From assembly GCF_021483235.1 (NCBI RefSeq), contig NZ_JAKEEC010000007.1, forward strand, positions 1-64,000: a DNA stretch of 64,000 nt, in the 5' to 3' direction. Below are positions 1-64,000 of this stretch, piece after piece (the stretch's first letter is position 1; every line of letters starts with the position of its first letter). The notes beneath the pieces were generated by a model, which searched no databases, had not been told where the DNA came from, and saw only the letters and a program-made list of their open reading frames with translations. This DNA is from Arthrobacter alkaliphilus. GTDB taxonomy: Bacteria > Actinomycetota > Actinomycetes > Actinomycetales > Micrococcaceae. Both the position numbers and the translations under genes were made by a program.

Positions 1-356
1 GACGGGGATTCCCGCCGCGCCAAAGCAACCTGCGCCGCCACACCCCGGCCACGCTCCTCCACCGGGATGCCCGCCGCCGCGTCCGCGCCGCGCTGGACAG
101 CATCGAAAGCCACCGCGATCCTCGCCTGCGCGGCCGCGGCTGCGGACTTCAAATCCTCCAAAGCACGCAACTGGCTGATCAATTCAGTACTGTTCGAGCC
201 CGGCCTGAATGAAGCAACGGCGCCGATCAGATCCTCGAATTCGGCACCCGGCACTAGAGCACCGGGCACTGCAGCACCCAAGACAGCAGCATCCAGGACA
301 GCGCAGCCCGAAGGCGTGCCCGTCCCGATCCGCTCGGTTCCCTGAATGCCGTCCAT
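1..356 (-). CDS. DUF222 / HNH endonuclease family protein, 5' part only
   Basis: The frame opens at an ATG at 356 and runs off the left edge, so only about 118 N-terminal residues are visible. They contain the helical stretch LISQLRALEDLKSAAAAAQA and a following VAFDAVQRGADA segment, typical of the DUF222 domain that precedes a C-terminal HNH nuclease in the repetitive '13E12' family of Arthrobacter and mycobacteria. A GGGAGAG ribosome site lies about 8 bases upstream. The HNH part is outside the window, so nuclease function is inferred from the family. These proteins usually exist in several copies per genome and their physiological role is poorly known. Confidence 0.75.
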   Translation of the reverse strand, partial: MDGIQGTERIGTGTPSGCAVLDAAVLGAAVPGALVPGAEFEDLIGAVASFRPGSNSTELISQLRALEDLKSAAAAAQARIAVAFDAVQRGADAAAGIPVEERGRGVAAQVALARRESP

Positions 357-442
357 AAGGAAACTCTCCCAGGAGGCACTGACAAAATAAGCCCGAAGAG
401 CCCATCCCCGCGAAACAAACCGCAGGACTTTTTATAACGGCC

Positions 443-564
443 AACCCCTTCGGGCTTTGCGTGGGGGCCACCCCCTTTTAACGGTCCTACCCCTCCCCAC
501 TATCGCGCCCAAACCCCTTCGGGCTTTGGCGTGGGCAAAACCCCCTCGGGCTCTGGCATGGACC
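443..564. repeat. Short degenerate repeats in a divergent intergenic gap
   Basis: The stretch AACCCCTTCGGGCTTTG occurs at 443 and 512, and a degenerate copy (AACCCCCTCGGGCTCTGG) at 539. The last two copies are head-to-tail with a period of about 27 bases. They fill the gap between the divergent DUF222 and MFS genes. No function is visible. Confidence 0.5.
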
Positions 565-624
565 ACCTAACCGGACGAGAATTGCCTCGTGGTTCCCCGT
601 CGTCGAGGTCGGGACGTCGCCCCG

Positions 625-1917
625 ATGAAACCCCTCGCCCCGATGAACCCTGCCGCCCGAAAGATCCAGAGCATCTTTCTCACATTGACCCTCGGCAACA
701 CCCTTGCGGCCTCGTTCATTTGGGGGATCAACACCCTCTTCCTGCTGGATGCGGGACTCAGCAACCTTGAGGCCTTTGCGGCGAACGCCTTCTTCACTGC
801 CGGAATGGTGGTTTTCGAAGTCCCCACCGGCGTGGTGGCCGACGGTTGGGGACGCCGTGTCTCCTTCCTTCTGGGCACGGTGACGCTGGCCGGTTCCACC
901 TACCTTTACTATCTGCTTTGGCAGTTTTCGGCCCCGTTCTGGTGGTGGGCCGCGGTGTCGCTGCTGCTCGGCTTGGGCTTCACCTTCTTCTCGGGTGCCG
1001 TGGAGGCCTGGCTGGTCGACGCGCTGCGCTTCACAGGATATGAGGGCGGCCTGGAGTCTGTGCTCGGGCGCGGACAGATGGTGGCAGGCGCCGCCATGCT
1101 CGCTGGCTCGGTGGCCGGCGGGGTAATCGCTCAGGCCACCAACTTGGGCGTACCGTTCCTGATTCGCGTGGGAGTGCTCCTCGCTATGTTTGTCGTGGCC
1201 TTCTTCCTCATGCACGACGTCGGATTCACCCCGGAACTGTCTGCCCACCCGCTCAAGGCGAGCCGCGCCGTCGTCGACGCCTCGATCGAGAACGGCTTGA
1301 AAAATCCTCCCGTACGCTACGTGATGCTGGCAGCGCCGTTCAGCGCCGGCGTCGGGATCTATGTGTTCTATGCCCTGCAGCCGTACCTGCTTCGGCTCTT
1401 CGGTGACCCGCACGCGTACTCCGTTGCCGGGCTGGCGGCGGCAATTGTTGCCGGGGCGCAAGTGCTGGGAGGGTGGCTCGCACCGCGTATCCGCCGCCTC
1501 GTAGGCAAACGCACCACCGTATTGATTCTGAGCGGAGTGGTGAGCGCATCGATTCTGGTAGCGCTGGGGTTCACGAGGGTCTTCGGCGTTGCCCTCGCGC
1601 TGTTGACGTTCTGGGCCGTCGTCGCGTCGGCGGCCACGCCGGTGCGGCAGGCCTACGTGAACGACATGATCCCGTCGAAGCAGCGGGCCACAGTGCTCAG
1701 CTTCGACTCCCTGATGGGATCAAGCGGCGGAGTGGTGGTGCAGCCGCTGCTCGGCCGGGCTGCCGATGTGTACGGATACCCCGCATCGTTGGCGATCAGC
1801 GGTGTGATCGAGATGCTCGCAGTGCCGTTCCTTTTGGCGAGCCGTCGGCAACGCTCATCGGCTGACCAGGCCAACGCGGCGATCCGGGCCTCCGACGCGG
1901 CACCCGGTCAGCCGTAA
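625..1917 (+). CDS. MFS transporter
   Basis: A polytopic membrane protein of about 430 residues with twelve predicted hydrophobic segments. The loop motif GVVADGWGRRVSF after the second helix matches the MFS signature between TM2 and TM3. The TFWAVVASAATPVRQAYVND segment and the long hydrophobic runs also fit the family. The frame is open from a GTG at 589. I prefer the ATG at 625, which has GAGGTCGGG upstream; an ATG at 643 is also possible. Substrate cannot be told from sequence. It is divergent from the DUF222 gene and convergent with the MOSC gene, so it is probably monocistronic. Confidence 0.8.
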   Translation: MKPLAPMNPAARKIQSIFLTLTLGNTLAASFIWGINTLFLLDAGLSNLEAFAANAFFTAGMVVFEVPTGVVADGWGRRVSFLLGTVTLAGSTYLYYLLWQFSAPFWWWAAVSLLLGLGFTFFSGAVEAWLVDALRFTGYEGGLESVLGRGQMVAGAAMLAGSVAGGVIAQATNLGVPFLIRVGVLLAMFVVAFFLMHDVGFTPELSAHPLKASRAVVDASIENGLKNPPVRYVMLAAPFSAGVGIYVFYALQPYLLRLFGDPHAYSVAGLAAAIVAGAQVLGGWLAPRIRRLVGKRTTVLILSGVVSASILVALGFTRVFGVALALLTFWAVVASAATPVRQAYVNDMIPSKQRATVLSFDSLMGSSGGVVVQPLLGRAADVYGYPASLAISGVIEMLAVPFLLASRRQRSSADQANAAIRASDAAPGQP

Positions 1918-1926
1918 GGCGTTTCC

Positions 1927-2514
1927 CTAGGGAAGCCGTGAAGGCCGGAAGAGGGTGGCCGCGCCCGCTTGGGCGGGATCCAGCGGTACCGGGCTAATTA
2001 GCACAGCTGGGCCACGACGCAGGATGCCATCGGACAGCGGTTGGCAGCGCACGCCGCCGCGCCCGCGCATGGCAGCGTGCGCGCCCGGCGCAAGGACCTG
2101 GTCCATCCAGGCGCAAGGATGGGCAGGCCGCCCGCCCCGGAACCGTACAGTCTGGACGCCGCCCGGGCCGCCCCGCGACTCCAACGCGAACTCCTCGCCC
2201 AGCAGGGGAGCCAAATGGGCTCCCCTGAGGACTACATTGCGGCGTGTGAGGAGCGGGTCGAAAGGTGCGACCCCCAGCTCGGCCGCCATCGCTTCGAGCG
2301 ACTCGACGGCGATCAGGGTGACCGCGGCATCCATGTGCGCGGCCTTGCCGAAAAAACGGTCACCGACGATGCCCTTGCCGCTTACGACGTCGACCTGTTC
2401 GGCATCCGTCGTGGGCACCTCGGCAGCACCATCGCGGGCACGGCCGAAGTAGGCGTGGCCTGATGACACGAGCAGATGCAGGATCTCGACGTCGTACCTG
2501 TAGCTTCCAGTCAT
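1927..2514 (-). CDS. MOSC domain-containing protein
   Basis: A stand-alone 195-residue MOSC domain (the C-terminal fold of Moco sulfurases, also used in molybdenum reductases such as YiiM). It shows an early SSGHAYFGR segment, KGIVGDRFFG near residue 50, the conserved cysteine in HPCAWMD (C134), and a late RGGVRCQPLSDG segment. The family handles sulfur or N-hydroxylated substrates through the molybdenum cofactor. Other molybdenum genes occur in the window (TOBE, modA, mobA, moeA, fdhD) but none is adjacent. The exact reaction cannot be assigned. Confidence 0.85.
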   Translation of the reverse strand: MTGSYRYDVEILHLLVSSGHAYFGRARDGAAEVPTTDAEQVDVVSGKGIVGDRFFGKAAHMDAAVTLIAVESLEAMAAELGVAPFDPLLTRRNVVLRGAHLAPLLGEEFALESRGGPGGVQTVRFRGGRPAHPCAWMDQVLAPGAHAAMRGRGGVRCQPLSDGILRRGPAVLISPVPLDPAQAGAATLFRPSRLP

Positions 2515-2555
2515 GGCATAAGGCTATGCCTGTCGAAGCTCGGTAACTCCAGTAC

Positions 2556-3476
2556 TCAGCTCCAGAACCCGGTGAGCTGCCCGGCAAGGGCTTTGCCTTG
2601 CTCATAGCCCGCCCGTGCAGCGGGTGGGCGCAGCGATAGATCCATGGCGTTGGCGCCGAACAGGTGCTCGGAGTCGCTGTCCGGGAAAATCGTTTCGACT
2701 CTGCTCCCGCCTGCCCGGAGTTCGTCGAGCTGGGTTGCCAGATGCGTGCCCCACTCGAACGGGTGCAATGATCTCCCTCCGAAAGGCGAGAGCACCAGGA
2801 CGCGCTCATATCCGGCTGCCAGATCGGCATTCTCAGCATTGGACCGGAAACCGCCGTCTATGTAGAGATCGTCTCCGATTTTGTACGGCAAACCACTGGA
2901 ACAGCTGGCGGCGATGGCATCCGCCAAGTCCACCCCACTGTGGCGGTCGAACGCGACCGGTCCACCGGTACGGGCATTGACCGCCGTGATGAGCACCGGA
3001 CGTTCCGGCCAGTGCTGGCCGGGTAGCCGCGCGGCGACGGTGGTGCGCCATTGGATTGACCAGGACCCGTCCGACGCCGCGTGCAACTCAAGCGCTGCCG
3101 CGCCGAGGCGTCGGCGCATGTCAGCCACATCCTGGGCATCGGAGATGATCTTGGTAATCCGTTCCAGATGGTTTACCACCGGCCTGGCCGATGCGCGTCC
3201 AGCGCCAGCTCCGGACCCGAGGGGAGCGGACCGGTGCTGCGGGACAGCGTTAAAGATGTTGGCGAGCAGTTCAGCCGGGGTTGCGCCGGCGATCTGGGCT
3301 GCGGCCGTCGATCCGGCGGAGGTGCCGATGGTCAGATCGGCCGTGGTCACGTCCAGTCCGGCCTCGAAGAGTCCGGCGATGACGCCGATCAGCCAGGCAT
3401 TGCCTGTAGATCCGCCGCCACCGAGGACCAGGGCCCGCTTGGGGGAGTGCAAAGATGAAGAAGGTGTTGCGTCCAT
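2556..3476 (-). CDS. Patatin-like phospholipase family protein
   Basis: 306 residues. The glycine-rich oxyanion motif GGGGSTG lies at 19-25, the nucleophile elbow GTSAGS at 51-56 (S53 catalytic), and the partner aspartate in DGGF at about 207. Together they make the Ser-Asp dyad of patatin-type acyl hydrolases. No signal peptide is seen, so it should be cytosolic or membrane-associated. The start has AAAGG 8 bases upstream. It lies on the same strand as, and downstream of, the iron ABC operon, separated by about 160 bases that contain a tiny ORF with a strong ribosome site. Lipid substrate is unknown. Confidence 0.88.
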   Translation of the reverse strand: MDATPSSSLHSPKRALVLGGGGSTGNAWLIGVIAGLFEAGLDVTTADLTIGTSAGSTAAAQIAGATPAELLANIFNAVPQHRSAPLGSGAGAGRASARPVVNHLERITKIISDAQDVADMRRRLGAAALELHAASDGSWSIQWRTTVAARLPGQHWPERPVLITAVNARTGGPVAFDRHSGVDLADAIAASCSSGLPYKIGDDLYIDGGFRSNAENADLAAGYERVLVLSPFGGRSLHPFEWGTHLATQLDELRAGGSRVETIFPDSDSEHLFGANAMDLSLRPPAARAGYEQGKALAGQLTGFWS

Positions 3477-3523
3477 GGGAGTCGCCTTTCGCGATTTGCC
3501 TGTTGCGGCGCTCCCGGTGGCGG

Positions 3524-3583
3524 CTAGCTCAGCCGCGCGATCGTGGACTGCAGGGGAGCACCCATTGCGGATACTGCGTTCAT
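3524..3583 (-). CDS. Candidate 19-residue leader peptide
   Basis: An ATG at 3583 is preceded at 8 bases by a textbook AGGAGGTGA ribosome site, stronger than any nearby gene has. It opens a frame of 19 codons (MNAVSAMGAPLQSTIARLS) ending in TAG at 3524. It sits between the end of the iron ABC ATPase gene and the patatin gene, 47 bases before the latter. It may be a leader peptide or a small protein. No homology is claimed, and the case rests on the ribosome site and position alone. Confidence 0.35.
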   Translation of the reverse strand: MNAVSAMGAPLQSTIARLS

Positions 3584-3633
3584 GGGACTCACCTCCTGCT
3601 GATAGATCACGATCGCCACGATGCTAGCACGCC

Positions 3634-4788
3634 CTAATCCTCCACAGGGAACGCCACGCCCTCGCCCACCACGCGGAGGGACAGTTCAGTCCCCGGCTTG
3701 GTGATGGAAGCGTTCCAGTGGCGGATGGTGATGACCTCGCCGCCTCCGGGGTACGTCCGGGCGGCCCCTTCGGCGGCAACGCGCGGAGCGAGCTTAATCC
3801 GCACGGTGGTCTCCGGGCCGAAGTAGTCAGTGTCGACGACGACTCCACGGATGGGACCATCGGGAGCAATCCGGATCTGTTCGGGACGGAGCATCAGCTG
3901 CACGAGGCCCTGCGCCGGGGGACGGCGCACAGGTATGCCGCCAAGGGAACAGGTGGCCAGGGATCCTTCCATCCAGGCATCCAGGATGACGGCGTCACCC
4001 AGGAATTCGGCCGTTGCCCGGTCCGCCGGACGCGTGTACACAACAAACGGGTTGCCAATCTGCGCCAGCTTCCCGCCGCGCATGATCGCCACCTGGTCCG
4101 CAAAGGACAGCGCCTCGGCTTGATCGTGGGTCACCAGGATGGTGGTGACGCCGGCTTCGTTCAGCACCTTCGCCACGGCGCGCCGGGTGGCCACGCGGAG
4201 GCCGGCGTCGAGCGCCGAGAACGGCTCGTCGAGCAGCATGAGTTCCGGTTCGCGGGCCAGGGCGCGGGCAAGCGCCACCCGCTGCTGTTGGCCTCCCGAG
4301 AGCTGGTGGGGCCGCCTCTTGGCCATGTCCGCATCGAGGGAAACCATCTCGAGCAGCTCCTGGACGCGCGTCTTCACGGCGCGGCGGCCGCCGTCGAGCG
4401 CTGATTTATCCAGTCCGAAGGCGATGTTCTGCCCCACTGTGAGGTGCGGGAAGAGTGCGCCGTCCTGGGCAACATAGCCAACATGCCGCTTGTGGGCAGG
4501 TACCCAGATCCCGTTGCCGGCCACCTTGTTTCCCTTGAGGCTGATGGAACCCGTATCCGGGTGTTCAAAGCCGGCGATCAGGCGCAGCAGGGTGGTCTTG
4601 CCGGACCCGGAAGGCCCGACGATGGCGGTTGTCCCGCCCTTGGCCACCGAGAGGTTCACGCCCTTCAGCACAGCCTGGGAACCGAAGTTCTTGGTGACCT
4701 CGGCGACGTCCAAATGCGTGTTCGTGGTGGGGGCCACCGAAGGCGCCACGCGCGGTGATGGAAACCTTGAGGGAGATTGTTCGGTCAC
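3634..4788 (-). CDS. Ferric-iron-type ABC transporter ATP-binding protein
   Basis: 384 residues. The ABC domain has Walker A GPSGSGKTT at 58-66, signature LSGGQQQR at 163-170, Walker B LMLLDEPFSALD around 183-194, and the switch histidine in LVTHDQAEA. A C-terminal TOBE-like extension of about 130 residues follows, as in FbpC/PotA-type importers. The ATG overlaps the permease stop by 4 bases, so the two are translationally coupled. With the permease and binding protein upstream it forms a complete Fe(3+) importer, and the iron box ahead of the operon supports iron as substrate. Confidence 0.9.
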   Translation of the reverse strand: MTEQSPSRFPSPRVAPSVAPTTNTHLDVAEVTKNFGSQAVLKGVNLSVAKGGTTAIVGPSGSGKTTLLRLIAGFEHPDTGSISLKGNKVAGNGIWVPAHKRHVGYVAQDGALFPHLTVGQNIAFGLDKSALDGGRRAVKTRVQELLEMVSLDADMAKRRPHQLSGGQQQRVALARALAREPELMLLDEPFSALDAGLRVATRRAVAKVLNEAGVTTILVTHDQAEALSFADQVAIMRGGKLAQIGNPFVVYTRPADRATAEFLGDAVILDAWMEGSLATCSLGGIPVRRPPAQGLVQLMLRPEQIRIAPDGPIRGVVVDTDYFGPETTVRIKLAPRVAAEGAARTYPGGGEVITIRHWNASITKPGTELSLRVVGEGVAFPVED

Positions 4789-6395
4789 TGTCCGGCTACT
4801 TTCTTGGACTGTTGAAAAAGCAGATAGGTCATGGGAGCAGACAAGAGGATCATGAGCAGGGCATACGGCGCCGCGCCCGAATAGTCGATCTCGCTGCTCT
4901 TGTTCCAGAATTCGGTGGCCAGGGTGTGCGTGCCATTGGGAGACAGCAACAAGGTGGCGGTCAGCTCATTGACGATGCCGAGGAACACCAACGCGGCCCC
5001 GCCGGCGGCGGCCGGAGCGGTGAGGCGCAGGGTCACTTTCAGGAAGGACACCAGAGGGGCCTTGCCGAGCGATTGTGCGGCCTCGTCGAGTTCCTTGGGA
5101 GCTTGGGCCAGCCCTGAGCGGATGTTGACCAATGCCCGCGGCAGGAAGAGCAGCACATAGGCCGCAATGAGTACCCCGGAGGTCTGGTACACGCCCGGGA
5201 CCATGCGGATGCTCACAGTGACGAAGGCGAGGCCCACCACGATGCCCGGCAGGGAACTGGTGACGTAATTAGAGAGTTCAAGCAACTTGCTGAACCAGCT
5301 GGGGTACCGTACTGCCAGATATGCCATGGGGAAGCCGACGACGACCGTCGCCACGGCGCCTACGATGCCATAAGCGAGGGTCTGGAGCAGTGCCGGGAAG
5401 AACTCGTCGGCCGACCAGACGCGCGCCCCTCCGGCCAGCACCCAGCGCAAGACAAAAAAGACCGGCAATCCGAAGGCCAGCACAGTGAGGGCCAGCAGGG
5501 CTAGCTGTGAAGGAATCTGGTAGTGGTGCAGGGGAAGCCTGGTGGGCTTGGCCTGGGCACCGGAACCGATGCGGGCATAGCGTGCGTTGCCCCGGCTCCG
5601 GACTTCGGCCACGAGCAGGATGAGGCAGAAGAACACCAGGACACTCGCCAACATGTTCCCGGCTGTGCCGTTGAACGTGGATTGGAACTGGGTCATGATC
5701 GCAGTGGTGAACGTGTCGAAGCGGATCATCGCGAACGCGCCGTATTCGGCCAGCAGGTGCAGGGACACCAGGAGTGCGCCGCCGGTCATCGCGATCCGGA
5801 GTTGCGGCAGGACAACCCGGAAGAAAACGCCCCACGGGCCCAAGCCAAGGGCGGCCGCGGACTGCTCAATCGCCGGGTCGAGGCGCCCCAGGGTCGCGGC
5901 CGCGGGAATGTAGACAAGGGGGAAATACGACAGCGTGGCGATGAGTACGCCGGACCAGATGCCCTCCAGCGAGGGAACCGCGGTCACCCACGCATAGCTG
6001 TTGACGAACGCCGGAATGGCCAGCGGGGCCGCGAGGGCCACGGCCCACCAGCGATGTCCCCGCAGCCGGGTCCGCTCCACGAGCCACGCGCCGCCGACTC
6101 CCAGGACCAAGCAGATGGGCACCGTGAAGACCACCAACATGATCGTGTTGAGGAGCAACTCGCCGACCCGCGGCCGGAAGATGAGCGCGGCGGCGGTGTT
6201 CCAGCCGGTCGCGGCCGTCATGTAGGCGACGTACCCCAGCGGGATGAGCGAGAAAAGTGCGATCAGTACCGCCAGGAGGGATACTGCGGAAACGCCGAAA
6301 GGCGGGCGGCGGCGCTTGCCCCTGCCCGCCGTCGTCGTGCTCGCCGAAGCCTCGGGAACTTCCGGGGAGACGCGAGCCGATAGATCAGTGGTCAC
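4785..6395 (-). CDS. Ferric-iron-type ABC transporter permease (FbpB-like, two fused domains)
   Basis: 536 residues with about twelve hydrophobic segments, two permease halves in one chain as in FbpB/SfuB. Each half carries an EAA-type loop: EQSAAALGLGPWGVFFRVVL in the first, and DEAAQSLGKAPLVSFLKVTL in the second, which contact the ATPase. It starts at a GTG 4 bases after the binding-protein stop and overlaps the ATPase gene. Family knowledge and context both indicate transport of Fe(3+) from the binding protein across the membrane. Confidence 0.9.
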   Translation of the reverse strand: MTTDLSARVSPEVPEASASTTTAGRGKRRRPPFGVSAVSLLAVLIALFSLIPLGYVAYMTAATGWNTAAALIFRPRVGELLLNTIMLVVFTVPICLVLGVGGAWLVERTRLRGHRWWAVALAAPLAIPAFVNSYAWVTAVPSLEGIWSGVLIATLSYFPLVYIPAAATLGRLDPAIEQSAAALGLGPWGVFFRVVLPQLRIAMTGGALLVSLHLLAEYGAFAMIRFDTFTTAIMTQFQSTFNGTAGNMLASVLVFFCLILLVAEVRSRGNARYARIGSGAQAKPTRLPLHHYQIPSQLALLALTVLAFGLPVFFVLRWVLAGGARVWSADEFFPALLQTLAYGIVGAVATVVVGFPMAYLAVRYPSWFSKLLELSNYVTSSLPGIVVGLAFVTVSIRMVPGVYQTSGVLIAAYVLLFLPRALVNIRSGLAQAPKELDEAAQSLGKAPLVSFLKVTLRLTAPAAAGGAALVFLGIVNELTATLLLSPNGTHTLATEFWNKSSEIDYSGAAPYALLMILLSAPMTYLLFQQSKKVAGQ

Positions 6396-6399
6396 GGAA

Positions 6400-7464
6400 T
6401 TACAGCAGTCCTGCCTTGGTCATCAGGTCGGTGACCTTTGCGGAGTTCAATTTGGCCGGATCCACCGTGGGAGCTTGCAGATCCTTGATGGGAACGAGTT
6501 TAGCGTTCGAGTCCACGTTGGAAGCGATGGCGTATTCGAAGGAGGTGCCGTTCTTGAGTACTTCCTGGCCCTGCTTGCCGGTGATGAACTTGATGAAGGC
6601 CTGGGCGGCTGCGGAGTTCTTGGCAGACTTCAGCACACCGCCGCCCGAGACGGACAGGAAGGCGCCGGGGTCCTGGTTCTTGAAGAAGTACGGGGTGACC
6701 TTGTTGGAGTTCTCGCCGGTCTTGGCCTGGTCGCCGTAAAAGTAGTAGTGGTAGATCAACGCGGCGTCGATTTCACCGGCGTTGACGGCCTTCATAGCGG
6801 TGCTGTTGCCCTTGTATGCCTTGAAGTTCTCCTTCATGCCCTTGAGCCACTCCGTTGTGGCGGCCTCGCCCTTCTGTTCGAGGAGGGCGGCGACGATGGC
6901 CTGGAAGTCAGCGCCCGACGGCGAAGCGGCCCACCGGCCCTTCCACTCCGGCTTGGCCAGGTCAAGCATGGATTTGGGCAGCTTGTCCTCGCTGATTTTG
7001 GTCTTGTCGTAGACCAGCACGGTGGAGCGGGCGGCGATGCCGGTCCACTTGTTGGTGGACGGACGGTACGCGGCCGGGACCTGGTCCGCGGTAGCCTTGT
7101 CGATGTCGGCGAAGAGGCCGGCATTCTCAACCTGGGCCATGGCGGGGGAGTTCTCCGTGAGGAAGACATCGGCCGGGGATGCCGCGCCCTCCTGGACGAT
7201 CTGGTTGGAGAGCTCCGTGTCGGAACCCTGGCGGATGGTGACCTTGACGCCGGTCTCCTTGGTGAACGCGTCCACCCATTCCTTGGTCAGGGTGTCGTGC
7301 TGGGCGTTGTAGACGGTGATTTCGCCGCCGACCTTAGTGGAAGCGGCAGAGCCGGCGGACTCCGGGGATGCGGAGGAGGCGGTGCCGTTGCCGCAGGCGG
7401 CAAGGCTGAGGGCTGCGCTGGCGGCGAGTGCGATGCCGGCAAGCGCATTTGCGCGAATCTTCAT
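6400..7464 (-). CDS. Iron(III) ABC transporter substrate-binding lipoprotein (FbpA-like)
   Basis: 354 residues with a lipoprotein signal (SAALSLAACG, lipobox cysteine near residue 24) and a Ser/Ala-rich linker. The mature part starts EITVYNAQHDTLTKEWVDAF, typical of the FbpA/FutA group. A YHYYFYGDQ segment in the later half supplies tyrosines such as those that ligate Fe(3+) in this family. It is first in the operon with the permease and ATPase. A DtxR/IdeR box lies 70 bases upstream of the start, implying repression when iron is plentiful. Confidence 0.9.
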   Translation of the reverse strand: MKIRANALAGIALAASAALSLAACGNGTASSASPESAGSAASTKVGGEITVYNAQHDTLTKEWVDAFTKETGVKVTIRQGSDTELSNQIVQEGAASPADVFLTENSPAMAQVENAGLFADIDKATADQVPAAYRPSTNKWTGIAARSTVLVYDKTKISEDKLPKSMLDLAKPEWKGRWAASPSGADFQAIVAALLEQKGEAATTEWLKGMKENFKAYKGNSTAMKAVNAGEIDAALIYHYYFYGDQAKTGENSNKVTPYFFKNQDPGAFLSVSGGGVLKSAKNSAAAQAFIKFITGKQGQEVLKNGTSFEYAIASNVDSNAKLVPIKDLQAPTVDPAKLNSAKVTDLMTKAGLL

Positions 7465-7533
7465 GAGGGCTTCTTTCTGCGAGCAAATCCATGGGGAGCC
7501 TCCGCCGGGGCGGCCGGCTCACAGTTTGAAACT

Positions 7534-7552
7534 TTAGGTAAGCCATACCTAA
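7534..7552. promoter_or_regulatory. DtxR/IdeR iron box
   Basis: TTAGGTAAGCCATACCTAA is a perfect 7-5-7 inverted repeat and matches the actinobacterial DtxR/IdeR consensus (TTAGGTTAGGCTAACCTAA-like) closely. It lies upstream of the iron-importer operon, where a bound regulator would block transcription. A DtxR-family gene is present at 55286-55981. Confidence 0.88.
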
Positions 7553-7629
7553 ATTTCCATCCAGATTGCCCTATAGTGACGCGAATCACCTCTATTACGC
7601 AAGATTTACGTGACCTAATCCACGGTTCG

Positions 7630-7668
7630 GTGCCTTGCGGCGGTGGGTCCAGTGCCTTGCGGCGGTGG
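7630..7668. repeat. 17-bp direct repeat just before fetB-like start
   Basis: GTGCCTTGCGGCGGTGG occurs twice, at 7630-7646 and 7652-7668 (period 22), ending 13 bases before the ATG of the FetB-like gene. No known binding site is recognised; it may affect expression of that gene. Confidence 0.6.
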
Positions 7669-7681
7669 ATAAGCTGGCTCC

Positions 7682-8431
7682 ATGCCCGGTATCGCCGAAC
7701 TCCTGCCGACCTTCCTCGGCGTCGGCGTCCTGACGGCCACCACGTTGGCACTCCTCTGGGTGTTCCGGACCCCCCACCCTTTCGCGCCCGCACTGGCCAT
7801 ACTCCGCGGAGCCCTGCAGCTGGCCGCGATCAGCTTTGTCCTGGGCGGCGTCATTACCAGCCCCGTCTGGGTGGCCGTAGCGCTTCTGGTGATGTTCGCA
7901 GTAGCCGCGATAAGCGCCACCCGCCGGATTGGCTGGAGCCTGCCCCATTTGGGCTTGGTCAGCGGGTCCATGGCCGGGGGGATCGGAATAACCCTTGCCG
8001 TCATTTTCGGCACTGGAGCCATCGCCTTCACCCCCCGGTACGCGCTCGCGATCGCCGGGATCGTCATCGGCAACGGCATGACCATCGCTGTCCTGGCCGG
8101 CCGGCGCTTCAAGGAAGCGGTCTACGAGCATTGGGAAGAAGTGGAGGGCTGGCTCGCGCTCGGCGCCACCCCGAGGCAGGCAACCCTTGACCTCGCCCGG
8201 CGGACGGTCTATTCGGCCCTGATTCCGTCGACCGACCAAACCAAGACGACGGGACTTGTCACCTTGCCCGGTGCGTTCGTCGGGGCCATCTTCGGCGGGG
8301 TTTCTCCCTTCGAGGCAGGCCGCTTCCAGATCGTGGTGCTCGCCGCGATCATGGCGGCGGGTTCCATCACCGCCGTCATGATCATCGGCATCCTCGCGCC
8401 GGTTCGCGTCCGTCCCGCGATACTGCGCTGA
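7682..8431 (+). CDS. FetB-family (UPF0014) ABC transporter permease
   Basis: 249 residues, about seven hydrophobic segments, with family features NGMTIAVLAGRRF in the middle, RRTVYSALIPSTDQTKTTG, and LPGAFVGAIFGG near the end. E. coli FetB exports iron together with the ATPase FetA. No fetA-like gene is adjacent here, so its ATPase must lie elsewhere or differ. It is divergent from the iron importer and shares the intergenic region with the DtxR box, so iron control is plausible, though the box is nearer the importer's side. The role in iron efflux is inferred from the family. Confidence 0.85.
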   Translation: MPGIAELLPTFLGVGVLTATTLALLWVFRTPHPFAPALAILRGALQLAAISFVLGGVITSPVWVAVALLVMFAVAAISATRRIGWSLPHLGLVSGSMAGGIGITLAVIFGTGAIAFTPRYALAIAGIVIGNGMTIAVLAGRRFKEAVYEHWEEVEGWLALGATPRQATLDLARRTVYSALIPSTDQTKTTGLVTLPGAFVGAIFGGVSPFEAGRFQIVVLAAIMAAGSITAVMIIGILAPVRVRPAILR

Positions 8432-8521
8432 CACTGCCTAACGGGAGCGCGCCGCCGGCCGACAGTAGGGGTTGAACCGCACCCTGCCCGTGCGCCTCCC
8501 TACCTAAAGCAGAAATGGCCC

Positions 8522-8776
8522 ATGATCGTTGTCACCCGCCTGAACGGCACCCGCTTTGCCGTGAATCCGGACATCATTGAACGGATCCACGAAAGCCCGG
8601 ACACCCACATGGTGACCCTCGACGGCGCGACCTACGTGGTGCGCGAAAGCCTTGCGGAGGTAGTGGAACTGATTGCGAACTACCGGGCCTACATTCTTCG
8701 ACGGGCACAGGACCTCCCCGTTGTGACGGGCTTTCCCTTGAGCCTCGTGCGCACCCCGGAACCGGACGGAAGGTAA
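8522..8776 (+). CDS. flbD: Flagellar FlbD family protein
   Basis: 84 residues. The N-terminus MIVVTRLNGTRFAVNPDIIE and the middle THMVTLDGATYVV are characteristic of the small FlbD family found between hook genes and motA in Gram-positive flagellar clusters. Its molecular role is not established. It is 3 bases upstream of motA and clearly in one operon with motA and motB. The upstream neighbour is fetB-like rather than the flgE hook gene usually found there. Confidence 0.88.
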   Translation: MIVVTRLNGTRFAVNPDIIERIHESPDTHMVTLDGATYVVRESLAEVVELIANYRAYILRRAQDLPVVTGFPLSLVRTPEPDGR

Positions 8777-8779
8777 GCC

Positions 8780-9607
8780 ATGGATCCCTCGACAATCATC
8801 GGCCTGCTCCTGGCCTTCGGCTCGGTGGTCGCCATGGTGACCCTCGAAGACGCCAACCTCATGGCGCTCCTGCTTCCCGCGCCCATGGTCCTGGTTTTCG
8901 GTGCCACCTTGGCCGTAGGCCTGGCGGGGAACACGTTCCGGGACACCATCAGGGCGTTCAAGGACCTCCCGAAAGCCTTCAAGGGAAAGACCGACAAGCC
9001 GCAGGACAGTATCGACCAGCTGATCAGCCTCGCCGAGAAAGCGCGGAGCGAGGGACTGCTCTCCCTCGAAGAGGCGGCCGCGGGCGAGAAGGATCCGTTC
9101 GTGGCCCGGGCCCTCCAGAACATCGCGGACGGCACCGACGCGGAGGAGCTGCGCATCCTCATGGAGGACGAGATCGACTCCAAGATGCGCAGCGACCATG
9201 TCTCCGCCAAATTCTTCGCCAGTCTGGGCGGCTATGCGCCAACCATCGGCATTATCGGAACCGTGGTTTCGCTGACCCACGTGCTGGAAAACCTTTCCTC
9301 GCCCGATCATTTGGGACCGATGATCGCTTCCGCCTTCGTGGCCACGCTCTGGGGCTTGTTGTCCGCGAACTTCATCTGGCTTCCGTTCAGCTCGCGCCTC
9401 AAGCGACTGTCCGAGCTCGAAATCGAACGCATGACCCTCCTAATGGAGGGCATGCTGGCGGTGCAGAACGGGACCCAGCCCCTCCTGCTCGCCGAACGGC
9501 TCCGCGCCATGGTTCCCCAGGACCGGCTCGGCAAGGCGAAATCCGCAAAGAAGAGCGACGACGACGACGGCCGCCCAGGCAAATTCGCTTCGTCCAAAGC
9601 CGCATGA
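8780..9607 (+). CDS. motA: Flagellar motor stator protein MotA
   Basis: 275 residues with four membrane segments (two near the N-terminus, two around residues 150-205) and a cytoplasmic loop rich in charges that would contact FliG. It has the PTIGIIGTVVSLTHVLENL segment of TM3, typical of MotA/TolQ/ExbB proteins. With MotB it forms the ion-conducting stator that turns the flagellum. The stop overlaps the motB start (ATGA), so the two are co-translated. The C-terminal tail is charged and lysine/aspartate-rich. Confidence 0.93.
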   Translation: MDPSTIIGLLLAFGSVVAMVTLEDANLMALLLPAPMVLVFGATLAVGLAGNTFRDTIRAFKDLPKAFKGKTDKPQDSIDQLISLAEKARSEGLLSLEEAAAGEKDPFVARALQNIADGTDAEELRILMEDEIDSKMRSDHVSAKFFASLGGYAPTIGIIGTVVSLTHVLENLSSPDHLGPMIASAFVATLWGLLSANFIWLPFSSRLKRLSELEIERMTLLMEGMLAVQNGTQPLLLAERLRAMVPQDRLGKAKSAKKSDDDDGRPGKFASSKAA

Positions 9608-10401
9608 GGTCTCGACGCCGACGCGGTTCACCTCCGGCGGAAGAACACGTCGACGAACGTTGGATGGCTTCCTACATGGACATGGTCACTGTGCTCATGT
9701 GCATGTTCATTGTGCTCTTCGCAATGTCCACCGTGGACCAGGCCAAATTCGACAAACTCCGCAATTCGCTGGCCACGGGTTTCGGGACGGTGACCAGCCA
9801 GAAGGTGGACACCGCCACCGGGACGGTGGTTCCGCCGGAATACACCCATGCCGATGCCCAGGGTTTCTCCGACCTGGACCTCGCAGCCAAAGAAGCGGCC
9901 CGGCTCACCGCCTTGCGCGACGACATGAAGTCCAAGCTCGAAGCCGCGGGGCTGGGTGCCAATGTGCAGTTCCAGATCAACGAACGCGGACTCGCCGTGA
10001 AACTCGTAGGATCGCAGACCTTTTTCGAACCCGACCGCCCCGAGCTCACGCCCCGCGCGAGCCAGGTGCTTGGCATGATCGCCCCGACCATGGCGAAAGC
10101 GGCCCTTGAAATCATGGTGGAAGGCCACGCCGCGAATGGAGTCACGTCGTACCCCTCCACCTGGGAGCTGTCTTCGGCGCGCTCCGTCAACGTCCTCAGG
10201 TACCTCGTGGACCACGGAGGCATTGCGGCAGGGCACATCGGCGCCGTTGCGTTCGGGTCCGCCAGGCAGGTCAACGACGATTCCACCGAGGCGCTGATGG
10301 AACTCAACCGCAGGGTCGACGTCGTCGTCCTCTCGGACAAACCCGAAGTGGTCCGCGCCCTGATCCCGGAGGCGCTCAAGGCGAGGGCCGGCGGCCAATA
10401 G
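9604..10401 (+). CDS. motB: Flagellar motor stator protein MotB
   Basis: 265 residues. A short basic cytoplasmic start is followed by a single membrane helix in WMASYMDMVTVLMCMFIVLF. D26 there matches the essential proton-carrying aspartate of MotB. An OmpA-like peptidoglycan-binding domain occupies roughly residues 130-250, including MVEGHAANG, SSARSVNVLRYL and ELNRRVDVVVL. It anchors the stator to the wall. It is the last gene of the flbD-motA-motB group. The fliL gene often found next is absent. Confidence 0.93.
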   Translation: MRSRRRRGSPPAEEHVDERWMASYMDMVTVLMCMFIVLFAMSTVDQAKFDKLRNSLATGFGTVTSQKVDTATGTVVPPEYTHADAQGFSDLDLAAKEAARLTALRDDMKSKLEAAGLGANVQFQINERGLAVKLVGSQTFFEPDRPELTPRASQVLGMIAPTMAKAALEIMVEGHAANGVTSYPSTWELSSARSVNVLRYLVDHGGIAAGHIGAVAFGSARQVNDDSTEALMELNRRVDVVVLSDKPEVVRALIPEALKARAGGQ

Positions 10402-10497
10402 CGGACGGCGCGCTTGTCGCGGCCGGACGCCGGACGACGGCGCCGGACTATGTCGTGCTCCGTGGAAATGACCGGCGCGCCGAGGTACCCTCGTGGC

Positions 10498-10938
10498 ATG
10501 ACCCCGGAAGACATTGCGCGGCTCACGGCTTTGCGCAAGGCCCGTGACCTGATCGATCGCGAGTACGCCAAGCCCCTCGACGTACCCACCATGGCAAGCC
10601 ACGCGTTCATGTCACCGGCGCACTTCTCGCGGCAGTTCCGGGCCGCCTATGGCGAGACACCTTATAACTACCTCATGACCCGCCGAATCGAGCGCGCGAT
10701 GGCGCTGCTGCGCGGCGGAATGAGCGTGACCGACGCCTGCATGGAGGTCGGTTGTACATCACTTGGCTCCTTCAGTTCGCGGTTTACTGAACTCGTCGGA
10801 GTGCCGCCGAGCACTTACCGCGCCCGCGAGCACCGGGCCGTCGCGGCCATGCCGGCATGCGTGGCGAAGATCCGCACGCGGCCCAGCCGGAACGAAGCGA
10901 ACAAGCGGCGGGAAGCGCTCGCTGTCGCCGCGGACTGA
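10498..10938 (+). CDS. AraC-family transcriptional regulator (DNA-binding domain only)
   Basis: 146 residues from the ATG at 10498, which has GAGG upstream; a longer frame from 10414 has no ribosome site. Nearly the whole protein is the AraC/XylS double helix-turn-helix: LDVPTMASHAFMSPAHFSRQ forms the first HTH, and VTDACMEVGCTSLGSFSSRF with VGVPPSTYRAR the second. No effector-binding domain is present, so it would be like SoxS/MarA-type short regulators. Its targets are unknown; it lies next to modA/TOBE and a VOC gene, inside the flagellar locus. Confidence 0.85.
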   Translation: MTPEDIARLTALRKARDLIDREYAKPLDVPTMASHAFMSPAHFSRQFRAAYGETPYNYLMTRRIERAMALLRGGMSVTDACMEVGCTSLGSFSSRFTELVGVPPSTYRAREHRAVAAMPACVAKIRTRPSRNEANKRREALAVAAD

Positions 10939-11066
10939 CTAGCTAGCTGCGGATTCCAAGCGGAACTGCCCCAAACGGGACTGCTCCCTGGCGGATCGGC
11001 CCAGTCATATTTGATTTGCGGAACATACGTGCCGTTGTTGCCGCATGTGCGGGTTATTCTGAGGCC

Positions 11067-11477
11067 ATGCCCAATATTCGCGTATCTGAAGCAGCCAGGT
11101 TCTTGGGCGTCAGTGACGACACCGTCCGGCGCTGGACCGAGAACGGCACCCTGACCCCGGTGAAGGATGATTCCGGCCGTCTGGCGGTGGATGGGCTGGA
11201 GCTTGCCCACGTCGCGCGGGACCAGGCCCAGCTGCCTGAGGATCCGACGCAGGTGGGACGCTCGGCACGCAACCGCTTCGTCGGACTTGTCACCGGCATC
11301 ACCGCCGACAAGGTCATGGCCCAGGTGGAATTGCAGTGCGGTCCTTTCCGCGTCGTATCCCTCATGAGCAGCGAGGCCGCCCGGGAACTCGGGCTCGAAC
11401 TTGGCTCGGTCGCCACAGCCGTGGTCAAAGCGACCACGGTCATCATCGAAACACCCCAGGGAAAGAGCACCATATGA
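11067..11477 (+). CDS. HTH plus TOBE (molbindin-like) protein
   Basis: 136 residues. Residues 3-50 (IRVSEAARFLGVSDDTVRRW) form a MerR/excisionase-type helix-turn-helix. Residues about 68-134 (SARNRFVGLVTGITADKVMA and SEAARELGLELGS) form a TOBE/Mop molybdate-binding domain. Such HTH-TOBE proteins sit beside molybdate transporters in actinobacteria and may sense or buffer molybdate. The stop overlaps the modA start by 4 bases (ATGA), which couples the two. Confidence 0.85.
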   Translation: MPNIRVSEAARFLGVSDDTVRRWTENGTLTPVKDDSGRLAVDGLELAHVARDQAQLPEDPTQVGRSARNRFVGLVTGITADKVMAQVELQCGPFRVVSLMSSEAARELGLELGSVATAVVKATTVIIETPQGKSTI

Positions 11478-12286
11478 GGATCACCCGCAAGCGTGTCGCC
11501 GCGCTGCTTGTTGCCGGCGCCCTCACCGTCGGAATGACCGGCTGCGGTTCGAGCGCTCCGGCAGGGGCCGCAAAGGGCGGCTCCGACGGCGCAAGCGGAA
11601 CAGCCACGCTCTCCGGTACGGTGACTGTCTACGCGGCTGCCTCGCTGAAGGCAACGTTCACCAAGCTGGCCGGCGAATTCGAAGCTGCGAACCCGGGAAC
11701 GAAAGTGGCCCTGAGCTTCGCCGGGTCTTCCGACCTCGTCACCCAGATCACCCAGGGCGCTCCGGCGGACGTCTTTGCCTCGGCAGACACGAAGAACATG
11801 GGCAAGCTTTCCGACGCCAAGCTGCTCGACGGTACGGCCAAGAACTTCGCCACCAACGTCCTGGCCATCGCCGTCCCGCCGTCCAACCCGGCCTCGATCA
11901 GTTCGTTCGCGGACCTCGCCAAGCCGGGGGTCAAAGTGGTGGTCTGCGCCAGCCAAGTGCCCTGCGGGTCCGCCGCCCAAACCATCGAAAAGGCCGCCGG
12001 CACCACACTCAAGCCTGTCAGCGAAGAGTCTTCCGTCACCGACGTCCTGGGCAAGGTGGCCTCCGGGGAGGCCGACGCCGGACTCGTCTACGTCACCGAC
12101 GTCAAGGGCGCGGGGGACAAGGTCAAGGGCATCCCTTTCCCGGAATCGGACAAGGCCGTCAACACCTACCCGATCGGCACCGTCTCCACCAGCAGGAACA
12201 AGGCCCTGGCGGGCGCGTTCATCGCGTGGGTGACGGGAAGCGAAGGCAAGAAGGTTCTTGGCGACGCCGGCTTCGGAACGCCCTGA
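11474..12286 (+). CDS. modA: Molybdate ABC transporter substrate-binding lipoprotein ModA
   Basis: 270 residues from the ATG at 11474, which overlaps the TOBE gene stop. A lipoprotein signal ends in GMTGC (C24). The mature protein begins VTVYAAASLKATFTKLAGEF and continues with FAGSSDLVTQITQGAPADVF, the hallmark of ModA; serines there ligate molybdate or tungstate. No modB permease or modC ATPase follows; the next gene is a VOC protein. The ATP-driven partner must be elsewhere in the genome or lost. Confidence 0.92.
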   Translation: MRITRKRVAALLVAGALTVGMTGCGSSAPAGAAKGGSDGASGTATLSGTVTVYAAASLKATFTKLAGEFEAANPGTKVALSFAGSSDLVTQITQGAPADVFASADTKNMGKLSDAKLLDGTAKNFATNVLAIAVPPSNPASISSFADLAKPGVKVVVCASQVPCGSAAQTIEKAAGTTLKPVSEESSVTDVLGKVASGEADAGLVYVTDVKGAGDKVKGIPFPESDKAVNTYPIGTVSTSRNKALAGAFIAWVTGSEGKKVLGDAGFGTP

Positions 12287-12352
12287 CCCTTCGGAAAGAA
12301 GCGAGCAGGATTCGAGAAGCGCACGCCAAGGCCGCGGACTAACGTCATTGCC

Positions 12353-12763
12353 ATGACTATTTCACTGCAGTACTCACACATCACTGTCAACGATCCCGAC
12401 GAAGCCCTCACCTTCTACCGGGACGCACTCGGGCTCGAGGTGATCAACGACGTCGCGCAGGGCGGATTCCGCTGGGTGACGCTCGGCAGCAAGGACCAGC
12501 CGGGGGTTGAAATCGTCCTTTCCGAACCGCACGCCGGCCGGTCCAAGGCCGACGGCGACTCCTTGCAGGAGCTGCTCACGAAGGGAGTCCTGGGGCCGAT
12601 CGTCTTCCGCTGCGACGACGTCGACACGCTTTTCGAGAAGGTCAGGGCTTCCGGCGCGGAGGTCATGCAGGAGCCGATTGACCAGCCGTGGGGTCCCCGC
12701 GACTGCGCCTTCCGCGATCCTTCGGGCAACATGGTGAGGATCAACCAGGCGCCCGCAGCGTAG
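12353..12763 (+). CDS. VOC (glyoxalase/bleomycin-resistance) family protein
   Basis: 136 residues forming one vicinal-oxygen-chelate domain: SHITVNDPDEALTFYRDALG at the start, an internal beta-alpha repeat, and the closing AFRDPSGNMVRI. Family members are metal-dependent enzymes (glyoxalases, dioxygenases) or antibiotic-binding proteins. The sequence does not show which. It follows modA after about 66 bases and precedes fliM, so it is part of the non-flagellar insert in the flagellar locus. Confidence 0.85.
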   Translation: MTISLQYSHITVNDPDEALTFYRDALGLEVINDVAQGGFRWVTLGSKDQPGVEIVLSEPHAGRSKADGDSLQELLTKGVLGPIVFRCDDVDTLFEKVRASGAEVMQEPIDQPWGPRDCAFRDPSGNMVRINQAPAA

Positions 12764-12797
12764 CTTGCGAACTTAGTCCCTTACGCCCGCGCTTTCC

Positions 12798-13712
12798 TTG
12801 CCGATAGTGGCAACCGTGGGTGAACAGGAAGATCAATCGGCGGGCCGTCAGCGCACCGTGGACGTCTATGACTTCCGCCGTCCCACCACCCTGCCGCGCC
12901 AGCACAGCCGCGTCCTGGAAGTCGCCTTCGAGACGTTCGCCCGCCAATGGGGAACACAGCTGACGGCCAAGGTCCGCGTGAAGTCCACCGCGACGCTTGA
13001 ACAGCTCATGATGCAGAGCTACGACGAATATGCCGCGTCCCTCCCCTCGGTCACCGCGATGGTTCTGTGCCGCATCGAGGGCAGCGAGTCGCGCCTTGTC
13101 ATGCAGTTTCCTGCCACGTCGGCATTGTCGTGGGTGACACGCATGCTGGGCGGCGCCAGCGAGATGCCCGTCCCTGACCGGAAGTTCACCCAGATCGAGC
13201 AAGCCCTCATCAGCCGCATGGTGGAAGACGGCCTGGAGGATCTGAGCTATTCGCTCGGCGCACTGCTGACCACCCCGGTGCGCATGGACGTCATCCAGTA
13301 CAACTCACAGTTTGCGCAGGCCGCGGCTCCGGCGGAGCTCATGATCGTGGCCTCGTTCACGGTGAAGGTGGGCGAAAGCGTCGCGGCGGCCAGCCTCGCG
13401 ATTCCGGCCGACGTGCTCCTTTCAGGGCTCGGCGACGTGAATCCCACCGTCCACAGCGGCGACGCCGAGGCCCTGGTCCGCGCCCAAGTCAGTCAGGTGC
13501 CGGTAGACGTCGCTATCCAGTTGAGCCCCACGCCGGTGACGCCCGCGCAGATCCTGGGCCTCGCCGTCGGGGACGTTATTGCGCTGCCGCACCTGGAGAA
13601 CCGGCCGTTCGACGTCGCCATCAACGGCACCCGCCTGGCCACCGCGGCACCGGCGCGCAACGGCTCGCGGGCCGCCGCCGTCATCGTCACAATCGAGGAG
13701 AACCAGCGATGA
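12798..13712 (+). CDS. fliM: Flagellar motor switch protein FliM
   Basis: 304 residues from a TTG at 12798; GTG codons at 12807 and 12816 are equally possible and no clear ribosome site decides. The region RTVDVYDFRRPTTLPRQHSR precedes the FliM middle (CheC-like) domain, and a C-terminal SpoA domain is near PAQILGLAVGDVIALPHLEN. FliM forms the C-ring that binds CheY-P and sets rotation direction. The N-terminal CheY-binding peptide (LSQxEID-like) is not obvious here. It starts a run of co-directional, mostly overlapping genes through csrA. Confidence 0.92.
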   Translation: MPIVATVGEQEDQSAGRQRTVDVYDFRRPTTLPRQHSRVLEVAFETFARQWGTQLTAKVRVKSTATLEQLMMQSYDEYAASLPSVTAMVLCRIEGSESRLVMQFPATSALSWVTRMLGGASEMPVPDRKFTQIEQALISRMVEDGLEDLSYSLGALLTTPVRMDVIQYNSQFAQAAAPAELMIVASFTVKVGESVAAASLAIPADVLLSGLGDVNPTVHSGDAEALVRAQVSQVPVDVAIQLSPTPVTPAQILGLAVGDVIALPHLENRPFDVAINGTRLATAAPARNGSRAAAVIVTIEENQR

Positions 13713-14437
13713 GCATCACCCTGACCCTGCACGAGTCCGCGGCCGAGCGCTTGGCGATGCAGCTGCCGACTCCCGCCACGCTGCACGTCTCCGGCATTGT
13801 CCCGCCCCAAGCGGCCGCGCCGTATGCACCCCTCGCGGTCACTGCCACCTTCGTGGGTGCCGTGACGGCGGACTTCGCACTCATCCTCACGGACCGTTCC
13901 TTCCTGGCCGCAGCCGGCGGACTGAACGGCGTCGTCTCCGCCGTCGACATCTTGCGCCCCGCCGTTGAACACGCGGCTTCCGCGTTCGACGCCGGCGTGC
14001 TGGGGGAGTTGCGCGAGGAAGACGCCGCCGGGCTGCTCTCCGATTCCGAAACCGCTGTTTTCGAACTGCGTCAGTCTCCGTCCTCCGACGGCGGGCAGGC
14101 CTTCGGCTGGTTCGCGGTCCGGGTTCGCGAACACGGGACCGTGCAGGACACTGTTGCCGCGCGGACCGTCCAGCCCGGAGCCGTTTCGTCGCGCCTCGGA
14201 CTGATCAGCAACGTCGAAATGGCCCTCACCGTGGAAATCGGCCGCACCCGGATGTCCGTGCGCGACGCCCTCGCCCTGGAACCGGGCAAAGTGATCGAGC
14301 TGGACCGCTCAGCCGGTGCGCCAGCGGACGTCCTCCTGAACGGACGGCTGATCGCCCACGGTGAAGTGGTAGTCGTTGACCAGGACTATGCAGTGCGCAT
14401 CACCCGCATCCTGGACGTCGCCGAGGGTATCTACTAA
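13709..14437 (+). CDS. fliN: Flagellar motor switch protein FliN (long form)
   Basis: 242 residues, overlapping fliM by 4 bases. The C-terminal 75-80 residues (ISNVEMALTVEIGRTRMSVR and the GKVIELDRSAGAPADVLLNG segment) are a clear SpoA/FliN domain of the switch C-ring. About 160 residues precede it, with weak resemblance to CheC-like material, making it nearer FliY in length than the roughly 110-140 residue FliN of many bacteria. CheC phosphatase motifs are not evident. It is coupled to fliO. Confidence 0.88.
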   Translation: MSITLTLHESAAERLAMQLPTPATLHVSGIVPPQAAAPYAPLAVTATFVGAVTADFALILTDRSFLAAAGGLNGVVSAVDILRPAVEHAASAFDAGVLGELREEDAAGLLSDSETAVFELRQSPSSDGGQAFGWFAVRVREHGTVQDTVAARTVQPGAVSSRLGLISNVEMALTVEIGRTRMSVRDALALEPGKVIELDRSAGAPADVLLNGRLIAHGEVVVVDQDYAVRITRILDVAEGIY

Positions 14438-14953
14438 ATGGATTCGCTCATCCTCGGGCTGCGCGTGCTCGTGGCCCTGGGTGCGGTGCTGGGGCTTATG
14501 TGGGTCCTGCAGCGCCGCCTTCTCAAAGGAAAGACCAAAGGCCGACGCCGGGCCAACACCTCGCTGACGGTGGTGAGCCGGCAGAATGTCGGACAAAAGG
14601 CCTCCGTCGTGGTGGTCGATGCTGGAGACAAGCGCTTCCTTTTGGGTGTCACCGAGCACGCCGTCAACGTCCTGCACAGCAGCGACGTTCCCGTGGAGGT
14701 GGTCCCGCAGGCCGCTCCCGCGGAGGTGGTCCCGCAGGCCGCTCCCGCGGAGGTGGTCCCGCAGGCCGCTCCCGCGGCCGAGACTTTCGCCGACATCTTC
14801 CGCGACGCCGGACTCCCGGCGGCCGCGCTCTCGCGCCGCAGCGAAATCCACCGCCGGAGCGGGCAGGACAACACGCCGCCCATGCACGGCTCCATCCTTG
14901 CCGGCTCCACTTGGCGGCAGGCCGCCGAAGCCATCAGGGGACGCCGGAATTGA
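14438..14953 (+). CDS. fliO: Flagellar biosynthetic protein FliO
   Basis: 171 residues. One membrane helix near the N-terminus (LRVLVALGAVLGLMWVLQRR) is followed by a small soluble domain (SLTVVSRQNVGQKASVVVVD and KRFLLGVTEHAVNVL) that is typical of FliO. FliO helps assemble the FliP ring of the export gate. A stretch of three perfect 9-residue repeats (EVVPQAAPA) lies after it, encoded by 27-bp repeats. It starts directly after fliN and overlaps the TTG start of fliP. Confidence 0.85.
   Translation: MDSLILGLRVLVALGAVLGLMWVLQRRLLKGKTKGRRRANTSLTVVSRQNVGQKASVVVVDAGDKRFLLGVTEHAVNVLHSSDVPVEVVPQAAPAEVVPQAAPAEVVPQAAPAAETFADIFRDAGLPAAALSRRSEIHRRSGQDNTPPMHGSILAGSTWRQAAEAIRGRRN
14695..14775. repeat. 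Three perfect 27-bp tandem repeats inside fliO
   Basis: Copies at 14695-14721, 14722-14748 and 14749-14775 are identical and encode (EVVPQAAPA)x3 in frame. Perfect identity suggests recent slippage, so copy number may vary between strains without shifting the frame. Confidence 0.9.
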
Positions 14954-15825
14954 GCCTGACTCTTGGGCCCGCCGATGCCCGGCGCGCCGGCAGGGTATTG
15001 CCGGCCGTGTGCAGGGCCCTTCCCGCGGTGCTCTGTGTCCTGCTGCTGACGGCCGTGTTCCTGTGGCTGGGCACGGCAATCGGACACGCGGCACCGGTTA
15101 GCCCTGCGCCGCCCACCCCACCCGCAGTTCCCACCGCACCGGCCGAGCCGTCCAACGGCAACGTCAGCGTCAACATCAACGGCCTCGACGGAAAGCCGTC
15201 CACGGCGGTGGTGACCCTGATCGGGATCACCCTGCTCTCGGTCGCTCCTGCGCTGCTGCTCATGATGACCTCGTTCACGAAGATCTTCGTGGTGCTGGCG
15301 ATGACCCGCAACGCCTTGTCACTCCCCTCCATCCCGCCCAACCAGGTGCTGGCCGGACTGGCGCTGTTCCTGTCACTGTTCGTGATGTGGCCCGTGATTT
15401 CGGAGATCAACAACGTCGGCGTCCAGCCCTTTTTGAACGGAACGCTGGACTTCAACGGAGCCGTTTCGGCCGGATCTGCGCCTCTCCAGCACTTCATGGT
15501 GGCCCACACCCGCCAAGAAGACATTGCCCTCATGACCCGGGCGGCCAAACTCGATAACCCGGCCAACCCGCAATCGGTCCCGTTGCAGACCCTTATCCCC
15601 GCGTTCATGATCTCCGAGCTCCGGGCCGCATTCATCATCGGTTTTGTCATCTTCATCCCGTTCCTGGTCATCGACCTGGTGGTCTCGGCCGCGCTGATGT
15701 CCATGGGCATGATGATGCTTCCGCCGGTGATGATCTCGCTGCCCTTCAAGATCCTGCTGTTCATCCTGGTGGACGGCTGGGGCTTGGTGATCACCGCCTT
15801 GATCCAGAGTTATTCGAGCGGCTGA
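14950..15825 (+). CDS. fliP: Flagellar export gate protein FliP
   Basis: 291 residues from a TTG at 14950 that overlaps the fliO stop; a longer upstream frame overlaps fliO and is rejected. The N-terminus has a signal-like hydrophobic segment (VLPAVCRALPAVLCVLLLTA). FliP-specific segments follow: MMTSFTKIFVVLAMTRNALS, SIPPNQVLAGLALFLSLFVM and LIPAFMISELRAAFIIGF. FliP forms the pentameric core of the type III export gate. It is followed immediately by fliQ. Confidence 0.93.
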   Translation: MSLTLGPADARRAGRVLPAVCRALPAVLCVLLLTAVFLWLGTAIGHAAPVSPAPPTPPAVPTAPAEPSNGNVSVNINGLDGKPSTAVVTLIGITLLSVAPALLLMMTSFTKIFVVLAMTRNALSLPSIPPNQVLAGLALFLSLFVMWPVISEINNVGVQPFLNGTLDFNGAVSAGSAPLQHFMVAHTRQEDIALMTRAAKLDNPANPQSVPLQTLIPAFMISELRAAFIIGFVIFIPFLVIDLVVSAALMSMGMMMLPPVMISLPFKILLFILVDGWGLVITALIQSYSSG

Positions 15826-16100
15826 TGAATACCAACGCAGTCTTGGACATATGCCTCCAGGCCCTGATTCTTGCGGCCAAGCTGGCCGCTCCCGCCCTGG
15901 TGACTGCACTGGTGGTGGGCCTCGCCATCTCCCTCCTGCAGTCCATCACCCAGCTTCAGGAAGCCACTCTCTCCTTCGTGCCCAAGGCAGTGGCAGTGGC
16001 CGTGGCCCTGGTGGTGTGCGGGCACTGGATGATCACCGAGGCCGTCTCCTTCACCAACGACCTTTTTGCCCGGATACCCGGGCTGATCGGCGGAGCGTGA
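15825..16100 (+). CDS. fliQ: Flagellar export gate protein FliQ
   Basis: 91 residues, two membrane helices, with ALVTALVVGLAISLLQSITQ followed by LQEATLSFVPKAVAV, the FliQ/SpaQ signature. It forms part of the FliPQR gate. Its start overlaps the last base of the fliP stop (TGATG), indicating tight coupling. Confidence 0.93.
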   Translation: MNTNAVLDICLQALILAAKLAAPALVTALVVGLAISLLQSITQLQEATLSFVPKAVAVAVALVVCGHWMITEAVSFTNDLFARIPGLIGGA

Positions 16101-16101
16101 A

Positions 16102-16860
16102 GTGGAACTGCCCTTCAACCAGTCCTGGCTTGAGGTCATGTTGTTGGCGTCAATCCGGATGACGGCCTTCCTGGTGGTAGCCCCGCCCTTCTCGCACCAA
16201 ACCATTCCGCTGCGCATTAAAGCGATGCTTGGCATCGGTTTGGGGCTGGCCGTTTCCCAACGGCTCTCCGCTGGTTACACGTTCAAGGACACCGCCGGCT
16301 TCTTCACGGCCGTGGTCCTCGAGCTCGTGACCGGATTGATCCTTGGGTTCCTCGTTCTGCTCGTCTTCGCGGCCATCCAGTCGGCGGGCAGCCTGATAGA
16401 CCTCTTCAGCGGATTCCAAATGGCCCAGGGCTTCGATCCCCAGATGATGATCAACGGCGCCCAATTCACCCGGCTGATGCAAATGGCGGCCCTTGCCCTG
16501 CTTTTCGCCTCGGACGGCTACCAGCTCGTGATTGGCGGCCTGACCGGGAGTTTTACAGCCTTGCCGCTCGCGGGTGGACTGGATTTGGCGCAGCCGGTCC
16601 ACGCAATGATTTCGGCTCTGACCGGGATGTTCCTTTCCGCGGTGCAAATCGCCGGGCCGCTCCTGGTGGTGCTGGTGCTCGCCGATATCGGGCTGGGGCT
16701 CCTCACCCGCGTAGCGCCCGCCCTGAACGCTTTTGCCCTGGGCTTTCCGCTCAAGGTCCTCATCACCCTGGGACTCGCAGGCTTCCTGTTCCTGGCATTG
16801 CCGCGACTCGTTGCCATGCTCGCCGAGCAAGCTGCGAACACACTGATGGGGGTGGGCTGA
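16102..16860 (+). CDS. fliR: Flagellar export gate protein FliR
   Basis: 252 residues from a GTG one base after fliQ. It has about six hydrophobic segments, with an early SIRMTAFLVVAPPFSHQTIP, a middle SAGSLIDLFSGFQMAQGFDP, and a late FALGFPLKVLITLGLAGFL, as in FliR/SpaR. It completes the FliPQR gate. Its stop overlaps the flhB start (TGATG). Confidence 0.93.
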   Translation: MELPFNQSWLEVMLLASIRMTAFLVVAPPFSHQTIPLRIKAMLGIGLGLAVSQRLSAGYTFKDTAGFFTAVVLELVTGLILGFLVLLVFAAIQSAGSLIDLFSGFQMAQGFDPQMMINGAQFTRLMQMAALALLFASDGYQLVIGGLTGSFTALPLAGGLDLAQPVHAMISALTGMFLSAVQIAGPLLVVLVLADIGLGLLTRVAPALNAFALGFPLKVLITLGLAGFLFLALPRLVAMLAEQAANTLMGVG

Positions 16861-17948
16861 TGTCGGACTCACAGGAGAAGACCGAGCAAGCCACGGACAA
16901 ACGGATGCGGGAAGTCCGGTCCAAAGGCCAACTTTCCCGCTCGCAGGACCTCACCGCCTGGCTCGCCGTCGGATCCGCCGCAGCCATGATCCCGTCCACC
17001 ATCGAGCGTGCTTCCAATGCTGCGGCCGACCAATTGTTCACCGTTCGCGGAGTCATCGCGAACCCCGAGCCCGCCAAAGCCGTCGCAGCGCTCGAAGCCG
17101 GGTTCGGTTCCCTGGCCCAGGTAATTGGACCCCTGTTTTTGGTGGTCATGGTGGTGGTGCTGGCCGGATCGGCGATGCAGGGCGGAATCTACGTGAAGAA
17201 GTTCCGTGCCGAGTTCGAACACTTCAACCTTGTCAGCGGCCTCAAGCGGGTCTTCGGCGCCCAGGCACTGTGGGGCGGCCTGAAAGCGCTCCTTAAGACC
17301 GCCGTCGTCGGGCTGGTCCTCTACACGGTGGTGCAAGGGCTCATCCCGGCGCTGCTCACCGCCGGGGGATTGCCGGTGTCCGGCATTCTTTCCGCGGCAG
17401 CCGGAGGAATTGGCGCCCTGATCCAGTACGCCGTGCTGGCGGGCCTGGTCCTCGCGGCCGCGGACATCTTCGTGGTGATGCGCCGGAACCGCAAGAAGAC
17501 GCGCATGTCCAAGAAGGAAATCAAGGACGAAAACAAGAACAGCGACGGCGATCCCCTCATCAGGTCCCAGCGGCGCTCGCGCCAATTGAGCATGAGCCGG
17601 AACCGCATGATCGGTGCGATCGCAGATGCCGACGTCGTGATCGTCAACCCGACGCACGTCGCCGTAGCGCTGAAGTACGACGCCGGGAAAGCGGCACCGC
17701 GCGTCGTGGCCAAGGGAGCCGGGGTGATCGCTGCCCGCATCAGGGAAGAGGCTGAGGCGAAAGCGGTCCCGATGGTCCAGGACGTACCGCTCGCGAGGGC
17801 CCTGCACTCGGCCTGCGAGCTGGGCCAGGAGATCCCCGTGGAGCTGTACCGGGCCGTGGCTGGAGTCCTGGCGTTCGTCATGTCGCTGAAGGCCAAGGGA
17901 GCCGCACGCGGAATCCATCGTTTGCTTCAAGAAAGGACGCAGCAATGA
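16860..17948 (+). CDS. flhB: Flagellar export switch protein FlhB
   Basis: 362 residues. An N-terminal SQEKTEQATDKRMREVRSKG leads into four membrane helices. The cytoplasmic domain has the autocleavage motif NPTH at residues 263-266, where cleavage between N and P switches export from hook to filament substrates. Length and motif are normal for the family, so the gene looks functional. It overlaps flhA by 4 bases. Confidence 0.95.
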   Translation: MSDSQEKTEQATDKRMREVRSKGQLSRSQDLTAWLAVGSAAAMIPSTIERASNAAADQLFTVRGVIANPEPAKAVAALEAGFGSLAQVIGPLFLVVMVVVLAGSAMQGGIYVKKFRAEFEHFNLVSGLKRVFGAQALWGGLKALLKTAVVGLVLYTVVQGLIPALLTAGGLPVSGILSAAAGGIGALIQYAVLAGLVLAAADIFVVMRRNRKKTRMSKKEIKDENKNSDGDPLIRSQRRSRQLSMSRNRMIGAIADADVVIVNPTHVAVALKYDAGKAAPRVVAKGAGVIAARIREEAEAKAVPMVQDVPLARALHSACELGQEIPVELYRAVAGVLAFVMSLKAKGAARGIHRLLQERTQQ

Positions 17949-19990
17949 ACAGGTTCGCCAGGCTCACCGTGCCGGTGGGAATCGTGGGTATTGTGCTGCT
18001 GCTGGTGGTTCCAGTGCCGGCGCCGTTGCTGGACTTCCTGATCGTCTGCAACATCCTGCTCGCCCTGCTGATCCTGCTCACCAGCATGTTCGTCAAGAAG
18101 CCCTTGGACTTCTCGGTCTTCCCGTCCTTGCTGCTCGTGGCGACGCTGTTCCGGCTGGGGCTCAACGTCGCGTCCACCCGCCTCGTGCTCGGTCAAGGAT
18201 TCGCTGGACAAGTCATCGATGCCTTCGGCAAGGTCACTGTGGGCGGCTCCATGATCATCGGCGCCGTGGTGTTCCTCATCCTGGTGGTCATCCAGTTCGT
18301 GGTGGTCACCAAGGGTGCAGAACGCGTGGCCGAGGTGGGCGCACGGTTCACCCTTGACGCCATGCCCGGCAAGCAGATGGCCATCGACGCCGACCTCAAC
18401 GCAGGCCTCATCACCGATGCCCAGGCGCGCAAGCGCCGCGCCGAGGTATCCGCGGAAGCCGATTTCTACGGTGCCATGGACGGTGCCTCGAAGTTCGTCA
18501 AAGGCGATGCCATTGCGGGCATCATCATTATCATCATCAACTTCGTCGGCGGTATTGCCATCGGCGTTCTCCAGCGCGGCATGAACGTCGGCGACGCGCT
18601 GAATTCCTACGGCCTGCTGACCATGGGCGACGGGCTCGTCACCCAGATTCCGGCCCTGCTCATGGCTGTGTCCACCGGCATGATCGTCACCCGGTCCAAC
18701 GCCGAGGAAGACATGGGCCGGACGGCCTCCTCGCAGCTCACCCAGTCGCCCAACGCCTTGCTCATCGCCGGACTGGCCGCGGTGGCCATGGCGCTCATCC
18801 CCGGCATGCCCATCGTGCCCTTCCTGCTCGTGGGCGCTGCCCTGCTGTTCGGCTCAAGGCGCTTGGCGGCCCAAAAGAAGAAACAGGACGAGGCGGAGGG
18901 CGCCAACGAAGCTGCCGCCTTGGGCTCCGAAGAAGACCCCAACGAGCGGCTCATGCAGGACATGCGCGTCCACCCGGTCGAGATCCTGCTGGCTCCGGAC
19001 CTTGTCGACATGGTTTCCGGCGCCTCGGACGACCTCCTGGCCCGTGTCCGCTCCTTGCGGCACAAGATTGCGATGGAGTTGGGGATCGTGATCCCGCCGG
19101 TCCGCACGCGGGACAACCTCGAACTGCCGCCAGCCACCTACGCGATCCGCATTGCCGGAGTGGAGGCCGGACGCGGCACCGCGCCGTCGGGCAAGTTGCT
19201 GGCACTCGGCGATTACCTTGACGCCCTGCCGGGTATCTCCACGGTGGAACCGGTCTTCGGACTGGCCGGCAAATGGATTCCCGCTGAGATGCGCCACAGC
19301 GCGGAAATGACCGGGGCAACGGTGATCGACCGGGTTTCCGTGCTCGTGACCCATTTGTCGTCGATTGTGTCAGCCAACGCAGCAAGGCTCCTCACCAGGG
19401 AGGACGTCAGGGTGCTGACGGAAGGCGTGCGCAAGCAGAGCCCGGCCGCCGTCGAGGAGCTCATTCCCGCGCTGATGTCCCTCGCGGAAGTGCAGCGGGT
19501 GCTGCAAGGACTCCTCGAAGAACAGGTCCCGATCAACGACCTTCCGCGCATTTACGAGGCACTTGCGCTGCGTGCCAAGGTGTCCACCGAGGCCGAGGCC
19601 CTGGTGGAAACCGCCCGGCAGGCCCTCGGTCCGGCGCTCGCGGCCAAGTTCCTGGACGGCACGGTCCTCAATGTGATCATGATCGATCCGCTGCTGGAGC
19701 AATCCATGCTTGAGGACATGCGTCCTGCGGAAGGCGGTACCCAGATCGTCATGAGCCAAACGCGCCTCGACGCCGTCCTGGCGTCCGTGCAGACGTCGGT
19801 GGAGGCCGCAGCGAATGCCGGACGGCAAGCTGTCCTGGTGTGCGCCCCGGCCCTGCGGCCGGCCGTGCGGCGGCTCGTCGCAGCTCCCGACGGCGGTGTT
19901 CCCGTGTTGTCCTACCGCGAAGTGACGTCCGCAAACATCCAGATCGAAACCGTGGGGGTGGTCCGCCATGCCGAAGCAATACAAGGTTAA
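17945..19990 (+). CDS. flhA: Flagellar export protein FlhA
   Basis: 681 residues. About eight membrane helices lie in the first half, with the FHIPEP signature region TRLVLGQGFAGQVIDAFGKV and GDAIAGIIIIIINFVGGIAI. The cytoplasmic export-docking domain follows from about residue 320. FlhA receives chaperone-substrate complexes and couples export to the proton gradient. No truncation is seen. Its last 23 bases overlap the following FlhF-like gene. Confidence 0.95.
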   Translation: MNRFARLTVPVGIVGIVLLLVVPVPAPLLDFLIVCNILLALLILLTSMFVKKPLDFSVFPSLLLVATLFRLGLNVASTRLVLGQGFAGQVIDAFGKVTVGGSMIIGAVVFLILVVIQFVVVTKGAERVAEVGARFTLDAMPGKQMAIDADLNAGLITDAQARKRRAEVSAEADFYGAMDGASKFVKGDAIAGIIIIIINFVGGIAIGVLQRGMNVGDALNSYGLLTMGDGLVTQIPALLMAVSTGMIVTRSNAEEDMGRTASSQLTQSPNALLIAGLAAVAMALIPGMPIVPFLLVGAALLFGSRRLAAQKKKQDEAEGANEAAALGSEEDPNERLMQDMRVHPVEILLAPDLVDMVSGASDDLLARVRSLRHKIAMELGIVIPPVRTRDNLELPPATYAIRIAGVEAGRGTAPSGKLLALGDYLDALPGISTVEPVFGLAGKWIPAEMRHSAEMTGATVIDRVSVLVTHLSSIVSANAARLLTREDVRVLTEGVRKQSPAAVEELIPALMSLAEVQRVLQGLLEEQVPINDLPRIYEALALRAKVSTEAEALVETARQALGPALAAKFLDGTVLNVIMIDPLLEQSMLEDMRPAEGGTQIVMSQTRLDAVLASVQTSVEAAANAGRQAVLVCAPALRPAVRRLVAAPDGGVPVLSYREVTSANIQIETVGVVRHAEAIQG

Positions 19991-20879
19991 GGGCGCCTCC
20001 CTGGATGCCATCCGGTTGAAAGCCGAACAGCAGTACGGACCCGGCGCGCGGATCGTTTCCGCCGAGAAGGTCACCAGCCCGGGGATCGCGGGGCTCTTCG
20101 CGGCCAATCGCTTCGAGGCCACGGTCGAAGTCCAGGTTGAGGCTCCCGCGCGCCTCACCGGAGAGACGCATGCCCTGCAGGGACCCGCAATCGCCGCGCT
20201 CCTAAAGCAGGCCGACGCCGCCGAGATCGACCTCCACCGCCCCTCCGAAAGCGTGTCCGCCGCAGCTGTTTCAACCGCGTCCCCGGATTTCGCCGGGATG
20301 TTGGAGCAATTAGGAAAGGAGATTCAGGCACCGGGCTCCGCCGTCGGACACGCCCTTCCTGTGCCTGTCCCCGTGCCGCTTGCCGGCAGTGGCGACTTGG
20401 TCATCCTGCTCGGCCTCGGCGACGACGCCTTGGGACCTGCGTTGGAGATGTCGATCGCGCAGGGCGGTTCCGACGTCCGGACGGCCGGGGCATTGACTGC
20501 GTTCGGCCACCTTCACGTGGCGGGGCGCCAAGGGGCGACGGCGGCGCGCGCCCAAGCGGTGCTCACCGGCCAATCCGTCCTGTTGGCCTACGGGCTCGGC
20601 AGGCGGGGCGAAGCCGCCGACCATGCCGACGAGATCGCCGCCCTCGCCGGCGACCAGTTGTGGTTGGTCGCCGACGCCGGAAGGAAAGCTGACGACACAG
20701 CTGCCTGGGTCGGGGCGCTCTCTGCCGCGCTGTCGGCCCGGAACACGCCGCTCGACGCCCTGGCTGTTTTCGGCGCGTCCGAGACCGCAAGCCCGGAAAC
20801 CGTCAACGGACTCGGCCTGCCGGTTGGGTGGGTGGACGGCAAGCCCGCCCGCGTTGCTGTGCTTGGAAAGGTAGATTGA
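19968..20879 (+). CDS. FlhF-like protein lacking a P-loop (degenerate)
   Basis: 303 residues, directly after flhA where flhF normally lies. The N-terminal 55 residues (IRLKAEQQYGPGARIVSAEK and FEATVEV) resemble the FlhF N-terminus. A spacer leads to DLVILLGLGDDALGPALEM at about 143-161. In true FlhF this position reads like VxLVGPTGVGKTTTxxKLA; here the GxxGxGKT nucleotide-binding residues are gone. No SRP-type GTPase motifs (DTAGR, TKLD) are visible later. I infer a pseudo-GTPase or a diverged scaffold for flagellar placement. It could instead be an unrelated protein in the same slot, and the call depends on position plus partial resemblance. Confidence 0.6.
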   Translation: MPKQYKVKGASLDAIRLKAEQQYGPGARIVSAEKVTSPGIAGLFAANRFEATVEVQVEAPARLTGETHALQGPAIAALLKQADAAEIDLHRPSESVSAAAVSTASPDFAGMLEQLGKEIQAPGSAVGHALPVPVPVPLAGSGDLVILLGLGDDALGPALEMSIAQGGSDVRTAGALTAFGHLHVAGRQGATAARAQAVLTGQSVLLAYGLGRRGEAADHADEIAALAGDQLWLVADAGRKADDTAAWVGALSAALSARNTPLDALAVFGASETASPETVNGLGLPVGWVDGKPARVAVLGKVD

Positions 20880-20883
20880 GAGC

Positions 20884-21132
20884 ATGCTGGTACTGACACG
20901 CAAACCGGGCGAACAGATCATGATTGGTGAGGACATCGTCATCACCGTCATGGAAGGCCGCGGCGACGGCGTGCGGATCGGGATTGAAGCGCCCCGGGGG
21001 GTGTCAATCCAGCGTCGCGAAGTGGTCGAGGCGATCGCCGCGGCCAACCGCGCTGCTGCCCAGGCCGGCCCCGAAGCCGAGGAACTCGTTGCCGGACTGC
21101 GTCCGCCTGTCCGGAAGCCGCGCGGGGAATAG
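20884..21132 (+). CDS. csrA: Carbon storage regulator CsrA
   Basis: 82 residues. MLVLTRKPGEQIMIGEDIVI and GDGVRIGIEAPRGVSIQRRE match the CsrA core; the RNA-contact residues near the start (LTRK) and the arginine in the second strand (QRRE) are kept. It is about 20 residues longer than E. coli CsrA at the C-terminus. CsrA represses translation by binding GGA loops, and in Gram-positives it controls flagellin. It sits 4 bases after the FlhF-like gene. The usual antagonist FliW is not in the window. Confidence 0.93.
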   Translation: MLVLTRKPGEQIMIGEDIVITVMEGRGDGVRIGIEAPRGVSIQRREVVEAIAAANRAAAQAGPEAEELVAGLRPPVRKPRGE

Positions 21133-21141
21133 AGCTGACTG

Positions 21142-21417
21142 ATGGCGATGAACATTCGGACGATTGACGAGCGGGACATGAACCTGATCTGCGTCAATCC
21201 GTCTTTCCGAGTGATAGACATCTGGCTCGACCCCAGCAGTGGTGCTTGGGACAAGTCGCAGACTTTTGATATTTCGTCTGCTGGCCTGTTGGAGGTCCTT
21301 GAGTGGGCGAAATCGGACAGGCAATCATGCAATGTCTCGGAGGTTTACGCGTACGATGCGAATCCAAACACCGGACAGCCAAGCTTTATCCTCTTGCACA
21401 CTGTGGTCCACCGGTAG
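21142..21417 (+). CDS. Hypothetical 91-residue protein downstream of csrA
   Basis: No family is recognised. The sequence is acidic, rich in Asp, Ser and aromatic residues, with no membrane segment or signal (e.g. SFRVIDIWLDPSSGAWDKSQ). Its base composition is visibly lower in GC than its neighbours. It follows csrA by 9 bases on the same strand and is convergent with flgN. A second ATG at 21148 is an alternative start. It may be a late, acquired member of the flagellar operon. Confidence 0.55.
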   Translation: MAMNIRTIDERDMNLICVNPSFRVIDIWLDPSSGAWDKSQTFDISSAGLLEVLEWAKSDRQSCNVSEVYAYDANPNTGQPSFILLHTVVHR

Positions 21418-21423
21418 CAGGCG

Positions 21424-21948
21424 CTAAGCCAACCCCAGGAATTCCTTGAGGAGCGGCAGCGAGCAGTCCCTCGTCGCGGCCAAGGCCCGCTCGATATTGG
21501 CGTCGTCCGCAAGGGCCGCCAGGTCATCCGCGGTGTCGGCCTGAGCGAGGGTTCCCATTAGGAGAGCCTCGACGTTGGCGGCCGCGGCCGTTTCGACCTG
21601 CTTGAACAACAGGACGAGTTCACGGTGGTGTTCCTGGAGCAATTCCGGCCAGACTCCGGGAGGGGCCGCTGACGCGATCATCGGCAAGGTGGCATTGGCG
21701 GACAGGTGCCATTCGATGGCGATGGCCGACGATTCGATGTTCCGGGCAAGCGTGTCGAACTGCAGGCTCTCAAGAGCCTTCTCGACGTCGGCGGCAGTGA
21801 ACTTCAACCAATGCGTGTGCCCCGCCCGAACGTGCAGCAATTGCGCTTCGAGCCGGTACAGCAGCAGTTCCAGCTGTTTCCGCTCGCGCCACAGCGTCGC
21901 CGATAGCTCATCCGCCCCCACGGTTCCCCATTCCGGTTTGGCCTGCAA
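21424..21948 (-). CDS. flgN: FlgN-family flagellar chaperone
   Basis: 174 residues, mostly helical. The opening ELSATLWRERKQLELLLYRL and the following VRAGHTHWLKFTAADVEKAL strongly resemble actinobacterial FlgN proteins, which chaperone the hook-filament junction proteins FlgK and FlgL. In related clusters flgN is followed by flgK and flgL. Here it ends 6 bases from the convergent ORF after csrA and its clients are absent from the window. It is divergent from fliA. Confidence 0.75.
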   Translation of the reverse strand: MQAKPEWGTVGADELSATLWRERKQLELLLYRLEAQLLHVRAGHTHWLKFTAADVEKALESLQFDTLARNIESSAIAIEWHLSANATLPMIASAAPPGVWPELLQEHHRELVLLFKQVETAAAANVEALLMGTLAQADTADDLAALADDANIERALAATRDCSLPLLKEFLGLA

Positions 21949-22143
21949 AACATGATTCCGAGGCCCGTTTCGTATCTTTTTGATGAGCGTACACGCATTG
22001 TTATTTTCCAGATGGTATGTTCACTGCATACATGCCTGTTCCATGTAATCTTCGGCAAGCCGCATCGTCTCGGCAGCTCGCCCATGAGGCCCTGTGGAAC
22101 CGGCTTTGGCAACTCAATAAACAGGTCTCATGGGGGGACTAAT

Positions 22144-22962
22144 TTGAATCGCGAAGAACGCAACGAGTTGGTGCTGCAGCACTTGCCGCTCGTTGGCTAC
22201 TTGGTGTCTGAGCTCTGCGCGAGAGCTTCTCATTTGTCGCGCGACGATCTCGCCTCGGTGGGGTCCGTGGCGTTGATAACGTCTGCCGATTCTTTCGATC
22301 CGGACCTTGGGGTCCCTTTCGGTGCGTTTGCGCGCCGAAGGATCGTCGGGGCGTTTGCGGATGAGATGCGGGCCAGCGACTGGGCCACCCGCTCGGCCCG
22401 CAAGCGCATCAAGGAAACCATGTCGGTGCAGGAAACGCTGTCCGGGGTCCTGGGCCGCACGCCGTCGGTGGCCGAGACGGCCTCGGCCCTGGGCGTGGAG
22501 CGCAGCGTCGTGGAGGCTGCCCTGGCCGATGCGGCACGGACCTTGTCGCCGCTGGATGACGTGGTGGTGGACACGGTCGCGGCGGACACGGTCTCCCCGG
22601 AGCATTCGGTGCTGGCCGATGAGCGCCTCAAGTACCTTCGTGCCGCCGTCGAGGCCCTGCCGGACAAGATGCGTTACGTCGTGGAGGAGATCTATTTCGG
22701 CGGGCGGACCGTGAAGGAACTGGCCGAGGAGCTCGGTTCCACCCACGCCGCGGTTTCCCAGCAGCGTGCCGAGGGGATCCGCCTCATGCGCGACGGGTTG
22801 TCGGCACATTACGCGGATGATCCCGAGCAGTCATTCGAGCCCCAGTCGCGCATTACTGCCCGACGCCGGCACGACTACCTGTCGGCCCTCGCCACAGCCA
22901 CCCTGGGCGGAATCACCCGAAGCTTCAGCCCGCCTGACGCAGCCTTGAACCGGGCGGTCTAG
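22144..22962 (+). CDS. fliA: RNA polymerase sigma factor for flagellar genes (sigma-28 / FliA)
   Basis: 272 residues from a TTG at 22144 with a GGGGGG ribosome site 5-6 bases upstream; a longer frame to 21952 has no start support. Region 2 includes HLPLVGYLVSELCARASHLS and GVPFGAFARRRIVGAFADEM. Region 3 is near RIKETMSVQETLSGVLGRTP. Region 4 HTH is VKELAEELGSTHAAVSQQRA. This is the FliA/WhiG type lacking region 1. It would direct RNA polymerase to late flagellar genes. It lies convergent to an MFS gene with only 6 bases between stops. Confidence 0.9.
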   Translation: MNREERNELVLQHLPLVGYLVSELCARASHLSRDDLASVGSVALITSADSFDPDLGVPFGAFARRRIVGAFADEMRASDWATRSARKRIKETMSVQETLSGVLGRTPSVAETASALGVERSVVEAALADAARTLSPLDDVVVDTVAADTVSPEHSVLADERLKYLRAAVEALPDKMRYVVEEIYFGGRTVKELAEELGSTHAAVSQQRAEGIRLMRDGLSAHYADDPEQSFEPQSRITARRRHDYLSALATATLGGITRSFSPPDAALNRAV

Positions 22963-22968
22963 GCAGGC

Positions 22969-24510
22969 CTACTTCGCGGTCGGCACGCGGCGGAGCGCGA
23001 CGGCGGCGAGCACGGCCGCTCCCACCATCAGGACCAGCCCGATCGCCGCTGTAATGTGCACTCCCGATTCAAAGGCGGCACGTGCGCCCGCAATGAGGGC
23101 ATCACCCAATGGTTGCGGCAGGGCGGCGGCCGAATCCATGGCTCCGGCGAGGGTCTCCCGCGAACGTTCGGCTGCGTGGGCGGACAATTCGCCCGGAAGC
23201 ACCAGGTGGTGCTGGTAGGACGCCGTCAGGATGGAGCCAAGCACGGCTGTGCCAAGCAATGAGCCCAGTTCGTACCCTGTTTCCGAAATCGCCGATGCCG
23301 CGCCCGCCTTGTCGGCGGGAACGGCGCCGAGCATGAGGTCGTTGGAGATGGTCTCCGCCGAGCCGACCCCGATGGCCAGCAGCAGGAGCGCCGTCAAAAG
23401 GTACCCGGGTCCTTGGCTGTGGTTGCTCACGGCAGCCACGAGGTAGCCTGCAGCGCTCAATGCCAGGCCCGACGCCACCACCACGCCCGGGCGGATCCGC
23501 TTGACCAGTGGAACCACCACCAATCCGGCCGCGATGGTGGCCAGCAGCGCCGGAACCATCGCGATACCGGCCTGCATGGGCGATTGGCCTTCCACGAGCT
23601 GTAGGTGCTGGGCGAAGAAGTAGATGAAGCCCGTCATGGAGAACAAGGACAAGACATTGGCCGTGATGGCCGTGCTGAAAACCTTGTTCTGGAAAAGCCG
23701 AACATCCAACATCGGTGACACCAAGGAGCGCTGCCGGCGGACAAACACGATTCCCGCGGCGAGGCCCAACGCCATCAAGGCTGCGGCTCCCGGACCAAAA
23801 CCGTGCACGGCTGCCTCCTTGATGCCATAGACCATGGGGGCCATGGCTGCGATCGAGAGAACGACGCTGGGAACGTCGGGCTTGCCCGGGTTGCGGTCCC
23901 TGGACTCGGGTATGAGGAACGGGCCGAAAGCAAGGAGGGGGAGCAAGAGCGGCACTGCGACCAGGAACACGGCGCCCCACCAGAAGTGCTCCACGAGCCA
24001 GCCGCCGAAGATCGGCCCGAGTGCGGCACCGCCGGAGAATCCCGCGGCCCACACGGCCACGGCGAGCCGGCGGCGGTTCGGGTCCTGGAAGATGTTGCGG
24101 ATCAGCGACAGGGTGGAAGGCATGATCATGGCTCCGAAGATGCCCATGCCGGCGCGCCCGGCAATGATCCACTCAGGCGACGGCGCGAATGCGGTCACCG
24201 CGGAAACCGCGCCGAAGCCCGTGCTGCCGATCAACAGCAAGCGGCGGCGGCCGATCCTGTCTCCCAGGTTTCCCATGGATACCAGCAGGGCCGCGAGAAC
24301 CAGTGCATAGGCATCAACGATCCACAGCAGCTGCACGCCCCCGACATCCAGCGACCTGGCGATTTCCGGCAAGGCGAACGTCAGCGCCGTATTGTCCACA
24401 GCGACCAGCAACACGGGGAACATCAGGAGCGCCAAGGCGGCCCAATCACGCCACGGCGCGGAGGGGATTGACGGGGTGCGGGGGTGCTGGGTTGTGGACG
24501 GCATGAACAT
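22969..24510 (-). CDS. MFS efflux transporter, DHA2 (14-TM) type
   Basis: 513 residues from the ATG at 24510 (24504 also possible). An upstream extension crosses the operator and the tetR gene and is rejected. It has the EmrB/QacA-type motif LLWIVDAYALVLAALLVSMG followed by NLGDRIGRRRLLL, and motif C-like WAAGFSGGAALGPIFGGWLV. About fourteen hydrophobic segments are visible. It would export drugs or other toxic compounds by proton exchange. It is divergent from a TetR regulator across a perfect palindrome, so it should be induced when that repressor binds a ligand. Confidence 0.9.
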   Translation of the reverse strand: MFMPSTTQHPRTPSIPSAPWRDWAALALLMFPVLLVAVDNTALTFALPEIARSLDVGGVQLLWIVDAYALVLAALLVSMGNLGDRIGRRRLLLIGSTGFGAVSAVTAFAPSPEWIIAGRAGMGIFGAMIMPSTLSLIRNIFQDPNRRRLAVAVWAAGFSGGAALGPIFGGWLVEHFWWGAVFLVAVPLLLPLLAFGPFLIPESRDRNPGKPDVPSVVLSIAAMAPMVYGIKEAAVHGFGPGAAALMALGLAAGIVFVRRQRSLVSPMLDVRLFQNKVFSTAITANVLSLFSMTGFIYFFAQHLQLVEGQSPMQAGIAMVPALLATIAAGLVVVPLVKRIRPGVVVASGLALSAAGYLVAAVSNHSQGPGYLLTALLLLAIGVGSAETISNDLMLGAVPADKAGAASAISETGYELGSLLGTAVLGSILTASYQHHLVLPGELSAHAAERSRETLAGAMDSAAALPQPLGDALIAGARAAFESGVHITAAIGLVLMVGAAVLAAVALRRVPTAK

Positions 24511-24517
24511 GAACGTA

Positions 24518-24541
24518 ACTATACCGTCTGGACGGTATAGT
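24518..24541. promoter_or_regulatory. TetR-type operator between efflux pump and its regulator
   Basis: A perfect inverted repeat with 11-bp arms (ACTATACCGTC and GACGGTATAGT) separated by TG. It lies 8 bases upstream of the MFS start and about 40 bases before the TetR start, so one bound dimer pair could repress both genes. Confidence 0.88.
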
Positions 24542-24579
24542 TTCAATCTGAGAATCGGACTGCCGCATCGAACTAAGGA

Positions 24580-25140
24580 ATGATGGACACCATGCCGCGA
24601 AAACCTGTTGCCCGGGACGCTGTTCTGGATGCCTTTGAAGCCCTGCTGATCGAGGTGGGGGAGCGCGCTGCCACCTTGGACGCCGTCGCCAAACGTGCGG
24701 GCGTCTCCAAGGGGGGATTGCTCTACCACTTTCCCAACAAGGAAGCCATGATCAGCTCCTTGCTCGAACGCATGGACCGCCTCGCCGCGCTGGACATCGA
24801 GGCCATGAAGGCGGCCCCCGAAGGCGCGGCCGCGTTCTTCATCAAGTCTTCCCTGTGGGAGGACACCCCCTTGGACAGGGTGTTCGTGGCGGCCACGCGG
24901 CTGGCGGAAGTGGCCCACGAAGAAACCCGCAGGCGATTCGCCGGGATCCAGGAGCAATGGCTCGATGTGCTCGCTGAGGAAGTAGGACCCGAGATGGCCA
25001 AAGCGGTCCGGTACATGGGCGATGGGCTTTACTTCAACGCCATGCTTGAAGGCGGCGTCGGTGATACGGAAGCCAAGACCAGCGCGAGGAGCGCCGACGT
25101 CGGTGCGCTGCTGGCCGCCGTCGAACGCCTCCGGGACTGA
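24580..25140 (+). CDS. TetR-family transcriptional regulator
   Basis: 186 residues. The N-terminal HTH is LDAVAKRAGVSKGGLLYHFP followed by NKEAMISSLLERM, the classic TetR fold. The ligand domain (TetR_C type) is helical and carries no recognisable ligand signature. Starts at 24580, 24583 and 24592 are possible; AAGGA at 24575 best suits the last. It is divergent from the MFS pump and probably represses both through the 24518-24541 palindrome. Confidence 0.88.
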   Translation: MMDTMPRKPVARDAVLDAFEALLIEVGERAATLDAVAKRAGVSKGGLLYHFPNKEAMISSLLERMDRLAALDIEAMKAAPEGAAAFFIKSSLWEDTPLDRVFVAATRLAEVAHEETRRRFAGIQEQWLDVLAEEVGPEMAKAVRYMGDGLYFNAMLEGGVGDTEAKTSARSADVGALLAAVERLRD

Positions 25141-25267
25141 GCGGTAACGTCCGGCGAGCCGGCGACATTATTTGCGGACGTGGGCGGTCCATAGGACAAT
25201 TGACAGTTGTGGTGGCCGTCACCGGCACCACAACCCGATTCACACAACTGAATACGCCTCTGATCTG

Positions 25268-25460
25268 CGGCGGGAGAGTCCTGCAGTCATGTGATGCAGG
25301 CGCCGTAGGAGCAAATCCTCCCCAGGAATCTCTCAGGCCCATGCACCGCCGCGGCAAGGCAACTCTGGAAAGCAGCACGCTGACGCGTGCTCACCGACGG
25401 TGCAAGCGGAACGGTGCCACAAGCACGGTTCCGCGGAAACTCTCAGGTCCAATACAGAGC
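25268..25460 (+). ncRNA. Tandem glycine riboswitch
   Basis: Two consecutive glycine aptamers precede gcvP. The first runs from CGGCGGGAGAG through GGCGCCGTAGGAGCAA to AATCTCTCAGG (about 25268-25346). The second runs from ACTCTGGAAAGCAGC through CACCGACGGTGCAAG to GGAAACTCTCAGGTCC (about 25361-25451). The paired CTCTCAGG 3' ends and GGAGAG/CTCTGG 5' ends are diagnostic of the gcvT-type motif. Glycine binding normally turns on expression of the glycine cleavage genes, consistent with gcvP starting about 60 bases downstream. Confidence 0.93.
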
Positions 25461-25519
25461 GGGGAGGGACCCAATTAGCTGTGGCGCACCATGCGTCGCC
25501 TTATTTATGGAGTTCCCTC

Positions 25520-28387
<2,868 letters not shown>

Positions 28388-28400
28388 AGGACTCCCCACG

Positions 28401-29534
28401 ATGACTGAGAACTACACTGCGCTCTACGAAGAGCACAAGATGCTCGGCGCTTCCTTCACCGATTTTGGTGGCTGGCAGATGCCCCTGAAATACTCCTCCG
28501 AACTGGCCGAACACCACGCCGTCCGGCAGTCCGCGGGCCTGTTCGACCTCTCACACATGGGCGAAGTCTGGGTCACCGGCCCCGAAGCGGCAGCCTTCCT
28601 GGACTACGCCTTGGTGGGCAAGATTTCCGCCATGTCGGTTGGCAAGGCCAAGTACTCGCTGATCTGCCAGGAAGACGGCGGGATCATCGATGACCTCATC
28701 ACGTACCGCCGCGGAGAGGCCAAGTTCCTGGTGGTTCCGAACGCCGGCAACGCCAAGGTTGTTGCCGAGGCGCTGGCACAGAGGGCAGCCAATTTCGACG
28801 TCGTTGTCGAGGATGCCTCCGCGGCAACCTCGCTGATCGCCGTCCAAGGTCCCAAAGCGGAAGAAATCCTCCTCCGCCTGGTCCCGGCCGAACAGCACCC
28901 CCTCGTCACGGAGCTCAAGTACTACGCCGCCGTCGAGGTGCCCTTCGCCTTTGCCGGGAACACCACGGAGCTGCTGCTCGCCCGCACCGGTTACACGGGT
29001 GAGGACGGCTTCGAAATCTTCGTGGACAACGACGCCGCTGCCGCCCTGTGGCAGGCAATCGCCGACGTTGCCGAGGACGGTGAGCTGACCCCCGCCGGCC
29101 TGGCCGCGCGTGACTCCCTCCGCCTCGAAGCCGGCATGCCGCTCTACGGCAACGAGCTCTCCCGCGAAGGCAGCCCCTTCGCAGCGGGATTGGGTCCGGT
29201 CGTCTCGCTCGCCAAGGAAAGCGACTTCGTTGGCCGCGCCGCACTGGAAGCACTGAAAGCAGAAGGCGCCGGCTCCACCAGCGGCCGCAAGCTCGTAGGC
29301 CTCAAGGGCCTGGGCCGCCGCGCCGGCCGGAGCCACTACCCGGTCCTCAAGGGCGGCGTAGTCGTTGGTGAGGTCACCTCCGGCCAGCCGAGCCCGACCC
29401 TCGGCTACCCGGTCGCCTTGGCCTACGTCGACGTCGAACACGCCGAAGTAGGGACTGGCTTGGACGTGGATCTGCGTGGAAAGGCCGAGCCGTTCGAAGT
29501 CGTCGCACTGCCTTTCTACAAGCGGGCCAAGTAA
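28401..29534 (+). CDS. gcvT: Aminomethyltransferase, T-protein
   Basis: 377 residues. Typical features are the opening LYEEHKMLGASFTDFGGWQM, the folate-site aspartate region LFDLSHMGEV, and YTGEDGFEIFV. It transfers the methylene group from GcvH to tetrahydrofolate and releases ammonia. It lies 13 bases after gcvP, in the riboswitch-controlled transcript. gcvH is separated from it by 388 bases holding a structured repeat. Confidence 0.95.
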   Translation: MTENYTALYEEHKMLGASFTDFGGWQMPLKYSSELAEHHAVRQSAGLFDLSHMGEVWVTGPEAAAFLDYALVGKISAMSVGKAKYSLICQEDGGIIDDLITYRRGEAKFLVVPNAGNAKVVAEALAQRAANFDVVVEDASAATSLIAVQGPKAEEILLRLVPAEQHPLVTELKYYAAVEVPFAFAGNTTELLLARTGYTGEDGFEIFVDNDAAAALWQAIADVAEDGELTPAGLAARDSLRLEAGMPLYGNELSREGSPFAAGLGPVVSLAKESDFVGRAALEALKAEGAGSTSGRKLVGLKGLGRRAGRSHYPVLKGGVVVGEVTSGQPSPTLGYPVALAYVDVEHAEVGTGLDVDLRGKAEPFEVVALPFYKRAK

Positions 29535-29922
29535 GGCGCGCTCGGGCTGCTGGTCTCGGCGAGCTGCGTGGCCGTGGTTGCGTTTCGCCCGTCGGGTCCG
29601 ACATCTTCTGCATGCTCGGTCGCGAAAACGCCCGCTGAGCGGACGTGACGCTCCCTTAGACGCATGCTGCCGGATGTCGGCACCCGAAGGGGCCGTGCAG
29701 CTCACCTTCGGATCAGCTCATCTCGGGCCCATAACTAAACCCGAAAGGGCCAGCGTTCTTTTCCGGAACGGGTGGCCCCGAAAACTGAACTTGCCTCTAG
29801 CGGTGGGGGAGCGGCATCCGGCAGCGTGCGTCAAAGCGACGAAGGAGCAGCACGCAGAGGATGGCGGCCCCCGCCGCGTAACCTGACCATAGATGTTTTA
29901 AGACCAACGCAAAGGAAAAAAC
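29535..29922. other. 388-base gap between gcvT and gcvH
   Basis: No protein gene is supported here. The gap holds the first copy of a structured 120-bp repeat (29587-29706), bounded by an outer inverted pair GAGCTGC (29561-29567) and GCAGCTC (29697-29703). The remaining 216 bases before gcvH contain only short GC-rich partial palindromes; the gcvH ribosome site AAAGGAA is at its end. A promoter for gcvH is likely but not identified. Confidence 0.6.
29587..29706 (+). repeat. Structured intergenic repeat, copy A
   Basis: 120 bases, about 85% identical by eye to copy B at 31665-31784. It folds into a long hairpin. An outer stem pairs CGGGTCCGACATC with GATGTCGGcACCCG (one bulged C), GCATGC pairs with GCATGC, an inner GCG pairs with CGC, and the apical stem is ACGcCCGC-TGA-GCGGaCGT. 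Differences from copy B keep pairing intact, which suggests selection on the structure. Orientation is given as that of the surrounding genes. Confidence 0.8.
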
Positions 29923-30302
29923 ATGGCAAAAGTTGCACCTGAACTGCAGTACTCCGACGAGCACGAGTGGGTTGCCCGGGAGGCCGGCAACCTTGTGTCC
30001 GTCGGCATCTCCGCCGTGGCCACCGATGCCCTCGGCGACATCGTCTACGTTGACCTGCCCGAGGTCGGTGCTGCTGTGACTGCAGGGGAGACCTGCGGCG
30101 AGGTTGAGTCCACCAAGTCCGTCTCGGACCTTTACTCCCCGGTGACGGGCGAGGTCACGGAAGTGAACGTGGCGGTCGTCGAGGATCCGGCCTTGATCAA
30201 CAACGATCCGTACGGTGCGGGCTGGCTCTTCAAGGTGGCCGCCGAGTCCGACGGTCCGCTGCTTTCCGCGGAGGAATACGCTTCCAAGAACGGTGGCGAG
30301 CT

Positions 30303-30306
<4 letters not shown>
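29923..30306 (+). CDS. gcvH: Glycine cleavage system H-protein
   Basis: 127 residues. The lipoylation site is K65 in [16 protein letters not shown], and the start YSDEHEWV is typical. It carries the aminomethyl group between GcvP, GcvT and the L-protein. AAAGGAA gives the ribosome site. Its stop overlaps the glyA GTG start (GTGA), coupling it to serine synthesis. Confidence 0.96.
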
Positions 30307-31628
<1,322 letters not shown>

Positions 31629-31664
31629 GGCTCTCCGGGGCTGGATCCGGGACCAGCTCACCTT

Positions 31665-31784
31665 GCCCGTCGGGTCCGGCCTCCTCGGCATGCTCGGTCG
31701 CATAAACGCCCGCTAAGCGGACGTGATGCTCCCTTAGACGCATGCTGCCGGAGGTCGGACCCGAAGGGGCCCGTCCTGCTCACC
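31665..31784 (+). repeat. Structured intergenic repeat, copy B
   Basis: Second copy of the 120-bp element, between glyA and sdaA and 43 bases before the sdaA start. Pairing is CGGGTCCGGCCTC with GAGGTCGGACCCG (one G-U), GCATGC with GCATGC, GCA with TGC, and the apical stem ACGcCCGC-TAA-GCGGaCGT. Relative to copy A, an A-T pair in the outer stem is C-G here and an inner G-C pair is A-T, both compensatory. The remainder of the glyA-sdaA gap (31629-31664) shows no other feature. Confidence 0.8.
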
Positions 31785-31827
31785 TGCCACCAAACCCCAA
31801 CCGACCACAACTAACTAAGGAACCGAC

Positions 31828-33258
31828 ATGGCTGTTGGCGTTTTCGATCTTTTCTCTATTGGGATTGGACCGTCGAGTTCGCATACCGTGGGGCCGATGC
31901 GGGCTGCTGCGGTGTTCGCGGGCGAGTTGCGGGAGTCCGGTGCCCTGGAACGGGTTGCGTCCCTGCGGGTGGACCTTTATGGGTCCCTGGCCGCTACGGG
32001 GCGGGGGCACGGGACCATGACGGCCGTGTTGCTGGGCTTGGAGGGCTACCACCCGGAGGAAATCCTCCCCGAGCAAGTGGAGGAACGGCTCGCGTCGATC
32101 GCGGAAACCGGAACCCTGAACCTGGGTGGCGCGGTCGATCCCGAGTCGGGGGTGGCCCTGCCGTACGGGGAAGGGGATATGATCCTGCACCCGCTCACGG
32201 TCCTTCCCCGGCACACTAACGGGATGAAGTTCTCGGTCTCCGACGCCGACGGCGAGGTGTTGCACGAGGCCACGTTCTTCTCCGTGGGCGGTGGCTTCAT
32301 CGTCCGCGAGGGCGAAGAGGACGCGGCCCAGAAGGAACTGGAGGAGTCCAAAAAGGAACTCCCGCTGCCCTTCCGCACCGCCGCGGAACTCATGGGCCGT
32401 TGCGCTTCCAAGGGTCTTGGCATTTCGGACATCATGTTCATCAACGAACGCGCGTCCCGGACCGAAGAGGAAATCCGCGAAGGCCTGCTGCACATCTGGT
32501 CCGTCATGGAGGCCTGTGTTGAAACGTCCCTGAAGCGCGAAGGCGCGCTGCCCGGCGGACTGAAGGTCCGCCGTCGGGCCCCGGATTGGCACGAGCGGCT
32601 CCTGAAGGAAGCCAAGGACGAGGACCCTGACTACCGGGATCCGAAGTACTGGCAGGAATGGGTGAACCTGATCGCTCTGGCTGTGAACGAGGAAAACGCC
32701 TCGGGCGGCCGCGTGGTAACCGCGCCCACGAACGGCGCCGCCGGGATCATACCCGCCGTGCTGTACTACGCCCTGCACTTCGCCCCCGGCATGGACACGG
32801 CCACGCAGCAGGACCGGGACGACGTCGTGGTGAAGTTCCTGCTCGCCGCGGGCGCCGTCGGGGTGCTCTACAAGGAGCAGGCCTCGATCTCCGGCGCCGA
32901 GGTTGGCTGCCAGGGCGAGGTCGGTTCCGCTTCCTCGATGGCCGCCGCCGGCTTGGCCGAAGTCATGGGCGGCTCCCCGGGACAGGTGGAGAACGCAGCC
33001 GAGATCGCGATGGAACACAACCTGGGCTTGACGTGCGATCCGATCGGCGGCCTGGTGCAGATCCCCTGCATCGAACGCAACGCGATCGCCGCGGCAAAGG
33101 CCATCAACGCCGCGAAGATGGCGCTTTGGGGTGATGGCACCCACCGGGTTTCCTTGGACGAGGTCATCGTGACCATGCGCGAAACCGGCAAGGACATGTC
33201 CTCCAAGTACAAGGAAACCGCTATGGGAGGCCTCGCGGTCAACGTCGTGGAGTGCTGA
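31828..33258 (+). CDS. sdaA: L-serine ammonia-lyase, iron-sulfur type
   Basis: 476 residues, a single-chain enzyme with N-terminal beta domain ([18 protein letters not shown]) and C-terminal alpha domain. Three cysteines, C361, C403 (TCDPIGGL) and C414 (IPCIER), have spacings 42 and 11, the same as the [4Fe-4S] ligands of E. coli SdaA. It converts serine to pyruvate and ammonia, completing glycine catabolism started by gcvPTH and glyA. The upstream gap carries structured repeat copy B. The [4Fe-4S] cluster makes it oxygen-sensitive. Confidence 0.95.
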
Positions 33259-33373
33259 CGCCCGTCCGGAGCCCTCGGCCTGAACAGGTCCGGCGGTGGC
33301 CCGGGGGCCGATAGACTTGGAGCTGAACGCCCGCGCCGCACCCCGGTGCCTGCCGCCTCACGTACGCAACTGA

Positions 33374-34462
33374 TTGGACACGGCCCCCTTGCGAGAATTC
33401 ACCGCACGCTTTGCCACCGCCGAGGAAATCGAACACTGGGACAAGCACGTCACGGCCAACCCCAACGGCGGCAACCTCCTCCAATCCGAGGCTTTCGCGG
33501 ACGTAAAGCAACACTACGGCTGGAAGCCCTTGCACCTCGTCTACGAGACTGCGGACTACAGCAGCTACAACCTCGTCCTGGAGAAGAGCTTTCCGCTGCT
33601 CGGCAAGCTCTGGTACCTCATCAAGGGCCCCGACGTGGCCGGCGTCGAGGACATCCCGGGGATCGTCAAGGCCAACAGCGACTTCGTGAAGCGGGAGAAG
33701 CTCGGGGTATTCGCGATCAAGATCGAGCCGGACATTGTCCTCAGCGACGAAGCCCGGGACACACTTGTTTCCGCCGGGTTGGTCAAGACCCCCAACCTGC
33801 AGCCGAACGACTCCACTGCCCTGCTGGACATCTCCCCCGAGGAGAACCAGTTGCTCCGCAACCTGCATTCCCGCGGCCGCAACGCCGTGCGCCGGGCCAT
33901 CCGCGAAGGCGTTGAAGTGCACACCATGGAACCCACGGAGGAGAACTTCCGCTCCATGTATGCGCTGATGACCAACACGGTTGAGGCGAAGTCCCAGGTG
34001 CGGGTCCGCGAATTCGCGTACTACCGCCAGTTCTGGACCAACTTCATCGAACGTGGCCAGGGCAGGCTCCTGTTTGTCTTCGAAAACGGTGTGCCTTCGG
34101 TTGGCGCCTTCGTCATCAACTACGGCCGGAAAGGCACCTACAAGGACGGCGGATCGCTGCAGAAGCGCGCGCAGTACGGTGACTCGCACCTGGTCCAGTG
34201 GACGGCCATCAACCAGGTCAAGGAACTGGGGTGCACGGAGTACGATTTCTGCGGCACTCCGCCCGCGGACCGGCTCAAAGATACCTCGCACCCGTTCCAC
34301 GGGCTTGGCCTCTTCAAGACCAGCTTCAGCAAGACCGTCACTGACTTTGTCGGATGTTACGACCAAGTCATCAGCCCCCTTAAGTACAAGCTCTGGACCG
34401 CTGCCGGGGAACGCATCGCGCGGCAGGTCTACACCCGCCGCACGGGCCAGCAGTTCTACTAG
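33374..34462 (+). CDS. FemABX-type lipid II amino-acid transferase
   Basis: 362 residues from a TTG at 33374; a TTG at 33389 (LREFTARF) is equally plausible. It has the FemABX double GNAT-like fold, with NGGNLLQSEAFADVKQHYGW at the start, a middle NLHSRGRNAVRRAIREGVEV, and a later YKDGGSLQKRAQYGDSHLVQ. These enzymes use aminoacyl-tRNA to add amino acids to the peptidoglycan stem. In Arthrobacter, interpeptide bridges contain Ala, Ser or Thr, so a bridge role is likely. It is followed by a ThrE-type exporter. Confidence 0.88.
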   Translation: MDTAPLREFTARFATAEEIEHWDKHVTANPNGGNLLQSEAFADVKQHYGWKPLHLVYETADYSSYNLVLEKSFPLLGKLWYLIKGPDVAGVEDIPGIVKANSDFVKREKLGVFAIKIEPDIVLSDEARDTLVSAGLVKTPNLQPNDSTALLDISPEENQLLRNLHSRGRNAVRRAIREGVEVHTMEPTEENFRSMYALMTNTVEAKSQVRVREFAYYRQFWTNFIERGQGRLLFVFENGVPSVGAFVINYGRKGTYKDGGSLQKRAQYGDSHLVQWTAINQVKELGCTEYDFCGTPPADRLKDTSHPFHGLGLFKTSFSKTVTDFVGCYDQVISPLKYKLWTAAGERIARQVYTRRTGQQFY

Positions 34463-34477
34463 GCCAGAAGCTCTACT

Positions 34478-35956
34478 GTGACAGACCACCCCGACAGCCG
34501 GCCCACCACGGACGGCTTGCCCAAGACACAGCCGCTCAAGCCATCCCAGGTGCGCCAGAACGTCAACGCCAAGCGCATGCTGCGCAGGCTCGTGCAGGGG
34601 GAGAACCCTCCCACCGCTCCCATGAGCATCGTCGACCGCTTGGCCGGAAGTCCGTACGCCAATCCCATCATCCACGTGGGCGGTGTTGACGCTTCGGCCC
34701 GCAAGACCATTGACTTCGCGCTGCACATGGCCGAATCGATGTTCCGTTACGGAGCCGGTGCCCTGGAGGTCGAGACCAGCATTATCGCGGTCACGGCGGC
34801 ACTCGGGTTGAAGAACATCGAAGTGGACATCACCAACCAGTCCGTCCAGATCAATTACGCGCCCAAGGACCAGACCCCCCTTACCCTGCTCCGGGTAGTC
34901 CGTTCCTGGACCAACAACTACGCTGGCTTGGCTCAGGTACACCAGCTCGTCACCGACATCGTGGCAGGCGGCGTGGGCAGGGCGGAGGCCGTGCGGCGGC
35001 TCGATGACATCATCCGCAGCAGCAAGCCCTTCCCGCGGTGGATGGTCACCATGGCGTTCGGCGTCTTCGCCGCTGTTTTCGTCGGAGTCCTGGGCGGGGG
35101 GCTTGGAGCGTCCGCCCTGGCGTTCGTTTCCAACATCCTTGTCAACCTCGTGGCCCGGCAATTGGGCAAGTGGCGCACGCCGGACTTCTTCGTGACCACG
35201 GCCTGCTCCTTCCTGGTGACGTTCATCGCGCTCACCCTGCACTGGTCCGGGGCGGAGATCCCGCCGTCCATCGTCGTGGCGGGCGGCATTCTCCTGCTGT
35301 TGCCAACCGGGCGGCTCGTCTCTTCCGTGCAAGACGCCATCAACGGATTCCCCGTGACCGCGGCAGGGCGATTCCTGTCCACCATCCTGACCTTCGGTGC
35401 GATCGTTGCGGGTATCGCCGTCGCCGTGGTTGTAGGCGACCTCATCGGAAGCGTCGCGATCGATGTCACGCAAACATTCCCCGAGGCGTATCCGTTGTGG
35501 GGCCAAGCCATCTTGATCGCCATCGGTGTGATCGCCATCGGTATCACCGAACAAACCCTGCTCAAACTCCTGCTCCCGACGGCGGCGGTGGGCCTGGTGG
35601 GGTACTTCGTCCTCTGGGGGGCTTCCAACCTTGGCTTCGGAGACCGGCTCTCGCCGGCCATCTCGGCGGTGATCATCGGCCTGCTCGCCCGTATGGTGGC
35701 CCTCAGGCTCGGCGCCCCGCAACTAGTGGTGGCCGTCCCGGCAGCCCTCATCCTGCTCCCGGGCCTGAAGATATTCCGTTCCATGTATGTGTTGACGGTG
35801 CAAGAAGCGGATGTTCTGCTCGGGTCGAGCGGCATGCTCAACGCGGGGGCAATCGTGCTAGGCGTGGCCGCCGGAATTGTGCTGGGCGACAACCTGGCCC
35901 GGCCGCTGACCAAAGGCCTGGCCAGCAACGAGCGGCGCCGCGTGCGCCGGCGCTAG
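34478..35956 (+). CDS. thrE: Threonine/serine exporter, ThrE family
   Basis: 492 residues from a GTG. The cytoplasmic N-terminal domain (about 1-180, ThrE/DUF1212; SMFRYGAGALEVETSIIAVT) is followed by about ten membrane segments in two groups (ThrE plus ThrE_2), as in C. glutamicum ThrE. It would export serine and threonine by proton exchange. It is adjacent to the serine-deaminating cluster, which fits serine homeostasis. It overlaps the convergent SIP gene end by 4 bases. Confidence 0.88.
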   Translation: MTDHPDSRPTTDGLPKTQPLKPSQVRQNVNAKRMLRRLVQGENPPTAPMSIVDRLAGSPYANPIIHVGGVDASARKTIDFALHMAESMFRYGAGALEVETSIIAVTAALGLKNIEVDITNQSVQINYAPKDQTPLTLLRVVRSWTNNYAGLAQVHQLVTDIVAGGVGRAEAVRRLDDIIRSSKPFPRWMVTMAFGVFAAVFVGVLGGGLGASALAFVSNILVNLVARQLGKWRTPDFFVTTACSFLVTFIALTLHWSGAEIPPSIVVAGGILLLLPTGRLVSSVQDAINGFPVTAAGRFLSTILTFGAIVAGIAVAVVVGDLIGSVAIDVTQTFPEAYPLWGQAILIAIGVIAIGITEQTLLKLLLPTAAVGLVGYFVLWGASNLGFGDRLSPAISAVIIGLLARMVALRLGAPQLVVAVPAALILLPGLKIFRSMYVLTVQEADVLLGSSGMLNAGAIVLGVAAGIVLGDNLARPLTKGLASNERRRVRRR

Positions 35957-36792
35957 ATCTGCCCGATGGGTAGTTTCTTCTCCGCCTGGAAGTCATCCTC
36001 GACGCGCCCTTGGGCCCAGTATCCGGAGAGGGACACCTGGGAACGCTCCAGGCCGCGCTGCTTGAAGAAGATATCGCGCAGGCCCTTCATATATCCGCGT
36101 TCACCGTGCGCAAACACGTCGACGCGGCCGGGGAGCCACTCGGCTTCCCCCAAGGCGTCGAGCAGGATGGAGCTTGATCCGGCCGGGACGCCGGAGCGAA
36201 GGAGCCATCGCAGTTCCACGCCGTCGGGAGCGGCGATATCAAGGATGTCGGCCTCGCTGTCGACTTCGAGGAAGGCCAAACCTTTCGCGTCCGCCGGCAG
36301 CGATTCAATCGAGGCGGCAATCGCCGGGAGGGCGGCGTCGTCGCCCGCGAAAAGGTACCAGTCGGCGTCGGGCGCCGGGTTGTAGGCGCCGCCCGGGCCG
36401 GTGAAAACAAGCGGGTCCCCGGGTTGGGCCCGCAACGCCCAAGGCCCCGCAAGGCCCTCGTCGCCGTGGACCACAAAGTCGATTGCCAGTTCCTGCGCAG
36501 CTTCGTCCACCCAACGGATGGTGTAGGTGCGCGTGTAAGGCCATTGTTCGCGCGGCATGGTCTCGCGGATGGTCCAAAGGTCCAGCGGCAACTGGTAGTC
36601 GACGCCGGGCTGCGGGAACACGATTTTTACGTAACGGTCCACGAAATCGTTGTTCGCATAACCGGCAAACCCGGGTCCGCCGGCAATGATCCGCACCATG
36701 TGCGGCGAAAGCTGTTCCTTGCGCAGCACGGTCAGGTTTACCTGGGGGCGGGAATTGCGGGACGCAGACGACGTTGCGGGCAAAGATGTCAT
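35953..36792 (-). CDS. Siderophore-interacting protein (ferric-siderophore reductase)
   Basis: 279 residues in the ViuB/SIP family: an FAD-binding beta-barrel (VRIIAGGPGFAGYANNDFVD and YTRTYTIRWVDEA) and an NAD(P)H domain (WYLFAGDDAALPAIAASIES, closing with SGYWAQGRVEDD). It reduces Fe(3+)-siderophore inside the cell to release iron. An iron box occupies the 15 bases between the ung stop and this start, and no Shine-Dalgarno is seen, so translation may be leaderless or reinitiated. Iron repression is expected. Confidence 0.9.
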   Translation of the reverse strand: MTSLPATSSASRNSRPQVNLTVLRKEQLSPHMVRIIAGGPGFAGYANNDFVDRYVKIVFPQPGVDYQLPLDLWTIRETMPREQWPYTRTYTIRWVDEAAQELAIDFVVHGDEGLAGPWALRAQPGDPLVFTGPGGAYNPAPDADWYLFAGDDAALPAIAASIESLPADAKGLAFLEVDSEADILDIAAPDGVELRWLLRSGVPAGSSSILLDALGEAEWLPGRVDVFAHGERGYMKGLRDIFFKQRGLERSQVSLSGYWAQGRVEDDFQAEKKLPIGQI

Positions 36793-36808
36793 GAAGGCAA
36801 GCCTAAGC
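36793..36808. promoter_or_regulatory. DtxR/IdeR-like iron box at the start of the siderophore-reductase gene
   Basis: On the minus strand the sequence reads CTTAGGCTTGCCTTC directly before ATG, close to the TTAGGCTTGCCTAA form of the DtxR/IdeR box. It overlaps the ung stop codon. Together with the perfect box at 7534 and the DtxR-family gene it defines a local iron regulon. Confidence 0.7.
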
Positions 36809-37575
36809 TAGGGGACCGGCGGCAGCTCCCAGATGACGGGATCCGCGCCTTGCATCTCGAGCAGGGCGTTGGCCCGGCTGAACGGGCGGGAGCCGAAGAA
36901 ACCCCGTGAAGCGGAGAGCGGGCTGGGGTGCGCGGAGCAGATCACGGGGGCACCTTCAAGCAGCGGCTGCACGGCTTCGGCGTCCTTGCCCCAGAGGATC
37001 GCGACGAGCGGACTTTGCTGCCCGGCGGCACTGCGCCGGCGCGCGACCGCGGTGACTGCCGCCGTCGTGACGGCCTCCCAGCCTTTGCCCCGGTGCGAAC
37101 CGGCCGCGCCGGCCGCGACGCTGAGTACCCTGTTCAGGAGGAGTACTCCCTGGCCTGTCCAGGCCGACAGATCGCCGTGGACCCGCGGCGGGAGTCCAAG
37201 GTCGGTTTCCATTTCCCGGTAGATGTTCGCGAGGCTGCGGGGGATGGGCCGGGTGGGGCCCGAAACCGCGAAAGAGAGCCCGACGGCGTGTCCCGGCGTC
37301 GGATAGGGGTCCTGGCCCAGGATCAGCACCTTGACGTCGGCGAGTGGCTGCCGGAAAGCGCGAAGTATGTTGGACGCCGCAGGGAGCACGTGGGCTCCGT
37401 GGGCGGCCTCGGCCGCCACGAAGGCAAGCACCGAGCGCAATTCGTCCTCGACGCCGGAGAGCGCGCGGGCCCAGTCCGGCGCCATGAGATCCTCCAAAGC
37501 CATTCCTGGGAGCGCCTCGAACGGACCCGGGTCAGCCCCGGCTTCAAGCTCAAATAATGCTTCTTCGCCTGCCAC
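36808..37575 (-). CDS. ung: Uracil-DNA glycosylase
   Basis: 255 residues from a GTG at 37575; the frame is open to 37638 and a later ATG at 37503 is also possible. The catalytic water-activating motif is [16 protein letters not shown] and the DNA-binding loop is [18 protein letters not shown], both standard for family 1 UDG. It removes uracil from DNA to start base-excision repair. The stop codon lies in the iron box of the next gene. Confidence 0.93.
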
Positions 37576-37711
37576 CCAGCCATTGTCCCTTTCCCGGCCC
37601 GTCCGGGGAAACCGCCGGCCCGCGACGCGGCGGGGCAAATGTCATCAGTGTTATTCGCTCGCTACCATGGGTGGGGGACATTTTTCAGTCAATGCGTCAA
37701 AGGAGTGTGTC

Positions 37712-38047
37712 GTGGCAGAACCCGCACGGGAACCCATGGCGTCCGAAGCAACTGGATTGGTGCTCGAAGACCTCTCCGCCGGACTCCGCAGCGATTCGCC
37801 GCTCGGTGAGCGTGAACAGCAGATGCTCGCCTTGGAGCGGCAGTGGTGGAAGTACGCCGGAGCCAAAGAACAGGCCGTCAGGGAACTCTTCGATCTCTCC
37901 GCAACCCACTACTACCAGCTGCTCAATGCGCTCATTGACACCGAGGAAGCACTGGCGCACGATCCTATGCTGGTCAAGAGACTGCGTAGACTACGTATGT
38001 CGCGTCAGAGGGCCCGCACCGCGCGCCGTCTCGGTTCCGACGCATAG
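37712..38047 (+). CDS. DUF3263 protein
   Basis: 111 residues from the GTG at 37712 with AGGAG 6 bases upstream. The core LGEREQQMLALERQWWKYAG followed by KEQAVRELFDLSATHYYQLL is the DUF3263 domain, an HTH-like sequence conserved across actinobacteria and often beside lytR_C genes, as here. A DNA-binding role is plausible but unproven. Confidence 0.88.
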   Translation: MAEPAREPMASEATGLVLEDLSAGLRSDSPLGEREQQMLALERQWWKYAGAKEQAVRELFDLSATHYYQLLNALIDTEEALAHDPMLVKRLRRLRMSRQRARTARRLGSDA

Positions 38048-38101
38048 AGCACCCCGCTGAACCCCCAGCAAGCAAGCAAGCAGCAAGGACAAGGCTTCAC
38101 C

Positions 38102-38734
38102 ATGACCAAATTTGCCCGGGACGAATTCGACCGTGTCCCGCAGAGCTCATCGCGCCAAGGTGTCCACAGGCTCGTCGCGTCTGCTTCCCGGCCCGCGCTG
38201 TGGCCGGTCCTGCTGCTGGGCGGCGTCGCGCTTGCGGTAGGACTCGTGGCCTTCCTTGTCCTTCCGAAGCTTGGATTCGCCTCGTCAACGTCGCCGCAAG
38301 CCGTCGTCACCGCTGACGGCTCCAAGCAGGGCGCCACGGCGTCACCGTCCACCAACAGCTCTGCACCCGCGTCGAGCCAGCCGAGCCCGGGCGACACTCC
38401 TTCCAGCGCGCCGACGCCCAGCGCGGCGGCCACTGCGGCGGCTCCCAGCGTGGCAGCGGTGGACAAGACGGCGGTCGTCGCGGTCTACAACGGCACTACC
38501 ACTGGTGGCCTGGCTGCCCGTGTGGCCGGCATAGTGCAGGGCGGGGGATGGCCCTTGTCCACCGTCGCCAACTGGGGCGGACTGCCCCAGCAGACGTCCT
38601 CGGTCTTCTACAAAGGAGCAGCCCAGAAGGGCAACGCCGAGGCCCTTGGCAAATTGCTGGGCATTTCCAACCTGGTGGACAGTGCGGAATTCCAGCAGCC
38701 CGTAGTTGTCATCCTGGGCCCGGGTTACAAATAG
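38102..38734 (+). CDS. LytR C-terminal domain protein
   Basis: 210 residues. A cytoplasmic N-terminus and one membrane helix (WPVLLLGGVALAVGLVAFLV) lead to a Ser/Pro/Ala linker. The extracellular LytR_C domain (VVAVYNGTTTGGLAARVAGI and VVVILGPGYK) ends the protein. LytR_C domains accompany LytR-CpsA-Psr wall enzymes, but the catalytic LCP domain is absent. It follows the DUF3263 gene by about 54 bases, a conserved actinobacterial pair. Confidence 0.88.
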   Translation: MTKFARDEFDRVPQSSSRQGVHRLVASASRPALWPVLLLGGVALAVGLVAFLVLPKLGFASSTSPQAVVTADGSKQGATASPSTNSSAPASSQPSPGDTPSSAPTPSAAATAAAPSVAAVDKTAVVAVYNGTTTGGLAARVAGIVQGGGWPLSTVANWGGLPQQTSSVFYKGAAQKGNAEALGKLLGISNLVDSAEFQQPVVVILGPGYK

Positions 38735-38873
38735 CAACTCGGTTACGCCTCAATAACATTGCGGCCACCCGCACCCAAGGTTGCGCTCCGGCAACGTGAC
38801 TGTGGTTACAGTAGTTGTGAGCTGGCCCGGAGATCCCGGAAGCCGGCTGCAGCTAGTTGAAAGTGTGGGGATC

Positions 38874-39077
38874 ATGGCTTTGGGAACCGTCAAATGGTTC
38901 AATGCCGAGAAGGGCTACGGATTCATCACCGTCGATGAGTCCGGTGACGACATTTTTGTGCATTGGTCCGCCATCCAGATGGATGGCTTCCGTGCGCTCG
39001 AAGAAGGGCAACGCGTCGACTTCGAACTTGGCGAGGGCCAAAAGGGCCCGCAGGCAGAAAGCGTGCGGCTTATCTAG
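38874..39077 (+). CDS. Cold-shock protein, CspA family
   Basis: 67 residues from the ATG at 38874. It has the RNA-binding motifs KGYGFI (RNP1) and DIFVHWSAI (RNP2) in [20 protein letters not shown]. It is a single-domain nucleic-acid chaperone. A longer frame to 38781 lacks support. The last base of its stop (TAG) is the first base of the next gene's GTG. Confidence 0.95.
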
Positions 39078-40429
39078 TGAATGTTGCGGCAACAGGGCTG
39101 TCCCGGCCCCCAGGAACGCGCCCTTCGTGGGTAATTTCCCTTCTGGCAGCTTCTGCGGCCCTGGCCCTTGGACTGGCCGGATGTTCCGCCCCCGTCGGCA
39201 ACGCCAGGCTTGCCTCGGTGACGCCGAGCGGCGACGGAGTCCTGCGCATCGGCGTCATCCTGGACAATTCCGGTAGTTCCGCCTTCCTCAACGAGTCCGA
39301 GTTGGCTGCCGCCAAATTGGCTGTCAAGCAAATCAACGATGCAGGCGGGTACAAGGGCCGTCCCGTCGAGTTGCTTCCGGCGTCCGCGGCCGGTGACGGC
39401 GGCAGTGCCGGCCAAGGCGCCAGCTCGGCGGCATTCACGGCAGATGCCGCGGAGCAAGCCAAGGCGTTGCTGGCGGCCCACGTTGACGTTGTGGTGGGGC
39501 CGACTGATTCCAGCCACGCGCCCGCGGCCATCGACGTGCTCACTCCCGCCCGGATTCCACTCATCTCGCCCGCGAACACGGCGTCGGGGCTGAGCAGCTA
39601 CAAGAACGGCGGGTTCTATTTCCGCACGTCGGCCGCCGATACAGCGCAGGGGAGCATCCTGGCGAAGCTTGCCCACGACGCCGGTGCCAAGAGGATTTCG
39701 GTCCTCCACGAAGCCGGAGATTACGGCACCCGCGTTTCGGGAGCGGTCGTGGATGCAGCCCGACGCCTCGGAATGGACGCCGTGTCCAACGCGGAGTTCG
39801 TGGCAGGCAAAGCAGCTCCTGCGGCGTCGGACATCAAGTCCGGCAGGCCGGACGCCGTCGTCGTGGTTGCCCGTGACGGCGCCCAAGGTGCCTTGGCTGA
39901 GCTCCTGAACGCAGGGCTGAGCGGCAAGAACCTGATTTTGAGCGACGGTGCAGTACGCCAATACGGAACCGCGCTCGGCGCCGGCGGCCTCAACGGCGCG
40001 CGGGGAATTCTTCCGGGCGTCTTCCCGAGCGCCGAGTTCCAAGCCGACCTCACGGCCGTCGACCCCAAACTCAAGGACACGACGTACGCCGCGGAGACCT
40101 ACGACGCCGTCACACTCGCCGCGGTTGCGGCCGCGACGGCGGGCGACGACGCCGGAGGCTCGATCGCGGCGTGGCTCACCACGGTGTCCGGCGGGGTGCG
40201 TCCGGCGTCGGGTGACGCGGCAACGAAGGAACGCACGTCCTGTGCTTCGTACAAGGATTGCCTTGAGGTGCTGAAGGGGGCGAAGGTTCCGGATTACGAG
40301 GGCCAGTCCGGCACCATCGGGTTCGACGCCAACGGAGACGTCACCTCGTCCAATTACATGGTCTTCACTTACGGAGCCGACAACACGGCGCGGGTGAGCG
40401 GCAAGGAAACCGCCTCCCGGACCCCGTGA
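39077..40429 (+). CDS. ABC-type substrate-binding lipoprotein (branched-chain amino-acid type)
   Basis: 450 residues from a GTG that shares a base with the csp stop. A lipoprotein signal (SLLAASAALALGLAGCSAP) leads into a periplasmic-binding type-1 fold: LRIGVILDNSGSSAFLNESE, then DVVVGPTDSSHAPAAIDVLT, and a later TYAAETYDAVTLAAVAA. This is like LivJ/UrtA/receptor proteins. No permease or ATPase genes are adjacent, so it may serve a distant transporter or act as a sensor. Substrate is unknown. Confidence 0.85.
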   Translation: MNVAATGLSRPPGTRPSWVISLLAASAALALGLAGCSAPVGNARLASVTPSGDGVLRIGVILDNSGSSAFLNESELAAAKLAVKQINDAGGYKGRPVELLPASAAGDGGSAGQGASSAAFTADAAEQAKALLAAHVDVVVGPTDSSHAPAAIDVLTPARIPLISPANTASGLSSYKNGGFYFRTSAADTAQGSILAKLAHDAGAKRISVLHEAGDYGTRVSGAVVDAARRLGMDAVSNAEFVAGKAAPAASDIKSGRPDAVVVVARDGAQGALAELLNAGLSGKNLILSDGAVRQYGTALGAGGLNGARGILPGVFPSAEFQADLTAVDPKLKDTTYAAETYDAVTLAAVAAATAGDDAGGSIAAWLTTVSGGVRPASGDAATKERTSCASYKDCLEVLKGAKVPDYEGQSGTIGFDANGDVTSSNYMVFTYGADNTARVSGKETASRTP

Positions 40430-40477
40430 TTCTTGCGCTACTGCTTGCACTCTCCTCGGGTGAGTGCTAATTATTGA

Positions 40478-40504
40478 TTAGCACTCTCAAGCACTGACTG
40501 CTAA
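40478..40504. promoter_or_regulatory. CIRCE operator ahead of groL
   Basis: TTAGCACTC, nine bases, then GACTGCTAA: the HrcA-binding CIRCE element with one mismatch in the right arm. An additional half-site GAGTGCTAA lies just upstream at 40462-40470. It predicts heat-inducible, HrcA-repressed expression of groL. The rest of the 174-base leader to groL shows no other clear feature. Confidence 0.93.
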
Positions 40505-42307
<1,803 letters not shown>

Positions 42308-42338
42308 GCCCCCCCTCGCTAGCTCACAGCTAAACACA

Positions 42339-42380
42339 CGACGGCGGTCCCCCGGGTGGGGGGGGCCGCCGTCGCGCTTT
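42339..42380 (+). terminator. Hairpin terminator after groL
   Basis: CGACGGCGG at 42339 pairs with CCGCCGTCG ending at 42375, with further CCCC/GGGG pairing inside, followed by CGCTTTAA. The T-tract is short, as usual in high-GC actinobacteria. Confidence 0.75.
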
Positions 42381-42385
42381 AACGA

Positions 42386-42500
42386 CGCCCGGTCACTTAT
42401 AGCGGGTCTTGGGCGGACGCCCGGTCACCTATGGCGGGTCTTGGGCGGACGCCCGGTCACCTATGGCGGGTTTCTTCCCGACGCCCGGTCACCTAAGGGC
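42386..42500. repeat. 32-bp tandem repeat, about 3.6 copies
   Basis: The unit starts ACGCCCGGTCACCTATGGCG and repeats at 42386, 42418, 42450 and 42482 (last one partial). Copies differ by a few bases. It fills the gap between the groL terminator and the RNase H gene. No spacers are present, so it is not CRISPR. Function unknown. Confidence 0.9.
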
Positions 42501-42550
42501 TTTGGCTGGACGGTCCGGGAGTGTCGGGGCGGTCTGGCAGGATGGAAACC

Positions 42551-43627
42551 ATGACGATTATTGCTGCCGCCGATGGTTCTGCCCTCGGCAATCCCGGGCC
42601 TGCGGGTTGGGCCTGGTACGTGAACGACTCGTGCTGGAGGGCCGGCGGGTGGCCGCATGGAACCAACAACCAGGGCGAGCTCATGGCTGTCTTGGACCTT
42701 TTCCGGTCCACGGCACATGTTCCCGATGAAGACCTGAGGATTCTCTGCGACAGCCAGTACGTCATCAATTGCATCACTAAGTGGATGCCGGGTTGGAAGC
42801 GCAAGGGCTGGCGCAAGGCGGACGGAAAGCCCGTCTTGAACGTCGATCTCCTCAAGGACATCGACCAGGCGATCATCGGCCGGAAGTACACGTTTGAGTG
42901 GGTCAAAGGCCACGCCGGCCACGACCTGAACGAGGCCGCAGACGAGCGCGCCCGTGCAGTCGCCACCGCGTTCCAGCTGGGAACGGCCGCCCCTAGCGGG
43001 CCAGGCTATCCCGGAGCCGGCGAGGCTGGGCCGTTAGTGCCCGGCACCCCACCGGCCGGCAGATCATCAGCCCGGGCTGTGCCTGCGGAGGCGCCCTCCC
43101 TTTTCGACGACGACCATGACGAGGCGGATTCCCCCGATGAAGACCTCACGTTGTTCGGTGGCCAAGACCTCTCGAGCGGTTCCTTGCCGACTGCGCCGGC
43201 TGAGTTCACGGAGCAAGAGGCGTTCATTGAGCCTACGTTGTTCGCGGGCGAAGACGAAGAAGCGGTGCTCGGCCAGGCTGGCGGGCGCACGGACGAGGAG
43301 ATGGTCATCCTCCTTGAAAAGGAGCTCCTGAGGCCCGATGTCAGGGGAGACCTTGGGCGTACGGGGATGCTGCTCCACCCGGAGTTCACCGAGATCGGCA
43401 GCTCAGGACGTATCTGGTCCCGCGAAGAACTCTTGATGGCGTTGGAGGGCGATCCGGGCGAAACCGCGGAAGTCGACATCATTTCCGCTGAGCGCCTCTC
43501 CAGCAATGCAATGCTGCTGAGTTATCGAAGTCATGGGCGAAACGGCCCGGCCTTGCGGAGTTCGATCTGGTTGCTCGACGACGGCCGCTGGCGGTTGCGC
43601 TTCCACCAGTCGACGCCGGAAAAGTAG
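42551..43627 (+). CDS. rnhA: RNase HI fused to a C-terminal DUF4440-like domain
   Basis: 358 residues. Residues 1-140 are RNase HI with the acidic catalytic set D8 (ADGS), E43 (QGEL), D67 (LCDS) and D131 (AADER), so it should cut RNA in RNA-DNA hybrids. An acidic low-complexity linker (about 145-245) contains DDDHDEADSPDEDLTLF. Residues about 250-358 resemble an NTF2-like DUF4440 domain (GMLLHPEFTEIGSSGRIWSR and WRLRFHQST). The fusion is unusual. The ATG at 42551 is chosen; 42542 is possible. Confidence 0.85.
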   Translation: MTIIAAADGSALGNPGPAGWAWYVNDSCWRAGGWPHGTNNQGELMAVLDLFRSTAHVPDEDLRILCDSQYVINCITKWMPGWKRKGWRKADGKPVLNVDLLKDIDQAIIGRKYTFEWVKGHAGHDLNEAADERARAVATAFQLGTAAPSGPGYPGAGEAGPLVPGTPPAGRSSARAVPAEAPSLFDDDHDEADSPDEDLTLFGGQDLSSGSLPTAPAEFTEQEAFIEPTLFAGEDEEAVLGQAGGRTDEEMVILLEKELLRPDVRGDLGRTGMLLHPEFTEIGSSGRIWSREELLMALEGDPGETAEVDIISAERLSSNAMLLSYRSHGRNGPALRSSIWLLDDGRWRLRFHQSTPEK

Positions 43628-43680
43628 CAGGGCGCGGGCGGGGAAACGACACGTATCCCCGCCGGCATCCCCACGTGTGT

Positions 43681-43971
43681 TTAGTAACTGAACCGCTGGG
43701 TGTTGCCTTGCTCGGTCTGGAGATAACTTGCTGCAGCGGAGGACAGCGCCAGATTAATGGATGCCAGGGAAGCCTCCACTTTGTTCTGGGTCAAGGTCCA
43801 TTCCGACACGAGGGCCTGGAAATTGTTGGCCGCTGATCCCTTCCACGTGGCTTGGAGCTCGTCCAGGCCGCGTTTCATCGTTTGGACGTCGGCGCTGATC
43901 CGATCCACGGTTGCTTTGACGTTGGCGGACTTGAGCTGGAGCTGTTCGGTATCGACGGAGATAACGCTCAT
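43681..43971 (-). CDS. WXG100 family (ESAT-6-like) protein
   Basis: 96 residues from the ATG at 43971 with AAAGG 9 bases upstream; the longer frame to 44052 is rejected. Two helices surround the W-x-G motif at residues 43-45 (ATWKGSAANNF), and the length is typical of the family. WXG100 proteins are secreted by type VII (ESX) systems as dimers. No EccC, partner or toxin gene is adjacent, so it is an orphan here. It ends in a short QRFSY tail. Confidence 0.88.
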   Translation of the reverse strand: MSVISVDTEQLQLKSANVKATVDRISADVQTMKRGLDELQATWKGSAANNFQALVSEWTLTQNKVEASLASINLALSSAAASYLQTEQGNTQRFSY

Positions 43972-44108
43972 GGGGCGTTGCCTTTCAATCAAGAGATGTC
44001 CGCAAGTGCGGCTGGCTTGTGGTCCACGCACCAAGCCTAGAAGCTGCCGCACGGCCCGGACGGAGCCGAGCCTCCCTATGTGGACAACTCGCTCGATCCA
44101 GCCAGGGG

Positions 44109-45590
44109 CTAGTCGGAGACCTCAGCCTCGGCGCTGCCCGCATCTTCCGGCACCTCGGAGAGGTCGTCCTGGAAGGGGAGGCTGACAACCAGGGTGGCCC
44201 CGCCGCCGTCGGTCTCTTCGACCCTGACTGTACCGCCGTGGGACCCCACGATTGCCGCGACAATCGCGAGGCCGAGCCCGCTGCCGCCCGTCTCCCGGGT
44301 ACGCGAAGTATCCGCCCGGTAGAAGCGCTCGAAAATCCGGGGCAGTTCCTCGGCCGGAATGCCGCTTCCGTGGTCCCGCACCTCGAGAACGGAGAACGGG
44401 CCGTCTGGCGTGTTCCGGACCCCGACGGCGACCTCAATCGGCGTTCCATCAGGGGTGTAGCGCAGGGCGTTCGCCACGAGGTTGCCCAGGACCTGCCGAA
44501 GTTTGGCCTCGTCACCCTGGACAGGGGCGGGAGCTGCCGGTCCGCCGTCGAGCCCGATGAGGGAAATCTTCCGCTCGCCCGACGTCGCGAGTGAGTCCAC
44601 GACGGCGTCGTTCGCCAGCAGGTGGAGGTCCACCGGCTTGAGCTGCAACGGCCGTTGTTCGTCCAGGCGGGCAAGCAGCAGCAGGTCTTCCACCATGGAT
44701 CCCATGCGCTTGGCCTCGCTTTCGATCCGGCCCATGGCCGTGGCCACGTCTTCCGGCGTGGCAAGGGCACCGTGGCGGTAAAGCTCAGAGAACCCGCGGA
44801 TCGTGACCAAGGGAGTGCGCAGCTCATGGGAGGCGTCGGCGGCGAACCGCCGCATCCTGGCCTCGGAGGCGGCACGCGCCGCAAATGACGATTCAATGTG
44901 GGCGAGCATGGCGTTGAGGGAGGCCCCCAAGCGGCCCACCTCAGTGACCGGATTCTCGATGTCGACACGGCGCGAGAGATCGCCGGCAGCGATCGCGGCA
45001 GCCGTCTTTTCAACGCGGGCGAGGGGGCGGAACGAACGTGCCACCGTCCATGTCGCGATGAAGAACGCCAGCACCAGGGTCAAGAGTCCGACGCCGACCA
45101 CTACGAGGGTTGCGTGCTCCATCACCCTGTCGACGGGGGAGAGCGGCAGGCCCACGATCACCACTGCGTTCTGCCCGGTCCGGTTGTCCACCACGTTGAC
45201 CGCCACGACCCGCCAATTGCCGCCCGCGGTGCCCCCCACCTGGAAGGGCGCGTAGTTGCGGTTCTTGGCTTCAGCCGGGGTGATGCTGGTGATGCTCGGC
45301 CGATCGGTCTTGCTCCCGCCGAACGGATAGGGCTGCTGGCCCTGGACGTAGAGCGTCAGGGAATAATCCGTGGGCACCGCCGGGCTCGCCTCAGACAGGT
45401 TGGCGAAAGATTGCTGCTGCTGGGCGATCTGGACAGCAGCCCTGAGCTTGTCATCCACTTGCCCTTGCAGGTAGCTCTTGACGAGCGTCAGCGTCCCGGC
45501 TCCCGTGGCGGCCAGGGCAAGAAGCAGCAGCCCCATGATGATGAAGACCAGCTGCGACCTGAGGGAGGCCGACTTCCAACGGTTGAACAA
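44109..45590 (-). CDS. Sensor histidine kinase
   Basis: 493 residues. TM1 is about 12-34, an extracytoplasmic sensor region about 35-158, TM2 about 160-182, and HAMP about 183-235. HisKA has the phosphate-accepting H255 in ADASHELRTPLV. The HATPase domain has the N, G1 and G2 boxes (NLVANALRYTPDG, DHGSGIP, GSGLGLAIV). Signal sensed is unknown. It follows the response regulator by 2 bases and phosphorylates it. Overall layout is like actinobacterial TrcS. Confidence 0.92.
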   Translation of the reverse strand: MFNRWKSASLRSQLVFIIMGLLLLALAATGAGTLTLVKSYLQGQVDDKLRAAVQIAQQQQSFANLSEASPAVPTDYSLTLYVQGQQPYPFGGSKTDRPSITSITPAEAKNRNYAPFQVGGTAGGNWRVVAVNVVDNRTGQNAVVIVGLPLSPVDRVMEHATLVVVGVGLLTLVLAFFIATWTVARSFRPLARVEKTAAAIAAGDLSRRVDIENPVTEVGRLGASLNAMLAHIESSFAARAASEARMRRFAADASHELRTPLVTIRGFSELYRHGALATPEDVATAMGRIESEAKRMGSMVEDLLLLARLDEQRPLQLKPVDLHLLANDAVVDSLATSGERKISLIGLDGGPAAPAPVQGDEAKLRQVLGNLVANALRYTPDGTPIEVAVGVRNTPDGPFSVLEVRDHGSGIPAEELPRIFERFYRADTSRTRETGGSGLGLAIVAAIVGSHGGTVRVEETDGGGATLVVSLPFQDDLSEVPEDAGSAEAEVSD

Positions 45591-45592
45591 GG

Positions 45593-46312
45593 TCAGCGCT
45601 TTTCGGCCGTCCGCAACACGTAACCGACGCCGCGCTTGGTCTGGATCAAGGCAGTGGCATCCGGGTCAATGTCCACTTTGCGCCGGAGGTAGGAAATGTA
45701 GGACTCCACGATCGAGGCGTCCCCGTTGAAGTCGTATTCCCAGACGTGGTCCAGGATCTGCGCCTTGGAAAGCACCCGGTTGGGGTTCAGCATGAGGTAG
45801 CGGAGCAGCTTGAACTCGGTGGGTGAGAGTTCGATGATGGTGCCGCCGCGGCGGACCTCGTGCGCGTCGTCGTCGAGCTCCAGGTCATCCACGCGGATGA
45901 CGGCGTCGTCGTCTTCCATTGGCTGCGTGCGGCGGAGTACGGCACGGATCCGCGCCACCACTTCATCAAGGCTGAAGGGCTTGGTGACGTAGTCGTCGCC
46001 GCCCACGGTCAGGCCCGTGACCTTGTCCTCCGTGTCATCCTTGGCAGTCAGGAACAGGACAGGGAAGTGCTTTCCTGCGGCCCGGAGGCGGCGGGTGACA
46101 GTGAACCCGTCCATGTCGGGGAGCATGACATCCAGGACCGCGAGGTCGGGGGCGTGAAGATCGGCGGCGGCGAGCGCTTCGCGGCCGTTCGACGCCGCAA
46201 CGACCTCAAAGCCGGCAAAGCGCAGCGAGGTGGAGAGCAGCTCACGGATGTTGGGTTCGTCGTCGACGACAAGGAGCTTGGCTTCGGGGCCGTTCTTTTT
46301 CATACCATTCAT
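45593..46312 (-). CDS. OmpR-family response regulator
   Basis: 239 residues. The receiver has acidic pocket DDE at 17-19, phospho-acceptor D61 (VLDVMLPDMDG), and the conserved lysine in VTKPFS. The winged-helix output domain ends SIVESYISYLRRKVD and RGVGYVLR. It is upstream of and co-directional with the sensor kinase, which will phosphorylate D61 to alter DNA binding. Organisation resembles TrcR/TrcS. Confidence 0.92.
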   Translation of the reverse strand: MNGMKKNGPEAKLLVVDDEPNIRELLSTSLRFAGFEVVAASNGREALAAADLHAPDLAVLDVMLPDMDGFTVTRRLRAAGKHFPVLFLTAKDDTEDKVTGLTVGGDDYVTKPFSLDEVVARIRAVLRRTQPMEDDDAVIRVDDLELDDDAHEVRRGGTIIELSPTEFKLLRYLMLNPNRVLSKAQILDHVWEYDFNGDASIVESYISYLRRKVDIDPDATALIQTKRGVGYVLRTAEKR

Positions 46313-46386
46313 GATGCTCCCAGTTTCTGGGAGCTGTCTGGATGCTTGTTGTGAGAATCATCGGGGTGTCGTGGCCGTCTGCCGGG

Positions 46387-47022
46387 CTAACTGCCGAGAG
46401 CCAGCCCGACGCCGAGCCCCACCATGGTGACGGCAATACCGCCGTCGAGAATCCGCCAGGATGCCGGCCGTGCGAAGAAGACCCGCAGGAATTTCGCGCC
46501 GAATCCGAGTGAACAAAACCATATGACACTGCCCAGCATGGCTCCGGCGCCGAACCACCACTGCAGCCCGGGCCCCTGCGCGTTCGCCACGGAGCCCAGA
46601 AGCAGCACGGTGTCCAGGTAGACGTGGGGGTTGAGCCATGTCAGTGCCGCGACAGTCGCCAGCGCCGCTGCCAGTCCGCTTCGACCGGCGCCCGAACGCC
46701 CGGGCGTGACGGGCACGAGCGCTTGCGGCTTGAGGATCCGTCGCGCCGCCATCACGCCGTATGTCACCAGGAATGCCGCCCCGACATAGCGGAGAACGAC
46801 GACGGCGGCGGGCGCCGCGGCGAGCAGCGCGCCGGTGCCGAGCACCCCGGCCGCGATGAGCACGGCGTCCGAGATGGCGCACACCGCCACGATAGCCCCG
46901 ATATGCTCGCCCCGGATTCCCTGCCGGAGGACGAAAGCGTTTTGAGCGCCAATGGCAACGATGAGGGCCAGGCCTGTGCCGAGGCCCAGGCCGGCAGCGT
47001 GGAAGACGTCGGGGGAGTCCAT
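46387..47022 (-). CDS. lysE: LysE/ArgO family amino-acid exporter
   Basis: 211 residues, about six membrane segments. LIVAIGAQNAFVLRQGIRGE near the start and LTWLNPHVYLDTVLLLG in the second half are LysE/ArgO signatures. It exports basic amino acids (Lys, Arg) when they accumulate. It is divergent from a LysG/ArgP-type activator with a 68-base shared promoter region. Confidence 0.9.
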   Translation of the reverse strand: MDSPDVFHAAGLGLGTGLALIVAIGAQNAFVLRQGIRGEHIGAIVAVCAISDAVLIAAGVLGTGALLAAAPAAVVVLRYVGAAFLVTYGVMAARRILKPQALVPVTPGRSGAGRSGLAAALATVAALTWLNPHVYLDTVLLLGSVANAQGPGLQWWFGAGAMLGSVIWFCSLGFGAKFLRVFFARPASWRILDGGIAVTMVGLGVGLALGS

Positions 47023-47064
47023 TCTTCGAGGCTATGGTTTGTGTTGAAATCAGTCCAGCTAAAT

Positions 47065-47085
47065 ATTCTTAGGCATCGTAAGATT
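47065..47085. promoter_or_regulatory. Candidate LysG binding site
   Basis: ATTCTTA and TAAGATT form an imperfect inverted repeat (6 of 7 paired) separated by 7 bases. It is AT-rich and lies just before the LysR gene in the shared promoter region. Assignment is by position and symmetry only. Confidence 0.4.
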
Positions 47086-47090
47086 CTCTT

Positions 47091-47999
47091 ATGCCTAGGT
47101 TCTCCACCGAGCAGTTGCACACCTTCGCCGCCGTGCTGAGGGAGGGCACGCTCGAGGCCGCGGCCCGCTCACTGAACATCACGCCGTCGGCGGTTTCCCA
47201 ACGCCTCAAAGCTCTGGAACAAGCGTCCGGCAGGGTATTGCTGCAGCGCAGCAATCCGGTCCAGGCCACGGAGTCGGGACATGTGCTGCTCAGGCTGGCG
47301 CGGCAGCTCGCCCAATTGGAGGCCGACGCCGAACTCGAACTGGGCCTGCCCGGCGAATCTCCAATGGTTTCGGTTCCGATCGTGGTCAATGCGGATTCGC
47401 TGTCCGTCTGGTTCCTTAGGGCCCTCACGAGGGTTCCCGCGGAGCTGAACGCCGTCTTTGACCTGCACCGGGACGACGAACAGCATTCCACGTCCATGCT
47501 GCGCGCCGGAACGGTCATGGCCGCTGTCACCGCGACTCCGGAGCCGGTTCAGGGCTGCCGGGTGGAACCGCTCGGCAGCATGCGATACCGCGCCGTAACC
47601 ACCCCGGAATTCCGGGCCCGGTGGCTTCCCGACGGTGTCGACGCCGCTTCGCTGCGAAGAGCCCCCGCCGTCGACTTCGACCGCAAGGACGAGTACCAGC
47701 ACCGCTTTTTGGAATTGCTGGGCGGGGCGACGCGTGGGATGGAGCCGGCAGGGCCGCGCCACTATGTTCCATCCAGCCAGGAGTTTGCCGAGGCCGTTCG
47801 TTTGGGGCTCGGCTGGGGACTGTTGCCGGAACCGCAATGCGCCCGGGATATCGCCGATGGGTTCCTGGTGGAACTCGCGCCGGAACGGCCCTTGGATGTT
47901 CCCCTGTACTGGCAGCGGTGGCGGACACCGTCGCGGATATTGGACGCAGTGTCCGCGGCGGTCCGGAGCACGGCCGCGGAGGTGCTGCGCACGGGCTGA
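47091..47999 (+). CDS. lysG: LysR-family regulator, LysG/ArgP type
   Basis: 302 residues. The N-terminal winged HTH is FAAVLREGTLEAAARSLNIT followed by PSAVSQRLKALEQASGRVLL. The effector domain contains GCRVEPLGSMRYRAVTTPEF, as in ArgP/IciA. It should activate the divergent lysE when lysine or arginine builds up, as in Corynebacterium. Confidence 0.9.
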   Translation: MPRFSTEQLHTFAAVLREGTLEAAARSLNITPSAVSQRLKALEQASGRVLLQRSNPVQATESGHVLLRLARQLAQLEADAELELGLPGESPMVSVPIVVNADSLSVWFLRALTRVPAELNAVFDLHRDDEQHSTSMLRAGTVMAAVTATPEPVQGCRVEPLGSMRYRAVTTPEFRARWLPDGVDAASLRRAPAVDFDRKDEYQHRFLELLGGATRGMEPAGPRHYVPSSQEFAEAVRLGLGWGLLPEPQCARDIADGFLVELAPERPLDVPLYWQRWRTPSRILDAVSAAVRSTAAEVLRTG

Positions 48000-48089
48000 C
48001 AGGCAGGCCAGGACCCGGGAGGCAGGCCAAAAGCCAACACGCCGCGGGCACAGTCCTGAAATGTCGGACCCCAGATTCACACTGGAACT

Positions 48090-48347
48090 ATGGAAAACAC
48101 ACAAGGCCAAAACCCGGAAATCCACAACCCTGAAATCCAAAACCTTGAAGTCCAAAACGTCGAATTCCACGTCAGCTACCTGGACACGCTCTCCGGACGC
48201 ATCGAGCACGAGGACTTCAGCGACCTCCCCGCAGCTGAACGGTTTGCCCACGCCCAGCTCAAGGACGAGGAGTCCTGGGCCGTCGTGGACGTCGTCGTAC
48301 TGCAGGAAACGCAGCACCAGGAGCGCTCACACCGGCTGGTTGCCTAG
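48090..48347 (+). CDS. Small hypothetical protein with 5-residue repeats
   Basis: 85 residues. Residues 8-27 are four NPEIH-like repeats encoded by 15-bp units (48111-48170). The remaining part (FHVSYLDTLSGRIEHEDFSD and ERFAHAQLKDEESWAVV) is acidic and has no recognised domain. No membrane segment or signal. It is convergent with the XPB helicase gene, 17 bases from its end. Coding status rests on an open frame with normal codon bias. Confidence 0.5.
   Translation: MENTQGQNPEIHNPEIQNLEVQNVEFHVSYLDTLSGRIEHEDFSDLPAAERFAHAQLKDEESWAVVDVVVLQETQHQERSHRLVA
48111..48170. repeat. Four 15-bp imperfect tandem repeats
   Basis: Units such as AACCCTGAAATCCAA repeat at 48111, 48126, 48141 and 48156 within the start of the small hypothetical gene, in frame. 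Codon third positions vary while the residues are similar. Confidence 0.75.
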
Positions 48348-48364
48348 CCTTGACATGACGCGCC

Positions 48365-50008
48365 TTAACCGGCGGGGACGTCCTTTGCGTCCATGATCCG
48401 GTAGGCGTAGCCCTGCTCGGCGAGGAAGCGTTGCCGTTTGGCGGCGAAGTCCTGGTCGAGCGTATCCCTGGCCACCAAGGAGTAGAAACGCGCCGCACGG
48501 CCGTCCTGCTTGGGCCGAAGCAGGCGCCCCAAGCGTTGTGCCTCCTCCTGGCGGGAACCGAACGAACCGGACACCTGGATCGCCACGGATGCCTCAGGCA
48601 GGTCGATCGAGAAGTTGGCCACTTTCGACACCACGAGGGTCTTGATGTCGCCGGCGCGGAAAGCGTCGAAAAGCTTCTGCCGCACCGCGACTGTCGTATC
48701 GCCCTTGATCACCGGGGCGTCCAAGCGCTCGCCGATCTCATCCAACTGGTCGATGTACTGGCCAATCACCAGCAGCTGCTCGCCTTGGTGCAGGGCGACA
48801 AGATGCTCCACCAAGTGGGTCTTGGTTTCCGACGTCGCACAGAGCCGGTACTTGTCCGCATCATCCGCCATCGCGTAGGCCATGCGCTCGTCCCGGGGCA
48901 AGTCAACCCGGACCTCCACACAGTCCGCAGGCGCAATGTAGCCCTGGGCTTCGATGTCCTTCCATGGCGCGTCATAGCGTTTGGGACCGATCAGGCTGAA
49001 GACCTCGCCTTCGCGGCCATCCTCGCGCACGAGCGTGGCCGTGAGTCCAAGACGCCGCCGGGCCTGCAGGTCCGCGGTCATTCGGAAGATCGGCGCCGGC
49101 AGGAGGTGGACCTCGTCGTAAATGATGAGTCCCCAGTCGTGCCCGTCCACGAGTTCCAGATGGGGGTAGAGGCCGCCGCGTTTGGTGGTCAGGACCTGGT
49201 AGGTGGCGATCGTGACGGGCCGGACTTCCTTGACCGAGCCCGAATACTCGCCGATCTCCCCTTCCGTTAAAGATGTCCGCTTGAGGAGTTCGTCTTTCCA
49301 TTGCCGGGCCGCAACCGTGTTGGTCACCAGGATCAGCGTAGTGGTGGAGCTGGTAGCCATGGCCGCGGCCCCCACCAATGTCTTGCCCGCGCCGCAAGGA
49401 AGGACGACGACGCCGCTGCCGCCGGCCCAGAAGTTCTCCGTGGCGAGCTTCTGGTAGGGACGCAGGTGCCAGCCGTCCTCGTTCAAAGCGATCAGGTGCG
49501 GAGTGCCGTCCACATAGCCCGCGAGGTCCTCGGCCGGCCATCCGAGCTTCAGCAGCAATTGCTTGAGCTGGCCGCGCTGGGAGGAATGCACCACGACAGT
49601 TTCGCCGTCGATCCTCGGCCCAAGCAGCGGGGCGATTTTCTTGGCCCGGCTGACCTCCTCGAGCACGGGGTAGTCGGTGGTGCGCATGACCAATCCGTGT
49701 TGCGGGTCTTTTTCCAGGCGCAAGCGGCCGTACCGGGACATCGTCTCTTCGATGTCGATCAGCAATGAATGCGGCACCGGAAACCGGGAATAGCGCAGGA
49801 GCGTGTCGAGGACCTTCTCGGCGTCCAATCCCGCGGCGCGCGCATTCCACAGTCCCAAGGGGGTGAGCCGGTAGCTGTGGACATGTTCGGGGGCGCGCTC
49901 AAGCTCGGCGAACGCGGCGATCGCGTGCCGGGCCTCGGTGGCGAGCTCGTGGTCGACTTCCAACAGGATGGTTTTGTCGCTCTGTACGATCAGCGGACCG
50001 TCGCTCAC
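48365..50008 (-). CDS. DNA repair helicase XPB
   Basis: 547 residues from the GTG at 50008; the upstream frame overlaps its neighbour and is rejected. Walker A is PCGAGKT (205-211), the DExH box is IIYDEVHLL, and later LTATLVREDGREGEVF and GRLLRPKQDGRAARFYSL match superfamily-2 XPB. Bacterial XPB is a 3'-5' DNA helicase linked to repair or recombination. It is 10 bases downstream of the helicase-associated gene, its usual actinobacterial partner. Confidence 0.92.
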   Translation of the reverse strand: MSDGPLIVQSDKTILLEVDHELATEARHAIAAFAELERAPEHVHSYRLTPLGLWNARAAGLDAEKVLDTLLRYSRFPVPHSLLIDIEETMSRYGRLRLEKDPQHGLVMRTTDYPVLEEVSRAKKIAPLLGPRIDGETVVVHSSQRGQLKQLLLKLGWPAEDLAGYVDGTPHLIALNEDGWHLRPYQKLATENFWAGGSGVVVLPCGAGKTLVGAAAMATSSTTTLILVTNTVAARQWKDELLKRTSLTEGEIGEYSGSVKEVRPVTIATYQVLTTKRGGLYPHLELVDGHDWGLIIYDEVHLLPAPIFRMTADLQARRRLGLTATLVREDGREGEVFSLIGPKRYDAPWKDIEAQGYIAPADCVEVRVDLPRDERMAYAMADDADKYRLCATSETKTHLVEHLVALHQGEQLLVIGQYIDQLDEIGERLDAPVIKGDTTVAVRQKLFDAFRAGDIKTLVVSKVANFSIDLPEASVAIQVSGSFGSRQEEAQRLGRLLRPKQDGRAARFYSLVARDTLDQDFAAKRQRFLAEQGYAYRIMDAKDVPAG

Positions 50009-50018
50009 TGTTGCTTCC

Positions 50019-52481
50019 TCACTTGTGCGGCTCGACCGCAGGTTCCACATCGATGATGCGATGGATGGACAAGACTCTTTCGGTGTCCTTGGCGGCGTCA
50101 AACACCCGGACGCGCCCGCCGGACACAGATACCGGAACAACGGTTTCGGTGTTGGAATTCCCCATGCCGTCAACCACGTTCATGGTGACCGCTTGCTTCA
50201 GCCGGATGGCCCTCTGCAGGGTTTCGAGCCCGAGTTGCGTGGCCGCCTCACCGCTGGCCTCGCCGTGGACCGCGCGGTGCTGCCTCAACACCGCGAGCTG
50301 GGCCTCGACGTCGTCGTCCGGCGGCGCAGTGCGCGGGGCCATGTACACCGGGCGGAGGCCACCGGACACCGGCGCCGTCCTCTTGTAGCGCACGACGGCG
50401 GACTCCGCCTCCTGCACGGCAGGCGAGAGTCCCAGCTCGCGCAGCACCCTCGCGGTCTCCCGCGGGCTCGCGCTGGAGGTCAGTACCGTGGGGGCGATCC
50501 GGACCAGCCCCAGGCTTGCGGCCCCCGGCTCCCGGACGAGCTCGGCGATGGCGGCTTCGTCGTCGCTTTGGATGAAGCTGGGGCTGCTCGCGACGCGCAG
50601 CCGGCCGTGCCTCGAGGCGATGTCCTTGATCAGGTAACGGAGCGGCTGGGGAACATCGGTGGCCGAATGGGTGCGCAGGAAGGTGAGGATGCTTTCCGCG
50701 TCCTGGCCGGCGTCCAACGCGCGGCGGATCGAATCCCCGGAGAAACGGAAGATCGTGGCCGGGCCCTGGCCTTCGGGGTCGGCGATCAAGAGGAGTTTTT
50801 CGCTCAGTTCAGGTGCCAGGTAGCCCGGGGCTACGGCGGTCAAGTCCGCTTGGAGCAGGACGTGGTTGACCGCGGCGGGCAGATGTTCGCCGAGGATGCT
50901 CAAGGCCAACTCGGGCTGTTCGGTGGCGATCGCCGAACCAAGCTGGGTCAGGGCTCCGGAGCCCATGAGCCCCAGAAGTTCGGCTTCATGCAGGATGCCG
51001 CGGACAAGGGAGCTGAACCGCCGCGACATCCTGGGTTGGGACCATTCCGCGCGTTCCATGACGGCTTCGGCATTGAGCACAGGAGCTTTGCCGTCCGGTG
51101 ATTCCGCCTCGAGGGTGAGCTCTTCGAGGATCTCCAGGATCCGTTTGCGGACCAGCGGAGCATCGGGGCGTTGGGCCTCGGCCGACAAGGCATTGATGGG
51201 GTTCGCCGAAGACCCGGATCGCGCCGCCGCGGTGGCGGGCCCTGGAAGGGTTTGCCCCACAAGGGAAGGGGCGCGCTCGCTCGCGAGCCAGGCATTGACC
51301 AGCCAGAGCCACTGTTCCTGGCGGGGGAGCGTGAGCCATTCAAGCGATGGCGGCTGGACCCACGTGGAACTGTCCACATCGAGGCGCAGCAAACCGGACA
51401 AGGCACTGAGCTCGAGGATGAGGGCGGTCTCGGACAAACCCACCCGGAGGCTGTCGGCGAGGCGTTTGAGTTCGCGCACGCCCACCCCACCGCTGCGCAG
51501 GGTGACGATGGGCTGTTCACGGACCGCGTACAGGAGTTCACCCACCAGCCGGAGCGCTTCGGCGATGGCACCCATGGCGGCATTCCGGCGCAGGGCTGCG
51601 CTCGTCTGGCCCAGTTCGGGAACGGGAGGCTTCAAGGTGAAGTGGTCCACGATCGCGCCGCCGCGCAAGGACAGGCCGACGCTGCGCGGGAGCTCTACGT
51701 GGCCGGCGTCCAAAGGGACAAGCAAACCGCGGGCCAAGAGCCAGTCCACGGGGCCGACGTCGCGGCCTTCATGGAGCACGGAAGCCTTGCGCTGGGCCTG
51801 GGGAACCGCGCCCATCGCCCAGCTTCCGAATTTGTTCAACAGGGGGCGCGTGCGTGCCGGTGCCTCGGACAGGATGTGCTGAAGGTTCTCGGGCGTGGAT
51901 GTCCAGCGTTGCAACGCCAACGCCGCGTCCATGGGCGTGGTGGCGGCCATGATATTGGCGCCGCTCTGGTGGAGTTCGGCGACGAGCTGCACCACGCGCT
52001 GGGCAAAGGCCGGTTGGAGCCGCACAAGCTCGGTGTAGCTGCGGCCCAAACCGGCAGGATAGATGCCGATGACGTCCTTGAGGCTGCCCACCGGCAGGTA
52101 GAAATGCTGCCGCCCCGGATTGTGCACGGTGGCCGGCGGATCGGCCCGGTGGATGAGGGCAAGTTCCTGGAGCGTGTTCAGGATCGGCTCGAGGGCGGCA
52201 ATGGTGGCGCCGTTGATGCATTTCTTGAGTCCCGCCGCCGAGACGCTGTGACCGGTGTCGGTGTTAGTACACAGGTGGAGTGTCTCCAGCACCTGCATCT
52301 GCGGTTTGTTGAGCCGTTCCAGGGCTCGCTGCACGCTGACCCGGGCACTTGCCCGCGCCGCGAGTGCAGCAAAATCCGGGACCGCAGGGGAGATGAGGTC
52401 CGGCCGCGCGGCAAACAAGGCCCGCAGCGACTCGTCGCTGCGCGCTTCCAGTTCCTTGCTCAGCGCGCGAATGAGGGACAT
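50019..52481 (-). CDS. Helicase-associated (Helicase_C_3) protein, XPB partner
   Basis: 820 residues from the ATG at 52481; the extension to 52562 is unlikely. N-terminal helices (LIRALSKELEARSDESLRAL) lead to HTH-like repeats (KPQMQVLETLHLC) and a C-terminal helicase-associated domain (LLQADLTAVAPGYLAPELSE and RHGRLRVASSPSF). No Walker motifs are seen, so it is not a helicase by itself. Close linkage to XPB across actinobacteria suggests the two work together. Confidence 0.85.
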   Translation of the reverse strand: MSLIRALSKELEARSDESLRALFAARPDLISPAVPDFAALAARASARVSVQRALERLNKPQMQVLETLHLCTNTDTGHSVSAAGLKKCINGATIAALEPILNTLQELALIHRADPPATVHNPGRQHFYLPVGSLKDVIGIYPAGLGRSYTELVRLQPAFAQRVVQLVAELHQSGANIMAATTPMDAALALQRWTSTPENLQHILSEAPARTRPLLNKFGSWAMGAVPQAQRKASVLHEGRDVGPVDWLLARGLLVPLDAGHVELPRSVGLSLRGGAIVDHFTLKPPVPELGQTSAALRRNAAMGAIAEALRLVGELLYAVREQPIVTLRSGGVGVRELKRLADSLRVGLSETALILELSALSGLLRLDVDSSTWVQPPSLEWLTLPRQEQWLWLVNAWLASERAPSLVGQTLPGPATAAARSGSSANPINALSAEAQRPDAPLVRKRILEILEELTLEAESPDGKAPVLNAEAVMERAEWSQPRMSRRFSSLVRGILHEAELLGLMGSGALTQLGSAIATEQPELALSILGEHLPAAVNHVLLQADLTAVAPGYLAPELSEKLLLIADPEGQGPATIFRFSGDSIRRALDAGQDAESILTFLRTHSATDVPQPLRYLIKDIASRHGRLRVASSPSFIQSDDEAAIAELVREPGAASLGLVRIAPTVLTSSASPRETARVLRELGLSPAVQEAESAVVRYKRTAPVSGGLRPVYMAPRTAPPDDDVEAQLAVLRQHRAVHGEASGEAATQLGLETLQRAIRLKQAVTMNVVDGMGNSNTETVVPVSVSGGRVRVFDAAKDTERVLSIHRIIDVEPAVEPHK

Positions 52482-52530
52482 CAGTTCAACGTTACCGCCA
52501 GCCGGGTCCGCCGTCGGCCTTTCCGACGGC

Positions 52531-52746
52531 TCATTGGCGACGCCGCACCCACACAGCGTCAACCACCAGGGCGGCCATCAAAACGAAGGCGAGCGGCAGC
52601 CCGTAGAGAGCGGTGGACGTGACCCACACGGGTGCCACTCCGTTGGCGAAAGCGATCGCGATGACGGCGGCGACGGCCGCCAGGGACAGGACTGCGACGA
52701 CGGCCGCAACGATGGTGAGCGGGCGGCGGAAGCCGTGGGGAATCAT
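52531..52746 (-). CDS. Small membrane protein
   Basis: 71 residues with two hydrophobic segments (PLTIVAAVVAVLSLAAVAAV and STALYGLPLAFVLMAALVVD) and a basic C-terminus, VRRRQ. It resembles unnamed two-helix actinobacterial proteins. It lies upstream of the helicase-associated gene on the same strand. No function can be given. Confidence 0.7.
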   Translation of the reverse strand: MIPHGFRRPLTIVAAVVAVLSLAAVAAVIAIAFANGVAPVWVTSTALYGLPLAFVLMAALVVDAVWVRRRQ

Positions 52747-52987
52747 GGAAGCAACGCTAACAGTCCCGCGGGCCGCCCCTGTTCCAGCGCAGGGCGCCGC
52801 CTGGCGGCGGGCAAAAGGCGTTGGGACCTGTATGTGCGACCCAAAGCAGGAATCCCGGGCCAGGCAGGATAACCTTGAAGCAACAGACCAACATGGTCCA
52901 GGCAGTCACCCTTGTTCCCGCAGTCTCCTGCGGATGCGGTGGCGCGCCGGCTATGTCTCGCAAGTCAGAACGAAGAAGGTTGATTAC

Positions 52988-53371
52988 GTGCCCACCGGCA
53001 AGGTCAAGTGGTATGACAAGGAAAAAGGTTTCGGATTCCTCGCGGCAGAGGACGGCCAGGAAGTATTCCTGCCCAAGTCCGCCCTGCCCGAAGGCGTAGC
53101 GGAGCTCAAGGCGGGCACCCGGGTTGAGTTCGGCGTCGCCGACGGTCGCCGTGGTGCCCAGGCCCTGGGCCTCCGTGTACTGGACAAGTTGCCTTCCATC
53201 GCCAAGGCCAAGCGGATGAACGCCCGTGAGCTCGCTCCGCTGGTCCAGGATCTCGTGTCCGTCCTGGACAACCTCTCCGGCACGTTGTCCGCCGGCAAGT
53301 ACCCTGAAGGCGCCAAGGGCAAGGCCATCGCCGCAGCCCTGCGCAAGGTTGCCAACGAGCTGGAAGCCTGA
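52988..53371 (+). CDS. Cold-shock-domain protein with C-terminal extension
   Basis: 127 residues from a GTG at 52988; the longer frame to 52613 is antisense to the small membrane protein. Residues 1-65 form a cold-shock domain (GKVKWYDKEKGFGFL with the second RNA motif replaced by QEVFLPKSAL). Residues 70-127 are a conserved helical tail (RELAPLVQDLVSVLDNLSGT) absent from CspA. This two-part form is common in actinobacteria next to a DUF3027 gene, as here. Confidence 0.88.
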   Translation: MPTGKVKWYDKEKGFGFLAAEDGQEVFLPKSALPEGVAELKAGTRVEFGVADGRRGAQALGLRVLDKLPSIAKAKRMNARELAPLVQDLVSVLDNLSGTLSAGKYPEGAKGKAIAAALRKVANELEA

Positions 53372-53378
53372 ACCTGCC

Positions 53379-53864
53379 ATGACATCGGCCAAACCCCGCG
53401 CCGGTATTCCCGTTTGGCGCGTCGGCAAGCCGGACGCGTTCCTTGCGGCCGCCGTCGACGTCGCCCGGAATGCGGTGGAGACCATTGCCAAGCCCGCCGA
53501 AATCGGACCGCATATTGCCGCGCGCTCCGAAGGCGAACGGGTGGTGACCCACCTGTTCGAATCGAGGCTGGCCGGCTACGGCGGTTGGCAGTGGTACGCC
53601 GTCGTGACCCGCAACTCGCGCTCCAAGGTGGTCACCGTCAGTGAACTCGGCCTGCTGCCGTCCGAGGACTCCATCCTCGCTCCGGAATGGGTGCCGTGGG
53701 CAAAGCGTGTCCGTCCGGAGGACGAGGCTGCCGCGGCCGAAGAATTGGCTGAGGAAGCCGGCGCACCCGATGACGAGGACGACGACGGCGACGGCGAGCC
53801 CTCCCGGGATGGCGCCGCCGCCTCAGCTGACAAACAAGAGAACGGCGACGCCGGCCAGTCCTGA
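53379..53864 (+). CDS. DUF3027 protein
   Basis: 161 residues from the ATG at 53379. The domain spans about 15-115 (AAAVDVARNAVETIAKPAEI and SRLAGYGGWQWYAVVTRNSR), with a very acidic tail (PDDEDDDGDGEPS). Function is unknown. It follows the cold-shock gene by 7 bases, a pairing conserved in actinobacteria. Confidence 0.88.
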   Translation: MTSAKPRAGIPVWRVGKPDAFLAAAVDVARNAVETIAKPAEIGPHIAARSEGERVVTHLFESRLAGYGGWQWYAVVTRNSRSKVVTVSELGLLPSEDSILAPEWVPWAKRVRPEDEAAAAEELAEEAGAPDDEDDDGDGEPSRDGAAASADKQENGDAGQS

Positions 53865-53884
53865 CCGCTGGACGCGGCGGACCC

Positions 53885-55042
<1,158 letters not shown>

Positions 55043-55285
55043 CTAGATGCGTCGTGGCAGGCGGCAAGCTGCCCCTTCGACTCCCCAATTCTGCCTGACG
55101 TCGCAGGCCGGGGCAGAACCGAAAGTGTCATAGTCCGCCACGTGGAAAGCATTGTTCGGCCGTCCCTTGTCGGGAGGGCGGGCCGGCTGCTGGAAAGGCG
55201 CCGGGATTATCCGGAGTAATTCCAAATAAGCTAAGCTGGGTGCTGGCGGAATACGCAAGTTACTGCGCTCGAGGAGCTGAGCTGG

Positions 55286-55981
55286 ATGACGGATCTGATC
55301 GATACCACTGAGATGTATCTTCGGACCATTTTGGAGCTTGAAGAAGAGAACATCGTGGCTCTTCGCGCACGCATCGCTGAGCGCTTGCGGCACTCCGGCC
55401 CCACCGTCTCCCAGACGATCGGACGGATGGAGCGCGACGGACTGGTTGTTGTGTCCGACGACCGGCACCTCGAGCTGACTGAAATGGGCCGGAAGCGCGC
55501 CACCGAGGTCATGCGCAAGCACCGGCTCGCCGAGCGGCTCCTGGCAGATGTCATCGGGCTCGACTGGGCCTATGTCCATGACGAAGCGTGCCGGTGGGAG
55601 CACGTCATGAGCGAGCGCGTGGAACGCCGGCTCTATGAGCTGTTGGACCACCCCACGGAGTCGCCCTACGGAAACCCCATTCCAGGACTTGAAGCACTCG
55701 GCGGGGCCGCGTCCCACGCCTTCACGGACGGCGTGGTCAACCTTCTCGACGCCATGAATGAATACGCACCTGAACACCGGGTCACGGTCAGTCGGCTGGC
55801 CGAACCGATCCAAGTGGAACCGGAACTTCTCCTCCAGCTGGACGAGGGCGGAATCCGCCCCGGCGCCAGGGTGTCCTTGGAACGTGTCGGGGAGTACATC
55901 TCGGTCCGAGTGCCCAATATCGACGGGGCGCTGGAGCTGCCGCCCGAGGTTGCATCGCACGTCTTTGTCACCGTCGCCTAG
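55286..55981 (+). CDS. DtxR/IdeR-family metal-dependent regulator
   Basis: 231 residues with GAGGAG 9 bases before the ATG. The N-terminal winged HTH (LIDTTEMYLRTILELEEE and HSGPTVSQTIGRMERDGLVV) leads to a dimer and metal domain (EVMRKHRLAERLLADVIGLD, with the cysteine/histidine/glutamate pattern in DEACRWEHVMSERVE). A C-terminal SH3-like domain follows. Size and motifs equal DtxR/IdeR, an Fe(2+)-dependent repressor. It probably binds the boxes at 7534 and 36793. MntR-type specificity is less likely but not excluded. Confidence 0.9.
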   Translation: MTDLIDTTEMYLRTILELEEENIVALRARIAERLRHSGPTVSQTIGRMERDGLVVVSDDRHLELTEMGRKRATEVMRKHRLAERLLADVIGLDWAYVHDEACRWEHVMSERVERRLYELLDHPTESPYGNPIPGLEALGGAASHAFTDGVVNLLDAMNEYAPEHRVTVSRLAEPIQVEPELLLQLDEGGIRPGARVSLERVGEYISVRVPNIDGALELPPEVASHVFVTVA

Positions 55982-56087
55982 CCGCCACGCCGTGGCAGCC
56001 GAAAAAGATAACGGAATTATTACCGCAGGGGCTTAATCCCCTATAGTTAAATACCGGCGCCGATACCAAAGCGTTACCTGATCTGAA

Positions 56088-56311
56088 GCCGAGTTCTGCC
56101 AGCGGATCAGGGTGATTAGTCCATTCACTGGCAGAAGCGGAGGAACCACCATCGGCTGTCGAAAGACGGCCTTGGGGTGAAGTCCGCAGCGGGAGAGCAA
56201 ACAAAGCCAGGCCCCTCCGGGTGCCTTGCTTTTCGTGCCCTTCGCGCGGACCGGGTCCACGATCTCTCTGGCCCGAATCCGACAGCTAACTTCGCAGGCT
56301 TGCCAGAGAGG
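56088..56311 (+). ncRNA. c-di-AMP riboswitch (ydaO/yuaA) ahead of M23 peptidase
   Basis: Conserved pieces in order are TTCTGCC...GGCAGAAGCGGAGGAACC, CTTGGGGTGAAGTCCGC, GGGAGAG, and CCGAATCCGACAGCTAAC with TTCGCAGGC, the signature of the ydaO c-di-AMP aptamer. CTCTCTGGC (56264-56272) pairs with GCCAGAGAG (56302-56310), which includes the gene's GAGAGG ribosome site. It should lower expression of the wall hydrolase when c-di-AMP is high. Bases 55982-56087 before it hold the leader and presumably a promoter. Confidence 0.9.
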
Positions 56312-56317
56312 AAAACC

Positions 56318-57136
56318 TTGAGCACGCAGAACACCAGGGGCCGCAGGCGCGCGTCCGGTCCTACTGCTGAACTGCGGAGCACAACCGCCGTCACGTACGA
56401 CCGGCCCCGCGATCCCCAACGCGAACTTCGCCGCCGCAAGGGTCCCTTGCGGCAGATGGCCGACTTCGCGGCCGCGAGCGGAGCGGGGCAGAAGGCCGGA
56501 CTGGCCCTTGCCGCCACCGGCCTCATCCTCACGGTCGCGATGCCGGGCGCCGGAGCCGTGACGGCCGCGCCCGAATCGAATGTGACCGCCTCGGCCGCGG
56601 GCACGCAGCCTGAGATTGCCGCCGCGGCAAGCGCCACCATCGACTTCAGCCGCGCCGCTGTGTCAACCACGGCGGATCCGGACGGCAAGCTCAAGCAGCT
56701 CTTGAGCGCGCAGTCGGTCGGCACCATCAAGACGTCTTCGTCGAAGGGCACCCTCGGGGCGCCGCTGGACACCCTGGCTACGGCCTCGCCTTTCGGATAC
56801 CGCGTGAACCCCATCACGGGCGGTTTGGGCGAGTTCCACCGAGGCCAGGACTTCGTGGCCCAGTGCGGCACCCAGGTCCACGCTGCCGCGGCCGGCAAGG
56901 TCACTTTCGCCGGCTGGCATCCGTATGGCGGAGGAAACCGCATTGTGGTGGACCACGGCAACGGCCTCGAAACCACCTACAACCACTTGTCCTCGTTTAA
57001 CGTCCAGGTGGGCCAAACGGTCAGCCGCGGCGACGTCATCGCACTGAGCGGCACCACCGGCGCTTCTACGGGCTGCCACCTCCATTTTGAAGTCATGGTC
57101 AACGGCGACGTCGTCGACCCCCTGGGCTGGCTGTAG
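56318..57136 (+). CDS. M23 family peptidoglycan endopeptidase
   Basis: 272 residues from the TTG at 56318 (GAGAGG 6 bases upstream), since the longer frame from 56177 runs through the riboswitch. A basic N-terminus and one hydrophobic segment (61-80) export it. The LytM/M23 domain has zinc ligands H174 and D178 (HRGQD), H223, and H254/H256 (CHLHFEV). It would cut peptide cross-links in the wall. It is controlled by c-di-AMP, which ties wall remodelling to osmotic state. Confidence 0.92.
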   Translation: MSTQNTRGRRRASGPTAELRSTTAVTYDRPRDPQRELRRRKGPLRQMADFAAASGAGQKAGLALAATGLILTVAMPGAGAVTAAPESNVTASAAGTQPEIAAAASATIDFSRAAVSTTADPDGKLKQLLSAQSVGTIKTSSSKGTLGAPLDTLATASPFGYRVNPITGGLGEFHRGQDFVAQCGTQVHAAAAGKVTFAGWHPYGGGNRIVVDHGNGLETTYNHLSSFNVQVGQTVSRGDVIALSGTTGASTGCHLHFEVMVNGDVVDPLGWL

Positions 57137-57222
57137 CCAATCCGATGGAAGTCTCTCGCATGCTTGTCACGCTCCGTGATCTGAATGTGACATTCGGCCA
57201 AAACTCATGTACCGTCTAACAC

Positions 57223-57247
57223 GCACCAACTTTTAGACAGTTGGTGC
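57223..57247 (+). terminator. Hairpin after the M23 gene
   Basis: GCACCAAC and GTTGGTGC form an 8-bp perfect stem with a 9-base loop. There is no T-tract, so it may be a rho-independent-like hairpin or a part of the next leader. The gap 57137-57222 shows nothing else. Confidence 0.5.
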
Positions 57248-57257
57248 ACTCGGGTGG

Positions 57258-57441
57258 ATTGCCTAGCTCTGCCACTGCCCGAGGTTCCGTTCGCAAAACA
57301 TCGTCTGGCAGAGGCGGGGGACCCACTTTTGGTCATCTTCACCGATGGCCTTGGGGTTAAGTCGCACAACTTCCGGTAGGGAGAAGTGTGGCCGGATGAC
57401 TCCCATCCGAATCCGACAGCTTACCTCGCGGGCATAGGGAG
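57258..57441 (+). ncRNA. c-di-AMP riboswitch (ydaO/yuaA) ahead of NlpC/P60 gene
   Basis: The same ordered blocks as the upstream riboswitch are present: CTCTGCCA...TGGCAGAGGCGGGGGACCC, CCTTGGGGTTAAGTCGC, and CCGAATCCGACAGCTTACC with TCGCGGGC. CTCCC (57400-57404) pairs with GGGAG (57437-57441), overlapping the GGGAGAGG ribosome site. It controls the second wall hydrolase in the same way. Confidence 0.9.
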
Positions 57442-57453
57442 AGGCCTCTTAAC

Positions 57454-58224
57454 GTGTCTTCACGCTCTACTGTTGCGCGCCATCGTGCCGCGGTCACCAA
57501 GACCAACTCGCTAGCCGTTATCGCCAAGACTGTCGGCAGCAACGCCGGTGGCGTAGGCCGTCAGGCAGCCGTTATCGCGGCTGCTTCCGGTCTGGTGCTC
57601 ACTAGCGGTATCGCAGCAAACGCTGCAGAAACCAATGTCCCCCGCGAGTCCACTTCGACTTCCGCCCTGGAAGTCCAGTCGATCGCCCAAGCCAGCATTT
57701 CGGCTGACTCGTCTGTCGCAATCAAGTACGAGCGCCCGGTGGTTTCCACCGAAGCTGCTCCGGTTGTCGAAGCTCCGGTCGCCACGCAGGAAGCCGCTCC
57801 GGCTCCGGCTCCCCAAGCTGCAACGGGTGCCGCCACCGGCTCCGCAAAGCTTTCTGTGACTGCTGCTGTTTCCCCCGCCACGAAGGTTGCCAGCGGCAAG
57901 GGCGCAGCGATTGCTGCCGCAGCTTACGCTCAGCTTGGCGTTGCCCAGGACTGCACCGCCTTGGCTTCGAACTCCCTGGCCGCTGTTGGCATCAACTTCC
58001 ACGGCTGGCCGGCAGACTACCTCTCCCTTGGCCGTACGGTCAGCGCCGCTGAAGCGCAGCCGGGAGACCTCGTCTACTACCAGAACGGTGGCATGGGCAT
58101 GGCTCACATCGCCGTCTACGTCGGCAACGGCATGGCGGTCCACGGCGGCTGGAACGGTGGCACCACCGCCCTGTACAGCGTCAACGTCGGCTCCGGCCCG
58201 GTCTTCATCCGCGTTGGTGGCTAA
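57454..58224 (+). CDS. NlpC/P60 family peptidoglycan hydrolase
   Basis: 256 residues from a GTG with GAGG 9 bases upstream. A signal-like segment (about 36-57) leads to a Pro/Ala/Thr-rich region. The NlpC/P60 domain (about 148-256) has catalytic C167 (VAQDCTAL), H218 (MAHIAVYVGNG) and H230. It cuts D-Glu-mDAP/Lys type bonds in the wall. It shares its riboswitch class with the upstream M23 gene. Confidence 0.92.
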   Translation: MSSRSTVARHRAAVTKTNSLAVIAKTVGSNAGGVGRQAAVIAAASGLVLTSGIAANAAETNVPRESTSTSALEVQSIAQASISADSSVAIKYERPVVSTEAAPVVEAPVATQEAAPAPAPQAATGAATGSAKLSVTAAVSPATKVASGKGAAIAAAAYAQLGVAQDCTALASNSLAAVGINFHGWPADYLSLGRTVSAAEAQPGDLVYYQNGGMGMAHIAVYVGNGMAVHGGWNGGTTALYSVNVGSGPVFIRVGG

Positions 58225-58250
58225 TTAGCTCCGGCTACACAGTCGCACTC

Positions 58251-58290
58251 GAACGTCCCCGCTGGTCCGCCGGCGGGGATGTTCCGCTTT
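58251..58290 (+). terminator. Terminator after the NlpC/P60 gene
   Basis: GAACGTCCCCGC at 58251 pairs with GCGGGGATGTTC ending at 58283 (one G-T pair), followed by CGCTTTAA. The remaining gap to the HNH gene (58291-58473) holds no clear feature. Confidence 0.75.
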
Positions 58291-58473
58291 AACCAGCATG
58301 CGCCAAGGTGTCCGGCACGTGAACTTTGCCCGACACCGCCCGCCCAAGCGCTCGTGGATTCGTTGATATGGCCTTCGGGTGTTTACTCTTAGCTTGTCGA
58401 TCCACAGCCCGTACATGCAGAGGGCAGCCGGCCCTCGCGCCCCTGACGGGTGCGGCCGTGAAGAGGTACGTGC

Positions 58474-58974
58474 ATGCGCACACTCGTTCTGAATGCTGGA
58501 TATGAACCGCTGGCGGTAGTAACCTTCCGCCGGGCGCTGGTCCTTGTGCTCACCGGAAAAGCGAGCGTAGTGGCCGAAGGCGACGAGCCTGTCGTCGGGC
58601 CACAAGAGATTCTCGGACGTCCCTCCGTGATTCTGCTCAATCGCTACATCCGGCCAAGGTACAACACCATCACGGCGGTTACACGCCGCGGCGTCCTGCG
58701 CCGCGACGGTCACCGTTGCGCCTATTGCGGGAAAGCAGCGCACACCATTGACCACGTCCACCCCAAATCCAGGGGCGGCGCGGATTCCTGGGAAAACCTG
58801 GTGGCAGCGTGCTTGCGCTGCAACAACGCCAAGAGTGACCACACCCCGGCCGAGATGGGCTGGAAGTTGAGGTTCACTCCAGCGGCGCCCACCGGGACTA
58901 TCTGGCAAATCAAGGAGCTTGAGAAACCTGCGCCCGCGTGGGATCCCTTCCTCCTGCCCGAATCGGCGGCCTGA
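58474..58974 (+). CDS. HNH endonuclease
   Basis: 166 residues. N-terminal VLNAGYEPLAVVTFRRALVL, then the HNH part with zinc-type CAYCGK and CLRCNN pairs around TIDHVHPKSRGGADSWENLV, whose DH and N residues form the catalytic core. It is the widespread actinobacterial single-domain HNH protein. The biological DNA target is unknown. Confidence 0.9.
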   Translation: MRTLVLNAGYEPLAVVTFRRALVLVLTGKASVVAEGDEPVVGPQEILGRPSVILLNRYIRPRYNTITAVTRRGVLRRDGHRCAYCGKAAHTIDHVHPKSRGGADSWENLVAACLRCNNAKSDHTPAEMGWKLRFTPAAPTGTIWQIKELEKPAPAWDPFLLPESAA

Positions 58975-59011
58975 ACCGGAATTGAGCCTGCTTCCCCGGT
59001 AATCTGGGCAA

Positions 59012-59623
59012 GTGGACTTTGATGCAGTGGTTTTGGCGGGTGGCAAGTCCTCCCGCCTCGGCGGCGTGCCCAAAGCACAGTTGGGGTATGCCGGCGCCAC
59101 GCTCCTTGAGCATGCCCTGGGGGCCGCGCGCGGTGCGGGACGCATCGTCGTCGTCGGCCCGGATCCCGGCACCTTGCCGGACGGCACATTGACCGCGCGG
59201 GAGGAACCGCCCTTCGCCGGACCCGCGGCCGCGATCGCTGCCGGGCTCCTCGCCCTGGGGCAGGACGCAGGTCAATTCAGGAAGCCCGCGCCTTGGGTCC
59301 TGGTTTTGGCTTGCGACATGCCCCTAGCCGCCTCCGCCGTTCCGGTCCTGCTCCGCGAAGTTGCAGGCCATCAGGATACTGACGGTGCCATGGCCGTATC
59401 TGCCGACGGCCGGCAGCAGCCGCTGCTCGGAATCTACCGTGTCTCTTCGCTGATGCGGGCAGTCGAGGCCGCGGCAGAAGTTGCCGGGTTGGCCAACCTC
59501 GCGGTCTTCCGCCTGCTTGCTAGTCTTGATCTGCTGGCCGTGCCTGTCCCCGCTGGGTCCACCGATGACGTGGATACCTGGGACGATGCCGCGGCGCTTG
59601 GAGTGGACGGCGGCCTGCCGTGA
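59012..59623 (+). CDS. mobA: Molybdenum cofactor guanylyltransferase MobA
   Basis: 203 residues from a GTG. The nucleotide-binding N-terminus is VVLAGGKSSRLGGVPKA (compare LAGGxSxRMGxDK), and a metal aspartate is in ACDMPLAA. It attaches GMP to molybdopterin to make the bis-MGD cofactor. It begins the mobA-DUF6457-moeA-fdhD group. The last residues (STDDVDTWDD) are usual. Confidence 0.9.
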   Translation: MDFDAVVLAGGKSSRLGGVPKAQLGYAGATLLEHALGAARGAGRIVVVGPDPGTLPDGTLTAREEPPFAGPAAAIAAGLLALGQDAGQFRKPAPWVLVLACDMPLAASAVPVLLREVAGHQDTDGAMAVSADGRQQPLLGIYRVSSLMRAVEAAAEVAGLANLAVFRLLASLDLLAVPVPAGSTDDVDTWDDAAALGVDGGLP

Positions 59624-59654
59624 CAACAGCTGTACCGGACAGTGGAGGCGGATC

Positions 59655-59942
59655 GTGAAGAGCCAGGAAGAAACACTCGAGGAATGGTGCAGGAGCCTGC
59701 TGCAGGCGTATGAACTGGACGGTGTCGAGATCGACATCAACGAGGTCCTGTCCCTGGCGGGCGTTGCAGCCCATTCAGTGGTCCGTCCGGCGGCGCCTCT
59801 GACCACCTTCATTGCAGGCTTTGCGGCCGGACGTGCCGCGGGTTCGGGACAAGCGACGGAAGCAGCGTCGATGGATGCCGCCATGGGCCTGGCACGCACG
59901 CTCGCGAACGACTACACAAACCCCGGAACCGGCGCCGGATGA
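59655..59942 (+). CDS. DUF6457 protein
   Basis: 95 residues from the GTG at 59655. Helical throughout: EEWCRSLLQAYELDGVEIDI and APLTTFIAGFAAGRAAGSGQ. It lies between mobA and moeA, overlapping the latter by 4 bases. In actinobacteria this family is tied to molybdenum-cofactor genes or fused to MobA, so a cofactor role is inferred. Confidence 0.8.
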   Translation: MKSQEETLEEWCRSLLQAYELDGVEIDINEVLSLAGVAAHSVVRPAAPLTTFIAGFAAGRAAGSGQATEAASMDAAMGLARTLANDYTNPGTGAG

Positions 59943-61264
59943 CGGAAGCCGCCGAGCATGTCCCGCACGCCGACCACTTGTGGGCGGAGGCGCGGCAACT
60001 TGCCTTCGATAGTGCCACGCCCATTCCCGCCGCACCGGTTGCCCTGAAGGACGCCATCGGCAGGACCCTGGCCTCGGATGTCCACGCCCTGCAGGACCTG
60101 CCGCACTACGCATCGTCGGCAATGGACGGCTGGGCGGTCAACGGCAGCGGCCCCTGGATCCTCGCCGAACCCGGCCATCGGCTGGCCCCTCATCAAGCCA
60201 GCCCGATCGCCACCGGCGGCCTGGTCCCGCCGGGAGCCAAGGCCGTGCTGCGGAGTGAGAACGGGATCCTGACCACGGACGAAGATGGCCTGCCGCTGCT
60301 CGCGCTCGGCGGGAACGCAAGGCCCGGCGAACCGCGCAACGGGCAACATATCCGCGCCGCGGCAGAGGAAGCCGCGGCGGGCGAGCTGCTGATCGCCTCG
60401 GGAGTCGTCCTTAACCCGGCCCATCTCGCCCTCGCCGCGCTGGCCGGACGTGATGAAGTCGACGTCCTGGGCAAACCCCTCGTGAAGATCCTCCTGACGG
60501 GCTCCGAAGTGGTGACCGCGGGTGTCCCGGCCCCCGGGCGCGTGCGCGATACCTTCGGACCCCAGCTTGGCGCCGTCGTCGAACTCCTGGGCGGGCTGCA
60601 AGGCGGGCAAACCAGGGTGGGCGACTCCTATGGCGAGTGGCTCTCGGCCCTTGAGGAAGGCGAGCTGTCGCCGGATGCGCCACCCGCCGACGTCGTCATC
60701 ACCACCGGGGGAACTGGCCGTTCGGGAACCGACCACTTCCGCCGCGCCATTGCGGAGCTGGGCGGCCGCTTGCTCATTGATGGAATCGCGATGCGTCCGG
60801 GTCATCCCGGCGTGCTGGCCGAACTGCCGGACGGCCGGTTCGTGCTGGGTCTCCCGGGCAATCCACTCGCGGCCATGATGGTGCTCTTCACGATCGGCTC
60901 GCCGCTCCTCGCGGGGCTGGGCCACGGCACGCTGCCCGAGGTGGGCGAGGTGCCTTGCGGTGCCATGCTCGACGCCGACCCCGGGCGGACGCGCCTGCTT
61001 CCCTTCAGGTTCGTGTACGGCTTGGCCTCGCCTGCCCAGCACGCGGGGCCCGGAATGATGCGCGGCCTTGCCAATGCGGACGGCGTCATGGTGGTGCCGC
61101 CGCACGGCGTGCAGCTGGGAGAGGCAGTGCCCGCTTTTCCGTTGCCGTGGGGGCGGCCCCTTCCCCTGCCGAAGCTTCCGGAGGACAAGGCCAAGAAGGC
61201 TTCCGCCAAGCCGGCCCGTAAGGTTGCGTCCGGACCGGTGGACTGGAGCGCGCTGACAGGCTGA
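59939..61264 (+). CDS. moeA: Molybdopterin molybdenumtransferase MoeA
   Basis: 441 residues, overlapping the DUF6457 gene. MoeA domains are visible: YASSAMDGWAVNG near the start, the MPT-binding TTGGTGRSGTDHF near residue 255, and GLPGNPLAAMM near 304. A 50-residue C-terminal tail is Lys/Ala-rich. It inserts molybdate into adenylylated molybdopterin. The first-domain motif is shorter than in E. coli. Confidence 0.9.
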   Translation: MTEAAEHVPHADHLWAEARQLAFDSATPIPAAPVALKDAIGRTLASDVHALQDLPHYASSAMDGWAVNGSGPWILAEPGHRLAPHQASPIATGGLVPPGAKAVLRSENGILTTDEDGLPLLALGGNARPGEPRNGQHIRAAAEEAAAGELLIASGVVLNPAHLALAALAGRDEVDVLGKPLVKILLTGSEVVTAGVPAPGRVRDTFGPQLGAVVELLGGLQGGQTRVGDSYGEWLSALEEGELSPDAPPADVVITTGGTGRSGTDHFRRAIAELGGRLLIDGIAMRPGHPGVLAELPDGRFVLGLPGNPLAAMMVLFTIGSPLLAGLGHGTLPEVGEVPCGAMLDADPGRTRLLPFRFVYGLASPAQHAGPGMMRGLANADGVMVVPPHGVQLGEAVPAFPLPWGRPLPLPKLPEDKAKKASAKPARKVASGPVDWSALTG

Positions 61265-61387
61265 AAGCGGCACGTGCCGGATGACTGCGGGTGGATTAGA
61301 ACGTGAGGCCTTGCAATGATGGGGACATGAACAGGCATGCTGAACCCGCCGGGCATCCGGAAGCTGCCGGGACGGTAGGGAAGTGAC

Positions 61388-62260
61388 ATGGGACGCGTGA
61401 CCCAGCGCCGCAAGGTGCACAAATTCGTCCTGGACGGCTCCCCGCAGGCTCTGGAGCACCCGGTCCGCTACCGCGAGGACTTCCTGGCCGTCGAGGAACC
61501 GCTCGAGGTGCGCTTGGGGCACATGTCCTTCTCGGTAACCATGCGGACTCCCGGCGACGACTTCGACCTCGTGGCGGGCTTCCTGGTCTCCGAGGGCGTC
61601 ATTTGGGACCCTGCCCAGCTCATTTCCCTGCGCTTCTGCGCAGGAGAGGACGAGAACGGCGTTCAGACGTTCAACGTGGTGGAGGCCCAGTTGCGTCCCG
61701 ACGTCGTCCTTCCGGAGACCGGCCGCAACGTCTACACCTCCAGCTCGTGCGGGATCTGCGGAACGGACTCCATCGAGGCAGTGCGCAAGTCCTCACACTT
61801 CAGCCCCGAGGGGGACCCCCTGAGCGTCCCTGTGGAGGTTCTGGCTTCGCTGCCTGACCGTCTGCGCGAAGCCCAGGCAGTCTTCGACAAGACCGGGGGG
61901 GTGCATGCCGCGGGTCTCTTCCGGATCAGCGAGGACGACGGCGGCGAGCCGGAGCTGCTGTGCCTGCGCGAAGACGTCGGCCGGCACAATGCGGTGGACA
62001 AGGTGGTGGGCTGGGCGCTGCGCGAGGGACTGCTGCCCCTGCGGGGCACCATCCTGCAGGTCTCGGGGAGGGCCTCGTTTGAACTGGTGCAGAAGGCGGC
62101 GCTCGCGGGGATTCCCGTTTTGGCCGCCGTCAGCGCGCCCTCGAGCCTTGCCGCGCAACTTGCCCAGGAGTCGGGACTCACGCTGGTGGGGTTCAGCCGT
62201 GGGACGAGCCTGAACGTGTACGCGGGAAGCGAGCGGGTGGGGGTTCCGGCAAGCATTTAA
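61388..62260 (+). CDS. fdhD: Formate dehydrogenase accessory sulfurtransferase FdhD
   Basis: 290 residues. The catalytic cysteines C121 and C124 lie in SSCGICGTDS, and LREDVGRHNAVDKVVGWAL is the family signature. It transfers sulfur from IscS to the Mo-bisPGD cofactor of formate dehydrogenase. Formate dehydrogenase genes themselves are not in the window. A 123-base gap separates it from moeA. Confidence 0.94.
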   Translation: MGRVTQRRKVHKFVLDGSPQALEHPVRYREDFLAVEEPLEVRLGHMSFSVTMRTPGDDFDLVAGFLVSEGVIWDPAQLISLRFCAGEDENGVQTFNVVEAQLRPDVVLPETGRNVYTSSSCGICGTDSIEAVRKSSHFSPEGDPLSVPVEVLASLPDRLREAQAVFDKTGGVHAAGLFRISEDDGGEPELLCLREDVGRHNAVDKVVGWALREGLLPLRGTILQVSGRASFELVQKAALAGIPVLAAVSAPSSLAAQLAQESGLTLVGFSRGTSLNVYAGSERVGVPASI

Positions 62261-62364
62261 GGATCCGGGGCATGGCCGCCAGTCACTTGGTAATTGTTCC
62301 AGAACAACGTAGATTTTATCCATCGAATGGAACCGCTTTTCCACCGCGCTAAAGGGGACCCGCA

Positions 62365-64000
62365 TTGCACGACGACCGCCTGATCACTGAGCAGCGGCTC
62401 GACCGTTTTGTCCGGGAGCGGATTGCTCCCGCCATCTATGGCCGCGCGTTGCCCCTTGAACTGAGCAGCTGGGACGCCCCAGGAGAACCGGTTCCCGTTT
62501 CGGAAGCGCTCCGCCAGGTTTTCGAACCGCAGGAACAGGGTGCCGCCTGGGGCAAGGCTTGGAGCACCAAATGGCTTCGGCTTAGGGGTGAGGTCCCGGA
62601 GGGTTGGGGAGTGGCCGATGGCACCACCGTGGAAATCGTGGTCGATCTCGGGTTCAACAATGATGTCCCCGGATTCCAGTGCGAAGGCATTGCCTGGCGC
62701 GCGGACGGCACCATCATCAAGGCCATTTCGCCGCGCAACCAGCACGTCCCGCTGAAGCTCTTGGGTGGCGGCCTGTCCGTCGACTTCTACGTGGAGGCCG
62801 CGGCCAATCCGGACCTCAGCCAAGGGTGGACCTTCGCGGCGACCCCCCTGGGAGACAAGGCCACCTCCGGCGAAGAGCCCCGCTACCGGCTTGGACGCAT
62901 AGCCATCGCCGAACTCAACGAGGTGGTCTGGGAGCTCCACCAGGACATTTGGACCCTTAGCGGGCTCATGCACGAACTGCCCTTCGAACTGCCGCGGCGG
63001 CATGAGATCCTCCGCGCTTTTGAGCGCATGCTGGACGTCATGGACCCGGACGACGTTGCCGGTACCGCAGCCGCCGGCCGGGAAGCACTCGCCGAGGTCC
63101 TGGCCCGGCCCGCCTATGCTTCAGCACATGAGCTGCTGGCCACAGGACACGCCCATATCGACTCGGCATGGCTGTGGCCTGTCCGTGAAACCATCCGAAA
63201 GTGCGCCCGCACCTTCTCCAATGTGGTCGCCCTCATGGATGAGAACCCGGATTTTGTCTTCTCGTGTTCCTCGGCGCAGCAATTGGCGTGGATTAAAGAG
63301 TTCTACCCTGAGTTGTTCGTCCGCATCCGGGAGAAGGTGAAGGCCGGGCAATTCGTGCCGGTGGGCGGCATGTGGGTCGAATCGGACACCAACATGCCCG
63401 GCGGCGAGGCGATGGCGCGCCAATTCGTGGAGGGCAAGAGCTTCTTCCTGGAGGAGTTCGGCGTCGACTGCCAGGAAGCCTGGCTCCCGGACTCCTTTGG
63501 ATACTCCGGCGCCCTGCCGCAAATCGTCAAGTCCGCCGGCTCCCGCTGGTTCCTGACCCAGAAGATCTCATGGAACCAGGTCAACAAAATGCCGCACCAC
63601 ACTTTCAATTGGGAAGGCATCGACGGCACGCGGCTCTTCACCCACTTCCCGCCCGTGGATACCTACAACGCCGAGCTCCACGGCCGCGAGCTCGCCCATG
63701 CCCAGCGCAACTACCGTGAGCACGGCCGCGGCACCATTTCCCTGATTCCCTTCGGCTACGGCGACGGCGGCGGCGGACCCACGCGCGAAATGGTTGCCGC
63801 GGCACGCCGAACGGCCGACCTGGAGGGTTCGCCGAAGGTGCGCATGGGAACGGCGAAGGAATTTTTCACGAAGGCCGAGGCCGAGTATCCCAACCTCCCC
63901 GTTTGGGTGGGGGAGATGTACCTCGAGCTGCACCGGGGCACCTATACCAGCCAGGCCAACACCAAACAGGGCAACCGCCGTTCGGAGCATCTCCTCCGCG
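62365..64000 (+). CDS. Alpha-mannosidase (GH38), 5' part only
   Basis: Open from a TTG at 62365 (AAAGGGG 7 bases upstream) to the window end: 545 codons of an expected 1000 or so. N-terminal beta-domain, then the GH38 catalytic domain with metal-binding GHAHIDSAWLWPVRET, GGMWVESDTNMPGGEA, and the nucleophile aspartate in WLPDSFGYSGALPQI. It removes alpha-linked mannose from glycans or glycoconjugates. No signal peptide is seen, so it would act in the cytosol. The C-terminal part is outside the window. Confidence 0.9.
   Translation, partial: MHDDRLITEQRLDRFVRERIAPAIYGRALPLELSSWDAPGEPVPVSEALRQVFEPQEQGAAWGKAWSTKWLRLRGEVPEGWGVADGTTVEIVVDLGFNNDVPGFQCEGIAWRADGTIIKAISPRNQHVPLKLLGGGLSVDFYVEAAANPDLSQGWTFAATPLGDKATSGEEPRYRLGRIAIAELNEVVWELHQDIWTLSGLMHELPFELPRRHEILRAFERMLDVMDPDDVAGTAAAGREALAEVLARPAYASAHELLATGHAHIDSAWLWPVRETIRKCARTFSNVVALMDENPDFVFSCSSAQQLAWIKEFYPELFVRIREKVKAGQFVPVGGMWVESDTNMPGGEAMARQFVEGKSFFLEEFGVDCQEAWLPDSFGYSGALPQIVKSAGSRWFLTQKISWNQVNKMPHHTFNWEGIDGTRLFTHFPPVDTYNAELHGRELAHAQRNYREHGRGTISLIPFGYGDGGGGPTREMVAAARRTADLEGSPKVRMGTAKEFFTKAEAEYPNLPVWVGEMYLELHRGTYTSQANTKQGNRRSEHLLR

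Follow-up and report, generated by a model that had tools for sequence, protein, structure and literature searches.

Adjacent M23 and NlpC/P60 genes of Arthrobacter alkaliphilus follow predicted translational c-di-AMP riboswitches with an additional 5' helix, P0

Two adjacent wall-hydrolase genes in a 64,000-nucleotide stretch of Arthrobacter alkaliphilus DNA (hereafter the window) are each preceded by a leader of the c-di-AMP riboswitch family RF00379, in which a strand of the aptamer pseudoknot holds or overlaps the Shine–Dalgarno (SD) sequence. A second inverted repeat surrounds P1 in both leaders and begins 5' of the Rfam match; we call it P0. Taken as a whole, these features are probably best explained by translational OFF switches of an actinobacterial subtype that carries P0, so that each hydrolase gene would have a c-di-AMP switch of its own.

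The RF00379 covariance model matched the DNA before the M23 gene with 61.1 bits (E 1e-11) and that before the NlpC/P60 gene with 49.5 bits (E 1.7e-08), both above the gathering cut-off of 38 bits, and Pfam confirmed the two genes (Table 1). The first-pass annotation of this DNA had placed a ydaO-type leader before each of them, and these matches bear it out. Both leaders start 5' of the Rfam match, with the P1 5' strands at 56086-56090 and 57260-57264 and further structure upstream. The P1 closing helix is present in each (AAGCC:GGCTT and TGCCT:GGGCA). GAG or AG separates its 5' strand from the P2 hairpin, whose loops measure 25 and 31 nt in leaders 1 and 2, respectively. Among relatives, 93.1% (70 leaders) and 83.0% (93 leaders) of P1 cells are paired, compared to maxima of 90.3% and 77.2% in 300 shuffles. 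Judged by RF00379 score, P1 and the aptamer pseudoknot, both leaders are c-di-AMP riboswitches, for which ligand binding is predicted.

Table 1. Elements of the two leaders and the genes that follow them (window positions).
Feature	Position	Strand	Remarks
Leader 1, RF00379 c-di-AMP aptamer match	56108..56315	+	61.1 bits
Leader 1 P0 5' strand CCTGATCTG	56077..56085	+	pairs with 56103-56111; covariation
Leader 1 P1 5' strand AAGCC, in the loop between P0 and P2	56086..56090	+	complementary to 56297-56301
Leader 1 P2 5' arm TTCTGCCAG	56094..56102	+	complementary to 56128-56136
Leader 1 P0 3' strand CGGATCAGG, at the start of the P2 loop	56103..56111	+	
Leader 1 P2 3' arm CTGGCAGAA	56128..56136	+	
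Leader 1 pseudoknot 5' strand TCTCTCTG	56263..56270	+	same place in relatives
Leader 1 conserved core CCGAATCCGACAGCTAACTTCG	56273..56294	+	
Leader 1 P1 3' strand GGCTT	56297..56301	+	
Leader 1 pseudoknot 3' strand CAGAGAGG, holds the SD	56304..56311	+	
M23 peptidase gene, TTG start	56318..57136	+	Pfam PF01551 Peptidase_M23, 112.1 bits
Leader 2 5' hairpin GCACCAAC-TTTTAGACA-GTTGGTGC	57223..57247	+	one base before P0; no U run after it
Leader 2 P0 5' strand CTCGGGTGG	57249..57257	+	pairs with 57275-57283; covariation
Leader 2 P1 5' strand TGCCT	57260..57264	+	complementary to 57430-57434, one G-U
Leader 2 P2 5' arm CTCTGCCA	57267..57274	+	
Leader 2 P0 3' strand CTGCCCGAG	57275..57283	+	
Leader 2, RF00379 c-di-AMP aptamer match	57282..57448	+	49.5 bits
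Leader 2 P2 3' arm TGGCAGAG	57306..57313	+	
Leader 2 pseudoknot 5' strand CTCCC	57400..57404	+	
Leader 2 P1 3' strand GGGCA	57430..57434	+	
Leader 2 pseudoknot 3' strand GGGAG	57437..57441	+	overlaps the SD GGGAGAGG (57437-57444)
NlpC/P60 gene, GTG start	57454..58224	+	Pfam PF00877, 46.5 bits

The whole genome holds four RF00379 matches and one gene with a DAC domain (c-di-AMP synthase). Among named records, the most similar leaders come from Paenarthrobacter, Arthrobacter and Sinomonas (L118, L151 and L148). Two leaders on the same strand, with cores 1130-1148 bases apart, were found in 21 of 30 genus loci picked by the length of the M23-type leader; the paired arrangement is thus shared within the genus, and adjacent matches occur in other genera of the family too. 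The TTG start recurs in 35 of the 41 M23-type leaders listed. More broadly, many Actinomycetota have c-di-AMP riboswitches before genes for wall-lysing enzymes, among them the Rpf-type genes of Streptomyces and its relatives.

According to the first-pass annotation, the sequence just before the conserved core pairs with the SD in both leaders, and exact complements were indeed found: CTCTCTGGC (56264-56272) with GCCAGAGAG (56302-56310) in leader 1, and CTCCC with GGGAG in leader 2. The boundaries of the first stem needed adjustment. By the Rfam alignment, the P5 stem takes in the final G and C of CTCTCTGGC, leaving TCTCTCTG:CAGAGAGG as the free pseudoknot. The idea of a separate SD-masking device was not borne out, as the stem is the aptamer's own pseudoknot, found in the crystallised aptamer and in Bacillota. 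In the printed sequence of the crystallised ydaO aptamer, CUCCUUCG precedes the core and CGAAGGAG follows P1, the same place as the window stems, and in its passages on the pseudoknot the authors call it stable (PMC5393176). Bacillota leaders have it as well, with a mean helix score of 13.5 versus 10.4 when their 3' sides are shuffled. The stem is thus long established in the aptamer and no addition peculiar to the window; as a family pseudoknot, it is expected to pair in both leaders. As the counter-case to its own proposal, the annotation had named a stem that is part of a constitutive aptamer core, unchanged by ligand. This case is half borne out: the stem is an aptamer element, but the docking section of a 2024 review describes the pseudoknot as an expression platform that docks and can be separated from the ligand-binding core (PMC10907184). 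That section lists ydaO among the switches that dock and hide the ribosome-binding site (RBS), with superposing aptamer and full-length structures (PMC10907184).

On energy, the two window stems differ. The leader 1 duplex was matched by 1% of 100 shuffles and that of leader 2 by 18%. Taken by itself, the latter stem, of 5 bp, is thus not significant; what lends it weight is the conserved spacing to the start codon in genus leaders. Single-sequence folds from the Rfam boundary, which cannot show pseudoknots, gave z values of -3.34 and -0.46. When folds subject to the same restriction were begun further 5', leader 1 formed the stem of the earlier annotation and leader 2 did not.

To place these leaders among their relatives, we compared 287 distinct core matches (284 with enough flank) from the same genome, the genus, the phylum and named genomes. 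Here, "class" denotes named Actinomycetota records plus genomes from other genera that share the order or class, and "deep" denotes other classes of the phylum. SD overlap was scored on 73, 93, 30 and 29 leaders, out of 74, 98, 36 and 58 distinct ones (genus, class, deep and Bacillota, respectively), after setting aside those lacking the helix or lacking a start codon and SD within 140 nt. Duplicate leaders were counted once, with de-duplication keys that differ slightly between the duplex-energy, Bacillota-comparison and SD-overlap counts.

An overlap of 3 nt or more between the SD and the pseudoknot strand was counted in 72/73 genus, 58/93 class, 17/30 deep and 9/29 Bacillota leaders, and in both window leaders the SD lies within the putatively regulated helix. 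The remaining 35 class leaders overlap the SD by 1-2 nt (17/93) or not at all (18/93); of the 34 that were typed, 18 belong to another subtype and 16 to the P0 subtype described below. In some M23 leaders, the SD comes right after the end of the pseudoknot. The distance from the pseudoknot to a start codon is 4-14 nt in 73/74 genus, 74/98 class, 14/36 deep and 12/55 Bacillota leaders, compared to means of 14, 13, 17 and 19% in other 11-nt windows of the same DNA (genus maximum, 34%). Terminator-like hairpins within 200 nt after the core were seen in 21/57 Bacillota, 0/95 class, 1/74 genus and 4/36 deep leaders, and a search of 55900-57700 for terminator-like sites found none (1.6 in shuffles). 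These data show that the 3' strand of the pseudoknot is usually the SD in actinobacteria, and the comparison shows a single aptamer strand put to two uses, against a terminator in Bacillota and as the SD in Actinomycetota.

Translational masking is therefore likely in the window leaders, as far as can be judged from their sequence. The first-pass proposal of translational control, and not only of termination, fits the SD overlap and scarcity of terminator-like hairpins in the genus; it also fits the nlpC switch of Corynebacterium glutamicum, for which the reporter section of the paper describes less protein, the same amount of mRNA and a second gene that is spared (PMC9960051). The same account puts c-di-AMP-dependent translation of nlpC in print and proposes that CTCC:GGAG pairing involves the RBS (PMC9960051). 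For S. coelicolor, RBS blocking is ascribed to Haiser 2009 and Block 2010 (PMC8079986). Masking itself is thus already published for C. glutamicum and proposed for Streptomyces.

The evidence for selection on the pseudoknot depends on how pairing is scored. In a register-free comparison, P5 loops matched their own partners more closely than swapped ones, a result reached by 0/500 permutations in each of the genus, class, deep actinobacterial and Bacillota sets, with a significance that is inflated by relatedness. Within 42 genomes, the leader's own partner was better 96 times and the paralogue's 18 times, with 24 ties. Column counts for the pseudoknot are weak, and the spacer before the 3' strand varies in length. 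In NlpC-type leaders, no pseudoknot pair changed on both sides and partner swapping made no difference (176/500). M23-type leaders pass the register-free swap test (0/500), with a column score at the level of shuffles (63/500). The earlier statement that the two stems differ in sequence yet keep pairing thus stands insofar as pairing is present in both, but as covariation it is weak: none of the changes in NlpC-type leaders is two-sided, and the M23-type score is unremarkable. A duplex-energy test gave p ≤ 0.05 for 24/82 genus, 18/99 class (7/44 + 11/55), 14/36 deep and 12/58 Bacillota leaders; this test was blunt because its 5' window took in P5.

In P0, nine bases that lie 0 or 2 bases before P1 pair with the nine that open the P2 loop. 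Duplex energies of P0 and P2 are -12.8 versus -13.9 kcal/mol in leader 1 (for most of the P0 strand) and -12.7 versus -12.9 kcal/mol in leader 2. In the window leaders, P0 has no base in common with P1 or P2, so all three helices can coexist. The predicted strand order P0 5', P1 5', P2 5', P0 3', P2 3' is that of an H-type pseudoknot, with the P1 strand in the first loop. The P0 3' strand begins exactly where the P2 5' arm ends (offset 0) in 71/92 family and 43/65 class leaders, which suggests coaxial stacking. By a finder that demanded a helix at that place, the arms of P2, which would cross P0, measure 7-9 bp in 96/98 and 67/70 leaders. The RF00379 ydaO/yuaA model has the same core, P1, P3-P5 and aptamer pseudoknot. 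Unlike the window leaders, however, it lacks P0, with ten unpaired positions before P1, and its P2 is short, whereas the long P2 loops here open with a P0 strand.

We infer that P0 is transcribed as part of the leader. A promoter scan around both leaders found none. By eye, TATAGT (56042-56047) and TACCGT (57210-57215), roughly 30 and 34 nt upstream of P0, are candidate -10 elements; L118 and L151 have the similar TACGGT and TAAGGT with much the same spacing. Leader 2 also has a hairpin directly 5' of P0 (Table 1). Such stems of at least 6 bp were found in 24/39 NlpC leaders versus 8.5% of shuffles, and in many the sequence changes while pairing is kept; this hairpin may form the 5' end of the mRNA.

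We next asked how widely P0 is distributed, requiring at least 6 of 7 pairs, a linker of 8-11 nt and an offset of -2 to 3 from the P2 arm. In leaders of the subtype whose P3 begins RCGG or similar, P0 was present in 157/168, comprising 92/98 from the family (genus included) and 65/70 others of the class; with shuffled upstream DNA, the rule was satisfied by 16.4% and 23.5%, respectively. Upstream parts swapped between leaders, which keeps composition, satisfied the first version of the rule in 40.3% (family) and 36.8% (class). P0 was near the shuffle level in class leaders with the other P3 form (2/14 versus 21.8%), in deep leaders (6/26 versus 23.3%) and in other phyla (3/7 versus 21.4%), and at that level in Bacillota (9/41 versus 20.3%, and 0/1). 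The P3 rule was later widened to admit leaders with one G fewer; the narrower rule gave 92/97, 61/65, 6/32 and 5/25. Leaders with no recognisable P3 start were omitted (5 family, 9 deep actinobacterial, 4 actinobacterial, 2 other and 13 Bacillota), as were 13 more lacking P2 (9 actinobacterial of the other subtype, 3 Bacillota and 1 deep actinobacterial), and one metagenome-assembled genome with no phylum assignment (L113) sits in the deep group. Since P0 had first been seen in family members, we took a held-out set of 66 further loci from the order and left the rule unchanged. P0 was found in 53/62 of these leaders, compared to 24.5% with shuffled and 35.3% with swapped upstream parts, after setting aside six matches already seen and one of the other subtype that lacks P0. 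Within the subtype, P0 is present in 12/12 Streptomyces Rpf-type and 9/9 MSGRHRK-type leaders.

Three alignments were used to assess covariation in P0. In 72 leaders (70 from the class plus the two of the window), 70.0% of P0 cells are paired versus 49.5% in shuffles; 131 cells have changed on both sides, compared to 62.0, and the covariation score is 0.501 versus 0.201. In 41 leaders taken as NlpC type, 81.6% of cells are paired (shuffled, 66.4%), with a score of 0.564 versus 0.275, and all nine P0 pairs have changed on both sides somewhere. The corresponding values for 32 leaders taken as M23 type are 75.7% versus 59.8% and 0.406 versus 0.190, and here the number of P0 pair types did not exceed that of shuffles (109/500). 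None of 500 shuffles reached the pairing percentage or score of any alignment, and sliding the partners lowers both. One caveat is that some rows of the NlpC alignment were typed from the leader alone, locus L305 has its two rows interchanged between it and the M23 alignment, and 15 of the 88 distinct family references, mostly of other gene types, are absent from both. Covariation thus indicates that P0 is a real helix, common to many actinobacteria. The SD lies inside the pseudoknot in 49/65 class leaders with P0 versus 4/23 of the other subtype, an association that may be explained by common descent.

The C. glutamicum nlpC switch shares with the window leaders the ligand class, the kind of gene, the translational OFF behaviour predicted here and the CTCC:GGAG pairing put forward by its authors, but the parts of that paper devoted to the switch do not equate the pairing with the conserved aptamer pseudoknot and make no mention of P0 (PMC9960051). 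In a Bacillota example, as far as the cited account goes, the pseudoknot strand pairs with the terminator stem and not with the ribosome site (PMC9337991). Riboswitches with interdomain docking, such as preQ1-III and cobalamin, resemble the proposed mechanism in that the ligand-bound aptamer docks a downstream RBS strand and hides it; cobalamin does so by a kissing loop and preQ1-III by another fold, and the docking section of the review has no P0-like helix (PMC10907184). A description of P0 was not found in the relevant parts of the open-access literature searched; it may be drawn in Block 2010, Nelson 2013 or three structure papers. P0, a 5' module absent from the Rfam model, may therefore be new, unless the primary papers already draw it.

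In the mechanism we propose, the P5 loop of the ligand-bound fold would pair with the RNA right after P1, forming the pseudoknot, and the ribosome could not bind because the 3' strand of that pseudoknot is the SD. When c-di-AMP falls, the pseudoknot would open and the hydrolase would be made; a terminator would play no part. P0 and P2 would stack as one rod early in transcription, keeping the P1 5' strand ready, and P1 and the adjoining masking pseudoknot would close once the 3' end has arrived and ligand is bound. Ligand dependence in the window leaders and joint formation of P0 and P2 are presumed in this scheme, and P0 would serve to brace P1 and the pseudoknot and to guide their folding early on. 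The specific claim that the P0-P2 unit works in the switch, forming first and setting the timing and c-di-AMP level at which P1 and the SD-masking pseudoknot close, is tentative, and we regard it as possible rather than probable.

Other readings of P0 are conceivable. Ligand-free RNA might keep P0 and thereby block P1, with c-di-AMP exchanging P0 for P1 plus P2, after which the SD-masking pseudoknot would form. The loop of a P0 hairpin would hold both the P1 5' strand and P2 5' arm, and the similar duplex energies of P0 and P2 make an exchange between them conceivable. We nevertheless think such an ON-state role unlikely, given that the bases of P0 are distinct from those of P1 and P2 in the window leaders and that the prevalent offset of 0 resembles coaxial stacking, for which mutually exclusive folds would have no need. 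Alternatively, P0 could be a DNA operator, the inverted repeat of a repressor, and no RNA helix at all. It is close to the presumed transcription start, and inverted repeats are common near such starts. However, the sequence of P0 is not conserved, with as many as six pair types at a position, its place is constant with respect to the RNA helices P1 and P2, and P0 is at shuffle level in Bacillota and the other actinobacterial subtype, all of which makes an operator the least credible of the readings considered.

Two further alternatives concern the mode of control. A copy of the SD within the aptamer (GGAG, ~20 nt upstream) might trap the CUCC strand when ligand is absent; a decoy partner of this kind was reportedly suggested for C. 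glutamicum by Reich et al. Decoy-like stretches are present in both window leaders (GGGAGA in leader 1, GGGAG in leader 2), but they are not enriched over shuffles, with p ≤ 0.05 for 0/41 M23-type, 0/47 NlpC-type, 4/98 other class and 2/58 Bacillota leaders. We consider the decoy very improbable and dropped it. The leaders might instead act mainly on transcription, by attenuation or loss of untranslated mRNA, with SD masking as a side effect. For Streptomyces rpfA, the cited text reports premature transcription termination upon c-di-AMP binding (PMC10117811). Against this stand the lack of terminator-like sites in 55900-57700, their rarity in relatives (0/95 and 1/74) and, in the published reporter results, the unchanged mRNA level of C. 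glutamicum nlpC (PMC9960051), and a mainly transcriptional effect here seems rather improbable. We also entertained the idea that rpfA of Streptomyces lacks SD masking and hence responds at the level of transcription. This was rejected, as the SD of leaders before genes with the Rpf domain (by Pfam) falls within the pseudoknot or next to it.

Should P0 be real, constructs begun at the Rfam boundary are incomplete, and measurements of binding or termination made with them may mislead. The absence of P0 from such constructs could bear on the conflict between the transcriptional control reported for rpfA and the translational control reported for nlpC.

Several minor observations were made along the way. 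An inverted repeat, GGGGCTTAATCCCC (56028-56041), lies just 5' of the M23 leader and is a possible operator or terminator remnant. The sequence AATGTGAC (57184-57191), found 5' of the NlpC leader, also occurs before the L118 and L151 leaders and is a possible regulator site. A second actinobacterial subtype (L011, L013-L015, L018, L021, L022, L026 and L028) has P3 CCGGGGAACC and a short P2; its pseudoknot strand ends GGAAGG, directly before a separate AAAGGAG, and the gene of L011 is an M23 gene by Pfam. In L232, L233, L235 and L236, from other classes of the phylum, c-di-AMP leaders precede likely universal stress proteins and not wall enzymes, an assignment made by Pfam for L236 only and from the first residues for the other three. 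Elsewhere in the window, a tandem glycine riboswitch was found at 25261-25467 (65.4 and 37.7 bits).
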